Source of the DNA: an uncultured Porphyromonadaceae bacterium
GTDB taxonomy: Bacteria; Bacteroidota; Bacteroidia; Bacteroidales; Muribaculaceae
Length of the DNA: 46,675 nt
Assembly: GCA_946410185.1 (NCBI GenBank)
Contig: CAMJZI010000008.1
Location: 1-46,675, forward strand
Direction: 5' to 3'
The notes under the pieces are model-generated. The model did not search any database. It was not told the origin of the DNA and saw only the letters and a list, made by a program, of their open reading frames with translations. Below are positions 1 through 46,675 of this stretch, piece by piece (positions within the stretch are counted from its first letter, which is position 1; every line of letters begins with the position of its first letter). The position numbers and the translations under genes are program-made.

Positions 1-2
1 AG

Positions 3-239
3 CGCCCGTTGCCCGAGCCCATCGAGGTGACCGAGGAGAACGGCGAGAAGCGCACGCTGCGCACCATCGGCGACAAGTGGAGCTACCTGCAGCGCTACAA
101 GTTCGGCAGCAACACGCAGCCGTTCTACGTGTGTGTGGACCCGCAGGGCAACGCCCTGAGCGGCTCGTTCAGCTACAAGGAGGACGTACCCGCCTTCCTC
201 GACTTCCTGGACGGCGGCCTCACCCAATTTAAAGAATAA
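3..239 (+). CDS. Thioredoxin-like C-terminus of a DsbD-family protein (5' partial)
   Basis: The open frame enters from the left edge and ends at a TAA at 237-239, so only about 78 C-terminal residues are visible. The segment has FYVCVDPQGNAL followed by a short helix ending LDFLDGGL. That is how the C-terminal thioredoxin domain of Bacteroidetes DsbD-type thiol:disulfide interchange proteins ends (a strand with a V/L-D-P-x-G turn, then the last helix). The CXXC site and the membrane part would lie outside the window. DsbD passes electrons from cytoplasmic thioredoxin to periplasmic partners. The family call rests on a short tail, so another thioredoxin-fold secreted protein is possible. Confidence 0.55.
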   Translation, partial: RPLPEPIEVTEENGEKRTLRTIGDKWSYLQRYKFGSNTQPFYVCVDPQGNALSGSFSYKEDVPAFLDFLDGGLTQFKE

Positions 240-258
240 ATTTGAGTTGTAAGTTCTA

Positions 259-350
259 AGTTTTTAGTTGTAAGTAATAATACTATTGTCTCATCGGTTT
301 TTCAGGCGATGGTAATTGTACTTAAAACTTAAAACTTACAACTAAAAACT
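259..350. repeat. 17-bp inverted repeat of A/T-rich heptamer-like units
   Basis: The arm at 259-275 (AGTTTTTAGTTGTAAGT) is perfectly complementary to 334-350. The right arm sits among repeated AAAACTT/AAAACTA units just before the cyuA start. Related AAAACTC units occur at 42580-42621. It may be a simple-sequence expansion or a terminator-like stem for the upstream gene; there is no clear T tract. Confidence 0.6.
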
Positions 351-358
351 AAAACATA

Positions 359-1645
359 ATGATTGAAGAGAAAACGAGAGAGCAGATTATCGCGCTGATG
401 AAACGCGAGGTGGTTCCGGCAGTGGGCTGCACCGAGCCCATGGCTGTGGCCCTGTGTGTCGCCCGAGCCACCGAGGCACTGGGCACCAGACCCGAGAAAA
501 TCACGGCACTGCTCAGTGCCAACATCCTCAAGAACGCCATGGGCGTGGGCATTCCCGGAACGGGCATGATCGGCCTGCCCATTGCCATTGCCCTGGGCGC
601 GCTCATCGGCAAGAGCGAGTACCAACTCGAGGTCATCAAGGACGTGTGCCCCGAGGCCATTGAGCAGGGCAAGCAATTCATCGACGAGGGCCGCATCGAC
701 ATCCAGTTGAAACAGAATTGCTGCGACAAACTCTATGTCGAGATTCTGTGTGAGGCGGGTGGCCATCGCTCCAGCGCCATCATCCAGGGCTCACACACCC
801 ATTTTGTTCGCGTCACCCTCGACGACCAGGTGCTGCTCGACGACCAGGCGGGCCACTGCAGCGACGGTGACGATGGTGACATCGTGCTCAACCTGCGCCT
901 GGTCTATGACTTTGCCATGCAGGCGCCCGTAGAAGAGATCCGCTTCATCCTCGCTACCCGCGACTACAATCTCAAGGCTGCCCAGGAGTCGCTCAAAGGC
1001 AACTACGGCCACTGCCTGGGCAAGACCATGGACAGGCCGCTGAGCCACGGCATCTTTGGCAACACCATCTTCTCGCGCATCCTGTCCAAGACCGCGCTGG
1101 CCACCGATGCCCGCATGGGCGGTGCCCTCATCCCCGTGATGAGCAACAGCGGCTCGGGCAACCAGGGCATCTGCGCCACCAATCCCGTGGCCGTCTATGC
1201 TATCGAGAACGAGAATACCGAGGAAGAGGTTATCCGTGCCCTCACCTTGAGTCACCTGACGGCCATCTACATCAAGCAGAGCCTGGGCAAACTGAGCGCC
1301 CTGTGCGGCTGCGTGGTGGCATCCATCGGCAGCAGCTGCGGCATCACCTACCTGATGGGTGGCGACTATGACCGCATCTGCTATGCGGTGCAGAACATGA
1401 TTGCCAACCTCACGGGCATGATTTGCGACGGTGCAAAACCCAGCTGCGCCCTCAAGATCAGTTCGGGTGTCTCGACCGCCCTGCTATCGGCTGTACTCGC
1501 CATGGAAGGCCGCCACGTCACCAGTGCCGAGGGCATCATCGACGACGACGTGGACCGCTCGATACGCAACCTCACCGTCATCGGTACCGACGCCATGTGC
1601 GCCACCGACCACATGGTGCTCAACATCATGACTGGCAAGTCCTGA
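359..1645 (+). CDS. cyuA: L-cysteine desulfidase / UPF0597 (CyuA family)
   Basis: This 428-residue protein matches the UPF0597/serine-dehydratase-alpha-like family. Its characterised members are [4Fe-4S] L-cysteine desulfidases that yield pyruvate, ammonia and sulfide. It has the N-terminal AVGCTEP motif (Cys24), NQGICATNP (Cys272) and ICDGAKPSC (Cys356 and Cys363, seven apart). These are the cysteines expected to hold the cluster, with the last pair spaced as in the archaeal enzyme. The length is normal and the protein should be cytosolic. It stands alone between a DsbD-like gene and a terminator at 1762-1793. No transporter (CyuP) gene is adjacent. The start ATG is preceded by an A-rich stretch, usual for this phylum. 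Confidence 0.88.
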   Translation: MIEEKTREQIIALMKREVVPAVGCTEPMAVALCVARATEALGTRPEKITALLSANILKNAMGVGIPGTGMIGLPIAIALGALIGKSEYQLEVIKDVCPEAIEQGKQFIDEGRIDIQLKQNCCDKLYVEILCEAGGHRSSAIIQGSHTHFVRVTLDDQVLLDDQAGHCSDGDDGDIVLNLRLVYDFAMQAPVEEIRFILATRDYNLKAAQESLKGNYGHCLGKTMDRPLSHGIFGNTIFSRILSKTALATDARMGGALIPVMSNSGSGNQGICATNPVAVYAIENENTEEEVIRALTLSHLTAIYIKQSLGKLSALCGCVVASIGSSCGITYLMGGDYDRICYAVQNMIANLTGMICDGAKPSCALKISSGVSTALLSAVLAMEGRHVTSAEGIIDDDVDRSIRNLTVIGTDAMCATDHMVLNIMTGKS

Positions 1646-1761
1646 TCGATACAAGGATTCACACGTCAAAGACAGAAAATGGACTTCTGCTGCATCACTG
1701 CTGGAGAAGCCCGTTCACTATTGTATCAAAATAATAAGACGGTATCAGATTCAGGCACATC

Positions 1762-1796
1762 ACCGACCCGCCTTTTTACAGGCGGGCGGTTTTGTT
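1762..1796 (+). terminator. Rho-independent terminator after cyuA
   Basis: ACCG-A-CCCGCC pairs with GGCGGG-CGGT around a TTTTTACA loop (one bulged A), followed by TTTG-TTT. It lies 117 bases past the cyuA stop. Confidence 0.8.
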
Positions 1797-1849
1797 TCCT
1801 TATATTTTGGCCTGGACATCTATTTACTTGCCATCGGCCTGCTTTGCAC

Positions 1850-2052
1850 AAAAAATAAAAGCGCAGGTCCCTAAAGACACACGCTCTCTCAATCATCACA
1901 ATAGCCAATGCCCTGCAGCGATTGCTACCCACAACAGGGCAGGCTAGCCAGCAGGCCATAACAATTTGCTTAGATAATGCTACTTGTCGAAGTGGTGATT
2001 CGAGAGCGAATTAAGCAAATAATGTACCTAAATGTCACAGTTCATACGTAAC
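1850..2052 (-). ncRNA. Putative structured RNA, copy A (paralogue of 8825-9024)
   Basis: Seen: positions 1857-2034 align end to end with 8826-9000. Read on the minus strand, a -7 box TAATTTTG (2066-2059) is followed by a 5' hairpin closed by a 9-bp stem ATTTGCTTA/TAAGCAAAT. Within it, TCGAA/TTCGA presents the loop TCACCAC (plus strand 1992-1998). A 3' domain is closed by GCTGCAGG/CCTGCGC and ends in TTTTATTTTTT (1860-1850). The 3' domain carries GTGATGA (plus strand 1893-1899), which can pair 6 of 7 with the 5' loop. Inferred: a roughly 200-nt RNA made from its own promoter. I cannot assign it to a known family. It lies downstream of the orphan SusC/D locus, after that locus's terminator-like stems. 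No convincing ORF is present. Confidence 0.55.
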
Positions 2053-2058
2053 TTTCAG

Positions 2059-2066
2059 CAAAATTA
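2059..2066 (-). promoter_or_regulatory. -7 box for putative RNA copy A
   Basis: The minus strand reads TAATTTTG, fitting the Bacteroidetes TAnnTTTG box. It is 25 bases before the conserved 5' end of the RNA. A TTTG at 2090-2093 is 23 bases further upstream, slightly wide for a -33 element. Confidence 0.45.
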
Positions 2067-2167
2067 AAGCATTTTTACAAATAATTTAACAAATTCATTA
2101 AAAAAATACCACCTTGCCAAGCAGATTATCAGTATCAATAGTCTTGCTACAAAGCATGGGTAAAACA

Positions 2168-2199
2168 CGAGAGGGTATGCCGCAAGACATACCCTCTCG
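2168..2199 (-). terminator. Strong 12-bp hairpin downstream of the lipid-binding lipoprotein gene
   Basis: CGAGAGGGTATG pairs perfectly with CATACCCTCTCG around an 8-base loop. On the minus strand it is followed by TGTTTTA, a weak T tract. It fits termination of the operon ending at 2359. Confidence 0.65.
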
Positions 2200-2280
2200 A
2201 ACAATTAATTGACGTGCCTAATGCACGATAAGATCCGTTTTAGAATCCGGCATAGCGTTCATCACGGCATGACAAACATA

Positions 2281-2310
2281 GAGGATGTGCCAAAAATATG
2301 ACACACCCTC
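2281..2310 (-). terminator. Second hairpin 3' of the orphan SusC/D operon
   Basis: GAGGATGTGCC pairs with GACACACCCTC (two G-U pairs) around AAAAATAT. It lies about 50 bases past the last stop codon of the operon. There is no clean T tract, so it may be an RNA 3'-end stabiliser rather than a terminator. Confidence 0.5.
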
Positions 2311-2358
2311 TTCTCAATTTTGGTATTCAATCACGTGAGTGATTGATTAACCTTTTCT

Positions 2359-2925
2359 TTAGAAACCTACATAACGGACACCGCTAACCTTGTATTTAGC
2401 ATAACCATCATCAGGATACCAGGGATCGTCGGTATACTTCACGTAGAAAACGATGGAGTCGACAGGCGAACCGTTTTTCTGCTTGCCAGCACCCTTGAGG
2501 ATCTTTCCATCTTCGATGGTGATACCGAAATCGCCAGAGAGGTTCTCAGCATTGTCCGAATGGAAGGTAAGGTTGTTCAAGTCGATAGACACAAGATTCT
2601 TGAATGAATAGTCGGGATAATTGGGATTGCCATAATATCCACCCACATCAAACCAGCCATTGTCATCAATCCACATCTTTGTGTCAGAATTGTCGGCGGT
2701 GTTGTACGTGAAGAGAGGAATTCTTTCTTCATCATATCCAAAGTAATGAACGCCACCTTCAATGGGTTTCCCATTGTCGTCGACAGCATCAATGTCAACC
2801 ATCCAGTGACCGGCCATCTTCTCCACAGCCGTTCCGCCGGCGGGCTCGTCGGTCTCAACGCTGCACGAAGCAAAACCCAGACCCATCACGAGCGCCATCG
2901 TAAAAATTGAAAAATATTTCTTCAT
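2359..2925 (-). CDS. Lipid-binding putative hydrolase-type lipoprotein
   Basis: A lipoprotein of about 188 residues. The signal peptide ends in FASC, so the lipidated Cys is followed by SVETDE, an acidic stretch of the kind that sends Bacteroidales lipoproteins to the cell surface. I start it at the MKKYFS methionine (2925). An in-frame ATG 12 bases upstream (2937) would add MNKI. The body (GHWMVDIDAVDDNGKP, later DIVFYVKYTDDP-like strands) resembles the Lipid_bd family (putative lipid-binding hydrolase), a beta-rich family usually coded beside SusC/SusD pairs. The biochemical function of that family is not settled. It is the last gene of the minus-strand operon that begins with susC at 8488. 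Confidence 0.6.
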   Translation of the reverse strand: MKKYFSIFTMALVMGLGFASCSVETDEPAGGTAVEKMAGHWMVDIDAVDDNGKPIEGGVHYFGYDEERIPLFTYNTADNSDTKMWIDDNGWFDVGGYYGNPNYPDYSFKNLVSIDLNNLTFHSDNAENLSGDFGITIEDGKILKGAGKQKNGSPVDSIVFYVKYTDDPWYPDDGYAKYKVSGVRYVGF

Positions 2926-2954
2926 AATCTTATTCAATTTAAAGAGATTATTTG

Positions 2955-3749
2955 TTATTGCTTGTGAAGAACAACAGTCATGACAACGGCACTGCCGGCA
3001 TAAGAAGCGAAGTAGCTAATTGTACCAGTCTCAGCATCATACTTGCCATCCTCGATATAATCCAAGCTGTCGCCCCACGCACCAATATAACTGCTGATGA
3101 GCTCGATGTTGCCATCGTTGTCCACACTGACGTAGCCAGTCATGCAGCCGATTGCACCGCTATAGTTCACACCAAATCCACGAACCTGATCATACCAACC
3201 ACCTAAAAGGTCGCTTACCTGGAAGAAGCCAGGAGCCAGTCTCTTAAAGGTGATACCTGTACACTGTGTGGTGTAGCCATAGCCGGCGGCAAACACAGCA
3301 AACGGATACCAATCAACCACACCACTGACCTTTCCATAATACATGGAAGCATTCATATCGGTGTTATATGAACCCGAGATATCCAGTGAAACGGTCGGGT
3401 CGCAGACGCAAACCGTTCGGGTAACAGTTGATGTGAAACCATCGCTACCAGCAGCGGTATAGGTGACATAATAGAATCCCATGGTATTAGGATCAACCTC
3501 GTCACCGCCCACCACGATTTGGCTGGTGATATCCTTGTTCTCACCAGTAGCCTCGTCATAGAGCGTTCCCGTGCAGCCGGGATCGACATAGGCAGTGCCC
3601 ACGGGAACAATCATGAATTCATCTCCCTGCATTTGCAGGTTAGCATAATAGGTCAAGCGTGAGTTGGTGAGCTCGTCATTGTCATCGTTGCAAGATGAGA
3701 ACGCCAGCATCCCAAGTACCACTAAACCAAATAAATATATTTTCTTCAT
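2955..3749 (-). CDS. DUF5012-type surface lipoprotein
   Basis: A 264-residue lipoprotein with signal peptide MKKIYLFGLVVLGMLAFSSC. The Cys is followed by NDDNDE, a strong surface-export signal. Residues of about 35-120 form an Ig-like domain of the DUF5011/5012 type (VDPGCTGTLYDEATGE, VTYTAAGSDGFTSTVTRTVCVCDP). The rest is a beta-rich domain with GDSLDYIEDGKYDAETGTISY. Proteins of this kind sit next to a SusD-like_2 protein and a lipid-binding lipoprotein in many Bacteroidales, and the same order is seen here. The role is probably ligand binding at the outer membrane in support of the SusC/D transporter; the ligand is unknown. Confidence 0.65.
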   Translation of the reverse strand: MKKIYLFGLVVLGMLAFSSCNDDNDELTNSRLTYYANLQMQGDEFMIVPVGTAYVDPGCTGTLYDEATGENKDITSQIVVGGDEVDPNTMGFYYVTYTAAGSDGFTSTVTRTVCVCDPTVSLDISGSYNTDMNASMYYGKVSGVVDWYPFAVFAAGYGYTTQCTGITFKRLAPGFFQVSDLLGGWYDQVRGFGVNYSGAIGCMTGYVSVDNDGNIELISSYIGAWGDSLDYIEDGKYDAETGTISYFASYAGSAVVMTVVLHKQ

Positions 3750-3799
3750 AATTCTTCGTTTAAAAAATAGATGTTTTTATTGATTAGCGCAGGTCACCA

Positions 3800-5281
3800 T
3801 CACTTGGCATCCCAGAAGACACGGTCGCTGAGCAACTTGGACTCGGGGGTGTTCTTGTTCAACTGACGGGCGGTGCTGGGATAAGGCACACGCTTGCACA
3901 GGCCACCAGCCTGGATGTAGTTCAGAGCGGGAACAATCATCTGGCCAGGAGTGTAAACGCTGGGATCCTCAAAAATCTGCTTTCCTGTTGCAACACTGGT
4001 GGCGGGCACGTCGGTGCGACGAACCTCACTCCATGCCTCCATGTGGTCACGGTAGAACAGGGCAGCCCACTTCTGCATATAAATCAGGTTCAAGCGATTG
4101 GCATCGCTGGCCTGGGCATCCCAGTTCACGCGGTTACCATTCAGGTAGGAGCCAACACTCATGCCACGCGAAGCGAAGTCGGCCCGAACACCAGCCTCAT
4201 AGGCAACCTTGGCAGCAGCCTTGTTGCCCCAGCGCATCTGGGTCTCGGCAATGAGGAACTGGAGCTCACTCTGGGTGAAGAAGTAGATGGGAGCTGCCAT
4301 GGCAGGCGTGTAGTCGATAGCGCTCACGTCCTTGTTCTTCCAGTCAACGCCCCATGACTTATAGACGGTCTTGGCACCAGGAATCTGGCCTACATACTCG
4401 CCTGCATCGTTCTGCATGATAGCATAGCTGATGCGGGGATCGTCGGTGTCCAAATAGTAACTTACGATAGGATAGGATGCAACGTGGTTCTTGGTACCCA
4501 AAGCGCGTGCAACATCATACCAGGGATTGTACTGACCCTCGGAGTTGCTGTAAACGTTCCAAGCCACATCACCGGTGAAGAAGTTGTTGGCGTTGACCAG
4601 GGCCAGAGCCTTGGACTGATACTCGCCGGCATTGATGCCACCGTCGATGAGACGTAGATACATGCGCAGGCGCAGTGCGTTGGCAAAGCCACGCCATTGG
4701 CTCACACTCTTGCCGAGCAGCGGGTCGGTGAGCGTCATCGGGTCACCCTCCATGGCGGCCTCGGCGGCGTCTATCTCGGCGAGAACACCCTTGTAAACAT
4801 CCTCACCCTTATCCCAAATGGGATTGGTGTTGGCACTACCCTGCAGGGCCTCGGTGTAGGGCACCTGATCCAGGTTATCAACGAGAACCTGGAAAGCATA
4901 GGCACGCAGCACAGTGCAGGCAAACAGGTCACTCGTGTTCTCGGTGCGGTCCATCACGTTCTTGATGTCGGCAAGAGCGCCGGCATAGAGCGTGCGGTAG
5001 CAACGGTCGAACAGGTTGGTTGACTCATCAATATTGAGCTCGGCCTCGTTATTGTACTGGTTGGCCTCGGGACGCTGCTCAAAGTACTGGGCAAAGAAGC
5101 CGCTATAGTTGAACATGGCATCGCCCACAGCAGCAGCGACAGCATTCTCGGCAGCAGGGAATACCAGGTCGGGCGTCACATCACTGCTCGACGGGTAGTT
5201 GGGGTTGTCGTTGATGTCAAGATTGCACGACGACAGGCTCAACACTGCTGCAAAAGTCAAAAATAAATATATCTTTTTCAT
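3800..5281 (-). CDS. SusD-like (SusD-like_2 type) outer-membrane lipoprotein
   Basis: A 493-residue lipoprotein (signal ending SLSSC, then NLDINDNPN). The opening NxxPNYPSSSDVTPDLVFPAAENAVA and the helical TPR-like body (YRTLYAGALADIKNVM, LRAYAFQVLVDNLDQVPYTEAL) are typical of the SusD/RagB SusD-like_2 branch. In this branch the lipoprotein forms the lid of the SusC barrel and captures ligand. The gene starts 18 bases after the susC stop, so the pair is co-transcribed and presumably co-translated into one complex. The branch is often linked to ligands other than starch; nothing here identifies the substrate. Confidence 0.88.
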   Translation of the reverse strand: MKKIYLFLTFAAVLSLSSCNLDINDNPNYPSSSDVTPDLVFPAAENAVAAAVGDAMFNYSGFFAQYFEQRPEANQYNNEAELNIDESTNLFDRCYRTLYAGALADIKNVMDRTENTSDLFACTVLRAYAFQVLVDNLDQVPYTEALQGSANTNPIWDKGEDVYKGVLAEIDAAEAAMEGDPMTLTDPLLGKSVSQWRGFANALRLRMYLRLIDGGINAGEYQSKALALVNANNFFTGDVAWNVYSNSEGQYNPWYDVARALGTKNHVASYPIVSYYLDTDDPRISYAIMQNDAGEYVGQIPGAKTVYKSWGVDWKNKDVSAIDYTPAMAAPIYFFTQSELQFLIAETQMRWGNKAAAKVAYEAGVRADFASRGMSVGSYLNGNRVNWDAQASDANRLNLIYMQKWAALFYRDHMEAWSEVRRTDVPATSVATGKQIFEDPSVYTPGQMIVPALNYIQAGGLCKRVPYPSTARQLNKNTPESKLLSDRVFWDAK

Positions 5282-5299
5282 GTCTGTTTCGGTTTTTGA

Positions 5300-8200
5300 T
5301 TAGAATTTAACCTGCACATTGAAACCAAACTTGCGTGAGCTCGGGTTAGCCGAGAACTCACCATAGTTACCCTCGAGGTCGTTACCGAAGGTAGAAGTCT
5401 CAGGATCGATAAAGGTGTTGCTCTTGGGAGTCCACAAGAACAGGTTGTTACCGAAGAACGACAGATTTACACCCTGGATAAAGCAGTTGGCAAACCACTT
5501 GTTGGGCAACTGCCACGAGAGGATCACGCTACGCAGTTTCACGTAGCTCTTATCAACCAGGAAGGCACGGTCCAGGTCGGAACCACCGGCATCCCAGTAG
5601 GTGAAGATGCCCGTCTCGTCGAGCGGAGTCGTGTTCTCGGTATAACCAGTCACGTTACCGTCCTCATCTAAGATTTGCTGTACCGAGTTGGGAACGATGA
5701 ACGGGTTGCGGCTGTTGAAGGCCGTCTGGATTGCATTACCGGTAAAGTAGGTAATGTCCTTGGTGCGCGAGTAGAGCATACCACCATGACGAACGTCGAG
5801 GTTGGCAGTCAGGCTGATGCCCTTCCAGCTCAACGTGGTGCCGAAGCCCATGAGGTACTTGTAGTTCATCGAGCCGACAATCTGCTGCTCGGGGTTAACC
5901 AGCGGCTGACCATTGCCGTCGCAGATGATCTTGCCATCCTCCGTCATCTGGGGAACATAAGCCTTGAACACGCCCAGAGGCTCACCCTCGATGGCGTAGA
6001 GGCTCGTGCCACCACTCAGACCGTAAATGGTTGCGATTCCACCAAGCTCATCAGGAAGCTTGATGACCTTGCTCCAGTTCTTGGTGAAGTTCCAGTTGAT
6101 GTCCCACTGGAAGTCGCCAATCTTGACGGGAGTCACGTTAACCAACAGCTCGATACCACGGTTGCGGATCTTACCCAGGTTCATATTCTGGGCCGTGTAA
6201 CCAGTGGCGGGATCCATGTTCAAGGAGAAGATCTGCTTGTCGGTGTTACGATCGTAGTAGGCAGCATCAAAGCTGAAGCGGTTCTGGAAGAAAGCCATGT
6301 TCAGACCAACCTCAAACTCGGTGGTCATCTCAGGACTCAGATCCTGGCTACCCAGGGTGTTACCCAGCGAATATGCGTTCACGCCCACCTTGGTGAAGGG
6401 GAATTGGCTACCGTTACCGAAACCGCTGGAGGCAGCTGCGGCCTGGGCAAATACCGAATTGGTCATGTAAACGCTGGCATCGTTACCAGTGCGACCCCAA
6501 GCGACACGGAACTTACCGAAGCTCAGGATGTCACGCTGCTCGGGCTTGAGCAACTCGCTGAACAGGAACGAGAGGCTCACACCAGGATAGAAGTAGGAAC
6601 GATTGTTCACAGGAAGGGTCGAAGACCAGTCGTTACGGCCCTGCAGGGTCAAGTAAACCATGTTCTTCCAAGCGAACTCGGCACTGCCGAATACGGCCAG
6701 ATAACGTCGCTTCCACTCACTCTGCGAGGTCGTGGGAATCTCGGCGCTGTTGCTCAGGTTGTACCACATGGGGATGGTCAGGTTGGTCACGGTCGAACCC
6801 AGATACTTGTAGCTGCGCTCGTTGCCGTTGAAACCGAGCTGTGCATTCACGTGCCAGTCTTCCAGAATCTGCTGGTCATAGGTCAGCATGAAGTTCTGGT
6901 CGATCTCGCGACGGCGGGTAATGCTCTGTGATACTTCACCGGTGAGCGTACCCAAGGCATCATCCCAGTTGGGAGTATCCTTGAAAAGGGCGGACATGTT
7001 GGGCGAACCAAAGTTGTGGTGGCCCGTGTTGGTGTCCAGACCGAAGCGGTAGGTAGCGTTGAAGTATTTCAAGAATGCATAGTCGAGCTGCAGGTTGCCG
7101 TAGAAGCGCTCCTGCTCATACTCGTTCTGATAGTTGTTGATGATGTAATACGGGTTGGTTACACCGTAGGGGGTGTAGTAGTAACCCGGGGTGTTGAACG
7201 GGTTGTCCAGGTCCTTCATCTCGACGATGGAGATGTCGCGCGGGGTCTGCATGATGCTATTGTACATCGAACCCGTCTTCTGACCAGTGGTCACGAAGTG
7301 GTTGCGCTGGAAGGCATAGTTCAACGAGGTGCTGAAGGTGAAGTTGCCCTCACGGTGGCTACCGCGCGCCGATACCGTGTACTTGGTGTAGGTGTCGGCA
7401 TCCTCGGGGATAATACCGTTATCGTTGATTTGCGACAGCGACACGAAGTAGGTGCTCTTGTCTGTTGCACCGTTGAACGAGATGCTGTTGTTGTAACGGA
7501 AACCGGTAGCGAAGAAGTCCTTCACGTTGTTCTTGATGGGAAGGTAGCTCTTCCAGTTCTGGCTGTAGTTGTAAGTCCAGCCATAGAGTTGCATGGAGCC
7601 GTCAAAGGCGGGACCCCACGAACCGTTCTCAATCTCGGTGTGGTCGCCATACCAACCCATACCGAACTGGTTCTGCATCTGCGGCAGACGCATCACCGAC
7701 TCCCACTGCAGGCCACCGTTGTACTCGATGCCCACACCGCGGCTCTGCTTGGAACCCTTCTTGGTGGTAATCAGGATAACACCGGCGCCGGCACGGCTAC
7801 CATACAGGGCGGTAGCGGCAGCACCCTTCAAGATGGTCATGCTCTCAACATCGTTGGGGTTCACCGCACTCGCACCGTTACCAAAGTCATAACCTGCGTT
7901 CAGGCCATCACCGCTATAGGTAGCGCTGTTGTTCAGGGGCACACCATCAACCACATACAGCGGCTGGTTGCTGCCCGACAACGAGCTCACACCACGGATG
8001 ATAACCGACTTGGAAGTACCAGGGTCGGAAGATGTTTCACCAATCTGCACACCAGCCACCTTACCGGCAAGGCTCGACATGACATCGTTGGTGCGGGCCT
8101 GGGCAATCACGTCACCCTTGATGGGGGTAGCCGAAACACCCAGTGCCTTAGCCTCACGTTTAATACCCATGGCGGTCACCACCACCTCGTCGAGCGTGGT

Positions 8201-8488
8201 GTTGTCCTCCTCAAGGGCAACTGTTACATAACTCGTTACCGCAACGACTTGCGACTTGTAACCCACGCAACTGATCCTGAGTTGCGTCACGTTGTCGTTG
8301 ACGGTTACTGTGAATTGACCGTCAAGGTCGGTGGCGGTGCCTTGAGATGAGCCGATGGCCTGCACGGTGGCACCGATCAACGGCTCATTGTCACTGGCAC
8401 TGACGACCTTACCACTAACGGTCTTGTTGGCCCATGCACTCACACTGATGAGGCATAGCACCATGAGAGTTGATAAAAGTCTCTTCAT
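5300..8488 (-). CDS. SusC/RagA-type TonB-linked outer-membrane transporter (orphan locus)
   Basis: A 1062-residue protein. The signal peptide MKRLLSTLMVLCLISVSAWA is cleaved near residue 20. A carboxypeptidase-D-regulatory-like domain follows (about 22-95, with GKVVSASDNEPLIGATV and DLDGQFTV). The TonB box LDEVVVTA is at 99-106. A plug domain (SSLAGKVAGVQIGETSSDPG, ILKGAAATALYGSRAGAGVILITTKKG) precedes a long beta-barrel ending in KFGFNVQVKF with a terminal aromatic residue. It imports an unknown ligand using TonB energy. Its 5' region is unusual: there is no TAnnTTTG box near the start, and the nearest one (9031-9038) lies over 500 bases upstream, with the RNA element at 8825-9024 in between. 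No sigma or hybrid two-component regulator gene is adjacent. Confidence 0.95.
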   Translation of the reverse strand: MKRLLSTLMVLCLISVSAWANKTVSGKVVSASDNEPLIGATVQAIGSSQGTATDLDGQFTVTVNDNVTQLRISCVGYKSQVVAVTSYVTVALEEDNTTLDEVVVTAMGIKREAKALGVSATPIKGDVIAQARTNDVMSSLAGKVAGVQIGETSSDPGTSKSVIIRGVSSLSGSNQPLYVVDGVPLNNSATYSGDGLNAGYDFGNGASAVNPNDVESMTILKGAAATALYGSRAGAGVILITTKKGSKQSRGVGIEYNGGLQWESVMRLPQMQNQFGMGWYGDHTEIENGSWGPAFDGSMQLYGWTYNYSQNWKSYLPIKNNVKDFFATGFRYNNSISFNGATDKSTYFVSLSQINDNGIIPEDADTYTKYTVSARGSHREGNFTFSTSLNYAFQRNHFVTTGQKTGSMYNSIMQTPRDISIVEMKDLDNPFNTPGYYYTPYGVTNPYYIINNYQNEYEQERFYGNLQLDYAFLKYFNATYRFGLDTNTGHHNFGSPNMSALFKDTPNWDDALGTLTGEVSQSITRRREIDQNFMLTYDQQILEDWHVNAQLGFNGNERSYKYLGSTVTNLTIPMWYNLSNSAEIPTTSQSEWKRRYLAVFGSAEFAWKNMVYLTLQGRNDWSSTLPVNNRSYFYPGVSLSFLFSELLKPEQRDILSFGKFRVAWGRTGNDASVYMTNSVFAQAAAASSGFGNGSQFPFTKVGVNAYSLGNTLGSQDLSPEMTTEFEVGLNMAFFQNRFSFDAAYYDRNTDKQIFSLNMDPATGYTAQNMNLGKIRNRGIELLVNVTPVKIGDFQWDINWNFTKNWSKVIKLPDELGGIATIYGLSGGTSLYAIEGEPLGVFKAYVPQMTEDGKIICDGNGQPLVNPEQQIVGSMNYKYLMGFGTTLSWKGISLTANLDVRHGGMLYSRTKDITYFTGNAIQTAFNSRNPFIVPNSVQQILDEDGNVTGYTENTTPLDETGIFTYWDAGGSDLDRAFLVDKSYVKLRSVILSWQLPNKWFANCFIQGVNLSFFGNNLFLWTPKSNTFIDPETSTFGNDLEGNYGEFSANPSSRKFGFNVQVKF

Positions 8489-8824
8489 ACAGTAAACAAT
8501 TAAGTTAATCCACCGTCAGGTTCAGGCGAGCGCATACCTGGGCCTGCCGGGGGATTGATGTTGATTATCTCTAAGGTAATGTGTAACAGCAAGTGCGCTC
8601 TGCTTACTGATTTTTGTCGCGGTAACAAGGGACACAAAGCGGCAACCTGGCACACCATCCCATCTGGCTTGTGCCTGCATGTAATAGTTAGCCTGGCCTC
8701 TACGGGCCGTTTTTATACCTCTCTCTCTGTACATCCCTATTCTTTATCTAGTTTTTATTGCCACACATGTGTGACTTTTCATTCATCTTCAGTTGGAAAG
8801 CAGCGCGATTCTTCATAGGAGTAG
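8489..8824. other. Leader region of the orphan susC
   Basis: No credible gene on either strand; small ORFs here lack family features. It holds the palindrome at 8762-8773. No canonical promoter box was found on the minus strand, so transcription of susC either reads through from the promoter at 9031-9038 or uses a non-standard promoter. Confidence 0.5.
8762..8773. promoter_or_regulatory. 12-bp perfect palindrome upstream of orphan susC
   Basis: CACACATGTGTG is a perfect palindrome about 275 bases upstream of the susC start, between the RNA element and the gene. It could be an operator for an unknown dimeric regulator; nothing else supports this. Confidence 0.3.
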
Positions 8825-9024
8825 AAAAAGCGCAGACTTCCGCAATCCGCTCTCAGGCTCACCACAAGCCGCAAAACTCTATTGGTACATCTGCGCCTTC
8901 TATCATCTTTATTGGAGGCACACGGCTCAATGAGTATTATATTTTGCTCGTCACGATTCGAGGTGGTGATTCGATAGCAAGTGAGCAAATTATCCAAATG
9001 TTTTGCGGTCCTTAATATGGACAC
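8825..9024 (-). ncRNA. Putative structured RNA, copy B, upstream of orphan susC
   Basis: Seen: 8826-9000 aligns end to end with 1857-2034, with conserved ends and a divergent middle. On the minus strand a TATCTTTG box is followed about 30 bases later by CATTTGGATAATTTGCTC. The 5' hairpin is closed by TTTGCTC/GAGCAAA and again has the loop TCACCAC (plus strand 8963-8969). A 3' domain is closed by GCGCAGA/TCTGCGC and followed by TTTTTC. The 3' domain has GTGGTGA (plus strand 8859-8865), a perfect 7-base complement to the loop. Relative to copy A, one pair of the 5' stem changes from T-A to C-G. Inferred: either an independent small RNA or an attenuating leader of susC, which starts about 340 bases further on. 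Confidence 0.6.
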
Positions 9025-9030
9025 ACGCTG

Positions 9031-9038
9031 CAAAGATA
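9031..9038 (-). promoter_or_regulatory. -7 box for RNA copy B and possibly the orphan susC operon
   Basis: The minus strand reads TATCTTTG, an exact TAnnTTTG box. The -33 region is not canonical (a TTTG occurs only 13 bases upstream). The predicted start is near 9024. Confidence 0.6.
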
Positions 9039-9112
9039 ATATCTTTTTGAACAAAATGCACTTTTTTTAACAAAAAAGCATTTTTTTTCCTTCTTGACCT
9101 GCTTTTTTAAGG

Positions 9113-9141
9113 AAAAACCGAGCCTCTTCACAGAGACCCGG
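9113..9141 (-). terminator. Terminator after the Sus-locus GH97 gene
   Basis: On the minus strand CCGGGTCTC pairs with GAGGCTCGG (two G-U pairs), followed by TTTTTCC. It closes the GH97 transcript and insulates the promoter at 9031-9038. Confidence 0.8.
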
Positions 9142-9198
9142 CATCGTGGGATGACAAGAAAATGTCTATTTTCACCCTTAATGGGTAATATTTTGGCA

Positions 9199-11184
9199 TT
9201 AATGAGCCAGTAGCTGGATGGCCACGCCACCGCCAGAAGCCAGATGCAGGTTCAGGACAGTGCTGCGGTCCACTTCCAGGCGACGGATGGTCATGGGATA
9301 AGGATTGGTGCGGTAATCGGCATCTGGCCCGTCCTCATAGACGATGGCCTGGTAACGGGTGCCATCGGTCAAAAAATCGAGTGGCAGACTGAAATCACGG
9401 GGCTGATCGTCGGTCACGCCACCTATATACCAGTTATCGGTTCCGCGCTCCTGACGGGCATAAACTACATACTTGCCCATTGCCGCATGCGGCACCAGGG
9501 TGCGTTCCCAGTTGGTGGGCACCTCCTCGATGAACTTAAAGGCAGGTTGATGTTCATAATTCTCAATCTGATCGGCAGCCATGTGTCCCGGGCTATATAT
9601 AACGATGTACTCGGCCAGCTGGTGAGCCAGCGTGGTCTGGGGACGTGTACCGGGCACCGAGTCGTTATGGTAGTTGAAGATGCCTGGCGTGAAGTCCATG
9701 GGACCGCCCAGTCCGCGCGTGAACGGCAGGATGCACTCGTGATAAGGCGGATTGCCGCCGGCACGGTCAAACGCGTTCCACTCCTGGCCACGCATGCTCT
9801 CGGTGCCGATAAGGTTAGGCCATGTGCGCTGGATGCCGCTGGGCATGGCGCCCTCGTGGTTGACGATCATCAGCTGGTAGCGCGCGGCCGTCTCGATGAC
9901 CTTGCGGAAGTGGCGAATACCCCACTGCGAGTGCTGCAACTCTCCGTTATAGAAGTGCGGATTGACATAGCCCGTCTTGACCGTGTTGATGCCCAGCGAA
10001 TGATACAAGCGATAGGCATCCTCCATCTGGTTCTCATAGTTCTGCGCCGCACCACCCGTCTCATTATGGGCAATGATGCGCACGCCACGCTCACGGGCAT
10101 AATTGGCAAGCCCCTTCAAGTCATAGTCGGGATAGGCCTGGGTGAAGTTGAACTTGTCGCCATAGCGGCCCCAATCACCGTCCCAGCCATAGTTCCAACC
10201 CTCGACCAGCACACCGCCAAATCCGTGGCGGGCGGCAAAATCGATATAGCGCTTGGCATTGGCCGTGGTGGCTCCATGACGGTCGCCTTGGGCCCAGGTC
10301 CACAGCTGCTTCTGCATGGCCCACCAGATGCCCACATACTTGGTCGGCTTTACCCATGAGGTGTCCTCGATCTTGCACGGGTCATTCAAGTTCAGCGCCA
10401 TGCGCGACAACAGGATGTCGGCAGCTTTGCGCCCGATGATGATGGCACGCCAGGGACTCACGCGGGTATCCCCCACCCTCACGCGGTCACCATTCTTCCA
10501 GGGAACCAGATCCACCTTGAGCGTCGTGCCCTCGTGAGACAAATTCATCGTCGAGTAGTCGGTCAGGTTGGCCTCCATGATGGCCATGTAGAGCGAGTCG
10601 TTCACCTCCAGGGCGATGGGACCCGACATGTTGCCTTTCTTGCTCACGGGCTCGCGGGTGTAGATACCCTCATAATAGGCCTGCAAAGCGGGAATTGACC
10701 ATGCCTGGGCATCGGTGGGCAGGGCAAATTGCGTCACCTCGTCCATGATGACAAAGTCCTGCAAACCTGGCTGGCGAGGATACTCGTAGCGGAAGGCCAC
10801 GCCGTCGTCAAAGGCGCGGAAAACCACGTCCAGACAACGCTTGTGACCGTTCCTTTCCTGCAGGCGCACCCGCAACTCGTTGTAATGGTTGCGCACCTGG
10901 GCATCTTCACCCCAGGGCTGGCTCCACGTCTCGTCGAGCGACAAACGCGTCACCTTACCCATCTTGAAGTTGTCCTTGAAATCTCCGTCGCCTAGCACAA
11001 AGCCCAGCGGCGAGCGATCAATGATGCGCTCTTGTCCACGCATCACCTGGTACCAAGCCTTGCCCCCGTCAACACCAATAGTCACCGTCAGTGCCCCGTC
11101 AGGCGAACTCACCTTCACGTCCTTGGCAACCGACAACAGGCTGACAACCAAGAACATCAAGACTAAAAAAAGTGTTCTTTTCAT
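9199..11184 (-). CDS. GH97 glycoside hydrolase (SusB-like alpha-glucosidase) of the Sus locus
   Basis: A 661-residue secreted enzyme; the signal peptide MKRTLFLVLMFLVVSLLSVAKD has no lipobox, so it is probably periplasmic. The order is an N-terminal beta-sandwich (to about 270), a TIM barrel (YVGIWWAMQ, GFGGVLVEGWNYGWDGDW, RIIAHNETGG, VKTGYV, VNHEGAMPSG with Glu444, RTWPNLIGTES) and a C-terminal beta domain. VKTGYV lacks the Asp that acts as nucleophile in retaining GH97 enzymes, and Glu444 is in the HE motif of the inverting SusB group. PGIFN replaces the PGIFE seen in the second GH97 of this window. It follows the Sus lipoprotein gene on the same strand but has its own -7 box and lies beyond a terminator. 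Its likely job is to finish malto-oligosaccharides to glucose. Confidence 0.9.
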   Translation of the reverse strand: MKRTLFLVLMFLVVSLLSVAKDVKVSSPDGALTVTIGVDGGKAWYQVMRGQERIIDRSPLGFVLGDGDFKDNFKMGKVTRLSLDETWSQPWGEDAQVRNHYNELRVRLQERNGHKRCLDVVFRAFDDGVAFRYEYPRQPGLQDFVIMDEVTQFALPTDAQAWSIPALQAYYEGIYTREPVSKKGNMSGPIALEVNDSLYMAIMEANLTDYSTMNLSHEGTTLKVDLVPWKNGDRVRVGDTRVSPWRAIIIGRKAADILLSRMALNLNDPCKIEDTSWVKPTKYVGIWWAMQKQLWTWAQGDRHGATTANAKRYIDFAARHGFGGVLVEGWNYGWDGDWGRYGDKFNFTQAYPDYDLKGLANYARERGVRIIAHNETGGAAQNYENQMEDAYRLYHSLGINTVKTGYVNPHFYNGELQHSQWGIRHFRKVIETAARYQLMIVNHEGAMPSGIQRTWPNLIGTESMRGQEWNAFDRAGGNPPYHECILPFTRGLGGPMDFTPGIFNYHNDSVPGTRPQTTLAHQLAEYIVIYSPGHMAADQIENYEHQPAFKFIEEVPTNWERTLVPHAAMGKYVVYARQERGTDNWYIGGVTDDQPRDFSLPLDFLTDGTRYQAIVYEDGPDADYRTNPYPMTIRRLEVDRSTVLNLHLASGGGVAIQLLAH

Positions 11185-11226
11185 ATGATTATGAGTTTCA
11201 TTTGTTAATCGTTTTATTTACAAATG

Positions 11227-11234
11227 CAAATATA
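11227..11234 (-). promoter_or_regulatory. -7 box of the Sus-locus GH97 gene
   Basis: The minus strand reads TATATTTG, about 43 bases before the start codon. No clear -33 TTTG is seen. Confidence 0.5.
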
Positions 11235-11295
11235 CGGATATTCTGTGAATTATCCAGCATGTCATCTCAAAAAAACTGACATTACTTCTAAAAAA

Positions 11296-11323
11296 GGGAG
11301 GCATTTCGAGTGTCATGCCTCCC
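11296..11323 (-). terminator. Terminator of the Sus operon lipoprotein gene
   Basis: GGGAGGCAT pairs with ATGCCTCCC. On the minus strand it is followed immediately by TTTTTT, a textbook intrinsic terminator. Confidence 0.85.
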
Positions 11324-11334
11324 TCGATGATTAA

Positions 11335-11375
11335 TCAGGGCAGAATAGTAGAAGCAGGTAAAGGTTCTGCCCTGA
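11335..11375 (-). other. 11-bp hairpin just after the interrupted SusE/F gene
   Basis: TCAGGGCAGAA pairs perfectly with TTCTGCCCTGA across 19 bases. It lies between the distal stop codon (11394) and the terminator at 11296-11323. It may protect the mRNA 3' end. Confidence 0.5.
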
Positions 11376-11393
11376 ATCTTCTAGAAGTGGGTG

Positions 11394-11705
11394 TTATTTC
11401 GCAGTCACTCCTTCAGCAGTCACCATGAGGTAGTAATCACGGTCGAGAATGACGTCATAGTCAGGCGTCTGAGGGCCACCGCCATTATTGTTGAAGATGA
11501 GGTGCTCGGTCTCGCCTGCGCTGGTGAATTCCCAATAAAGGTAGTCCACATCGTCAATGGTCTTGCTACCCATGGGAGCAGCACCAGGCCAGCCGCCGCA
11601 TGCTTCTCTGCCACCCCAAACATAGAGGTGCGGGTCGGCATAGCCTACACTATTCTCGACAGCGATAATCACCATCTCACCTGTGAGTACTGAATCAGGA
11701 ATGGT
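11394..11705 (-). pseudogene. Third starch-binding module, cut off by an in-frame TGA
   Basis: The reading frame of the SusE/F gene continues past its TGA (11706-11708) for another 103 codons to a TAA at 11394-11396, with no other stop. The translated segment (DPHLYVWGGREACGGWPGAAPMGSKTI, then HLIFNNNGGG and DYDVILDRDYYLMVTAEGV) is plainly a third copy of the CBM26-like module found twice upstream. The TGA is followed by A, a leaky context in bacteria. It is either a recent nonsense mutation, a base error in assembly, or a readthrough site giving two protein lengths. Treated alone, the first ATG in the segment is at 11675, inside the module, so independent translation is unlikely. Confidence 0.75.
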
Positions 11706-12812
11706 TCACCCGCCCTGATAGTCTTTGCTGATGACTTCGTAGCCACCGTCGAAGATACGGACGTAGATATCGTGGTCGATGGTGAAGAACAGGTCGTCAC
11801 CTTCCCATTGTACGCCATTGTTATTGTTGTTCGGAATCAGGTGGAGATTGAGATTAGTGTTAGCCTCACCCAAATCAAAGTAGGTGTACTCCAGTCCGTT
11901 GATGGTCTGTGTGCCCGTGGGAGCCATGCCCGGCCATCCGCCGAATGCTTCAGCGTCACCCCAGGCATAGAGGGCAAGGTCGGTCTGGCTCGACTCATTG
12001 AGTACGAACAGCGCAAAGCCGTCGTGCTTAGGGCCTGCCGTAATCTCTTCCACGCCATTCGCGGTGACACGCAGATAGAGGTCGTGGTTGATGACGTAGT
12101 CGAAATCTGCCAACTGGATGCCCTCACCGGCATTGTTGAAGATGAGGTGCTGACTCCGACCAGTATTAGCCTCGCCCATATCCCAGTACTTGTACTGCTG
12201 TCCGTTGATGGTCTGTGTACCCGTAGGAGCCATGCCTGGCCATCCGCCGAATGCTTCAGCATCACCCCACTGATAAAGCGTGATGGCATTCCATCCTGTC
12301 TCGTCAATCACATAGACCACATAGCCGTCATGCTCAATCTCGGGACCGTCACCGCTCCAGTAGTAGCTCTCCCAGCGTTCACCCCACACGTTGGTGAAGG
12401 TGCCCAGGCCGGGATTGTCGGTGTGGTTTGCCATTTCACCCTTGACGGTGAACTCGGTGCCTTGGGTAGCACTGTAGAAGCGGAAACCGTTGGCAAGCGT
12501 CTTGCCCGACACAAAGGTTGACGGATCAAGATAGATACCCCACTTGATGTCACTGCCAGGAGCCTTCATGAGTTTCCACTCTTCCTTACCCATCGACGCG
12601 CTGTCGCCGTTAAAGGCACCCATGATGTAGATTTCCTCGTCCACTGCCGTGCCATAGGGGGCGATGAACTCGAGCAGGATGCGGTCGGCACGCGTCTCGA
12701 ACTGCTGGCGCTCGTGGTCAAAAACGATGTCCTCGTCCTTGGAGCAACTGGTCATCACTGTCAAGGCGGCCAGGAGCACCACAATCAGACTATATATATT
12801 CCTTGTTTTCAT
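11706..12812 (-). CDS. SusE/SusF-like starch-binding surface lipoprotein
   Basis: A 368-residue lipoprotein. The signal ends MTSC (Cys23) and is followed by SKDED, a surface-export signal. Residues of about 30-150 form a SusE/F-like N-terminal domain (EEIYIMGAFNGDSAS, GFRFYSATQG). Two CBM26-like starch-binding modules follow, each with LYxWGDAEAFGGWPGMAPTGTQTING and a later HLIxNN strand; the aromatic residues and GGWPG are the recognisable marks. The DNA of the two modules is nearly identical over about 60 bases (11903-11965 and 12208-12270), a recent duplication or gene conversion. A third module lies beyond the in-frame TGA. The gene starts 32 bases after the susD stop, in the Sus operon, and should bind starch at the cell surface. 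Confidence 0.85.
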   Translation of the reverse strand: MKTRNIYSLIVVLLAALTVMTSCSKDEDIVFDHERQQFETRADRILLEFIAPYGTAVDEEIYIMGAFNGDSASMGKEEWKLMKAPGSDIKWGIYLDPSTFVSGKTLANGFRFYSATQGTEFTVKGEMANHTDNPGLGTFTNVWGERWESYYWSGDGPEIEHDGYVVYVIDETGWNAITLYQWGDAEAFGGWPGMAPTGTQTINGQQYKYWDMGEANTGRSQHLIFNNAGEGIQLADFDYVINHDLYLRVTANGVEEITAGPKHDGFALFVLNESSQTDLALYAWGDAEAFGGWPGMAPTGTQTINGLEYTYFDLGEANTNLNLHLIPNNNNNGVQWEGDDLFFTIDHDIYVRIFDGGYEVISKDYQGG

Positions 12813-12844
12813 ATCTGTATCTTAATTATGATGTGTGATAACAA

Positions 12845-14674
12845 TTAATAATTGGGATTCTGGATAAGACCAGGATTGACTGACAAAGCCGACTGAGGCA
12901 GCGGGTACCACTCATACTTGGTGCTGCGCTTGGCGGGCAAATCGATGCCTGGCTCGGTAGCACGGCCCCAGAACCACCAGGTGCCCTGAGTAAACTTGTC
13001 GAAGCGGCGCAGGTCGGTGCGGCGGCGGTTGCCCTCGCCCAGATACTCCTTGCCCCACTCGCTCAACATCCAGTCCATATCAAAGCTGGTAAAGCCGGGA
13101 CCAGGAACCGACAGGGCTGCGGCACGGTTAGCCGCGGTGAAGTAGCGCTGACGAACGGCATCAACATAGTTGCGAGCCTCGCTGCTGTTACCCTTGCGCA
13201 TCTCGCACTCGGCAACATTATAGTAGGCCTCGGCCAGGCGGAACTGCACGTCGTCAATCGACTTGAAGCCGCCGGCATCGTCGTTGGGATAGAGGGGATA
13301 CTTGACCAGACGGACACCCGAGTTGGTCTCGCCCCATCGGGGGCTCATCACGACCTCGAGGGTGCGGCCCTGATTCAGGAAGGTACCCAACTGGTCCACA
13401 TAGACCAGATCCTGACCGTCGCGGTCGGCATCGGCCTTGAGGATGTCGCCGGTACCAAAGTTGGACCGCATCACGCCCTTGAGGAACATACCGGGACCGT
13501 GGGTCTTGGTCGTCACATTATATACATAATTCTGCTTGCGGATGTCGCGGTCGTCAAAGCGCTCATAGGGAGCACCCAATTTGTCGTTATAGGGAGCATC
13601 CAGGAAGCACTTGGCGCCCTCGCTGCCACCCGTGGGCAATACCGTGCCTGAGTTGTCATAACTAGGCACCAGGCACACGCAGTTCCAAGCACCGATGCCG
13701 TCGTAGGACTGGCCGAAGTAATCAGCATAGCCATACCACATGCCCACCATCGTGCGCACGTTGCTGATAGCATTGGCGGCACCCTGGCCGTCCTCGGCTG
13801 CGAGAGCAAAAATGACCTCAGGGCACTTCACATTGTCAATGCTGTACAAGTCGCGGTAATTATCGGCAAGACGGTATGAACCGAATTCGCCATTGATGAT
13901 TTGCTTGGACAGTGCCTCGCACTCATCGTAATGAGCCTCATGGATAAACACTTCGGCATTGAGCAGCAAGCGGGCCTTGAGCAGACGGTTCATCGCTTGG
14001 TTGGCGCGATTGACAGTTGCACGGCTTCCGTCCTCCTTGGGGAGCTGCATGTAGGTTTGATCCAGTTCATCGGCAATAAACTGATAAATCTTCTTGCAAG
14101 AGGTGTCCCAATCGGGATCGGCGGTACCGGGCACATCACTGCCAGATGTCACGTTCAAGGGCAGTGCACCGCCCCACAGTTCAAACAGGCAGTAATAGTT
14201 CCAGGCACGTATGGTACGCACCTCGGCCACATACTGGTTGAGTTTCTCTTGGGTCATTCCCAAAGCCTCGGCATCAAGACTTTCAAAGTCAGTAAGCAGC
14301 AAGTTTGCCAGGCCAACGGCTGTCCATGCGCCTGACCATGCATTCTGGATGATGGTGGACTCGCTATTCCAGTTGTGCCACGAGAGCACCGTCTTCATGG
14401 CCTCGTCCCATCCCCACTGGCCACCGTTCCACACGCGCCAGGTGAGCTGGTCGGCGGGATATTCGCTCAGATGGAAGAAATTCTCGCCGGCAAGGGTCGA
14501 TGAGGTCTGGTTGTAAATGGCTGCCAAAGCACCCTTCACGCTAGCCTCGTTCTGGTAATATACAGTGGCATCGATACGGTCATTCACCTTCTCATCGAGG
14601 TCGGTACAGGACGACAGGCCCAACACGCTCACTGCTAGTACTATGATGATATATTTTAAGTTTTTCATAATCAT
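12845..14674 (-). CDS. susD: SusD/RagB starch-binding outer-membrane lipoprotein
   Basis: A 609-residue lipoprotein. The signal ends LGLSSC and is followed by TDLDEKVND. The N-terminal helical part carries TPR-like repeats (VRTIRAWNYYCLFELWGGALPL, RANQAMNRLLKARLLLNAEVF). The C-terminal SusD domain has QFRLAEAYYNVAECEMRKGN and the closing YEWYPLPQSALSVNPGLIQNPNY typical of the family. It binds oligosaccharide and acts as the lid on the partner SusC. It starts 18 bases after the susC stop. Assignment to starch is from context (SusR, GH13, GH97 and starch-binding modules around it). An in-frame ATG two codons in (MKNLK) could be the true start. Confidence 0.92.
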   Translation of the reverse strand: MIMKNLKYIIIVLAVSVLGLSSCTDLDEKVNDRIDATVYYQNEASVKGALAAIYNQTSSTLAGENFFHLSEYPADQLTWRVWNGGQWGWDEAMKTVLSWHNWNSESTIIQNAWSGAWTAVGLANLLLTDFESLDAEALGMTQEKLNQYVAEVRTIRAWNYYCLFELWGGALPLNVTSGSDVPGTADPDWDTSCKKIYQFIADELDQTYMQLPKEDGSRATVNRANQAMNRLLKARLLLNAEVFIHEAHYDECEALSKQIINGEFGSYRLADNYRDLYSIDNVKCPEVIFALAAEDGQGAANAISNVRTMVGMWYGYADYFGQSYDGIGAWNCVCLVPSYDNSGTVLPTGGSEGAKCFLDAPYNDKLGAPYERFDDRDIRKQNYVYNVTTKTHGPGMFLKGVMRSNFGTGDILKADADRDGQDLVYVDQLGTFLNQGRTLEVVMSPRWGETNSGVRLVKYPLYPNDDAGGFKSIDDVQFRLAEAYYNVAECEMRKGNSSEARNYVDAVRQRYFTAANRAAALSVPGPGFTSFDMDWMLSEWGKEYLGEGNRRRTDLRRFDKFTQGTWWFWGRATEPGIDLPAKRSTKYEWYPLPQSALSVNPGLIQNPNY

Positions 14675-14691
14675 TTGTCTATTATTTTAGA

Positions 14692-17655
14692 TTAATGGAA
14701 ACGCACGGTCACACCCAAAGTGAACTGGAAGGCCTGTGGATAGGCACTGTTGGTGTCGATACCCGGGGTAATGCCGGTCGAAGTGACAATCGAGGGATCG
14801 TTGCCCTTGTAGCCGGTGAGGGTAAACAAATTCTTGGCCGACACGTAAACGCGCAGGCTCTCTAGCAGGTTGCGCTTCTGGGGCATGAATGTATAACCCA
14901 GGGTCACGTTGTCGAGCTTGAAGTAATCACCCTTCTCCAGGAAGTAGCTCGAGATGATGCTACCGCCTGCATTCACGTCGGCATAGTCGGTATAGGCGCT
15001 GGCCAGCACGTTGTCGGTGCCACAACCCTTCAAGCCCATGCCATAACGGCGCATGTTGAAAATCTTGTAGCCAAAGGCTCCACGCATCAGCGTGCTCAAG
15101 TCCCAATTCTTCCAGGTGAGCGTATTGGTCCACGACAGGAAATGCTTGGGTGCGCCATTGCCAATATTACGCTTGTAAGCGGGATCGGCCTGGGCGGCAG
15201 GCACAGCCTTGCCATCGTTGTCATAGACCATCAGCAAGCCGTTATCGTCGATGCCGGCGTGCTCAAAACCATAATACTGGCCGATGGTTCCGCCTTCCTC
15301 AACACGGAAGAAATACTCGCTGGTACCCACGCCGGGTTTGCGGTACAGGTCCAGATAGCTCATCTGATACACGTCACTCGAGAGCTTGGTGAGCTTGGTC
15401 TTGCCCATGCTCCAGTTGATGCCCGTGGTCCACTTGACCGCGGTCTTGGTCAGCACATCATAGTCGAGCACGACCTCGACTCCGGTGTTCTTGGTAGTAC
15501 CCACATTCACCAGGATGGAGTTGTAGATGAACGGGGGCTGCGGAGCAGTGTAGTTGTAGAGCAGATCCTGTGAGCGGCGGTCATAGTACTCAACACTACC
15601 GCGCAGGCGGCTGTCAAATGCCACGAAGTCAACGCCCACGTTAAAGGCGGTTGACTTCTCCCATGCCAGGTCAGGATTAGCGTTGACCGAGGGGGCGTAG
15701 CCGTTAATCCACTCGCCGTCAATATAGTAGGCGCCATACCCGCTGTAGGTCGAGAGCGACTGATAAGCGTTAAAGTCGCTGCGGCCCGTCACACCGTAAG
15801 AGATACGAGGCTTGAGGCTCTGGAATGTGTGCGACAATCCCTCGGCAAACGGAGTGCGCGTGATTTCCCATGCCAGTGAAACCGAGGGGAAACTACCCCA
15901 CTTCTTGTTCACGCCAAACTTAGTGCTGCCCTCACGACGCATCGACGCGGCAAGGAACAGCATGTCGCGGTAATTATAGTTCAAGCGGCCAAAGAAGCCA
16001 ATGAGGGTCGATTCTGACGAGCCTGCCCACATGTTGGCCTTGCCGTCGCGCAGGTAGGTACCGTTGCCGATGCCATGATAGCTCATGCTGTCATAGACGA
16101 AGCCCATGTTTTCGTTACCACTTTGTTCCCAGCGGGTGCGCTCCCATGAGTAGCCCACGACTGCCTTGAGCTGATGGTCATCGAGGGTGAGCGTGTAGTT
16201 GCCCAGCCACTCCAGGCGGTTGGTCCACCACTTCTGGTAATTGATATTGGCTCGGCCAGCATAGCCGTTCCAGTAGCTCTCGCTCGAGGTACTAGGGGTA
16301 TAGAAGTTGGATTTCAAGTCGTTGTATTGCAAGGCATAGCTCAGCGAGGTGTTCAGGTAGTGGTGCTCACTTTGAATCAAGTTAACCTTGACATCGCCGT
16401 TACCCAACAGGTAGATGCGGTCGCCATTGCTCACATTATTTTTCAGGTCATTCACCGGGTTGTGAATATCAGTGGGGCTGTTGGGCTGATAGTAGCTGCC
16501 GTCCTCGTTAAATACGGGGATGGTGGGATTCATTGTCAACGCAGTGTCAAACAAGCCGTCGTTGCCCCATTTCTCGTGCACCTTGCGGCCCGACAGCGAG
16601 GCATTGAACTGCAAGAAGTTGTTCAACACTCGCTGCTCGCCCACAAAGCGGGCACCGTATTCCTCACGGTTCGACACGATGTCAAGACCGTTACCGCGCT
16701 TATAGTTCACCGAAGCGCCAAAGTAACCGTTCTTGGTGGAACTGTCGATTGACAGATACTGGTTGAGGTTGTAACTCATGGGGCGCGTAATCTCATCCCA
16801 CCAGTCGGTATCGCCTCCGTAATCCTGACCGCGGCGTGAGCGGCGGAACTCTTCGGTTGTCAGGATGCGGGGGTGAGGCTTAGCAAAGTTGGCAGCAATA
16901 TAGCTGTCATAGGTCACTGTGGTCACGCCAGGAGCGCCGGCACCCTTCTTGGTCGTCACAAGGATGACGCCGTTAGCGCCACGCGTGCCATAGATGGCCG
17001 CCGAACCAGCGTCTTTCAGGACAGTGATGCTCTCGACATCCTGGGTAGCGATGTTACGCAGGTCACCGCCGGCAATACCGTCGATGACGATGAGCGGGCC
17101 GTTGGATGCGGTGAGCGAACCAGCACCACGCACCTGGAAGTCGGTCATCGAGTTGGGATTGGCTGCAGCGCTTGTGCTCACGTTGAGACCCGCAACCTTG
17201 CCGGCAACAAGGGCGAGCGGGTCGCTCGCAGCTCCCTGGTTGAACTGCTTTTTGTCAATCTGCACGACCGAACTCGAGATTTCCTTCTTGGCAAGCGAGC
17301 CGTAACCCACGACCACTACCTCGTTGAGCTGCGAGCGCTCTTCATTCAAGATAATCTCGAGATGGCTTTGGCCATTGATAGCCACTTCCTGGGTCTCAAA
17401 ACCGATATATGAGACAACCAGGGTTCCGTTGCTAGGAACATTGTCAATGGTGAAGCGGCCATCAAAGTCCGTCACGCTTCCGTTGGATGTGCCCTTGACA
17501 GCGACGCTGGCTCCTATCAGGTCCTCGCCCGTCTCGTCCACAATGTGGCCCGTGACAGTCTGGCTCTGCGCCGAAATGCCAATGGCAAGCATCAGTGCAG
17601 CGCACACCATCAGTGCACGTTGCAACAATCCTGTTTTACATTTCTTCATTGTCAT
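14692..17655 (-). CDS. susC: SusC TonB-linked outer-membrane malto-oligosaccharide transporter
   Basis: A 987-residue protein. The signal peptide ends near ISAQS (residue 30). A carboxypeptidase-D-regulatory-like domain (32-105) has GHIVDETGEDLIGASV and DFDGRFTI. The TonB box LNEVVVVGYG is at 110-119. The plug has VAGKVAGLNVSTSAAANPNS and VLKDAGSAAIYGTRGANGVILVTTKKG. The barrel ends in FQFTLGVTVRFH. Together with the SusD coded next it imports starch oligosaccharides. It is the first gene of the susC-susD-susE/F operon, with a promoter at 17736-17765 and an untranslated leader of about 75 bases. SusR, the presumed activator, is coded just upstream on the same strand. Confidence 0.95.
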   Translation of the reverse strand: MTMKKCKTGLLQRALMVCAALMLAIGISAQSQTVTGHIVDETGEDLIGASVAVKGTSNGSVTDFDGRFTIDNVPSNGTLVVSYIGFETQEVAINGQSHLEIILNEERSQLNEVVVVGYGSLAKKEISSSVVQIDKKQFNQGAASDPLALVAGKVAGLNVSTSAAANPNSMTDFQVRGAGSLTASNGPLIVIDGIAGGDLRNIATQDVESITVLKDAGSAAIYGTRGANGVILVTTKKGAGAPGVTTVTYDSYIAANFAKPHPRILTTEEFRRSRRGQDYGGDTDWWDEITRPMSYNLNQYLSIDSSTKNGYFGASVNYKRGNGLDIVSNREEYGARFVGEQRVLNNFLQFNASLSGRKVHEKWGNDGLFDTALTMNPTIPVFNEDGSYYQPNSPTDIHNPVNDLKNNVSNGDRIYLLGNGDVKVNLIQSEHHYLNTSLSYALQYNDLKSNFYTPSTSSESYWNGYAGRANINYQKWWTNRLEWLGNYTLTLDDHQLKAVVGYSWERTRWEQSGNENMGFVYDSMSYHGIGNGTYLRDGKANMWAGSSESTLIGFFGRLNYNYRDMLFLAASMRREGSTKFGVNKKWGSFPSVSLAWEITRTPFAEGLSHTFQSLKPRISYGVTGRSDFNAYQSLSTYSGYGAYYIDGEWINGYAPSVNANPDLAWEKSTAFNVGVDFVAFDSRLRGSVEYYDRRSQDLLYNYTAPQPPFIYNSILVNVGTTKNTGVEVVLDYDVLTKTAVKWTTGINWSMGKTKLTKLSSDVYQMSYLDLYRKPGVGTSEYFFRVEEGGTIGQYYGFEHAGIDDNGLLMVYDNDGKAVPAAQADPAYKRNIGNGAPKHFLSWTNTLTWKNWDLSTLMRGAFGYKIFNMRRYGMGLKGCGTDNVLASAYTDYADVNAGGSIISSYFLEKGDYFKLDNVTLGYTFMPQKRNLLESLRVYVSAKNLFTLTGYKGNDPSIVTSTGITPGIDTNSAYPQAFQFTLGVTVRFH

Positions 17656-17735
17656 GTGATTTAAAAATTAAGAATTATAATTGGTTGATCAGGTTATCGG
17701 CAGTTAGAATAAATTTGGCCAATTGTTGAGCACTG

Positions 17736-17765
17736 CAAATTTACAACGTACGCGCGTAGGCCAAT
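17736..17765 (-). promoter_or_regulatory. Promoter of susC (Sus locus)
   Basis: The minus strand has TAAATTTG (17743-17736) with ATTG about 18 bases upstream (17765-17762), close to the Bacteroidetes -33/-7 pattern. The rest of the 303-base gap to susR shows only the susR terminator. Confidence 0.6.
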
Positions 17766-17878
17766 TTCTCATCAAACAAAAATCAAAGTCCGCCAAGACG
17801 ATATTTCCATATCTATCAACACATTAGCACAACAGCATCCAGGCAAATATCTAACCCATTTCTCACCATCACAATAAT

Positions 17879-17921
17879 CGGCATCCACTCGTCCCCCATT
17901 TAGAGGAACATGTGGATGCCG
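17879..17921 (-). terminator. Hairpin 3' of susR
   Basis: CGGCATCCAC pairs perfectly with GTGGATGCCG across 23 bases, starting about 37 bases past the susR stop. The following minus-strand sequence (ATTATTG) is only weakly T-rich. Confidence 0.55.
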
Positions 17922-17958
17922 TTAAATCGAGCGATAGCTATCTTCGGCCTTAAAACGA

Positions 17959-19611
17959 TCAGCAGTCAATCGCCTTGATGCGAGCCTCAAAGTCGTCCTT
18001 GTTCAGGGCACGGGCTTTGAGTTTGGAACGGTAGGTGTAGATGGTGGTCAGGCTGGCCCGCAAGATGGCGGCAATGCTCTGGTTATCGTTGATGCCAAGG
18101 CGGATGAGAGCCAGCACTCGCGACTCGGTAGTGAGGCGTTTGCCCTGCTTAACCTCGATTTTTCCGTCATCCTGCAACAGTTTGTTCACCTCATCAACAA
18201 AGGTGGGATAAATGTTAAGGAAAGCGTTGTCGAAGTTTTCATAGAATAGTTGGGCATTCTCACTACCCGAGTGCGTGCTTTTCAACTCACGAGCCAGGTC
18301 CTCGGTCTTGCGGTCACGATACAAGCGATAGAGCGCCTTGCGCTGCTCCTCGCCACGGTCGATAAAGCGGCTTGACAGGGTCAGGAAGCGGGCGATATAC
18401 TCTTCCTTGATCTTTTCGCGCTCACGCAACAGGCCGTTGGTCTCATGCAACTGCTCGACCGTGTCGCCCAACTGGCCGTTGACCTGGCGCAACTGCTCAT
18501 TGATGGCCTTCTTCTGCTCGTTCAGGCGACGGTATCGTTTCAACAACTGGTAGATGACAATGACACCGCCCACAAGCATCAGGGCTATGACCGAAATGGC
18601 AACCAGCAGCAACATCATGCTGCGGTGGTTGCGCTCCTGCTTGGTCTGATAGGCATTCAGGATTTTGGGCACGATGCGGGAAGCCTGGATGTTGCGCAGG
18701 CGTGTGCCATAAAAGTTGGCGTCATCCACCGCCACACGCATGTAGCGGTAAGCGCGGTCAACATCGCCCTCGTCAAACAGGCGGTCGGCAATCGCTCTCA
18801 ACGACGTGTTCTCGCGGATGCAGCCCTCCAAGTCACTCTCGGCACTCTTGATTAAGTACTGCATCTGGCTGTCTTTATTCCCCAACTGGGAATAATAAAA
18901 CGACATTGTGCTGGTGATTATGGAGTACAGGCGCTCTCCGCTGTGATAACGTGGCATCAGTTTTGACAACAGGTCAATTGCTTGACCGTAACGCTGGTTG
19001 TCGGCTTCACACTCGGCCACTGTGATCAGGTAATTGACGTTGTCCTTGGGCACCTTGATCTGGGTTATCGCCTGCCGCAGTTGCACCAGTTCCTGCACAT
19101 ACTCGGCTGCATACTGGGTACCGTGCATGTACTCTGCCTGATAGATAAGCAGGTCGGTGCACGTGCGATGATACAAGAGCAACTGGACTGGTGTCAAGCT
19201 GGCGGTGTCAATCTGGCTTAACGTCAAGCGCGCCTTATCCATCAGGCAAGCCGTTGACGAGATGTGAGCAAGATTCAACAGGCTCTCGTTTATCAATGCC
19301 TTATCGCCCATTGCCCGCGCCAGACGCAGACTCTCACTCACATAGCGATAGGCAGAATCATACTGGTAGGCAGAATACTCCTCATAGAGCCTGTTCATCA
19401 CGGCATAACGTGAGGCATCAGATGTCGCCTTGTCAAGGTCTCCTTTCATCTGTGCGAGTCGGACTTCCTTCTCGGCCACGAGACGGGGCTGGGCTGCAAT
19501 CAGGCTGTCCAGGCGTTCAAAACCGCCCCGATGCGGCGCAGCCATTGCCACCGCCGCCATGCAAGCCAGCAGCACTATCATCAAACCATGTTTTATACAG
19601 CTATCATTCAT
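17959..19611 (-). CDS. susR: SusR-like membrane-spanning transcriptional regulator
   Basis: A 550-residue protein of the SusR/DUF6377 type. It has an N-terminal signal sequence (LMIVLLACMAAVAMAAP), a periplasmic TPR-like helical part to about 320 (SAYRYVSESLRLARAMGDKALINESLLNLA), one membrane helix at about 331-355, a coiled coil at 360-410 and a C-terminal LuxR-like helix-turn-helix at about 488-530 (ESRVLALIRLGINDNQSIAAIL). In Bacteroides SusR senses maltose and switches on sus genes; the same role is inferred here because it lies between the amylase and susC. A perfect promoter (19616-19647) ends so close to the annotated ATG that the mRNA would be leaderless. Met11 (19581) is an alternative start that keeps a good signal sequence. 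Confidence 0.88.
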   Translation of the reverse strand: MNDSCIKHGLMIVLLACMAAVAMAAPHRGGFERLDSLIAAQPRLVAEKEVRLAQMKGDLDKATSDASRYAVMNRLYEEYSAYQYDSAYRYVSESLRLARAMGDKALINESLLNLAHISSTACLMDKARLTLSQIDTASLTPVQLLLYHRTCTDLLIYQAEYMHGTQYAAEYVQELVQLRQAITQIKVPKDNVNYLITVAECEADNQRYGQAIDLLSKLMPRYHSGERLYSIITSTMSFYYSQLGNKDSQMQYLIKSAESDLEGCIRENTSLRAIADRLFDEGDVDRAYRYMRVAVDDANFYGTRLRNIQASRIVPKILNAYQTKQERNHRSMMLLLVAISVIALMLVGGVIVIYQLLKRYRRLNEQKKAINEQLRQVNGQLGDTVEQLHETNGLLREREKIKEEYIARFLTLSSRFIDRGEEQRKALYRLYRDRKTEDLARELKSTHSGSENAQLFYENFDNAFLNIYPTFVDEVNKLLQDDGKIEVKQGKRLTTESRVLALIRLGINDNQSIAAILRASLTTIYTYRSKLKARALNKDDFEARIKAIDC

Positions 19612-19615
19612 GCGG

Positions 19616-19647
19616 CAAATGTAATCAAAAAATCGTTACCGCTCAAA
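19616..19647 (-). promoter_or_regulatory. Canonical promoter of susR
   Basis: The minus strand has TTTG (19647-19644), exactly 20 bases, then TACATTTG (19623-19616). The expected start of transcription falls on or next to the first ATG of susR. Confidence 0.75.
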
Positions 19648-19675
19648 AGCGCACTGATTAAGATGGGCTATACCT

Positions 19676-21565
19676 TCAACAAGACAGAATGATGTCAATT
19701 ATCCTGGATACATCACTGATATTGATTTCTCCATCACCGTTCACGTCGGCTCGAGCCAGCACCGACGCATCGGCCGGGCGGCCCAATATCAGGTCAATCA
19801 AAATCGACACATCGGCGATGTTCACCTCGCCGTCCAGATTCACGTCGCCGGGCAAAATGCTGCTGGCAGGCTCTCCCCGGTAATACACCTTATATCCACC
19901 AGCGGGCAGCGAAAAGTTCTGGGTGGCATTCAATGTCACAGGGATTGCCGTGAGGCCAGCCGAAATATTATCAACGTCGATGGCGAGTTTCCACTCACCT
20001 GCTTCCAAACCACTCACCACCGTGCTGACGGTGCTTGAGCCCAGATTGAGCACAATCAATGCGGTCTGGTCATTATGATGACGGGTATAGGCCATGACAT
20101 TGCTGTTGCCCGTGTTGAGGAACGACACTTCGCTGGCACGGTCACCATTGTCGATGAGAGCATCACAACTGTGCTTGAGGGCCGTAAGGGCCTTGACGGT
20201 ATTCAACATATTGTTATCGACCGAATTCCAGTTGATGGGGGTGCGATTAAAATAGTCGAGCTTGCGCAACATCAGGTAGCCCGTTTCCTGGCCGTTATAG
20301 AGCATGGGCATGCCGTAGAGGGTAAACGTCAAGACAGTGAAAGCATAAGCATTGTTGCCATACTGGGTGGACATGGAACTATTGTAGTTCTGGTCATGAT
20401 TGGTGAGATAGACCATGCGGCTGATATCGATAAAGCGCAGGTCGCCCACCAGATTACGACACTGGTTGAGCACGCCGCCGGGGTTGGTCTTGTTGTTGAC
20501 CAGAGCCGACTGGAAGCCCCAGGCGTAGTCATAGTCCCATCCGCACACCAGCAGGCGCTGCACGCTATTGGCCATATCGCCCTCGCCCAGCATGGTGATA
20601 GTCTTACCGGGCTTGTATTCTTTCAGTGCCTGGATGGCACGGGTCCAGAAGGCGGTGGGGATGGTGTTGCTGCTGATGTAGTCACAGCGGAATCCGTCTA
20701 TGTCGGCCTGGTCAATCCAGTATTCCATGGCCTCGATCATAGCTACCTGAGTAGCTTCCTTGCTATAATCGAGCTGATAAACGTCGCCATAGCCGTTAGG
20801 GCTGGTAAGCGTCGAGTTATAGTAGTCACGATGCTGAGTGATCCACACATTGTCCTTGGCTGTGTGATTGGCCACCCAGTCGAGCCACACCTGCATGCCG
20901 CGCTGGTGTGCCGCCGCGACAAAGGCCTGGAGGTCGGCAATAGTGCCAAAATCGCTATTCACTGCATGATAGTCGCGCGGTGCATATGGGCTGCCAAGCG
21001 AGCCAATGCGACCCTGAACGCCACGGGGATGGATGGGCATGAGCCAGATGATGTCGATGCCCAAGTCCTTCAAGTAGTCCAGACGCTGCTGTGCGGCAGC
21101 CAGAGTGCCCTGACTGGTAAAATTATACAAGTCAAGCTCATAAATGACATTTTGATTGGGCACGAAGCTGCTCTCGCCCGCACCGATGATCTTTGTCAAC
21201 TGCCCCATGACATAATAACCGTGGTTGGTAAATGTGCCGTCCACACGGCCAGATTCACTGTTCCATGTAAAAATCAAGCCCGTGGGCATGGCCAGTGTTC
21301 CCGTATAGGTCCACTTGTAAATTTTGTTGCCGCTTTGTGTGTCACCCATATAGGTCATTGCGGCGCCTGGCCAATTCGTGCCCACATAGTTGCGGCCGTC
21401 GGTATTCCCTTCCCACGCCCAAATCTTGGGTGCATCGTTGACCGTGCTATTGGCTTCAAAGAACACACACACCTCGCTATCACTTGTCAGCACGGGCTCA
21501 TACACTCCCGATAGGGCAGTCAGCGCCACCATCATCATAATAGATATGGACAATAAACGTTTCAT
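19676..21565 (-). CDS. Secreted GH13 alpha-amylase with N-terminal starch-binding module and C-terminal dockerin-like repeats
   Basis: A 629-residue enzyme. The signal peptide MKRLLSISIMMMVALTALS lacks a lipobox. Residues of about 25-110 resemble a CBM26-like starch module (VCVFFEANSTVNDAPKIWAW, NWPGAAM). The GH13 barrel shows DWVANHT (about 228-234), GFRCDY with the nucleophile Asp (about 296), the Glu of MLGEGDM (about 326) and TNHDQN (about 390), so all conserved regions are present. Residues 572-629 hold two dockerin-type calcium loops (DVNLDGEVNIADVSILIDLI and DVNGDGEINISDVSRIIDII). It is the SusG counterpart, but SusG is a lipoprotein without dockerin. No cohesin gene is visible in the window. 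It starts the minus-strand series that continues with susR 64 bases later. Confidence 0.92.
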   Translation of the reverse strand: MKRLLSISIMMMVALTALSGVYEPVLTSDSEVCVFFEANSTVNDAPKIWAWEGNTDGRNYVGTNWPGAAMTYMGDTQSGNKIYKWTYTGTLAMPTGLIFTWNSESGRVDGTFTNHGYYVMGQLTKIIGAGESSFVPNQNVIYELDLYNFTSQGTLAAAQQRLDYLKDLGIDIIWLMPIHPRGVQGRIGSLGSPYAPRDYHAVNSDFGTIADLQAFVAAAHQRGMQVWLDWVANHTAKDNVWITQHRDYYNSTLTSPNGYGDVYQLDYSKEATQVAMIEAMEYWIDQADIDGFRCDYISSNTIPTAFWTRAIQALKEYKPGKTITMLGEGDMANSVQRLLVCGWDYDYAWGFQSALVNNKTNPGGVLNQCRNLVGDLRFIDISRMVYLTNHDQNYNSSMSTQYGNNAYAFTVLTFTLYGMPMLYNGQETGYLMLRKLDYFNRTPINWNSVDNNMLNTVKALTALKHSCDALIDNGDRASEVSFLNTGNSNVMAYTRHHNDQTALIVLNLGSSTVSTVVSGLEAGEWKLAIDVDNISAGLTAIPVTLNATQNFSLPAGGYKVYYRGEPASSILPGDVNLDGEVNIADVSILIDLILGRPADASVLARADVNGDGEINISDVSRIIDIILSC

Positions 21566-21602
21566 ATTGATTAAATTGCTATAGTTGAGAATTTATTTTT
21601 CA

Positions 21603-21610
21603 CAAAGATA
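21603..21610 (-). promoter_or_regulatory. -7 box of the amylase gene
   Basis: The minus strand reads TATCTTTG, 38 bases before the amylase ATG. No -33 TTTG is at the right distance. The remaining 330 bases to the acyl-CoA synthetase promoter show no gene or clear structure. Confidence 0.5.
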
Positions 21611-21920
21611 ATCATAAAAGAAACGCGCTATCGGCCATCAAAGAAAAAATCTAACCGAATAGAAAACGCAAATTACTAAAAATCAGCATATAATAACAAT
21701 CTTCGATCACAGAAAATCTAAGACAATTTCACACCTCTCACACCCTATTTCACCCACTACCGGCTAGGAATAGCGGGGTAACGAGAAGACCTCATCAACT
21801 TGCCGAACACACTGCCTGGTAGCCAACGGCACTTCGTGTCACAGACAACTGCAAGGTCCCTAATGTAAGATAAAAGAAAAAAAGAAAATCATGAAATAAT
21901 CTTGTTTTCGGTGGCTCGGG

Positions 21921-21953
21921 TTGTTCATATTTCACATATTATTATTAACTTTG
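21921..21953 (+). promoter_or_regulatory. Promoter of the acyl-CoA synthetase gene
   Basis: TAACTTTG at 21946-21953 fits TAnnTTTG, with TTGTTC at 21921-21926 at roughly -33 spacing. The start codon is 28 bases downstream. Confidence 0.6.
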
Positions 21954-21981
21954 CGCATTAGTTACCAAAGCATCATGGCCT

Positions 21982-23826
21982 ATGAACAGATTTGTAGAAC
22001 TGATTCCCCAACAGTGCGCCAAGTATGGCGAGCGCGAAGCGCTGCGCTTCCGCGACTATGAGACCCAGGTTTGGTCCTCCATCACATGGCAGGGTTTTGC
22101 CGAAAAGATTGACAAGGCCGCAGGGGCAATGCTGATGGGCGGCGTTGAGCCGCAGGGGCGCGTGTGCCTGTTCACACAGAATTGTCCCGAAGTGCTCATT
22201 TCCCACTTTGGCGCATTCTATAACCGCGCCATCCCGGTGCCTATCTATGCCACAAGTAGCCGCGACGAGGTGGCCTATATCGTCAACGACTCGGGCGCAA
22301 CGATACTCTTTGCCGGCGATCAGGGGCAGTATAACATTGCACGCCAGGTTATTAACGACTGTCCGTCTCTCAAGTTCATTGTCACCTTGCACCCCGACGT
22401 CAAGCGGGATCAAGAGGACAAATCGACCCTTACATGGCAGGAATTTCTGTCGACTGGCGACAAACTGGGCAAGGACGTTCACACCGAGCTTGAGAACCGC
22501 AAGCAAGCGGGCGTGCCCACCGATATCATGTACCTCATCTACACATCGGGGACTACCGGCGTACCCAAGGGTGTGATGCTCACCCACAACAACATGTCAT
22601 CGGCCATGGATGCCCACATCGAGCGCTTTGACACCATCATCAACGACAAGACCGATGTGTCGCTGAGTTTCCTACCGTTCAGCCATGTCTTTGAACTGGG
22701 ATGGACCATGGTGTGTCTGTGTACAGGCATCCGTGTGGCCATCAACTACAACCCCAAGGAGATCCAGCGTGCCGTCAAGGAAGTGCAGCCCAACTACATG
22801 TGCAGTGTGCCACGGTTCTGGGAAAAGGTCTATACTGCTATTAACGACAACCTGCAAAATGCCAAGCCCGTGGTGCGTATGATGGTCAAGCAGGCCATCC
22901 GCGTGGGCAAGACCAGGAACATGAAATATGCCCGCTTGGGCAAAAAAGCGCCCGCTCTCATCGAGAAACAATACCAGTACTTTGAGAAAAAAGTCTTTAG
23001 CAAGCTGCGGGGAGCCATCGGTGTGACCGACGGCAAACTCTTCCCCACTGCCGGAGCCATGCTCAGCGACAACATCACCGAGTTTCTCCACGCTGTGGGC
23101 ATCAACATCTGCATCGGCTATGGCTTGAGCGAGACCAACGCATCGGTAAGCTTCTTTACGGAGCCAGGTTGGACCATTGGCACCGTTGGAATGCCCATTT
23201 CCAGCCTCCAGGTCAAAATCGGAGAACAAAACGAAATCCTGGTTAAGGGCCCCACCGTGATGCAAGGTTATTATAACAAACCCGAGGAGACGGCCAAGGC
23301 CATCGATGCCGATGGCTGGTTCCACACGGGCGACTGCGGCGAGATGGCACCCACTGGCGAAATCATCCTCACCGAGCGTCTCAAGGACCTGTACAAGACC
23401 AGCAATGGCAAGTATATCGCTCCGCAAGTGCTCGAGACCATGCTCGGGCAAGACAAATATATCGAACAAGTCGCTGTCATCGGTGATGGTCGCAAGTATG
23501 TGTCGGCGCTCATCGTTCCCGACTTTGAGGAACTGAAAACCTATGCCGACAAGAAGCATATCGAGCATCACACCATCGAGGACCTGGTCAACAATCCCGG
23601 CATCCACAAGATGATCGAGGAGCGCATCAACGACTACCAGAAAGGGCTTGCCTCCTACGAACAGATCAAGAAATTCGTTTTGCTGCCCAAACCCTTCACG
23701 ATGGAGAACGGAGAGCTGACCAACACGATGAAGATCAAGCGCGCCGTCATCAACAAGCGCTATCGTCCTCTCATCGATGCGATGTATGCTGCCGACTACC
23801 GCAAGAGAAAGAACAAACCCGAATGA
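21982..23826 (+). CDS. Long-chain fatty-acid--CoA ligase (AMP-forming)
   Basis: A 614-residue adenylate-forming enzyme that activates fatty acids to acyl-CoA through an acyl-AMP. Motifs in order: YTSGTTGVPKGVMLTHNN (P-loop, about 186-203), FSHVFELGW, GYGLSETNAS (A5-type, about 378-387), GWFHTGDCGE (about 443-452) and LKDLYKTSNGKYIAPQVLE near 466, which includes the hinge. The length and the extended C-terminal domain with AKKR-like ends fit the Bacteroidales FadD-like long-chain enzymes. It is soluble or peripherally bound to the inner membrane. It stands alone with its own promoter; prfB follows after 107 bases. Confidence 0.9.
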   Translation: MNRFVELIPQQCAKYGEREALRFRDYETQVWSSITWQGFAEKIDKAAGAMLMGGVEPQGRVCLFTQNCPEVLISHFGAFYNRAIPVPIYATSSRDEVAYIVNDSGATILFAGDQGQYNIARQVINDCPSLKFIVTLHPDVKRDQEDKSTLTWQEFLSTGDKLGKDVHTELENRKQAGVPTDIMYLIYTSGTTGVPKGVMLTHNNMSSAMDAHIERFDTIINDKTDVSLSFLPFSHVFELGWTMVCLCTGIRVAINYNPKEIQRAVKEVQPNYMCSVPRFWEKVYTAINDNLQNAKPVVRMMVKQAIRVGKTRNMKYARLGKKAPALIEKQYQYFEKKVFSKLRGAIGVTDGKLFPTAGAMLSDNITEFLHAVGINICIGYGLSETNASVSFFTEPGWTIGTVGMPISSLQVKIGEQNEILVKGPTVMQGYYNKPEETAKAIDADGWFHTGDCGEMAPTGEIILTERLKDLYKTSNGKYIAPQVLETMLGQDKYIEQVAVIGDGRKYVSALIVPDFEELKTYADKKHIEHHTIEDLVNNPGIHKMIEERINDYQKGLASYEQIKKFVLLPKPFTMENGELTNTMKIKRAVINKRYRPLIDAMYAADYRKRKNKPE

Positions 23827-23933
23827 CTAATAAGAAAGCAATAACTACATTATCCTCAGCTAGTTAATAATCTCAAACCACTGACTGGAAAGCTGACTTG
23901 AACTTATTGTTTTCCTTATCGAATTGACAATAA

Positions 23934-25043
23934 ATGATCACACAAGAACAACTCAAGGAATTACAACAACGCAAAGATGACCTCAAACGCTACCTCGACA
24001 TCGATGGCAAGAAAATCGAGGTTGAGGAAGAAGAACTGCGAACCCATGTCCCCGACTTTTGGCAAGACCAAAAGGCAGCCGAGGCACAAATGAAGAAAAT
24101 CAAGTCGCTGCGCAACTGGATTAACGGTTGCGAGGAAGTAGAACTCGCAGTTGACGAGGTGACTACAGGATTTGACTTTGTCAAGGAGGGGCTGGTCGAG
24201 GAAAGCGAACTCGATGCCCTGTACAGCAAAGCCCTTGGCATGCTCGAGAAACTGGAGCTGCGCAACATGCTGCGCCACGACGAGGACAAGATGGATGCGA
24301 TATTGAAAATCAACTCAGGCGCCGGCGGCACCGAGAGCCAGGACTGGGCGTCAATGTTGATGCGTATGTACCTGCGCTGGTGCGAACGCCATGGCTACAA
24401 AACGGCCATCGAGCACATCATCGATGGTGATGAAGCAGGCATCAAGAGCGTCACCATCAGCATCGAGGGCGACTTTGCCTACGGCTACCTCAAGAGCGAG
24501 AACGGTGTGCATCGCCTGGTGCGCGTCTCGCCCTATAATGCACAGGGCAAACGCATGACCTCGTTCGCATCGGTCTTTGTTACCCCGCTGGTCGATGACA
24601 CCATCGAAATCACCCTAGACCCTGCCAGGATCTCGTGGGACACCTTCCGCAGCGGCGGTGCTGGCGGCCAGAACGTGAACAAGGTCGAGTCGGGCGTGCG
24701 CGTGCGGTACCAGTACAAGGATCCATATACGGGCGAGGAAGAGGAAATCCTTGTCGAGAACACCGAGACCCGAGACCAGCCCAAGAACCGCGAGAATGCC
24801 TTGCGCAACCTGCGCTCGATCCTGTACAACAAGGAACTGGAACACCGACGCGAAGAACAGCGCAAGGTCGAGGATAGCAAGAAGAAAATCGAATGGGGCA
24901 GTCAGATTCGCAGCTATGTGTTTGACGACCGCCGCGTTAAGGATCACCGTACCAACCACCAGACCAGCGACGTGGGTGGCGTGATGGACGGCGACCTGGA
25001 CGATTTCATCAAGGCATACCTTATGGAATTTGCCGAGGGGTAA
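23934..25043 (+). CDS. prfB: Peptide chain release factor 2, without programmed frameshift
   Basis: A 369-residue class I release factor that recognises UAA and UGA. It has the GGQ peptidyl-transfer motif in SGGAGGQNVNKVESGVR (about 241-250). The anticodon-like tripeptide reads SPY (199-201) in HRLVRVSPYNAQGKR, where the E. coli protein has SPF. In many bacteria prfB is read through a +1 shift at CUU-UGA-C early in the gene. Here the corresponding codons are CTC-GAC (Leu21-Asp22, 23994-23999) in one uninterrupted frame, and no internal TGA or slippery run is present, so this autoregulation is absent. The length and all domains are normal. Confidence 0.95.
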   Translation: MITQEQLKELQQRKDDLKRYLDIDGKKIEVEEEELRTHVPDFWQDQKAAEAQMKKIKSLRNWINGCEEVELAVDEVTTGFDFVKEGLVEESELDALYSKALGMLEKLELRNMLRHDEDKMDAILKINSGAGGTESQDWASMLMRMYLRWCERHGYKTAIEHIIDGDEAGIKSVTISIEGDFAYGYLKSENGVHRLVRVSPYNAQGKRMTSFASVFVTPLVDDTIEITLDPARISWDTFRSGGAGGQNVNKVESGVRVRYQYKDPYTGEEEEILVENTETRDQPKNRENALRNLRSILYNKELEHRREEQRKVEDSKKKIEWGSQIRSYVFDDRRVKDHRTNHQTSDVGGVMDGDLDDFIKAYLMEFAEG

Positions 25044-25160
25044 TGCTTTTCTAAACAACAAGGACAACGGTGTTACTATCAATCATGTTGTCATAGTTGC
25101 TTGAAAAAAACTGGCCGAACATTACAAGCATTTTACACGAAAGACAAGTCATAACAGATT

Positions 25161-25931
25161 ATGAACGAGAAATTTACCATTGTCAAAGTAAGCGGCAAAA
25201 TCGTCGAGAAAGCCGACGAGCTGCGCACGTTTGTCAAGGCATTTGCTGCTATCAAGGGCAAGAAAATGCTCATCTTCAGCGGCAACATGATGGCGCAGGA
25301 AGTCGGTAACAAGCTGGGAATAAAAACAAAACTCATCGATGACCGTCCCGTTGTGGATGCTGGCACGCTCAAATTGCTCACCATGGTCTATGGTGGACTG
25401 GTAAGCCGCCTGTTCGTCTCGCTGCTGCAAGGCAACAAAGTCAATGCCCTGGGCGTGACAGGAGCCGACATGAACCTTGTCACCAGCGTCAAGCTGCCCG
25501 ACGGCAAATTGGGCGACACGGGACAAGTGCGCCACGTCAACACCGAGGGCATTGCCCGATTGCTGGACAATGGCATCGTTCCAGTTCTTGCCCCCATCAC
25601 CCATGACGGACGCGGCAACCTGTTATTCAACGAGACCGACGCCATGGCCGCCGAGATTGCCCGCGCCCTGGCATTGCGTTTTGACATCACACTCATCTAC
25701 TGCTTTGAGAAAAAGGGCGTGCTGCTCAACGTGCATGACCCTGACAGCGTGATTGCCAACCTGAGGCGCACCCAGTACAAGGCCATGCGCGACATGGACA
25801 TCATGAAGGACTGGTTTGTCAACAAACTGGATAATGCCTTCAGTGCACTGGACCATGGCGTGAAAGATGTGTACATCACTTGCCCGTCACAACTGGGTAA
25901 AACCGACAAGGGCACCCACATCCAGGGCTGA
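25161..25931 (+). CDS. Divergent acetylglutamate-kinase-like protein (ArgB family)
   Basis: A 256-residue amino-acid-kinase-fold protein whose closest recognisable relatives are Bacteroidales ArgB (N-acetyl- or N-succinylglutamate kinases). Shared stretches include LKLLTMVYGGLVSR, VNALGVTGADMN, GIVPVLAPITHDGRGNLL and YCFEKKGVL. Kept active-site positions: Lys9, Arg62, Asp160 and Lys222. Changed positions: the glycine-rich substrate loop (VHGGG in ArgB) reads IFSGNMM (38-44), the substrate-contacting Asn two residues before NAD is Phe156, and the usual GGMIPK before the ATP-site Lys reads DWFVNK. It may have changed substrate or lost activity. It sits between prfB and asd, with 117-118 bases on each side. 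No other arginine-synthesis gene is in the window. Confidence 0.75.
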   Translation: MNEKFTIVKVSGKIVEKADELRTFVKAFAAIKGKKMLIFSGNMMAQEVGNKLGIKTKLIDDRPVVDAGTLKLLTMVYGGLVSRLFVSLLQGNKVNALGVTGADMNLVTSVKLPDGKLGDTGQVRHVNTEGIARLLDNGIVPVLAPITHDGRGNLLFNETDAMAAEIARALALRFDITLIYCFEKKGVLLNVHDPDSVIANLRRTQYKAMRDMDIMKDWFVNKLDNAFSALDHGVKDVYITCPSQLGKTDKGTHIQG

Positions 25932-26049
25932 ACAATTGGCACGCGATTTGCACAAAACAAAAAATGCGTAAAGTCTGACGGGCCGTGACAACCCTAATGA
26001 CAGACGACCAAAGAACTAAAGAGTATAAATCAAAAATTATTAAAAACTA

Positions 26050-27060
26050 ATGAAGGTTGCGATTGTTGGCGCCAGCGGCGCTGTTGGACAGGAATTCATG
26101 CGTGTCCTCGATGAACAGAATTTTCCCGTTACTGAACTTGTGTTGTTCGGCTCGGAACGCAGTGCCGGACGCATTTTCACCTTCCGTGGCAAGGACCATG
26201 TGGTCAAGCTACTGCAGCACAACGATGACTTCAAGGATATCGACATCGCATTCGTTGCCATGGGTGCAGGCCCCGCCCGCGAGTTTGCCCCGACCATCAC
26301 CAAGCACGGCTGCATCATGATTGACAACAGCAGTGCATTCCGCATGGACGACGACGTGCCCCTGGTAGTGCCCGAGGTCAATGGCGAGGATGCCCTGAAC
26401 ACGCCACGCAATATTATCGCCAATCCCAACTGCTCGACCATCATCATGGTGGTCGCCCTCAAGCCGCTCGACGACCTCTCGCACATCAAGAATGTGCAGG
26501 TTGCCACCTATCAGGCCGCCAGCGGTGCCGGCATGGAAGCAATGTATGAGCTTGCGTTGCAGACCAGCGAGATCGCAGTGGGCAAGGAAGAACTGACCGT
26601 GCGCCATTTCCAGCACGAGTTGGCCTACAATGTCATTCCCCACATCGACATCTTCCAGGACAACGACTATACCCGCGAGGAGATGAAGATGGTCAAGGAG
26701 ACCTGCAAAATCATGCACAGCGACATCCGCGTGAGCGCCACCTGCGTGCGAGTGCCCGTCATGCGTGCCCACAGCGAGGCCGTGTGGATCGAGTGCGAGA
26801 AGCCCATCACCCCCGAGGAGGCCCGCGCAGCCCTGCAACTGGCACCCGGCGTGGTCGTCGTAGATGACCCGCGCAGCAACCGCTATCCCATGCCCATCGA
26901 CTGCTCGGGCAAGGATCCCGTCTATGTGGGCCGCATCCGCGTCGATACCAGCAGCGACAACGGTCTGACCTTCTGGCTGTGCGGAGACCAAATCAAGAAA
27001 GGCGCTGCCCTCAACGCCGTCCAAATCGGCCAGTACCTGATTGCCCACCGCAAGAAATAA
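26050..27060 (+). CDS. asd: Aspartate-semialdehyde dehydrogenase
   Basis: A 336-residue enzyme that reduces aspartyl phosphate to aspartate semialdehyde with NADPH, the branch point to lysine/diaminopimelate, threonine and methionine. It has the N-terminal nucleotide site [13 protein letters not shown], the catalytic Cys128 in NPNCST, SGAG at about 161, and His241 in [13 protein letters not shown] as acid-base. The length is normal and the protein is cytosolic. It has its own terminator at 27082-27113. No promoter of the standard form is evident in the 118-base gap before it. Confidence 0.95.
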
Positions 27061-27081
27061 AAAAAACGCTTCAATCATCAC

Positions 27082-27120
27082 AATCCCCTGGGGCAAGAAG
27101 GCCCTGGGGGATTACTTTTA
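27082..27120 (+). terminator. Terminator of asd
   Basis: The 13-base arms 27082-27094 and 27101-27113 pair fully (two G-U pairs) around AAGAAG, followed by ACTTTTATT. Confidence 0.85.
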
Positions 27121-27163
27121 TTAAAAAAATGTGCCGGAAAGTGAAAAATCAAAAAAAATCCTC

Positions 27164-27171
27164 TAAATTTG
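27164..27171 (+). promoter_or_regulatory. -7 box of the GDPD-GH106-GH97 operon
   Basis: TAAATTTG, 62 bases before the first start codon; the -33 region is A-rich without a clear TTTG. Confidence 0.45.
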
Positions 27172-27233
27172 TAAGCCAATCATAAGATAATGATGTTCCA
27201 GATTGTAGAAAACAAAAGAGGATTCAAAGCAAG

Positions 27234-28196
27234 ATGTTGACATTGAGAAAAACAAGATTCTACTCTTTTCTGCTTGTAGTGGCGCTCACGAGTCTGGCGT
27301 CATGCAGCCAGCTTAGCCATCAAACCCATGCAAACGCTATAGGCAGGGCCGATAAGATTGTCGCAGCATTGCACGACCCATCGACGAGCTATGTGGTCGT
27401 TGTCGCCCACCGCGGCGACTGGCGCAACTACCCCGAGAATTCCATCCCCGCCATCGAGTCTATCATACGCATGGGTGTGGACATGATGGAACTCGACGTG
27501 AAAATGACCCGTGACAGCGTGCTTGTCCTATGCCACGACTGGACACTGGACCGCACGACAACCGGCAGTGGAAAGATTAGCGATTACACCTACGACCAAC
27601 TGCTCGCTTTTGACCTGAAGCGCGGACACGGCATAGCCATTCCCGGCCTCAAGATTCCCACCCTGCGCCAAGCTCTGGAAGTGTGTAAAGGCCGTATCGT
27701 GGTCAATGTGGATCAGGGATTTGACTATTACGACCAAGTGCTCGCCTTGACCGAAGAACTCGGCATGACTCATCAAGTGCTGATCAAGAGCGGCAACTCG
27801 CGCAGCAAGGTGGAGGCAAAACTGGCACGTCACCCGCACAACATGATGTATATGCCCGTGGCGAGTGTCACTGAAGGTTCCGACATGACTGTTTTCAATA
27901 GTTATCTGGATAATCATGCGACAGCACCCATAGCATTTGAGTTGTGCTTCAACACCCTCGACAGCCAAGTGCGGAACACCGCCCGAAAAGTGCTGGATGC
28001 CGGTTCTAAGGTCTGGGTCAACACCATCTGGGGCTCGTTGTGCGGCAATCATGACGACGACAGGGCCTTTGACAGTTCTGACCCCGGTCAGGTCTATGGG
28101 CCTATCCTCGACTTGGGTACATCGATCATTCAGACCGACCGCCCAGAATTCCTCATCAAGTATCTAGAGAAGAAAGGCAGACGTAAACTTCGATAA
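27234..28196 (+). CDS. Glycerophosphodiester phosphodiesterase lipoprotein
   Basis: A 320-residue lipoprotein (signal ending LTSLASC). The GDPD barrel begins VVVAHRGDWRNYPENS. The canonical catalytic and metal residues are present: His59-Arg60, Glu86 and Asp88 in MELDVKMTRD, and His101 in LCHDWTLDRTTTG. These enzymes release sn-glycerol-3-phosphate from glycerophosphodiesters. The GH106 gene follows after 20 bases, so the two are co-transcribed. Bacteroidales often pair GDPD-like lipoproteins with glycan enzymes, so the real substrate could be a phosphorylated glycan. The protein is probably held in the periplasmic or outer membrane leaflet. Confidence 0.9.
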   Translation: MLTLRKTRFYSFLLVVALTSLASCSQLSHQTHANAIGRADKIVAALHDPSTSYVVVVAHRGDWRNYPENSIPAIESIIRMGVDMMELDVKMTRDSVLVLCHDWTLDRTTTGSGKISDYTYDQLLAFDLKRGHGIAIPGLKIPTLRQALEVCKGRIVVNVDQGFDYYDQVLALTEELGMTHQVLIKSGNSRSKVEAKLARHPHNMMYMPVASVTEGSDMTVFNSYLDNHATAPIAFELCFNTLDSQVRNTARKVLDAGSKVWVNTIWGSLCGNHDDDRAFDSSDPGQVYGPILDLGTSIIQTDRPEFLIKYLEKKGRRKLR

Positions 28197-28216
28197 CATC
28201 TCGCTTGTAGCACATC

Positions 28217-31200
28217 ATGAGACAGCTGCTATTCATCTGGCTGCTAGCCATCACCAGTTCGCTGATGGCTAACGATTTGAGAGACGGATTTCAGAATCCG
28301 CCCCAGCAGGCGCGTCCCCGTGTGTGGTGGCACTGGATGAATGGCAATATCACCCGCGACGGCCTGAACAAGGACATCGAGTGGATGAACCGTGTGGGCA
28401 TCGGCGGCATTCATTGCTTTGATGCCGCATTTTGGGGAAAATCCATCGTGGAGAAGCGCCTCACCTATATGTCACCCGAGTGGCAGGATCATTTCAGATT
28501 TGCCGTCTCAATGGCCGACTCGTTGGGCATGGAGGTTGCGATTGCCAGCTGCCCTGGTTGGAGCAACACTGGCGGACCATGGGTAAAACCCGAGCAGGCA
28601 ATGAAACGGCTGGTGTGGAGCGAGACGCGGGTCAAGGGAGGCAAGCAGGCGCATATCGTCCTGCCCGAGCCCAACAAGGATGACCGCTGGTATGCCGACA
28701 TTCGCGTCCTGGCGGTCAAAGCCAACCCCGCCGACAAAACAATGGAAGAACTCGGTGCCTCTTTCTCGGCCGCCGACACGTTGCAGAGCTCCTATTGGAT
28801 ACAATACCAATTCAAGCGCCCTGTCACCATCAAGGCCCTGAGCATCAAGGACGGGAATTACCGTAGCATCTGGGCCGCGCAGTCCGCACCTGTAGCCAAA
28901 TGGCTTGAGGTGAGCGACGACGGCACCACCTTCAGGCGCATCTGCGGCATTCCGCACGGCAGTGTCGGCTGGCAGACCATCGATATCGAGCCGACGCAGG
29001 CCAAATTCTTCCGCATCACATTTGACAAGAAACCCGGCATCACGCCGCAGCTCAAACTGTACACCACATCAAGAATCAACCATGCCGAGGAAAAAGCCGG
29101 CTTTGCCTCGCCATCAGACATGATGGAATTCATTACTCCTAGCTATCCTGACGAGGCAATCCCCACAACAGGCGTCATCGACGTGACCAGCATGGTGGAT
29201 GAACAAAGTGTCTTGACATGGAAGGCTCCAAAGGGTGAATGGAAAATCTATCGCTTCGGCTACACGCTCACGGGCAAGGAAAACCATCCCGCATCGCCCG
29301 AAGCGACAGGGCTGGAAGTGTCCAAGATAGACAAGGAAGCCTTTACCCACTTTATGGAGTATTACCTCAATTCTTACGAAAAGGCAACAGGAGGCCTCAT
29401 GGGTAGCCGCGGAATCCATTACCTGCTCATCGACAGCTACGAGGCGGGCTGGGAAACCTGGTGCGCACACATGCCTCAAGAATTTGAACGGCGCCGGGGC
29501 TACAGCCTGTTGCCATGGCTACCTGTGTTGACTGGCGAAATCATCGGTTCGGCACAGCAGAGCGAAGAGTTCCTTTTTGACTGGCGGACGACCATCGGAG
29601 AACTGATTGAGGAATGCATGTACCAAAACGCAGCCGAAATTGCCCACAGGCATGGGCTGGAAACCTATTTAGAGTCGCATGAGAACGGCAGGCTGTATCT
29701 GGCCGACGGCATGAATGTCAAGAGCCAGGCCGATATCCCCATGGCGGCCATGTGGACGATTCCCAAGGGTGCCAAGGCCGACAACTCCAGCGCCGCCATG
29801 GCCGAGAGTGACATCCGTGAATCGGCATCGGTGGCACACCTGTATGGCAAGCGGTGGGTTGCCACCGAATCGATGACCGCCAATGGCATGACCGGTGGCG
29901 CCTATAGTTATTATCCAGGCAATCTGAAGGAAACTGCCGACTTGGAAATGTCGTGCGGAATGAACCGTTTTGTCATTCACGAGAGCGCACACCAGCCTCT
30001 TGACGACAAGAAACCGGGACTGGGCCTGATGATTTACGGGCAATGGTTCAACAGGCACGAGACTTGGGCCGAGATGGCCAAGGCATGGACCGATTATCTG
30101 GCCCGCAGCAGTTTCATGCTGCAACAGGGCAAGAATGTGGCCGACGTGCTCTATTACTATGGTGAGGACGACGTGATTACCAGTCTGTTTGCCCACGAAC
30201 ACCCCGCAATTCCGCCTGGTTATAACTTTGATTACCTGAACAAGGACGCACTGCTTGACCTGATTTCCTACGACGGACAGCATTTTGTCACACCGTCTGG
30301 CAGCCAATACAGCCTGATGGTCCTGTCCAAGTGCTGCCATCATATGTCAGATGCGGTTTTGGACAAACTGGAAGTCCTGCGGCAACAAGGTGCACCGATT
30401 ATCGACGAAAAAAAGCAACCGATGGACATTGCCCTGCGAACTATCACCCCCGATATCAAGACCGAGGACATGAGTGCCTTGAGGTATGTTCATCGCACGA
30501 CGGCCGACAGCGAGATATATTGGCTCAACAACCGAGCCGAACAACAGCGACAGTGCCATGTCGCTTTCCGCGTGAGCGGGCTCAAGCCCACCTTGTGGAA
30601 TCCTGAGACAGGTGACATCCTTGATGTTTCCTATGAAATATCAAATGGCCATACACTCGTCTACCTCGACATGATGCCTGGCGACGCTTTCTTCATCGTG
30701 TTTAACGGTAAGGCTGATGTGCTCCGGCAGACGGTTCCCGACAAACAGGAAACACTGCTGAAGCAAATCGACAATCCCTGGTCTGTCTCATTTGATGAGC
30801 AATGGGGCGGCCCGGCGAGCACAGTGTTCCCGAAACTCATCTCCTATACCGAATCGGACGACGACGGCATCAAGTACTACTCGGGGACTGCCGTATACAG
30901 GAACAGCTTCACCGTTTCCAGAGCAGAGTTCGAGCAAGGGCACATCCTGCTCGACCTGGGAGAAGTGGGATGCATGGCCCAGGTTAAGGTCAATGGCAAA
31001 GAGGTGGGCACCCTGTGGAAGTCACCTTACCGGGCCGACATCACCGATGTGCTCAACATCGGCAATAACACTCTTGAAATCAAGGTGGCCAATCAATGGG
31101 TAAACCGCATCATCGGCGACCTGCAACCCGATTGCGCTAAGAAATACACCTACACGCCTTGTGATTTCTACGAGGCCAACTCGCCGCTGCTGCGTGCGGG

Positions 31201-31246
31201 TCTGATGGGCCCTGTGACCCTTAAACAGATACTGACGACAAAGTAA
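28217..31246 (+). CDS. GH106-type glycoside hydrolase (putative alpha-L-rhamnosidase)
   Basis: A 1009-residue secreted protein (signal MRQLLFIWLLAITSSLMAN). The opening QARPRVWWHWMNGNITRDGLNKDIEWMNRVGIGG and the ISSCPGWSNTGGPWV-like stretch are marks of GH106, whose characterised members remove alpha-L-rhamnose from plant polysaccharides. A discoidin-like insert lies at about 190-280 (WLEVSDDGTTFRRI). The barrel continues with LLIDSYEAGWETWC, the ESHENGRLYLADGMN region and AWTDYLARSSFMLQQGKNVADVLYYYGED. A beta-sandwich near the C-terminus has VKVNGKEVGTLWKSPYRADIT. It lies between the GDPD gene (20 bases) and GH97 (24 bases), on one transcript. No SusC/D pair is nearby. Confidence 0.88.
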   Translation: MRQLLFIWLLAITSSLMANDLRDGFQNPPQQARPRVWWHWMNGNITRDGLNKDIEWMNRVGIGGIHCFDAAFWGKSIVEKRLTYMSPEWQDHFRFAVSMADSLGMEVAIASCPGWSNTGGPWVKPEQAMKRLVWSETRVKGGKQAHIVLPEPNKDDRWYADIRVLAVKANPADKTMEELGASFSAADTLQSSYWIQYQFKRPVTIKALSIKDGNYRSIWAAQSAPVAKWLEVSDDGTTFRRICGIPHGSVGWQTIDIEPTQAKFFRITFDKKPGITPQLKLYTTSRINHAEEKAGFASPSDMMEFITPSYPDEAIPTTGVIDVTSMVDEQSVLTWKAPKGEWKIYRFGYTLTGKENHPASPEATGLEVSKIDKEAFTHFMEYYLNSYEKATGGLMGSRGIHYLLIDSYEAGWETWCAHMPQEFERRRGYSLLPWLPVLTGEIIGSAQQSEEFLFDWRTTIGELIEECMYQNAAEIAHRHGLETYLESHENGRLYLADGMNVKSQADIPMAAMWTIPKGAKADNSSAAMAESDIRESASVAHLYGKRWVATESMTANGMTGGAYSYYPGNLKETADLEMSCGMNRFVIHESAHQPLDDKKPGLGLMIYGQWFNRHETWAEMAKAWTDYLARSSFMLQQGKNVADVLYYYGEDDVITSLFAHEHPAIPPGYNFDYLNKDALLDLISYDGQHFVTPSGSQYSLMVLSKCCHHMSDAVLDKLEVLRQQGAPIIDEKKQPMDIALRTITPDIKTEDMSALRYVHRTTADSEIYWLNNRAEQQRQCHVAFRVSGLKPTLWNPETGDILDVSYEISNGHTLVYLDMMPGDAFFIVFNGKADVLRQTVPDKQETLLKQIDNPWSVSFDEQWGGPASTVFPKLISYTESDDDGIKYYSGTAVYRNSFTVSRAEFEQGHILLDLGEVGCMAQVKVNGKEVGTLWKSPYRADITDVLNIGNNTLEIKVANQWVNRIIGDLQPDCAKKYTYTPCDFYEANSPLLRAGLMGPVTLKQILTTK

Positions 31247-31270
31247 TAACCAATATAATTATTAACGACT

Positions 31271-33547
31271 ATGACGAGACCATTCAAAACAATCCTGATG
31301 GCGGTGACCATTGCCCTGGCGACAGCCTTCACATGTGCCGCCCAACTGACTGATGCGCTCACCGTGACCAGCCCCAACGGACAACTGGTCATGAAGTTTG
31401 CCCTCGTGAACGGTGTCCCCAACTATTCGCTTGACTTCAATGGCCAGGCAGTCATTCTGCCCTCACAACTAGGTTTCGAACTCAGGGGAGGCCACATGCT
31501 GAACCAGGACTTTGTCCTCGTTGACAAGCAGACGTCCTCATTCGACGAGACGTGGGAACCAGTTTGGGGCGAAGAAGCCACCATCCGCAACCACTACAAT
31601 GAACTGCTGGTAAAGTTGCAGCAGCCTGCAGAAAAGGATGGCGAGAAACCAGTCGCCATGCATATTCGCTTCCGCGTCTTTGACGACGGCATGGGCTTCC
31701 GTTACGAGTTTCCCATGGAAAACGCCTTGACCTATTTCATGATCAAGGAAGAGTTGTCAGAGTTTGCCCTCACGGGCGACCACATCGCGTGGTGGATTCC
31801 CGGTGACTACTCCACCCAGGAGTTCCGTCCCACCCGTTCCAGACTGTCACAAGTGCGGGAACTGACTCCCAAGGCGCGCGTGGGCTGTGGCTGGCCCAAT
31901 ACAGCCTTCTCGCCCACCGGCGTCCAGACTGCATTGCAGATGAAGACCGACCAAGGCCTCTACATCAACATCCATGAGGCTGCCGTGCTGGACTATCCCA
32001 CGACCAACCTCGACCTGGACGACAAGAACTTCGTGCTGCGCACTTGGCTCACCCCTGATGCCGAGGGCGTGAAGGGCCGCATGCAGGCACCCTGCAAGAC
32101 ACCGTGGCGCTCCATCATGGTGTGCCGCAGCGCCACCGAGGTGCTGGCCTCACGCCTCGTGCTCAACCTGAATGACCCCTGTGCCATCAAGGACGTGTCA
32201 TGGATTCACCCTACCAAGTACATGGGCGTGTGGTGGGAAATGATCAGCGGCAAGAGCCAGTGGTCCTACACCAATGACTACCCCTCGGTGCAGTTGGGAA
32301 AAACCGACTATGCCCACTCCAAGCCCCACGGCAAGCATGGTGCCAACAACGAGAACGTGCGCCGCTACATCGACTTTGCCGCCGAGAACGGCTTTGACGC
32401 CCTGCTCATAGAGGGCTGGAACGAAGGCTGGGAAGACTGGTTCGGCAAGCAGAAGGACTTCGTCTTTGACTTCATCACCCCCTACCCCGACTTTGACCTA
32501 CCCGCCCTCAACGCCTATGCCCACCAGCGGGGCATCCGCCTGATCATGCACCACGAGAGTTCCTCGTCGACGGTCAACTATGAGCGCTGGATGGAACAGG
32601 CCTACGACTTGATGAACAAGTACGGCTATGATGCCGTCAAGAGCGGCTACGTGGGCAGGATCATCCCCTATGGCGAGTACCACTACAGCCAGCCGCTGAT
32701 TAACCACTACCACTATGCCATCACCGAGGCCGCCAAGCACCACATCATGGTCAATGCCCACGAGGCCGTGCGTCCCACGGGCCTGTGCCGCACCTGGCCC
32801 AACATGATCGGCAACGAGAGCGCCATGGGCAACGAGTTCCGTGCCGGCATCGACCCTGGCCAGACCGCAGTCTATCCCTTTACCCGCTTGCAGGGAGGAC
32901 CGATGGACTTCACCCCCGGCATCTTTGAGATGGACCTGGAAAAGGTCAGCGGTTGGGCCGACAAGATGCGCCACACCATCTGCAACCAGTTGGGACTCTA
33001 TGTCACCTTCTACTCACCGCTGCAGATGGCTGCCGACCTGCCCGAGAACTATGCCCGCTTCATGGATGCCTTCCAATTCATCAAGGACGTGGCCGTGGAT
33101 TGGGACAAGAGCATCTACCTGATGGCCGAGCCCGGTGAGTATATGGTCACCGCACGTCATCCCAAGCTGTCCACCGTCAACAAGGCCTCGGAGGGCGTCG
33201 CCAAGCTGCCCGACGGCAAGAAAGACGTGGTAAACGGTGCCACCAAGTTCATCTATGCGCTGCCCGACGGAGCCACCGCTGCCGACCTCAAGAATACCAA
33301 GCCCCGCGATGTGTGGTATGTGGGCGGCATCAACGGCGAGGATGCACGCGAGGTCTCCTTCAAGCTCGACTTCCTCAAACCCGGCGTGAAGTATGAAGCT
33401 ACCATCTATGCCGACGCCAAGGACGCCGATTACGAGACCAACCCGCAGGCCTACACCATCACACGCAAGAAGGTTACCGCCAAGACCGTCATGAAGCTGC
33501 GTATGGCACGCTCTGGCGGCTTTGGCATCACTATCCGCGAACTGTAA
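31271..33547 (+). CDS. GH97 glycoside hydrolase (inverting SusB-like group)
   Basis: A 758-residue secreted enzyme (signal MTRPFKTILMAVTIALATAFTCAAQ). The N-terminal beta-sandwich is followed by the barrel with YMGVWWEMISGKSQW, FDALLIEGWNEGWEDWFG, LIMHHESSSS, VKSGYVG, VNAHEAVRPTG (Glu498), RTWPNMIGNES (Glu516), GGPMDFTPGIFE (Glu553) and PENYARF (Glu592). VKSGYV without Asp and the HEAVRPTG Glu point to the inverting alpha-glucosidase group like SusB, and the length is close to SusB. It differs clearly from the shorter GH97 at 9199-11184. It is the third gene of the GDPD-GH106-GH97 operon, which ends at the 18-bp hairpin at 33578-33620. Confidence 0.92.
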   Translation: MTRPFKTILMAVTIALATAFTCAAQLTDALTVTSPNGQLVMKFALVNGVPNYSLDFNGQAVILPSQLGFELRGGHMLNQDFVLVDKQTSSFDETWEPVWGEEATIRNHYNELLVKLQQPAEKDGEKPVAMHIRFRVFDDGMGFRYEFPMENALTYFMIKEELSEFALTGDHIAWWIPGDYSTQEFRPTRSRLSQVRELTPKARVGCGWPNTAFSPTGVQTALQMKTDQGLYINIHEAAVLDYPTTNLDLDDKNFVLRTWLTPDAEGVKGRMQAPCKTPWRSIMVCRSATEVLASRLVLNLNDPCAIKDVSWIHPTKYMGVWWEMISGKSQWSYTNDYPSVQLGKTDYAHSKPHGKHGANNENVRRYIDFAAENGFDALLIEGWNEGWEDWFGKQKDFVFDFITPYPDFDLPALNAYAHQRGIRLIMHHESSSSTVNYERWMEQAYDLMNKYGYDAVKSGYVGRIIPYGEYHYSQPLINHYHYAITEAAKHHIMVNAHEAVRPTGLCRTWPNMIGNESAMGNEFRAGIDPGQTAVYPFTRLQGGPMDFTPGIFEMDLEKVSGWADKMRHTICNQLGLYVTFYSPLQMAADLPENYARFMDAFQFIKDVAVDWDKSIYLMAEPGEYMVTARHPKLSTVNKASEGVAKLPDGKKDVVNGATKFIYALPDGATAADLKNTKPRDVWYVGGINGEDAREVSFKLDFLKPGVKYEATIYADAKDADYETNPQAYTITRKKVTAKTVMKLRMARSGGFGITIREL

Positions 33548-33577
33548 CGCCTTCACTCCTGCCGACAACGTATAAAC

Positions 33578-33620
33578 AATGAAGCGCAACCGACTTGTTT
33601 ACAGTCGGTTGCGCTTCATT
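33578..33620 (+). terminator. 18-bp perfect hairpin after GH97
   Basis: AATGAAGCGCAACCGACT pairs perfectly with 33603-33620 around TGTTTAC. It has no T tract after it, yet its position 31 bases past the stop suggests transcript-end function. Confidence 0.7.
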
Positions 33621-33657
33621 ATAGTAATCTTCAACACTCAACATGGCCTGCAACCTA

Positions 33658-33688
33658 TTGCAGGTTTCGGTAATTGTCAATAACTTTG
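33658..33688 (+). promoter_or_regulatory. Promoter of the 33739 gene
   Basis: TAACTTTG at 33681-33688, with TTGC at 33658-33661 about 19 bases upstream. It leaves a leader of about 45 bases. Confidence 0.65.
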
Positions 33689-33738
33689 CGGACAGCGAAA
33701 TATCCGTATTGACGAACGATTAATCTTGATTTAGAGAG

Positions 33739-34794
33739 ATGAAAAGGATTTACTTATTCATGTATCTGGCCTGCTTGGCCATGACTGCCTGGTCACAGAA
33801 CCTGATGTTAAGCCAAGAGGAGCCCGGAAACGAGATTGCGGTGGTGGGTTACTTCTGCAAGAACGACACGATGACCTATAGGCAGACGCATAACAAATAC
33901 AAAATTCAAGGGAACGATACGACGGTCAGCGAGTCCTATGTGGAAGAATTCATGATAGTGGTGACTGACTCGACAAGCGACGGTTACAAGATGAAGTACA
34001 TTCCGCTGAGCTTCACCCTCCATGATGCCGACACGGTCACCAGTCTGATGACTAATGCCATGAGCCAGTTGATGCAGTCGGTCGTGTGCGAGTTCACAAC
34101 CGATGAGTTGGGATTGCTCAAAAGCATCACCAACTGGCGCGAGATACGTGACCAACTCAAGAAGGGTGTAAAGGCCACATGCGACACGCTGTACGCGACC
34201 ATCCCGGATATGGATAGCATCATGCCCCGAAAGTCGTTGGAAAACATCCTGTTGCTCCATTTCTCAACCGAGGAGGGCATCCGCAACTCATACGAGGAAT
34301 TGGAGAACCTCTTCGGGCTGCACGGCTCCACGTTTGACCTCGGCGACAAGGAAGTAGATACCGAGGAACAAGGTTACCCCCAGCACATATCCGCCAGGAT
34401 AGGCTACACCACCATCGAGGACGAGGAGGATGATTTCGACGGCGATTATGCCATCTCAACACTATCAACTACGACAATTCCTGTCGAGGACGTTATGGAC
34501 CTTGGCTTCGGCGCGCTGTCAATGATCGTGAGCGACATGGCCAATGACAGCCTGGAAGCGGTGCGTGACCAGATTGTTGATTCGCTAAAAATCGCGAAGC
34601 CCAATGGCGCTGAAGTCATTGTCAAAGAGTATTACGGGTTTTTCTTGAACGGATGGCCCAAAGAATACTATTTCGAGAAAGCGTTTGATCTGGGATTCGG
34701 CCAGAACATCGAGACCCGCTATATCGAGTGGATTTCCCGCCATTGGAACATCTACATCCGCGACGACGAATCAACCGAAAACAAAGACATCTAA
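33739..34794 (+). CDS. Secreted protein of unknown function
   Basis: 351 residues with a clear signal peptide (MKRIYLFMYLACLAMTAWSQ, no lipobox). I do not recognise the family. The body has an N-terminal beta part (TYRQTHNKYKIQGNDT, FMIVVTDSTSDGYKMKYIPL), a helical middle and an acidic linker (TTIEDEEDDFDGDYA) before a C-terminal region with KEYYGFFLNGWPKEYYFEKAFDLGFGQ. It should be periplasmic or secreted. It has its own promoter, and a second unknown secreted protein starts 17 bases after its stop, so the two form an operon. Confidence 0.75.
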   Translation: MKRIYLFMYLACLAMTAWSQNLMLSQEEPGNEIAVVGYFCKNDTMTYRQTHNKYKIQGNDTTVSESYVEEFMIVVTDSTSDGYKMKYIPLSFTLHDADTVTSLMTNAMSQLMQSVVCEFTTDELGLLKSITNWREIRDQLKKGVKATCDTLYATIPDMDSIMPRKSLENILLLHFSTEEGIRNSYEELENLFGLHGSTFDLGDKEVDTEEQGYPQHISARIGYTTIEDEEDDFDGDYAISTLSTTTIPVEDVMDLGFGALSMIVSDMANDSLEAVRDQIVDSLKIAKPNGAEVIVKEYYGFFLNGWPKEYYFEKAFDLGFGQNIETRYIEWISRHWNIYIRDDESTENKDI

Positions 34795-34811
34795 ATACAC
34801 CACGATACATT

Positions 34812-35660
34812 ATGAAGCATTTATTATCACTCTTTCTGCTGTTGCCGATGCTTTGTGTGGCTCAACCCGATCGGACAGCAGCCAGCAAGTTGCCCAGTCA
34901 AGACGAACTGGCAACCATCAATGACAGCATCTTGCAAGAAGGCCTGCGACTTTACACCTACGAGAAATTATCATGGATGGCATCTGACCTGCTTGCTGAG
35001 CATGCTTCAGTAGATTTGTCGAGTATACGTGGTTCGGCAGCGCAACTGGATGGCAACAGCAAACTCACCCATTTTTATTGCCGAAAAGATAGTGTGGTGT
35101 TCAGTTGCACTCTTGACCTTAATGATTTTAGTCTGTCATGGGACAATACTGTGCGACCTATGACCGAAGATGACAAAGATGCCGTTCACTTTAGATCCGA
35201 AATGATTAACCGCATCATAGAGACCTATGGTGACAGCATCTATACCATTCAAGATGGGTCGATAAATATTGACTTGATTTGGCTTAGCACAGATAAACTC
35301 AGAGCGTATCTGCTGCAGGGGACTACCCTCAATGGGGTGATACCATTCGGGAACGATTATTATGTGGATATTGACATCGATAGCAACTTGATAGAATTCC
35401 ATCGTTTCCATCATTCTTACATACCTATTGACATCAGACAGACAGGCGAAAATACGCATGCCGTGGAAGTGATACATTCACACACTGTAGACAATCCGTT
35501 TTTCACTCCCACTGATATCTGTAATGCATTGCTCTATGCGCGCGACCTCTTTGAGATGAAATCGGTTAGTGTTTTATCCACCGCATTTGACCCGCCTGTC
35601 ATCATGACATTCAATATGGAAGATATGTCCATCACTGTTAATGAATTGGATCACCATTAA
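34812..35660 (+). CDS. Second secreted protein of unknown function
   Basis: 282 residues from the ATG at 34812, chosen because MKHLLSLFLLLPMLCVAQ is a good signal peptide and the gap to the previous gene is then 17 bases. An earlier in-frame ATG at 34728 lies inside the upstream gene. Visible features are an acidic mixed alpha/beta body with HFYCRKDSVVFSCTLDLNDF and a C-terminal strand pattern VIMTFNMEDMSITV. No family is recognised. Its base composition is more A/T-rich than its neighbours. It shares an operon with the 33739 gene, and together they may act as a pair at the envelope. Confidence 0.7.
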   Translation: MKHLLSLFLLLPMLCVAQPDRTAASKLPSQDELATINDSILQEGLRLYTYEKLSWMASDLLAEHASVDLSSIRGSAAQLDGNSKLTHFYCRKDSVVFSCTLDLNDFSLSWDNTVRPMTEDDKDAVHFRSEMINRIIETYGDSIYTIQDGSINIDLIWLSTDKLRAYLLQGTTLNGVIPFGNDYYVDIDIDSNLIEFHRFHHSYIPIDIRQTGENTHAVEVIHSHTVDNPFFTPTDICNALLYARDLFEMKSVSVLSTAFDPPVIMTFNMEDMSITVNELDHH

Positions 35661-35701
35661 GAGAAAAGCAGTGTATATTCTCAGCGATCAATAAAGACCA
35701 T

Positions 35702-35837
35702 AATTAGGGCGGCCGGCATAATGCGGGAAATGCAGGCCGAAGGTCTGCACAAGGCCAGTAGGCCTTGAATTGCAATAACACCATGGCGCGAGGGCCGTAG
35801 GTCCTCGTGGCTTGGTGAAAGAGACGCTATCCTAATT
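35702..35837. repeat. Structured ~136-bp element with three hairpins and short inverted ends
   Basis: The element is bounded by AATTAGG (35702-35708) and CCTAATT (35831-35837). Inside are TGCAGGCC-GAA-GGTCTGCA (35731-35749), CAAGGCC-AGTA-GGCCTTG (35750-35767) and a longer stem 35779-35817 topped by CGAGGGCC-GTA-GGTCCTCG. All three have GGCC/GGYC around a 3-4 base loop. It looks like a dispersed repeat or a non-autonomous element; no coding capacity. Its right edge coincides with the broken start of the ccsA remnant. Confidence 0.6.
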
Positions 35838-36543
35838 GGCCCCCGGAGGGAGCCACTCACGTCAGGCGGTGGTCATTATCCTCTCGCTGGCCTACCTCAC
35901 CATGGCGCTCATCCTGAGATGGATAATCAGCGGCCACGTGCCCATGAGCAATGGATTCGAGACGATGCAGTTCATGGCATGGGCTGCAGCCGCCATCACA
36001 CTGCTCACGGCAAGAAAGTCGATGCTCGTGTTGCCGTTCGGCATACTCACGGCGGGTCTGGCGCTGATGGTGGCCTCCTTCGGTGAGAGCAATCCGCAGA
36101 TTACCCAACTCATGCCAGTGCTCGTGTCGCCACTGCTGAGCATCCACGTCGCGGTCATCATGATAGCCTATGCCCTGCTGGCCTTCCTCATGCTCGGTGG
36201 GGTGATGGCACTTGCCCTGCGTGGGAATCAGGAGGTGGTAGAGCGGCTGCACATAGTGGGACAAGTGATTCTCTATCCGGCCGTCTTCCTGCTCACCGTG
36301 GGCGTGTTCATCGGTGCCGTGTGGGCCAACGTGTCCTGGGGGTCCTACTGGAGTTGGGACCCCAAAGAGGTGTGGGCCCTGATTACCCTCATCATCTACG
36401 CCCTGCCGCTGCACGGCCAGTCATTGCCCCTGTTCCGCAGGCCGATGTTTTTCCACGCCTACTGCATCATCGCCTTCCTGAGTGTGTTAATCACTTACTT
36501 TGGTGTAAACTTCATCCTCGGCGGTATGCACAGCTATGCGTGA
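35836..36543 (+). pseudogene. ccsA: 5'-truncated cytochrome c biogenesis protein CcsA
   Basis: The frame encodes about 235 residues that match the CcsA heme-handling domain: LRWIISGHVPMSNGFETMQFMAW, then several membrane helices and the tryptophan-rich signature WGSYWSWDPKEVWALIT, ending with HAYCIIAFLSVLITYFGVNFILGG. In Bacteroidales CcsA is normally longer or fused behind a ResB-like part. Here an in-frame TAA lies directly before 35836, the only start there is a TTG at the repeat edge, and the first ATG (35901) would fall inside the first membrane helix. I infer a remnant left by a deletion or insertion at the hairpin element. No ResB or cytochrome gene is next to it. Confidence 0.7.
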
Positions 36544-36564
36544 CGACAAACAGTGACGATGATT

Positions 36565-36612
36565 CTAAAAAAGAAACGCAACCAACTGATTTCTCAGCGA
36601 TTGCGCTTTCTT
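36565..36612 (-). terminator. Terminator after tRNA-Arg
   Basis: On the minus strand GAAAGCGCAA pairs with TTGCGTTTC (one bulged base), with a small CTGA/TCAG hairpin inside, followed by TTTTTT. It may serve the convergent ccsA remnant as well. Confidence 0.7.
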
Positions 36613-36616
36613 CTTG

Positions 36617-36690
36617 TGATCCCTACAGGATTCAAACCTGTAACCTTTTGATCCGTAGTCAAACGCTCTATTCAATTGAGCTAAGGGACC
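36617..36690 (-). tRNA. tRNA-Arg (anticodon ACG)
   Basis: It folds as a full cloverleaf of 74 bases: acceptor GGTCCCT/AGGGATC (one G-U), D arm GCTC/GAGC, anticodon stem TTTGA/TCAAA with loop CTACGGA (anticodon ACG), and T arm ACAGG/CCTGT. The discriminator is A, and CCA is not encoded. It reads CGU and, with inosine, CGC/CGA codons. Confidence 0.95.
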
Positions 36691-36711
36691 AGTTTTTCGT
36701 TTTCAGCGGTG

Positions 36712-36742
36712 CAAAGATACTGCCATTTTTTGAACTGGCAAG
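36712..36742 (-). promoter_or_regulatory. Promoter of tRNA-Arg
   Basis: The minus strand has TATCTTTG (36719-36712) with CTTG 19 bases upstream (36742-36739). Transcription should begin a few bases before the tRNA 5' end. Confidence 0.7.
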
Positions 36743-36840
36743 CATTTTTGCAAACTTTTTTCTGAAAAAATTTAGAGCGCGACGCCAAAACTGGTGTTAT
36801 CTACCACAACACCAACAGTTTAAGCGTGATAAAAAAACTT

Positions 36841-37047
36841 TTAGTTCAGCAACCATGTAGCGAGTGCCCAGATGACAAAAATCACCAGTGCGATCAATGT
36901 TGCCGTCCACAACGGCTTATACTTTACCACATAGAGTGAGAGTTTGGGGACGTCTGCCTTCTCGGGTTTCTCATCAGCGATTGCGAGCTTGTGCTCATCG
37001 ATGGGCTCGATGGGTTGTGCTTCTTCCTTATATAAATAAGCCTTCAT
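36841..37047 (-). CDS. Small single-pass membrane protein, unknown
   Basis: 68 residues from the ATG at 37047 (MKAYLYKEEAQPIEP). An upstream in-frame ATG would add 28 residues that overlap the promoter, so I reject it. A charged Pro/Glu/Lys-rich N-terminal half is followed by one hydrophobic helix at the very C-terminus (WTATLIALVIFVIWALATWLL), giving a tail-anchored layout with the N-terminus probably in the cytosol. It has a textbook promoter at 37076-37107, a leader of about 20 bases and an isolated position, all of which favour a real gene. Function unknown. Confidence 0.7.
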   Translation of the reverse strand: MKAYLYKEEAQPIEPIDEHKLAIADEKPEKADVPKLSLYVVKYKPLWTATLIALVIFVIWALATWLLN

Positions 37048-37075
37048 TGTCGTTATATCGTTTTGTTTTGCGGTG

Positions 37076-37107
37076 CAAATGTACACCATTTCGCTCAATT
37101 GACCAAA
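37076..37107 (-). promoter_or_regulatory. Canonical promoter of the small membrane protein
   Basis: The minus strand has TTTG (37107-37104), 20 bases, then TACATTTG (37083-37076). Confidence 0.8.
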
Positions 37108-37143
37108 CTGGACTACATTTTTTATCGACAATGACTATAACAT

Positions 37144-37186
37144 CAAGGAGTGGGACACGGCATTGGGGCACGTGTTCCACTCCTTG
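37144..37186. other. 16-bp hairpin upstream of the small protein's promoter
   Basis: CAAGGAGTGGGACACG pairs with CGTGTTCCACTCCTTG (one G-U) around an 11-base loop. There is no T tract on either side. It would lie at the 3' end of a possible minus-strand transcript starting near 37402. Confidence 0.65.
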
Positions 37187-37408
37187 TCTATAAGAAGCCA
37201 CACCAAAGGATGTGATGAAACTCCGACTAAATACAGGATTTGAGGGCGCCATAATCTTTGTAATCCTCCGGCTGTTAAGCACCTTGCGGTTGAGGCCCGC
37301 CATTGACTACAGCGCTTTTCTCGGCATTTCATAAAAATTTGAAGAGTATCCCGATCGTCTTTGATGTGGACATTTTTTCAATGAGCGTTGCCATTATTTT
37401 TGACAGGG

Positions 37409-37440
37409 CAAAGTTACGACAAATCTCCTACTGCTGCAAG
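37409..37440 (-). promoter_or_regulatory. Promoter-like site with no clear gene downstream
   Basis: The minus strand has TAACTTTG (37416-37409) with CTTG 20 bases upstream (37440-37437). The ~260 bases it would transcribe before the hairpin at 37144-37186 hold no convincing ORF, so a non-coding RNA is possible. Confidence 0.45.
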
Positions 37441-37657
37441 AGTTGGGGAATATTTAACACTACTTTTTTTACACGATAACGATTCGGCATGATGCCATAA
37501 TGTGATTAATCAATTGTTGTATTGCTGTTTAGGCGGGTCCTTCCTGCATGGGTCACAAGAATTCTCTTGGCGTTTTTTTTGCTCACTCGTGTGCGGCATG
37601 GTTAAAAATTGAGATTATTACAATTGCTTTTCATGTCTAAAAAAAATGCCATCATCG

Positions 37658-37688
37658 TTGCCACATTATTAAAAATTTACTACTTTTG
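37658..37688 (+). promoter_or_regulatory. Promoter of the large secreted protein gene
   Basis: TTG at 37658-37660, 20 bases, then TACTTTTG (37681-37688). It leaves a leader of about 90 bases that is very A/T-rich. Confidence 0.7.
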
Positions 37689-37783
37689 CCCGTGTCATAA
37701 TTAATCTTTTTAACAACCAAAAAATACCGAATAATAAAGGTTTTAAAATACAGTATTTATTAATTTTTTTTTAAAATGTTTAC

Positions 37784-40700
37784 ATGATGAAAAAATCTCT
37801 ACTTCTTCTTGTGGCATTTGCTCTCGCAATGGCAGCGAGTGGCCAGCGGCTCACGATGAATCCGCGGCTCTCAGCGCAACCAGTCAAGGGCAAGTATGAA
37901 TTCAAGACCACGCATGAGGTATCCAAGCGTGGCAGTAAGTTACCCATGGCTCAGAGCCTCAAAGCACCTGCAAGGGTTGATATCATTAACGATCAGCCGG
38001 CCGGTGAGTTGAAAATTTATGAGCGTGGCGGTGGAGCCATGTACAACTCATGGGGCTATCTTTTCTCTACCTATCAGGATGGCACTGCCATGAAGATTGT
38101 TTTTGCCGAGGACGGAAAGACCGCTTACATGCAGGATCCCATCTCGCAAGCAGTCACTGGGGCATGGGTAAAGGCCGACTTGAGCGATGACGGCAAGACC
38201 CTGACCGTGCCTTTGCACCAGTATATTGCTTACTGGGCCGATTACGGCTATGGCTTGATAACCGCATGGGTCAATGTTGGTACTGACGAGGATGGTTACA
38301 TCACCTACTCGGTTGACGAAAGAACCACAGAGGCCGTCTTCACCATTGGTGACGATGGTACGATATCGCTGGAGGGTTCGAGCGGTGACGTGAACAATTT
38401 TGAGTGCAGTGGCCTGGGTCTGATTTACGATGACGACTTGTCATGGGCTGGTTATGCCGACTGGGAGTCGGTTTACACTCCGTTCACCGACGTTCCCGTG
38501 GCTCTGCCCGATGATGCCGTGCTCGAGGACTACTCGATGTCCTTCATCGACACCTATGACAACTCACAGGGTGGCAAGATGGTCAAGGTGGCCATGATGG
38601 ACAATGACGTTTATGTACAGGGCTTCTCATCGCTGGTTCCCGACGGCATCATGAAGGGCACCCTCGCCGATGGCAAGGTTGTGTTCCCGTCCGACCAGTA
38701 CCTTGGCGTAGGCAGTGGCTCGTTCTTGTACATGACTGCAAGCGATGCCGAGTTATACTTGCTGGAGAACCTTGAGTTTGACTACGATGCCGACACCCGC
38801 ACCATGACAGCAAGCGATGCACTCGCTGTTGTTGCCGGCGGTTATGCTCAGGAGCTCTACAGCGAGCCCGTCTTCGCCCCCTATGCCGACCATGCAGCAG
38901 TTCCTGCTAATCCCGAGGTTCTGAGCTTTGATGACCAAGGTGAGGTCGGCAGCTACAACATGGGTGAGTTCTCAGTGCCTACCGTGGACACCGAGGGTAA
39001 CTTCATCAACCCCAACGACCTGTACTACCGCATCTACTTTGACGATGACGAGCTGTTCTCGTTCGGTCCCGACGAGTATCCCAATGTCGAGGACTTCATG
39101 ACCGATGTGCCCTACTACTACACCGAGAATTACGACTTTGGTGAAGGTGGCTCGTTCATCTACTTCTACGAGACTGGTTTCCACCGCGTGGGCATCCAGA
39201 GCGTCTTCCGCGGCGGCGGTGAGGAGCATGCGAGCGAAATCGTCTATATGGAGCTCACCGATGGCAGCGCACCTGTTGGCAAGGCTGATTTCTATGCTGG
39301 CTACTGCGATGACAACGCCCAGGACGCAGGTTTCACTGCTGGCAGGGCTCAGAGCTATGATATCGCCATGTTTGTCAACGATCCCAGCCTCAAGGGCATG
39401 AAGGTCACTGGTCTGCGCATCAGTGCTCCACACACCACCAACGTTAGCCAGTACACTGGCTGGCTGTCCAATGGCTTGAGCCTCAAGACTGTCGATGGTG
39501 CCAAGGTTGCCGATCCCGACATCACCAGCAGTGTTGCTAATGTCAACAGGGGTCACGCCGTTGTCATGTTCGACGAGCCTTATGAAATTGGCGAGAATGG
39601 TTTCTTCGCTGGTTACACCATTCCTGTTAACAGTGAGGAGAAACCCATGGCTATCACCAGCGACAAGATGGGTGGCGGCCTGTGGCTGCACACCAGCAAC
39701 GCATTGCGCAACTGGACCGACAAGTCCAGCATGGGCAGCCCCTGCATCGAGCTCATTCTCGAAGGCCAGCAGGAGAATGCCGCAACCATCGTCCTGCCCG
39801 CCAACACCAATGCCAAGAAAGGCGATCCCATCTATGTCAACGCTACCCTCTACAACCACGGCACTGCCACGCTGGAGCAGGGTGAGTACACCTACGAGAT
39901 CAACGGTGTGACCAACACCGCAACGTTTACCAACAACATCTCAGGTGACCACTGGGGACGCAACACCAACATCACGATTGAGTTGCCCGCTATTGCCGAT
40001 GCCGGCAACTACCCCTTGACCGTCACCGTTACTAAGGTCAACAACGTTGACAATCAGGATGTAGCTCCCACCCGCACGGGTATGGTGAACATCATGGACA
40101 TGGTGCCTGTTCACCGCGTGCTCGTCGAGGAATACACCGGCACCTGGTGCGGATGGTGTACCCGTGGTCTGGTAGCCATGAACCTGTTGGCCGAGACCTT
40201 TGGCAATGACTTCATCGGCGTGGCTTATCACAATGGCGACCCCATGGAGATCACTACCAATTACCCGAACAGTGTTGGTGGTTTCCCCAATGCATGGGTA
40301 GAGAGGAACTATAATGTGGATCCCTACTATGGATATGAATCGGCTGGCTTTGGCATGAAGGACCTGGTTGAGTACCTGAAGGGTCAGCTGGCTACTGCCG
40401 AAATCAACGTCAAGGCCGACTGGATTGACGAGGCACGCACCCAGATCAAGGCCGATGTGGAGAGCAATTTCGTGATGAACGCATCTGGTAGCGACTATGC
40501 CCTCGAGCTGATGCTCGTCGAGGACGACATGTTCGGCCCCGCCGGCACCGAATGGGATCAGCACAACTACTATGCCACTATGGCCGATCAGTATGGCAAC
40601 GAGCCCAACCTGGGTCCCTTGTGTGACATGCCCGAGGTAATCGAGGGCTACCACTTCAACGACGTGCTCGTGGCAACCACAGGACAGATTGCCGAGAGCA

Positions 40701-41044
40701 TGCCCGAGTCGATCGCAGCCAACACGATAAACAACTTCGACTACACCTTCAACACCGACTTCATCTACAACACGAGCGGCGAAGCCATCATCCAGAACAA
40801 GGATCAGCTCCACGTTGTAGCAATCATCGTCGAGAAGGCAACCGGCAAGGTCATCAATGCCGCTAAGGGCAAGGTGGGCGCAAGCGCTGTCACCGAGATC
40901 CGCGACGAGAACAAGGAGGTAGCATCGACCATCTACTTCGACCTCACGGGCCGCATGGTCAGCAATCCTGACAACGGCATCTTTGTGAAGGTTGTTCGTT
41001 ACACCGACGGCTCACAGCAGAGCTTCAAGGTGCTCAAGAAGTAA
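37784..41044 (+). CDS. Large secreted protein with Omp28/thioredoxin-like domain
   Basis: A 1086-residue protein with a signal peptide (KSLLLLVAFALAMAASGQ). The first ~400 residues are acidic and beta-rich with repeated DDG/DEDG turns. The middle has discoidin-like or Ig-like strands (GFTAGRAQSYDIAMFV, NGFFAGYTIP, YVNATLYNHGTATLEQGEYTYEI). At about 780-900 comes an Omp28/thioredoxin-like part, VLVEEYTGTWCGWCTRGLVAMNLL, with Cys789-Gly-Trp-Cys792, an active CXXC pair. The C-terminal ~40 residues (IYFDLTGRMVSNPDNGIFVK, then VLKK) resemble a short type 9 secretion-like sorting tail. It is monocistronic with a strong promoter and terminator. The role is unknown: perhaps a surface redox or adhesion protein. 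Confidence 0.8.
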   Translation: MMKKSLLLLVAFALAMAASGQRLTMNPRLSAQPVKGKYEFKTTHEVSKRGSKLPMAQSLKAPARVDIINDQPAGELKIYERGGGAMYNSWGYLFSTYQDGTAMKIVFAEDGKTAYMQDPISQAVTGAWVKADLSDDGKTLTVPLHQYIAYWADYGYGLITAWVNVGTDEDGYITYSVDERTTEAVFTIGDDGTISLEGSSGDVNNFECSGLGLIYDDDLSWAGYADWESVYTPFTDVPVALPDDAVLEDYSMSFIDTYDNSQGGKMVKVAMMDNDVYVQGFSSLVPDGIMKGTLADGKVVFPSDQYLGVGSGSFLYMTASDAELYLLENLEFDYDADTRTMTASDALAVVAGGYAQELYSEPVFAPYADHAAVPANPEVLSFDDQGEVGSYNMGEFSVPTVDTEGNFINPNDLYYRIYFDDDELFSFGPDEYPNVEDFMTDVPYYYTENYDFGEGGSFIYFYETGFHRVGIQSVFRGGGEEHASEIVYMELTDGSAPVGKADFYAGYCDDNAQDAGFTAGRAQSYDIAMFVNDPSLKGMKVTGLRISAPHTTNVSQYTGWLSNGLSLKTVDGAKVADPDITSSVANVNRGHAVVMFDEPYEIGENGFFAGYTIPVNSEEKPMAITSDKMGGGLWLHTSNALRNWTDKSSMGSPCIELILEGQQENAATIVLPANTNAKKGDPIYVNATLYNHGTATLEQGEYTYEINGVTNTATFTNNISGDHWGRNTNITIELPAIADAGNYPLTVTVTKVNNVDNQDVAPTRTGMVNIMDMVPVHRVLVEEYTGTWCGWCTRGLVAMNLLAETFGNDFIGVAYHNGDPMEITTNYPNSVGGFPNAWVERNYNVDPYYGYESAGFGMKDLVEYLKGQLATAEINVKADWIDEARTQIKADVESNFVMNASGSDYALELMLVEDDMFGPAGTEWDQHNYYATMADQYGNEPNLGPLCDMPEVIEGYHFNDVLVATTGQIAESMPESIAANTINNFDYTFNTDFIYNTSGEAIIQNKDQLHVVAIIVEKATGKVINAAKGKVGASAVTEIRDENKEVASTIYFDLTGRMVSNPDNGIFVKVVRYTDGSQQSFKVLKK

Positions 41045-41076
41045 TCGCCTCTTGACAAACTAAACTGAATTGAACT

Positions 41077-41113
41077 GAGCCGCAACCCGCAACCCGGGCT
41101 TGCGGCTCTCTTT
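41077..41113 (+). terminator. Terminator of the large secreted protein gene
   Basis: GAGCCGCAA pairs with TTGCGGCTC around a C-rich loop, followed by TCTTTGT. Confidence 0.75.
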
Positions 41114-41233
41114 GTCCCACCCCATCACCCACTATAACGTCCGCTATTCATCTGATTTCCTGATTGCATTTTCACACCCTCGCCCATGCCCAATACTATG
41201 AGTGCAGGGGTTAATAACTTTTCATCATTTCTA

Positions 41234-41265
41234 TTTGTAGGGGTCGAGGAAAATGTTTACCTTTG
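41234..41265 (+). promoter_or_regulatory. Canonical promoter of arcA
   Basis: TTTG (41234-41237), exactly 20 bases, then TACCTTTG (41258-41265). The leader is about 45 bases. Confidence 0.8.
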
Positions 41266-41315
41266 CGCCAAATTAATCAACTGTTATCATTAACAATAAG
41301 ATATCATTCCAAGTC

Positions 41316-42542
41316 ATGAAAGGTATTCATGTTACAAGTGAGATAAAACCGTTGAAGAAGGTTTTGTTGCACCGTCCCGGACGTGAACTGCTCAACTTGA
41401 CACCCAACACCCTGGAAGAGCTGCTCTTTGACGATATTCCTTACCTCAAAGTGGCCGAGGAGGAACACGATGCCTTCTCCCAGGTGCTGCGTGACAACGG
41501 CGTTGAGGTGGTTTACCTCGAGGACTTGATGGCCCAGGTGCTTGACATCAGCCCTGAAATCAGGGAGAAATTCCTGCGCCAATTCATCGAGGAGGCCGGC
41601 ATCTGCGCAACCAAGTACCACGACATCATTTACAACTACCTGAACGGCATCACATCGAGCAAAGAACTGGTGCTCAAGACGATGGAAGGCATCTACCTGC
41701 AGGATCTGCCCCGCGACCCGCGCGATGTGGAGAATTCGCTGGTAGACCAGGTGAAGGGTGACAGCCGCTTTGTGGTCAAGCCCATGCCCAACCTGTACTT
41801 CACCCGCGACCCGTTTGCCTGCATCGGCACGGGCGTGAGCATCAACCGCATGTTCTCGGTAACGCGCTGCCGCGAGACTATCTACGGGGACTACATCTTC
41901 AAGTACCATCCCGACTTCAAGGATGTCGAGCACTACTACGACCGCAACCTGCCCTACCGCATCGAGGGCGGCGACATACTTAACCTGAACGAGCACACGC
42001 TCGCCATCGGCATCTCGCAACGCACCGAGCCCGACGGCATCGAACTCATTGCCAAGAACATCTTTAAAAACGGCAATAGCGCTATCGACACCGTGCTGGC
42101 CATCCACATTCCCGAGACCCGCGCGTTCATGCACCTCGACACCGTGTTCACCCAAATTGACCACGACAAGTTCACCGTGCATCCCGGTATCCTGGGTCCC
42201 CTGGAAGTCTTCAAACTCACACAGGGCAATGATGGCGACATCAAGCTCGAGCGCAAAGAAGAGACGCTGGAAGAAATCCTCGCCGAGTCGTTGGGACTGG
42301 AACACGTCACCCTCATCAAGTGCGGTGGCGGCGACCTGATCACAGCCGAGCGCGAGCAGTGGAACGACGGTTCCAACACGTTGTGCATTGCACCTGGCAA
42401 GGTTATCGTGTATGAGCGCAACAATGTGACCAACGCCATCCTGCGCGACGAGGGCATCACAGTGCTCGAGATTCCCAGCAGCGAGCTCTCTCGCGGGCGC
42501 GGAGGACCCCGATGCATGAGCATGCCCCTGTGGCGCGATTAA
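41316..42542 (+). CDS. arcA: Arginine deiminase
   Basis: A 408-residue enzyme that hydrolyses L-arginine to citrulline and ammonia, the first step of the deiminase pathway. Family motifs in order: HRPGRELLNLTP, NLYFTRDPFACIGTG, RIEGGDILNLN, RAFMHLDTVFTQID (catalytic His/Asp region) and RGRGGPRCMSMPLWR with the nucleophile Cys400. The length is standard and the protein is cytosolic. It heads the series arcA-arcB-arcC on one strand, with gaps of 112 and 143 bases that contain heptamer repeats instead of terminators, so an operon is likely. No arginine/ornithine antiporter gene (arcD) is in the window. Confidence 0.97.
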   Translation: MKGIHVTSEIKPLKKVLLHRPGRELLNLTPNTLEELLFDDIPYLKVAEEEHDAFSQVLRDNGVEVVYLEDLMAQVLDISPEIREKFLRQFIEEAGICATKYHDIIYNYLNGITSSKELVLKTMEGIYLQDLPRDPRDVENSLVDQVKGDSRFVVKPMPNLYFTRDPFACIGTGVSINRMFSVTRCRETIYGDYIFKYHPDFKDVEHYYDRNLPYRIEGGDILNLNEHTLAIGISQRTEPDGIELIAKNIFKNGNSAIDTVLAIHIPETRAFMHLDTVFTQIDHDKFTVHPGILGPLEVFKLTQGNDGDIKLERKEETLEEILAESLGLEHVTLIKCGGGDLITAEREQWNDGSNTLCIAPGKVIVYERNNVTNAILRDEGITVLEIPSSELSRGRGGPRCMSMPLWRD

Positions 42543-42579
42543 GCACCACTGGTTAATGGTTAAAGGCATTACCACGCCA

Positions 42580-42621
42580 AAAACTCAAAACTCAAAACTC
42601 AAAACTCAAAACTTAAAACTC
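42580..42621. repeat. Heptanucleotide array (AAAACTC)6 between arcA and arcB
   Basis: Six back-to-back 7-base units, five AAAACTC and one AAAACTT, ending 33 bases before the arcB ATG. Unit-number changes would alter the leader length and could affect expression. Confidence 0.85.
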
Positions 42622-42654
42622 TATATATTAATCTTTTAATACAATTTTACAATT

Positions 42655-43647
42655 ATGCCAAGAAGTTTATCTGGAAGAAGTTTCCTGAAGTTACTCGATT
42701 TCTCGACCGACGAGATTAAGTATTTACTCGAACTTGCCAAGGATTTCAAGCGCATGAAACGCGCCGGAACCCCCCACAAGTACCTCGCTGGCAAGAACAT
42801 CGTGCTCTTGTTCGAGAAGACCTCTACCCGCACCCGCTGCTCGTTTGAGGTGGCCGGTAATGACCTGGGTATGGGTGTTACCTACCTCGATCCCGGTTCA
42901 TCACAGATGGGCAAGAAGGAATCGCTCGAAGACACCGCCAAGGTGCTGGGCCGCATGTTTGACGGTATCGAGTACCGCGGCTTCGACCAGCAGATTGTCG
43001 AGAACCTGGCAAAGCATGCAGGCGTGCCCGTTTGGAACGGCCTTACCACCGACTTCCACCCCACCCAGATGCTGGCCGATGTTCTCACCATCGAGGAGCA
43101 CTTCGGTTACTATAAGGGCCTGACCATGGTCTTCATGGGCGATGCCCGCAACAACGTGGCTAACTCGCTGATGGTCGTTTCTGCTAAGTTGGGTATCAAC
43201 TTTGTGGCTTGCGGTCCCAAGGACAACATGCCCGACGCTAAGCTCGTGAAGACCTGCAAGGAGATTGCCAAGGAGAACGGTTGCACCATCACCCTCACCG
43301 AGGACGTGAAGAAAGGCACCAAGAACGCCGACGTCATCTATACCGACATCTGGGTATCGATGGGTGAGCCCGACGAGATCTGGGCCGAGCGCATCAAGCT
43401 GCTGAGCCCCTATCAGGTGAACGACGCCGTGATGGCCAACGCCAACCCCGGTGCCATCTTCCTGCACTGCCTGCCCTCGTTCCACGACCTGGAGACCACC
43501 ATCGGCAAGGATATCCACAAGAAGTTCGGTCTGCCCGAGATGGAAGTGACCGACAAGGTATTCCGCAGCCCGCAGTCCAAGGTATTTGACGAGGCCGAGA
43601 ACCGCATGCACACCATCAAGGCTGTCATGTATGCTACCTTGAAGTAA
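42655..43647 (+). CDS. arcB: Ornithine carbamoyltransferase (catabolic)
   Basis: A 330-residue enzyme. In this setting it splits citrulline with phosphate into ornithine and carbamoyl phosphate. Carbamoyl-phosphate binding motif STRTRCSFE (57-65), [15 protein letters not shown]-like loop, [12 protein letters not shown] at about 134 and HCLPSFHD (271-278) are all present. The length of about 330 and the place between arcA and arcC favour the catabolic (ArcB) form over anabolic ArgF, although the sequence alone cannot exclude a dual role. It should form a cytosolic oligomer. A heptamer array precedes it and another follows it. Confidence 0.95.
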
Positions 43648-43649
43648 TA

Positions 43650-43672
43650 TCAATTTCACGATGTGAAATTGA
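43650..43672. other. 10-bp hairpin directly after arcB
   Basis: TCAATTTCAC pairs perfectly with GTGAAATTGA around GAT, two bases past the arcB stop. Without a T tract it is more likely a processing or stability element than a terminator. Confidence 0.55.
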
Positions 43673-43673
43673 G

Positions 43674-43701
43674 GATTAGAGATTAGTGATTAGAGATTAG
43701 T
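43674..43701. repeat. Heptanucleotide array (GATTAGW)4 between arcB and arcC
   Basis: Four 7-base units alternating GATTAGA and GATTAGT. It has the same period as the AAAACTC array before arcB but a different unit. Confidence 0.8.
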
Positions 43702-43790
43702 GGGCGACTGCTCATTGCCTTTAATCATTAATCTCGTTTCTCAAGCAACAATAACCGACTATACATTATAAAAAAGATAAAAAAGACATT

Positions 43791-44732
43791 ATGAGCAAAC
43801 GTCTTGTTATCGCCCTGGGCGGCAACGCTCTGGGCAAGACTCCGCAGGAGCAGCTGGATCTGGTCAAGGGTACCGCTTCGACCATCGTGGACCTCGTTGA
43901 GGAGGGTTATGACGTGGTCATCGGTCACGGTAACGGTCCCCAAGTGGGCATGGTGAACCTGGCCTTTGAATACTCCGCCAACAATGGCGGCGGCACACCC
44001 GCCATGCCGTTCCCCGAGTGTGGTGCCATGACCCAGGGTTACATCGGCTACCACCTGCAGCAGGCCGTTGAGCGCGAGCTCGCACGCCGTGGCATCAACA
44101 AGCCCTGCGCCGCTGTGGTGACTCAGGTGGTTGTTGACAAGAACGACGACGCCTTCCAGAAACCCACCAAGCCCGTGGGCATGTTCTACAGCAAGGAGGA
44201 TGCCGACCGCATCGTGGCCGAGACCGGTTACACCTTTGTCGAGGATGCCGGCCGTGGCTATCGCCGCGTGGTTCCCTCGCCCATTCCCGTCAAGATTGTT
44301 GAGCTGCCCGTTGTTGAGCAACTCGTCGGCCTGCACAGCGTGGTCATCACCGTGGGTGGTGGTGGCATCCCCGTTGTGGAAAACGGCCCTGGCGACTACG
44401 AGGGCGTGGCTGCCGTTATCGACAAAGACCGCGCCAGCGCCAAATTGGCCCTGGACCTCAATGCCGACATGCTGGTTATTCTCACCGCTGTCGAGAAGGT
44501 GTCCATCAACTTCAACAAGCCCGATCAGCAGGATCTGGACCGCATGACCATCAGCGAGGCCCGCGAATACATCCAGCAGGGCCACTTCGCCCCCGGCAGC
44601 ATGCTGCCCAAGGTGGAGTCGTGCATCAGCTTTGTCGAGAACACGACTGGTGGCACCGCCCTGATCACCTCGCTGGATAAGGCCCGCGAGGCCCTGCAAG
44701 GCAAGACCGGCACCCTGCTGGTCAAGGAGTAA
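43791..44732 (+). CDS. arcC: Carbamate kinase
   Basis: A 313-residue amino-acid-kinase-fold enzyme that makes ATP from carbamoyl phosphate and ADP, the energy-yielding last step of the arginine deiminase pathway. It starts with LVIALGGNALGKTPQEQ and has IGHGNGPQVGMVNLAFE, TVGGGGIPVVE, DKDRASAKLALDLNADMLVILTAVEKV and FAPGSMLPKVESCISFVE with the active-site Lys. The length is typical. It ends the arc series with a strong terminator at 44752-44793. The A-rich leader (ending AAAAAGACATTATG) is typical of a phylum that does without Shine-Dalgarno sites. Confidence 0.97.
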   Translation: MSKRLVIALGGNALGKTPQEQLDLVKGTASTIVDLVEEGYDVVIGHGNGPQVGMVNLAFEYSANNGGGTPAMPFPECGAMTQGYIGYHLQQAVERELARRGINKPCAAVVTQVVVDKNDDAFQKPTKPVGMFYSKEDADRIVAETGYTFVEDAGRGYRRVVPSPIPVKIVELPVVEQLVGLHSVVITVGGGGIPVVENGPGDYEGVAAVIDKDRASAKLALDLNADMLVILTAVEKVSINFNKPDQQDLDRMTISEAREYIQQGHFAPGSMLPKVESCISFVENTTGGTALITSLDKAREALQGKTGTLLVKE

Positions 44733-44751
44733 AGACAACATCATCACATCA

Positions 44752-44797
44752 ACAAGAATGGCCGAACGTCTTAACATGCTCGGCCATTCTTGTTTGC
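44752..44797 (+). terminator. Terminator of the arc series
   Basis: ACAAGAATGGCCGA pairs perfectly with TCGGCCATTCTTGT around a 14-base loop, then TTTGCCC. The last TTTG doubles as the -33 element of the next promoter. Confidence 0.75.
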
Positions 44798-44824
44798 CCA
44801 CTTGGCGAAAAAGTCCTATCTTTG
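44793..44824 (+). promoter_or_regulatory. Canonical promoter of the acyltransferase gene
   Basis: TTTG (44793-44796), 20 bases, then TATCTTTG (44817-44824). It overlaps the arc terminator by one base of stem and gives a leader of about 70 bases. Confidence 0.75.
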
Positions 44825-44899
44825 CATCACCACATGACTCATGCGGCGGCCATCAATCATGGCAACCAGCGGCAGGCATGATGGCGAGAAACGATTATT

Positions 44900-45898
44900 A
44901 TGTTGAACATCTCCAAGGATAACAGTACCTTGATCAAGGGCATTGTCATCATGATGATGCTGTTTTACCACTTATTCAATCCTGGACACATCGACCTGTG
45001 CGTCCACCTGTTGCATGTGGGCGACACGCCGCTCGCGTTGTGGCTGTACCGCGCGTGCGGTCCTATCTCGTTTTTCCTTATCCTGAGCGGATATGGACTC
45101 GCCTGCCAGTACGAGGTCGGCAAGACCGGATTTGCCTACCAGCTGCGACGCATCCTGCGACTGTTTTTACACTATTGGGTGGTGCTAGCGTTTTTCCTGG
45201 CCATCGGTCACTGGATCAAGCCCGGGCTATACCCCGGCAGTGCGGGCAAGTTGCTACTGAACCTGCTGGCCTGGGATGTCTCTTACAATGCCGAGATGTG
45301 GTTTCTCTTTCCCTACTCGGTGTTGAGTCTGTTCAGTTTTTATATCATCGGCTGTGTGGAACGTATAGGCAACCTGTGGGCACTCATCATCACCATCGCC
45401 ATCAATGTGGTCACCAGCTATCTCATCAGTCGTTACGGCAACTTTTTCTACCACAACCTTGGCATCTACCAGCCGTTACTGTGCTTCCACCTGCTACAAT
45501 CATTCACAATGGGCGTTGTGCTCAGGCGCACCTCCGTCACCCTTAACTGGAATCGGCCTCAATGGGTCATTCTGGCAGCCATAGCAGCACTCGTCTGCAT
45601 CACTTGCATGACACAATATTCAGTGCGCTACATTATCTATGTTCCGCTGATGGTTATTCTGCTGTCCAACGTCCATTGGCCGGTATGGCTCAAGGCCATC
45701 CTCATGGAACTGGGCCGCAAGTCCATGCCCATCTGGATGATACACACCTGGCTGGCCTATTATCTGTTCCAGGAACAAGTTTACGCGTTGAAATACGTGC
45801 CGCTCATCTTTCTTGCAGTGCTTGCGGCCAGCTATTTGCTGTCAATACCAGTCATGTGGATTGCAGGGCACATCAACCGCTGGCTGGTAAAAAGCTAA
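44900..45898 (+). CDS. Acyltransferase 3 family membrane protein
   Basis: A 332-residue polytopic inner-membrane protein with about nine or ten hydrophobic helices. The start STLIKGIVIMMMLFYHLF carries the family His in helix 1, followed by RACGPISFFLILSGYGLA and RRILRLFLHYW, the usual Arg pair. WMIHTWLAYYLFQ near the C-terminus completes the pattern. Such proteins move acetyl or similar groups onto envelope glycans. The target cannot be read from the context: the gene stands alone after arcC and converges with the HAD gene 2 bases away. Confidence 0.85.
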   Translation: MLNISKDNSTLIKGIVIMMMLFYHLFNPGHIDLCVHLLHVGDTPLALWLYRACGPISFFLILSGYGLACQYEVGKTGFAYQLRRILRLFLHYWVVLAFFLAIGHWIKPGLYPGSAGKLLLNLLAWDVSYNAEMWFLFPYSVLSLFSFYIIGCVERIGNLWALIITIAINVVTSYLISRYGNFFYHNLGIYQPLLCFHLLQSFTMGVVLRRTSVTLNWNRPQWVILAAIAALVCITCMTQYSVRYIIYVPLMVILLSNVHWPVWLKAILMELGRKSMPIWMIHTWLAYYLFQEQVYALKYVPLIFLAVLAASYLLSIPVMWIAGHINRWLVKS

Positions 45899-45900
45899 GG

Positions 45901-46512
45901 CTAACAAGTCTCGACCAGGCCCTCCAGACAGTGGCACAGGGCCAGCTCATCATCAAAAACATGGTCGGTGACAGCAGCGAGGCCTGCGGCAGGCGTTCCT
46001 GGCAGGAAGCCCACAGCAATGGCAACATCGGCACAGCGCATCGCCTCCAGGTCATTATAGCCATCACCGATGTAAACCACCCGATGCCCTGACGCCTTGT
46101 AAGACCCGACGACGGCCGCCTTGCGCAACACGTCTTCGACCCCGGCCACATGGTTATCCCGCACCCTTGCCGTGGAGCAATGCGCCCTGCAGTCCAGATG
46201 CTCTAGCAGTCCTCCGCACCAGCAGTCCAAGTTGCTGGTGACGATGGCACACTGCCCCTTGTGATGAGCGATGAAGTCGGCAACCCTTGTGTGCAAGGGG
46301 GTCCCTTCGACAAGCCAGCGCACCTCATCAACCGGCAGGTGACCCAACTTTTCAACACGATGGACAAAGCACTCGTCAAATGGCACCTCGCCCGACACAG
46401 CCTTGCGTGTAAGTTCCTCCACCTCATCGAGCAGGCCATAGTGTGCAGCAATCATCGGCAAGGTCTCCCGTGCCGTCACCGTCCCGTCCATGTCAAAAAG
46501 AAACTGCACCAT
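45901..46512 (-). CDS. HAD-family phosphatase, phosphoserine-phosphatase-like
   Basis: A 203-residue HAD hydrolase. Motif I is FDMDGTVT (nucleophile Asp7, acid-base Asp9), motif II Ser/Asn in IVTSNLD, a Lys in VLRKAAVV, and motif IV GDGYNDLEAM. The helical cap between about 15 and 75 and the overall size fit the SerB-like HAD-IB group, but the exact substrate (phosphoserine or another small phosphomonoester) is not fixed by the sequence. It lies just beyond the rplT terminator and converges with the acyltransferase gene. Confidence 0.8.
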   Translation of the reverse strand: MVQFLFDMDGTVTARETLPMIAAHYGLLDEVEELTRKAVSGEVPFDECFVHRVEKLGHLPVDEVRWLVEGTPLHTRVADFIAHHKGQCAIVTSNLDCWCGGLLEHLDCRAHCSTARVRDNHVAGVEDVLRKAAVVGSYKASGHRVVYIGDGYNDLEAMRCADVAIAVGFLPGTPAAGLAAVTDHVFDDELALCHCLEGLVETC

Positions 46513-46522
46513 ATCATCGAGG

Positions 46523-46562
46523 AAAAATCAGGCTCCTTGAGGGGTTCCCCTCTTGGAGCCTG
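46523..46562 (-). terminator. Terminator of the rplT operon
   Basis: On the minus strand CAGGCTCC and GAGGGG pair with CCCCTC and GGAGCCTG (a two-base internal loop between them), followed by ATTTTTCC. It ends 11 bases before the HAD start codon. Confidence 0.85.
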
Positions 46563-46607
46563 GTAGCATTTTGCGGAATTTAATACTTTGGAATGAACCT
46601 TCGTCGA

Positions 46608-46675
46608 TTAGGCGTGCTTCTTAGCCTCGTCAACGATAGCCTTGAAAGCGGCGGGATTGTTCATAGCCAGGTCGG
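46608..46675 (-). CDS. rplT: Ribosomal protein L20, C-terminal end (partial)
   Basis: The last 21 codons before a TAA (46610-46608) read DLAMNNPAAFKAIVDEAKKHA, which is how Bacteroidales L20 ends (D-L/M-A-x-N-N-P-x-x-F). The gene runs out of the window on the right. L20 binds 23S rRNA early in assembly of the 50S subunit. It is normally the last gene of infC-rpmI-rplT, consistent with the strong terminator that follows. Confidence 0.85.
   Translation of the reverse strand, partial: DLAMNNPAAFKAIVDEAKKHA

Follow-up and report, generated by a model that had tools for sequence, protein, structure and literature searches.

A candidate family of Bacteroidales leader RNAs with the layout of conditional transcription terminators, represented by two repeats beside a SusC/D locus

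Two intergenic repeats lie on either side of a SusC/D locus in a stretch of 46,675 nucleotides from an uncultured Porphyromonadaceae bacterium (the window), raising the question of what these repeats are and what they might control. A preliminary description had taken them for paralogous structured RNAs that could act in trans and be tied to glycan-uptake loci. Judged from sequence, both repeats belong, with a probability of about 70%, to a Bacteroidales family of leader RNAs of about 150 to 200 nt that would act as conditional transcription terminators. The repeats and the susC gene are placed as follows.

8825..9024, minus strand: right RNA, from predicted start to U-run; covariance-model match 8826-8989, 139.6 bits (training sequence)
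1850..2052, minus strand: left RNA; covariance-model match 1857-2019, 96.7 bits (training sequence)
5300..8488, minus strand: susC, which starts 338 nt past the end of the right RNA

The start of the right RNA is placed solely from its promoter box. A blastn search of the organism's own genome (1.84 Mb, 62% complete) linked the copies to each other over a core of 36 to 37 nt (E 0.002) and returned nothing else for either copy below E 1. The repeats are true relatives, and their alignment on the same (minus) strand was confirmed. Reading the two copies gave the following parts, first for the right RNA.

9031..9038, minus strand: promoter box TATCTTTG, the sole TAnnTTTG or TAnnTTTTG in 8489-9060
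8983..8989, minus strand: 5' strand of P1, TTTGCTC, partner 8943-8949; covariation helix 1
8973..8980, minus strand: 5' strand of PK1, TTGCTATC, pairing only partially with 8848-8854 in this copy
8963..8969, minus strand: 5' strand of PK2, loop TCACCAC, pairing 7/7 with 8859-8865; helix 3
8943..8949, minus strand: 3' strand of P1, GAGCAAA
8917..8922, minus strand: 5' strand of P3, TGTGCC (strand 1, inner hairpin); helix 6
8890..8897, minus strand: strand 2, GGCGCAGA, whose alternative partners are strand 1 or the terminator strand
8856..8870, minus strand: P5 hairpin, GGCTTGTGGTGAGCC, with the 3' strand of PK2 (8859-8865) in its loop; helix 8
8848..8854, minus strand: 3' strand of PK1, GAGAGCG
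8825..8836, minus strand: terminator strand 3, TCTGCGC, and U-run

The left RNA contains these parts.

2059..2066, minus strand: promoter box TAATTTTG
2002..2008, minus strand: 5' strand of PK1, CGCTCTC, pairing 7/7 with 1882-1888
1992..1998, minus strand: 5' strand of PK2, loop TCACCAC, pairing 6/7 with GTGATGA at 1893-1899
1850..1867, minus strand: CCTGCGC and T-rich end

Most of the structural details first described held up: the 5' hairpin (TTTGCTC/GAGCAAA in the right copy, TTTGCTTA/TAAGCAAA in the left), the T-A to C-G switch in its stem, the identical TCACCAC loop (8963-8969 and 1992-1998), the pairing of this loop with the 3' domain (GTGGTGA, 7/7, in the right copy; GTGATGA, 6/7, in the left) and the T-rich ends. 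TAnnTTTG boxes are also present in both copies, about 40 nt before P1. Two elements are additional to the preliminary description. A further long-range helix, CGCTCTC/GAGAGCG, is intact in the left copy and mismatched in the right, and the GGCGCAGA strand of the right copy is used by both the inner hairpin and the terminator. The P5 stem of the left copy is imperfect. ViennaRNA, which ignores pseudoknots, placed the unassisted right copy in the terminator fold with an unremarkable z score of -0.74; for the left copy (z -2.26), the PK1 strands were paired and the PK2 strands were paired in a shifted register.

Relatives of the window copies, referred to here as the first class, were then collected. 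A DNA search of 101 genomes from the genus located copies in 8 of them, the window's own genome among these. Twelve copies were aligned, and 11 of these (both window copies and nine kin) were used to build a covariance model, R1. A 21-letter pattern matched 52 stretches in named genomes, 51 of them under titles naming Bacteroidales groups and the remaining one under Lachnospiraceae; NCBI labels of metagenome-assembled genomes are rough, and the single Lachnospiraceae title is probably a mislabel. With R1, 62 sources yielded 73 matches, the same place being present twice in some of these sources. The model found copies in 41/297 genomes (15/30 genera) of the family sample and in 17/393 genomes (12/205 genera) of the order sample, where the weakest matches, at about 26 bits, include uncertain ones. 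The two matches among 296 genomes of the phylum sample were the own genome and L139, with no convincing copy outside the order; L139 was rejected as a member when its sequence was read and the fold was absent. Within the sampled genomes, the first class thus appears to be confined to Bacteroidales, with a patchy distribution. Genomes mostly carry a single copy, with up to three in the family sample and four in one genome (G082).

The proposal of a structured RNA without an Rfam counterpart is supported by database scans and by covariation. Rfam 15 gave no overlapping match in the window at the gathering score or in 1600-9200 at E values up to 5, and scans at E values up to 1 gave no overlap in 7 first-class, 11 mixed, 20 mostly class 2 and 6 further loci. 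Literature searches found no published description of the motif: the available parts of PMC2864571 and PMC7366714 contain no such motif, and that of PMC8632094 contains neither such a motif nor, by word search, a mention of Bacteroidales. On the basis of Rfam 15 and these searches, the family is apparently undescribed.

Covariation, absent which the fold would have been doubted in the preliminary description, was found in an unfitted MAFFT alignment (A5) of 80 distinct copies, with columns picked by eye from one member. This alignment left out degenerate, truncated (L056) and partial (L087) copies, a weak minus-strand copy in L067, duplicate or same-contig copies, and L102. The 39-pair structure was paired in 92.2% of cells, with double-sided changes at 25 pairs (277 cells). 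Its covariation score was 0.279 versus 0.130 in shuffles, none of 500 shuffles reached any of five measures, and slid structures were paired in 30 to 45% of cells. Weak spots were P2b, paired in just 75.9% of cells, and PK2, in which five of seven pairs are invariant. PK2 nevertheless has compensatory sets: CCACCAC/GTGGTGG in L108, L109, L111 and L114, and elsewhere TCAGCAC/GTGCTGA, CTACCAC/GTGGTAG and CTGCTAC/GTAGCAG. For PK1, an alignment-free comparison scored own partners at 19.95 and swapped partners at 15.18 (best of 300 swaps, 16.16), and first-class copies contain about ten different PK1 helices. The right window copy, with a broken PK1, scored 9.0, and L036 is also broken (9.5). These data indicate that covariation backs P1, P2, P3, P5, PK1 and PK2, the changes in PK2 being few in the first class and many in the second class described below.

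The inner hairpin P3 was paired in 93.8% of cells and the terminator helix P4 in 97.7%. P4 contained 11 double-change cells, and 0 of 500 shuffles matched it for either value; its pairs with double changes and its pair types were reached in 33 and 115 of 500 shuffles, respectively, and the structure slid by -2 gave 12 double-change cells. P4 is therefore backed more by kept pairing than by covariation. Both P3 and P4 are kept and have alignment columns 106-110 in common; since they share one strand, the two helices are mutually exclusive.

The position of the copies relative to genes was examined for 94 distinct cores, identical ones being counted once, from which three degenerate copies (L069, L033_8391 and L034) were dropped to leave 91. 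Nineteen loci from a later search were read, and 13 joined these counts; L132, L133, L139 and copies already included did not. By a mechanical rule, a same-strand open reading frame (ORF) of at least 60 codons started within 130 nt past the core in 76/91 copies, at a median distance of 63 nt, compared with 19/88 on the divergent side. With ORFs of 100 codons or more, the counts were 68/91 and 15/88. The promoter box is on the other side of the fold: in equal-length pieces from 62 rows, TAnnTTTG occurred upstream in 59/62 and in the spacer in 1/62 (2 with looser patterns), and a looser pattern with a longer upstream piece found it upstream in 84/91 and in the spacer in 1/76. A crude rule predicted signal peptides in 62/76 ORFs behind copies versus 76/253 other ORFs of the named loci. 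Together, the ORF position, the placement of the box and the secreted ORFs make a cis-acting conditional terminator most likely, rather than a trans-acting small RNA of glycan loci. Fifteen of the 91 copies have no such ORF, including the left window copy and L027; some of these are cut at the end of the locus or just miss the limit (L080 and L030, for example).

The window copies themselves fit this model imperfectly. The left copy has no same-strand gene behind it, which counts against a leader role, and we regard it as a family member without a gene. The right copy is positive in the ORF count only through a spurious ORF that is implausible as a gene, and its distance of 338 nt to susC, well over the usual spacing, also argues against the leader model. 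No TAnnTTTG lies between the right RNA and susC in the window, so the promoter of the RNA is probably also that of the susC operon. The right copy would then probably be the leader of this operon.

The genes behind the copies do not bear out the suggested tie to glycan uptake. Most of the ORFs compared from 47 copies showed no relationship to one another (21 alignments listed between different loci at E 1e-3), and few are SusC/D. A Pfam search of 10 downstream ORFs gave DUF4468 and weak matches only, and no common pathway is evident among the genes behind the first class. Some downstream proteins, compared by eye, have a common signal peptide and a different remainder. Homologues of downstream proteins located away from first-class copies were preceded by the fold in the scan in 1 of 22 cases (L142); since the other 21 did not show it, the downstream families occur also without the RNA. 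L143, which encodes a homologue of a downstream protein, was rejected as a carrier, having neither class in front.

A consistent layout emerges from these copies. The TAnnTTTG box is followed by a variable 5' hairpin and P1, the loop region of which carries the 5' strands of both long-range helices. The P2/P3 arm comes next, then P5, whose loop is the PK2 partner of the first loop, and then the strand that closes PK1 from the 3' side. Some 10 nt separate this strand from the terminator strand, which is followed by the U-run; the start codon comes after a short spacer. During RNA synthesis, formation of the knotted fold with P3 would free the terminator strand, and polymerase would read into the gene; alternatively, P4 would form and transcription would end early. 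The choice between the two could be set by a metabolite, a protein, another RNA or a physical signal. The right copy would complete its knotted fold 11 nt ahead of the terminator strand, and a point of this sort is a usual one for terminator switches to decide at. In this way, the RNAs would probably decide whether the secreted-protein gene behind them is read.

Terminator-type riboswitches and attenuators, among them crcB and pfl as described in the available part of PMC2864571, likewise have a long leader and a terminator overlapping an alternative fold. Both classes found here share the cis 5'-leader position (76/91 and 36/41), and the exclusive terminator and alternative helix are both kept, with mixed results in the covariation controls for P4. 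Pseudoknots occur in several riboswitch classes. A strict metabolite riboswitch with a conserved binding pocket would also account for the long invariant stretches in the first class and for a terminator and an alternative hairpin with a common strand. We nonetheless consider it improbable, because the second class retains the layout with other letters and the genes behind share no evident pathway, features in which these RNAs differ from riboswitches.

The preliminary description had proposed that the loop is hidden until it meets a GUGGUGA-containing target. As trans-acting small RNAs, the repeats would expose the loop to pair with mRNAs such as that of susC, the 3' partner hiding it until needed. 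The match exists: CACCACCTCG of the right loop fits susC codons at 8174-8191 in 10/10 positions. TCACCAC also occurs in copies that susC does not follow, and the loop differs in other members, so this complementarity is probably due to chance, and susC was dropped as a trans target. The RNAs do have their own promoter box and terminator, and the 15 of 91 copies without a close gene, together with a row of six folds described below, would suit RNAs that work alone. Set against these are the narrow distance to the ORFs, the 76/91 copies that are leaders of a same-strand ORF and the differing loops of class 2. A trans-acting role is therefore unlikely for the family, although copies without a gene behind them may have one.

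The closest published small RNAs are FopS/GibS of Bacteroides (PMC11697453, available part), which are likewise paralogous, end in a Rho-independent terminator and are linked to SusC-type genes. As described there, FopS uses a single-stranded 5' seed, R1', to bind near start codons in trans, and there are 12 to 15 copies per genome, compared with few in the first class. The 5' half of the RNAs described here is instead paired in P1, PK1 and PK2, leaving no single-stranded seed there, and they lie mostly in cis before genes. The FopS family is deposited in Rfam according to the same source (PMC11697453), and the window scans gave no match to it.

Two further systems are organized similarly. Type III toxin-antitoxin loci contain a promoter, a pseudoknotted RNA (ToxI), a terminator and then an ORF, in the order seen here. 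Unlike the toxin behind ToxI, most products of the ORFs behind our copies look secreted, and they are diverse; neither the comparison of 47 ORFs nor the Pfam search of 10 revealed a single toxin family. Antitermination by the NusG paralogues UpxY, found in Bacteroides, and LoaP likewise controls read-through of long leaders.

The variety of genes behind near-identical copies could also mean that the unit works as DNA: a recombination site or mobile cassette would then bring its promoter along and acquire various genes in the manner of an integron. The cores of L054 and L057 are identical at all but 2 of 148 positions, and the ORFs behind them are unrelated. Occurrence is patchy. Genome G082 (L028) has three copies ahead of susC/D and one after, and copies b and d, which flank susC/D on opposite sides, are near-identical. 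L027 has a single copy adjoining the same serine dehydratase gene as the window (92% identical protein), with susC/D missing from the side that it occupies in the window; another SusC/D-like pair was seen by eye past the dehydratase. By contrast, the fixed order of promoter, fold and U-run suits an RNA, and, apart from similarity among related loci and a single short motif, the 500-nt flanks past the ORFs had no shared boundary of the kind that an integron-like 3' end would leave. The first-class core was unmatched in phages and plasmids, and the class 2 core was unmatched in plasmids. A viral origin was also rejected: one viral contig matched a pattern, over a partial 30 nt, and a second viral pattern matched none. 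We find a DNA element hard to credit. The arrangements in L028 and L027 suggest that the bracketing of SusC/D (SusC 5300-8488, SusD 3800-5281), which is real in the window but is not a general rule, may reflect a duplication in this lineage.

Evidence that leader RNAs of this design extend beyond the first class came from L142 (genome G214). Its leader has the same layout in other letters, scoring 3.5 bits at best with R1 with filters off. It contains PK1 (TTGTGTAAGA/TCTTACACAA), PK2 (ACTGCCA/TGGCAGT) and a terminator that has a strand in common with the inner hairpin, and its scan score was 41.0, versus a 99% control level of 32 and a top single control of 36.6. DNA matches to this RNA were found in 10/178 family genomes, some over merely 23 to 31 nt. 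A model of this second class, R2, was built from seven places and searched within the order, where it matched 54/184 genomes (44/142 genera) with up to nine copies per genome; of these matches, 34 from 31 sources were located again for reading. The fold escaped the helix finder, or other helices were chosen, in L182, L209, L206_1837, L202, L192, L213 and L177, all R2 matched or used in R2. On 93 first-class sources, the window included, R2 gave three weak matches of 20 to 21 bits, of which two fell on copies of the first class. The own genome of the window also has a class 2 copy (G000 contig 21, 22944-23151), with PK2 ATCGCCAA/TTGGCGAT and terminator helix GCGTGGGGG/TCTCCACGC.

Class 2 shares the layout of the first class. 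The long-range strands of 41 copies scored 21.13 with their own partners versus 14.44 when swapped (best of 200 swaps, 15.39), and an ORF began within 130 nt in 36/41 copies versus 11/39 in the control. A promoter match was present in 27/41, and a similar crude rule found a signal in 25/36. The PK2 loops vary, including ACTGCCA, ACTGGTA, ATCGCCAA and TCTAGTAAA among others. Switches seldom have a fold that is held by covariation while few letters are common to its classes. If the leader reading is true, a leader RNA class absent from Rfam occurs in roughly 30% of the Bacteroidales genomes sampled (54/184), and these gut bacteria contain a layer of control, mostly before secreted proteins, that is invisible to present annotation.

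A scan for the double helix gave 128 hits in 780 kb, 87 of them first class, compared with 2 in 384 kb of block-shuffled control. Many hits were rejected because they proved to be coding sequence, mirror images or inverted repeats, the last including a supposed second RNA in L039, which is an ordinary repeat of this type. One genome, G689, contains six folds in a row with six different helix sets. Four were found on the minus strand and two solely as mirror images, which were read as minus-strand RNAs because the T-run follows there. One mechanical ORF of 124 codons overlaps the row, and there is no plausible gene within it, which argues against the leader model. A wider reading, tentative and on balance doubtful, is that a Bacteroidales-wide RNA superfamily is defined by shape and not by letters, the two strands of each of its two neighboring long-range helices changing freely but together, which would make each RNA respond to itself alone, and that its members, stacked up to six, would be orthogonal on/off switches before fast-changing surface-protein genes. 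A third letter set was found on the minus strand of L085 near 2957, ahead of an ORF of 233 codons; its product is akin to the L031 and L032 proteins (31% over 70 residues, E 1e-8 to L032).

Copies of the knotted leader RNAs, or folds of their layout, occur in a row, in tandem and as direct repeats in loci (L numbers) from related genomes. Three arrangements were recorded:

L222:7240-8707, minus strand: row with six folds of the RNA layout, present also in L132
L028:6630-6787 and 12659-12816: RNA copies flanking susC/D, near-identical direct repeats
L063:5053-5201 and 5400-5546: tandem RNA copies with near-identical flanks and different cores

The six folds of the L222 row carry six different sets of the long-range helices PK1 and PK2, and no plausible gene was found between the folds. 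Across this row, the scan reported four folds on the minus strand and two as mirror images. The tandem copies of L063 also differ in PK1, which reads CGCCTCT in one and CGCTCTC in the other. Recombination could occur between the direct-repeat copies around susC/D in L028. A broken copy was observed (L069:5707-5853), in which an intact 5' half is followed by unrelated repeat sequence.

Several copies of class 2, which has the same layout in other letters, lie within ~600 nt of a contig end (genome G495, contigs 5 and 6; genome G372, contigs 54, 338, and 597), a position resembling that of repeats at assembly breaks. Contigs 5 and 6 of G495 both start in near-identical secreted-protein genes.

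In the window, the susC codons for DEVV (8174-8191, minus strand) fit the loop of the right RNA, CACCACCTCG (8960-8969), at 10/10 positions. This fit is probably due to chance.

Some spacers between the U-run and ATG in both RNA classes contain a hairpin with a GGCAATATTGCA-like core (e.g., L037, L059, L103, and L171). GCAATA is found in 44/94 first-class spacers, versus 28/94 when reversed. A short motif, GAGCCGAYGGGCAAYGGCATATAAAYGCCYA, recurs directly 5' of ATG in L054, L055, L057, L058, and L077; it could form an H-type pseudoknot, and Rfam gave no match at these sites. By eye, the lipoproteins downstream of the RNA in L095, L098, and L101 to L104 have a common MKKVFSLMLLLAT-like signal peptide, and the mature parts differ in several of them.

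Other RNAs matched in the window and in one of the related loci:

Window 37190-37371, minus strand: Bacteroidales-1 (6S-like) RNA, 125 bits
L183:205-280 and 2695-2729: domain of a group II intron, plus a near-threshold DUF805b RNA, in a locus that also holds a class 2 copy
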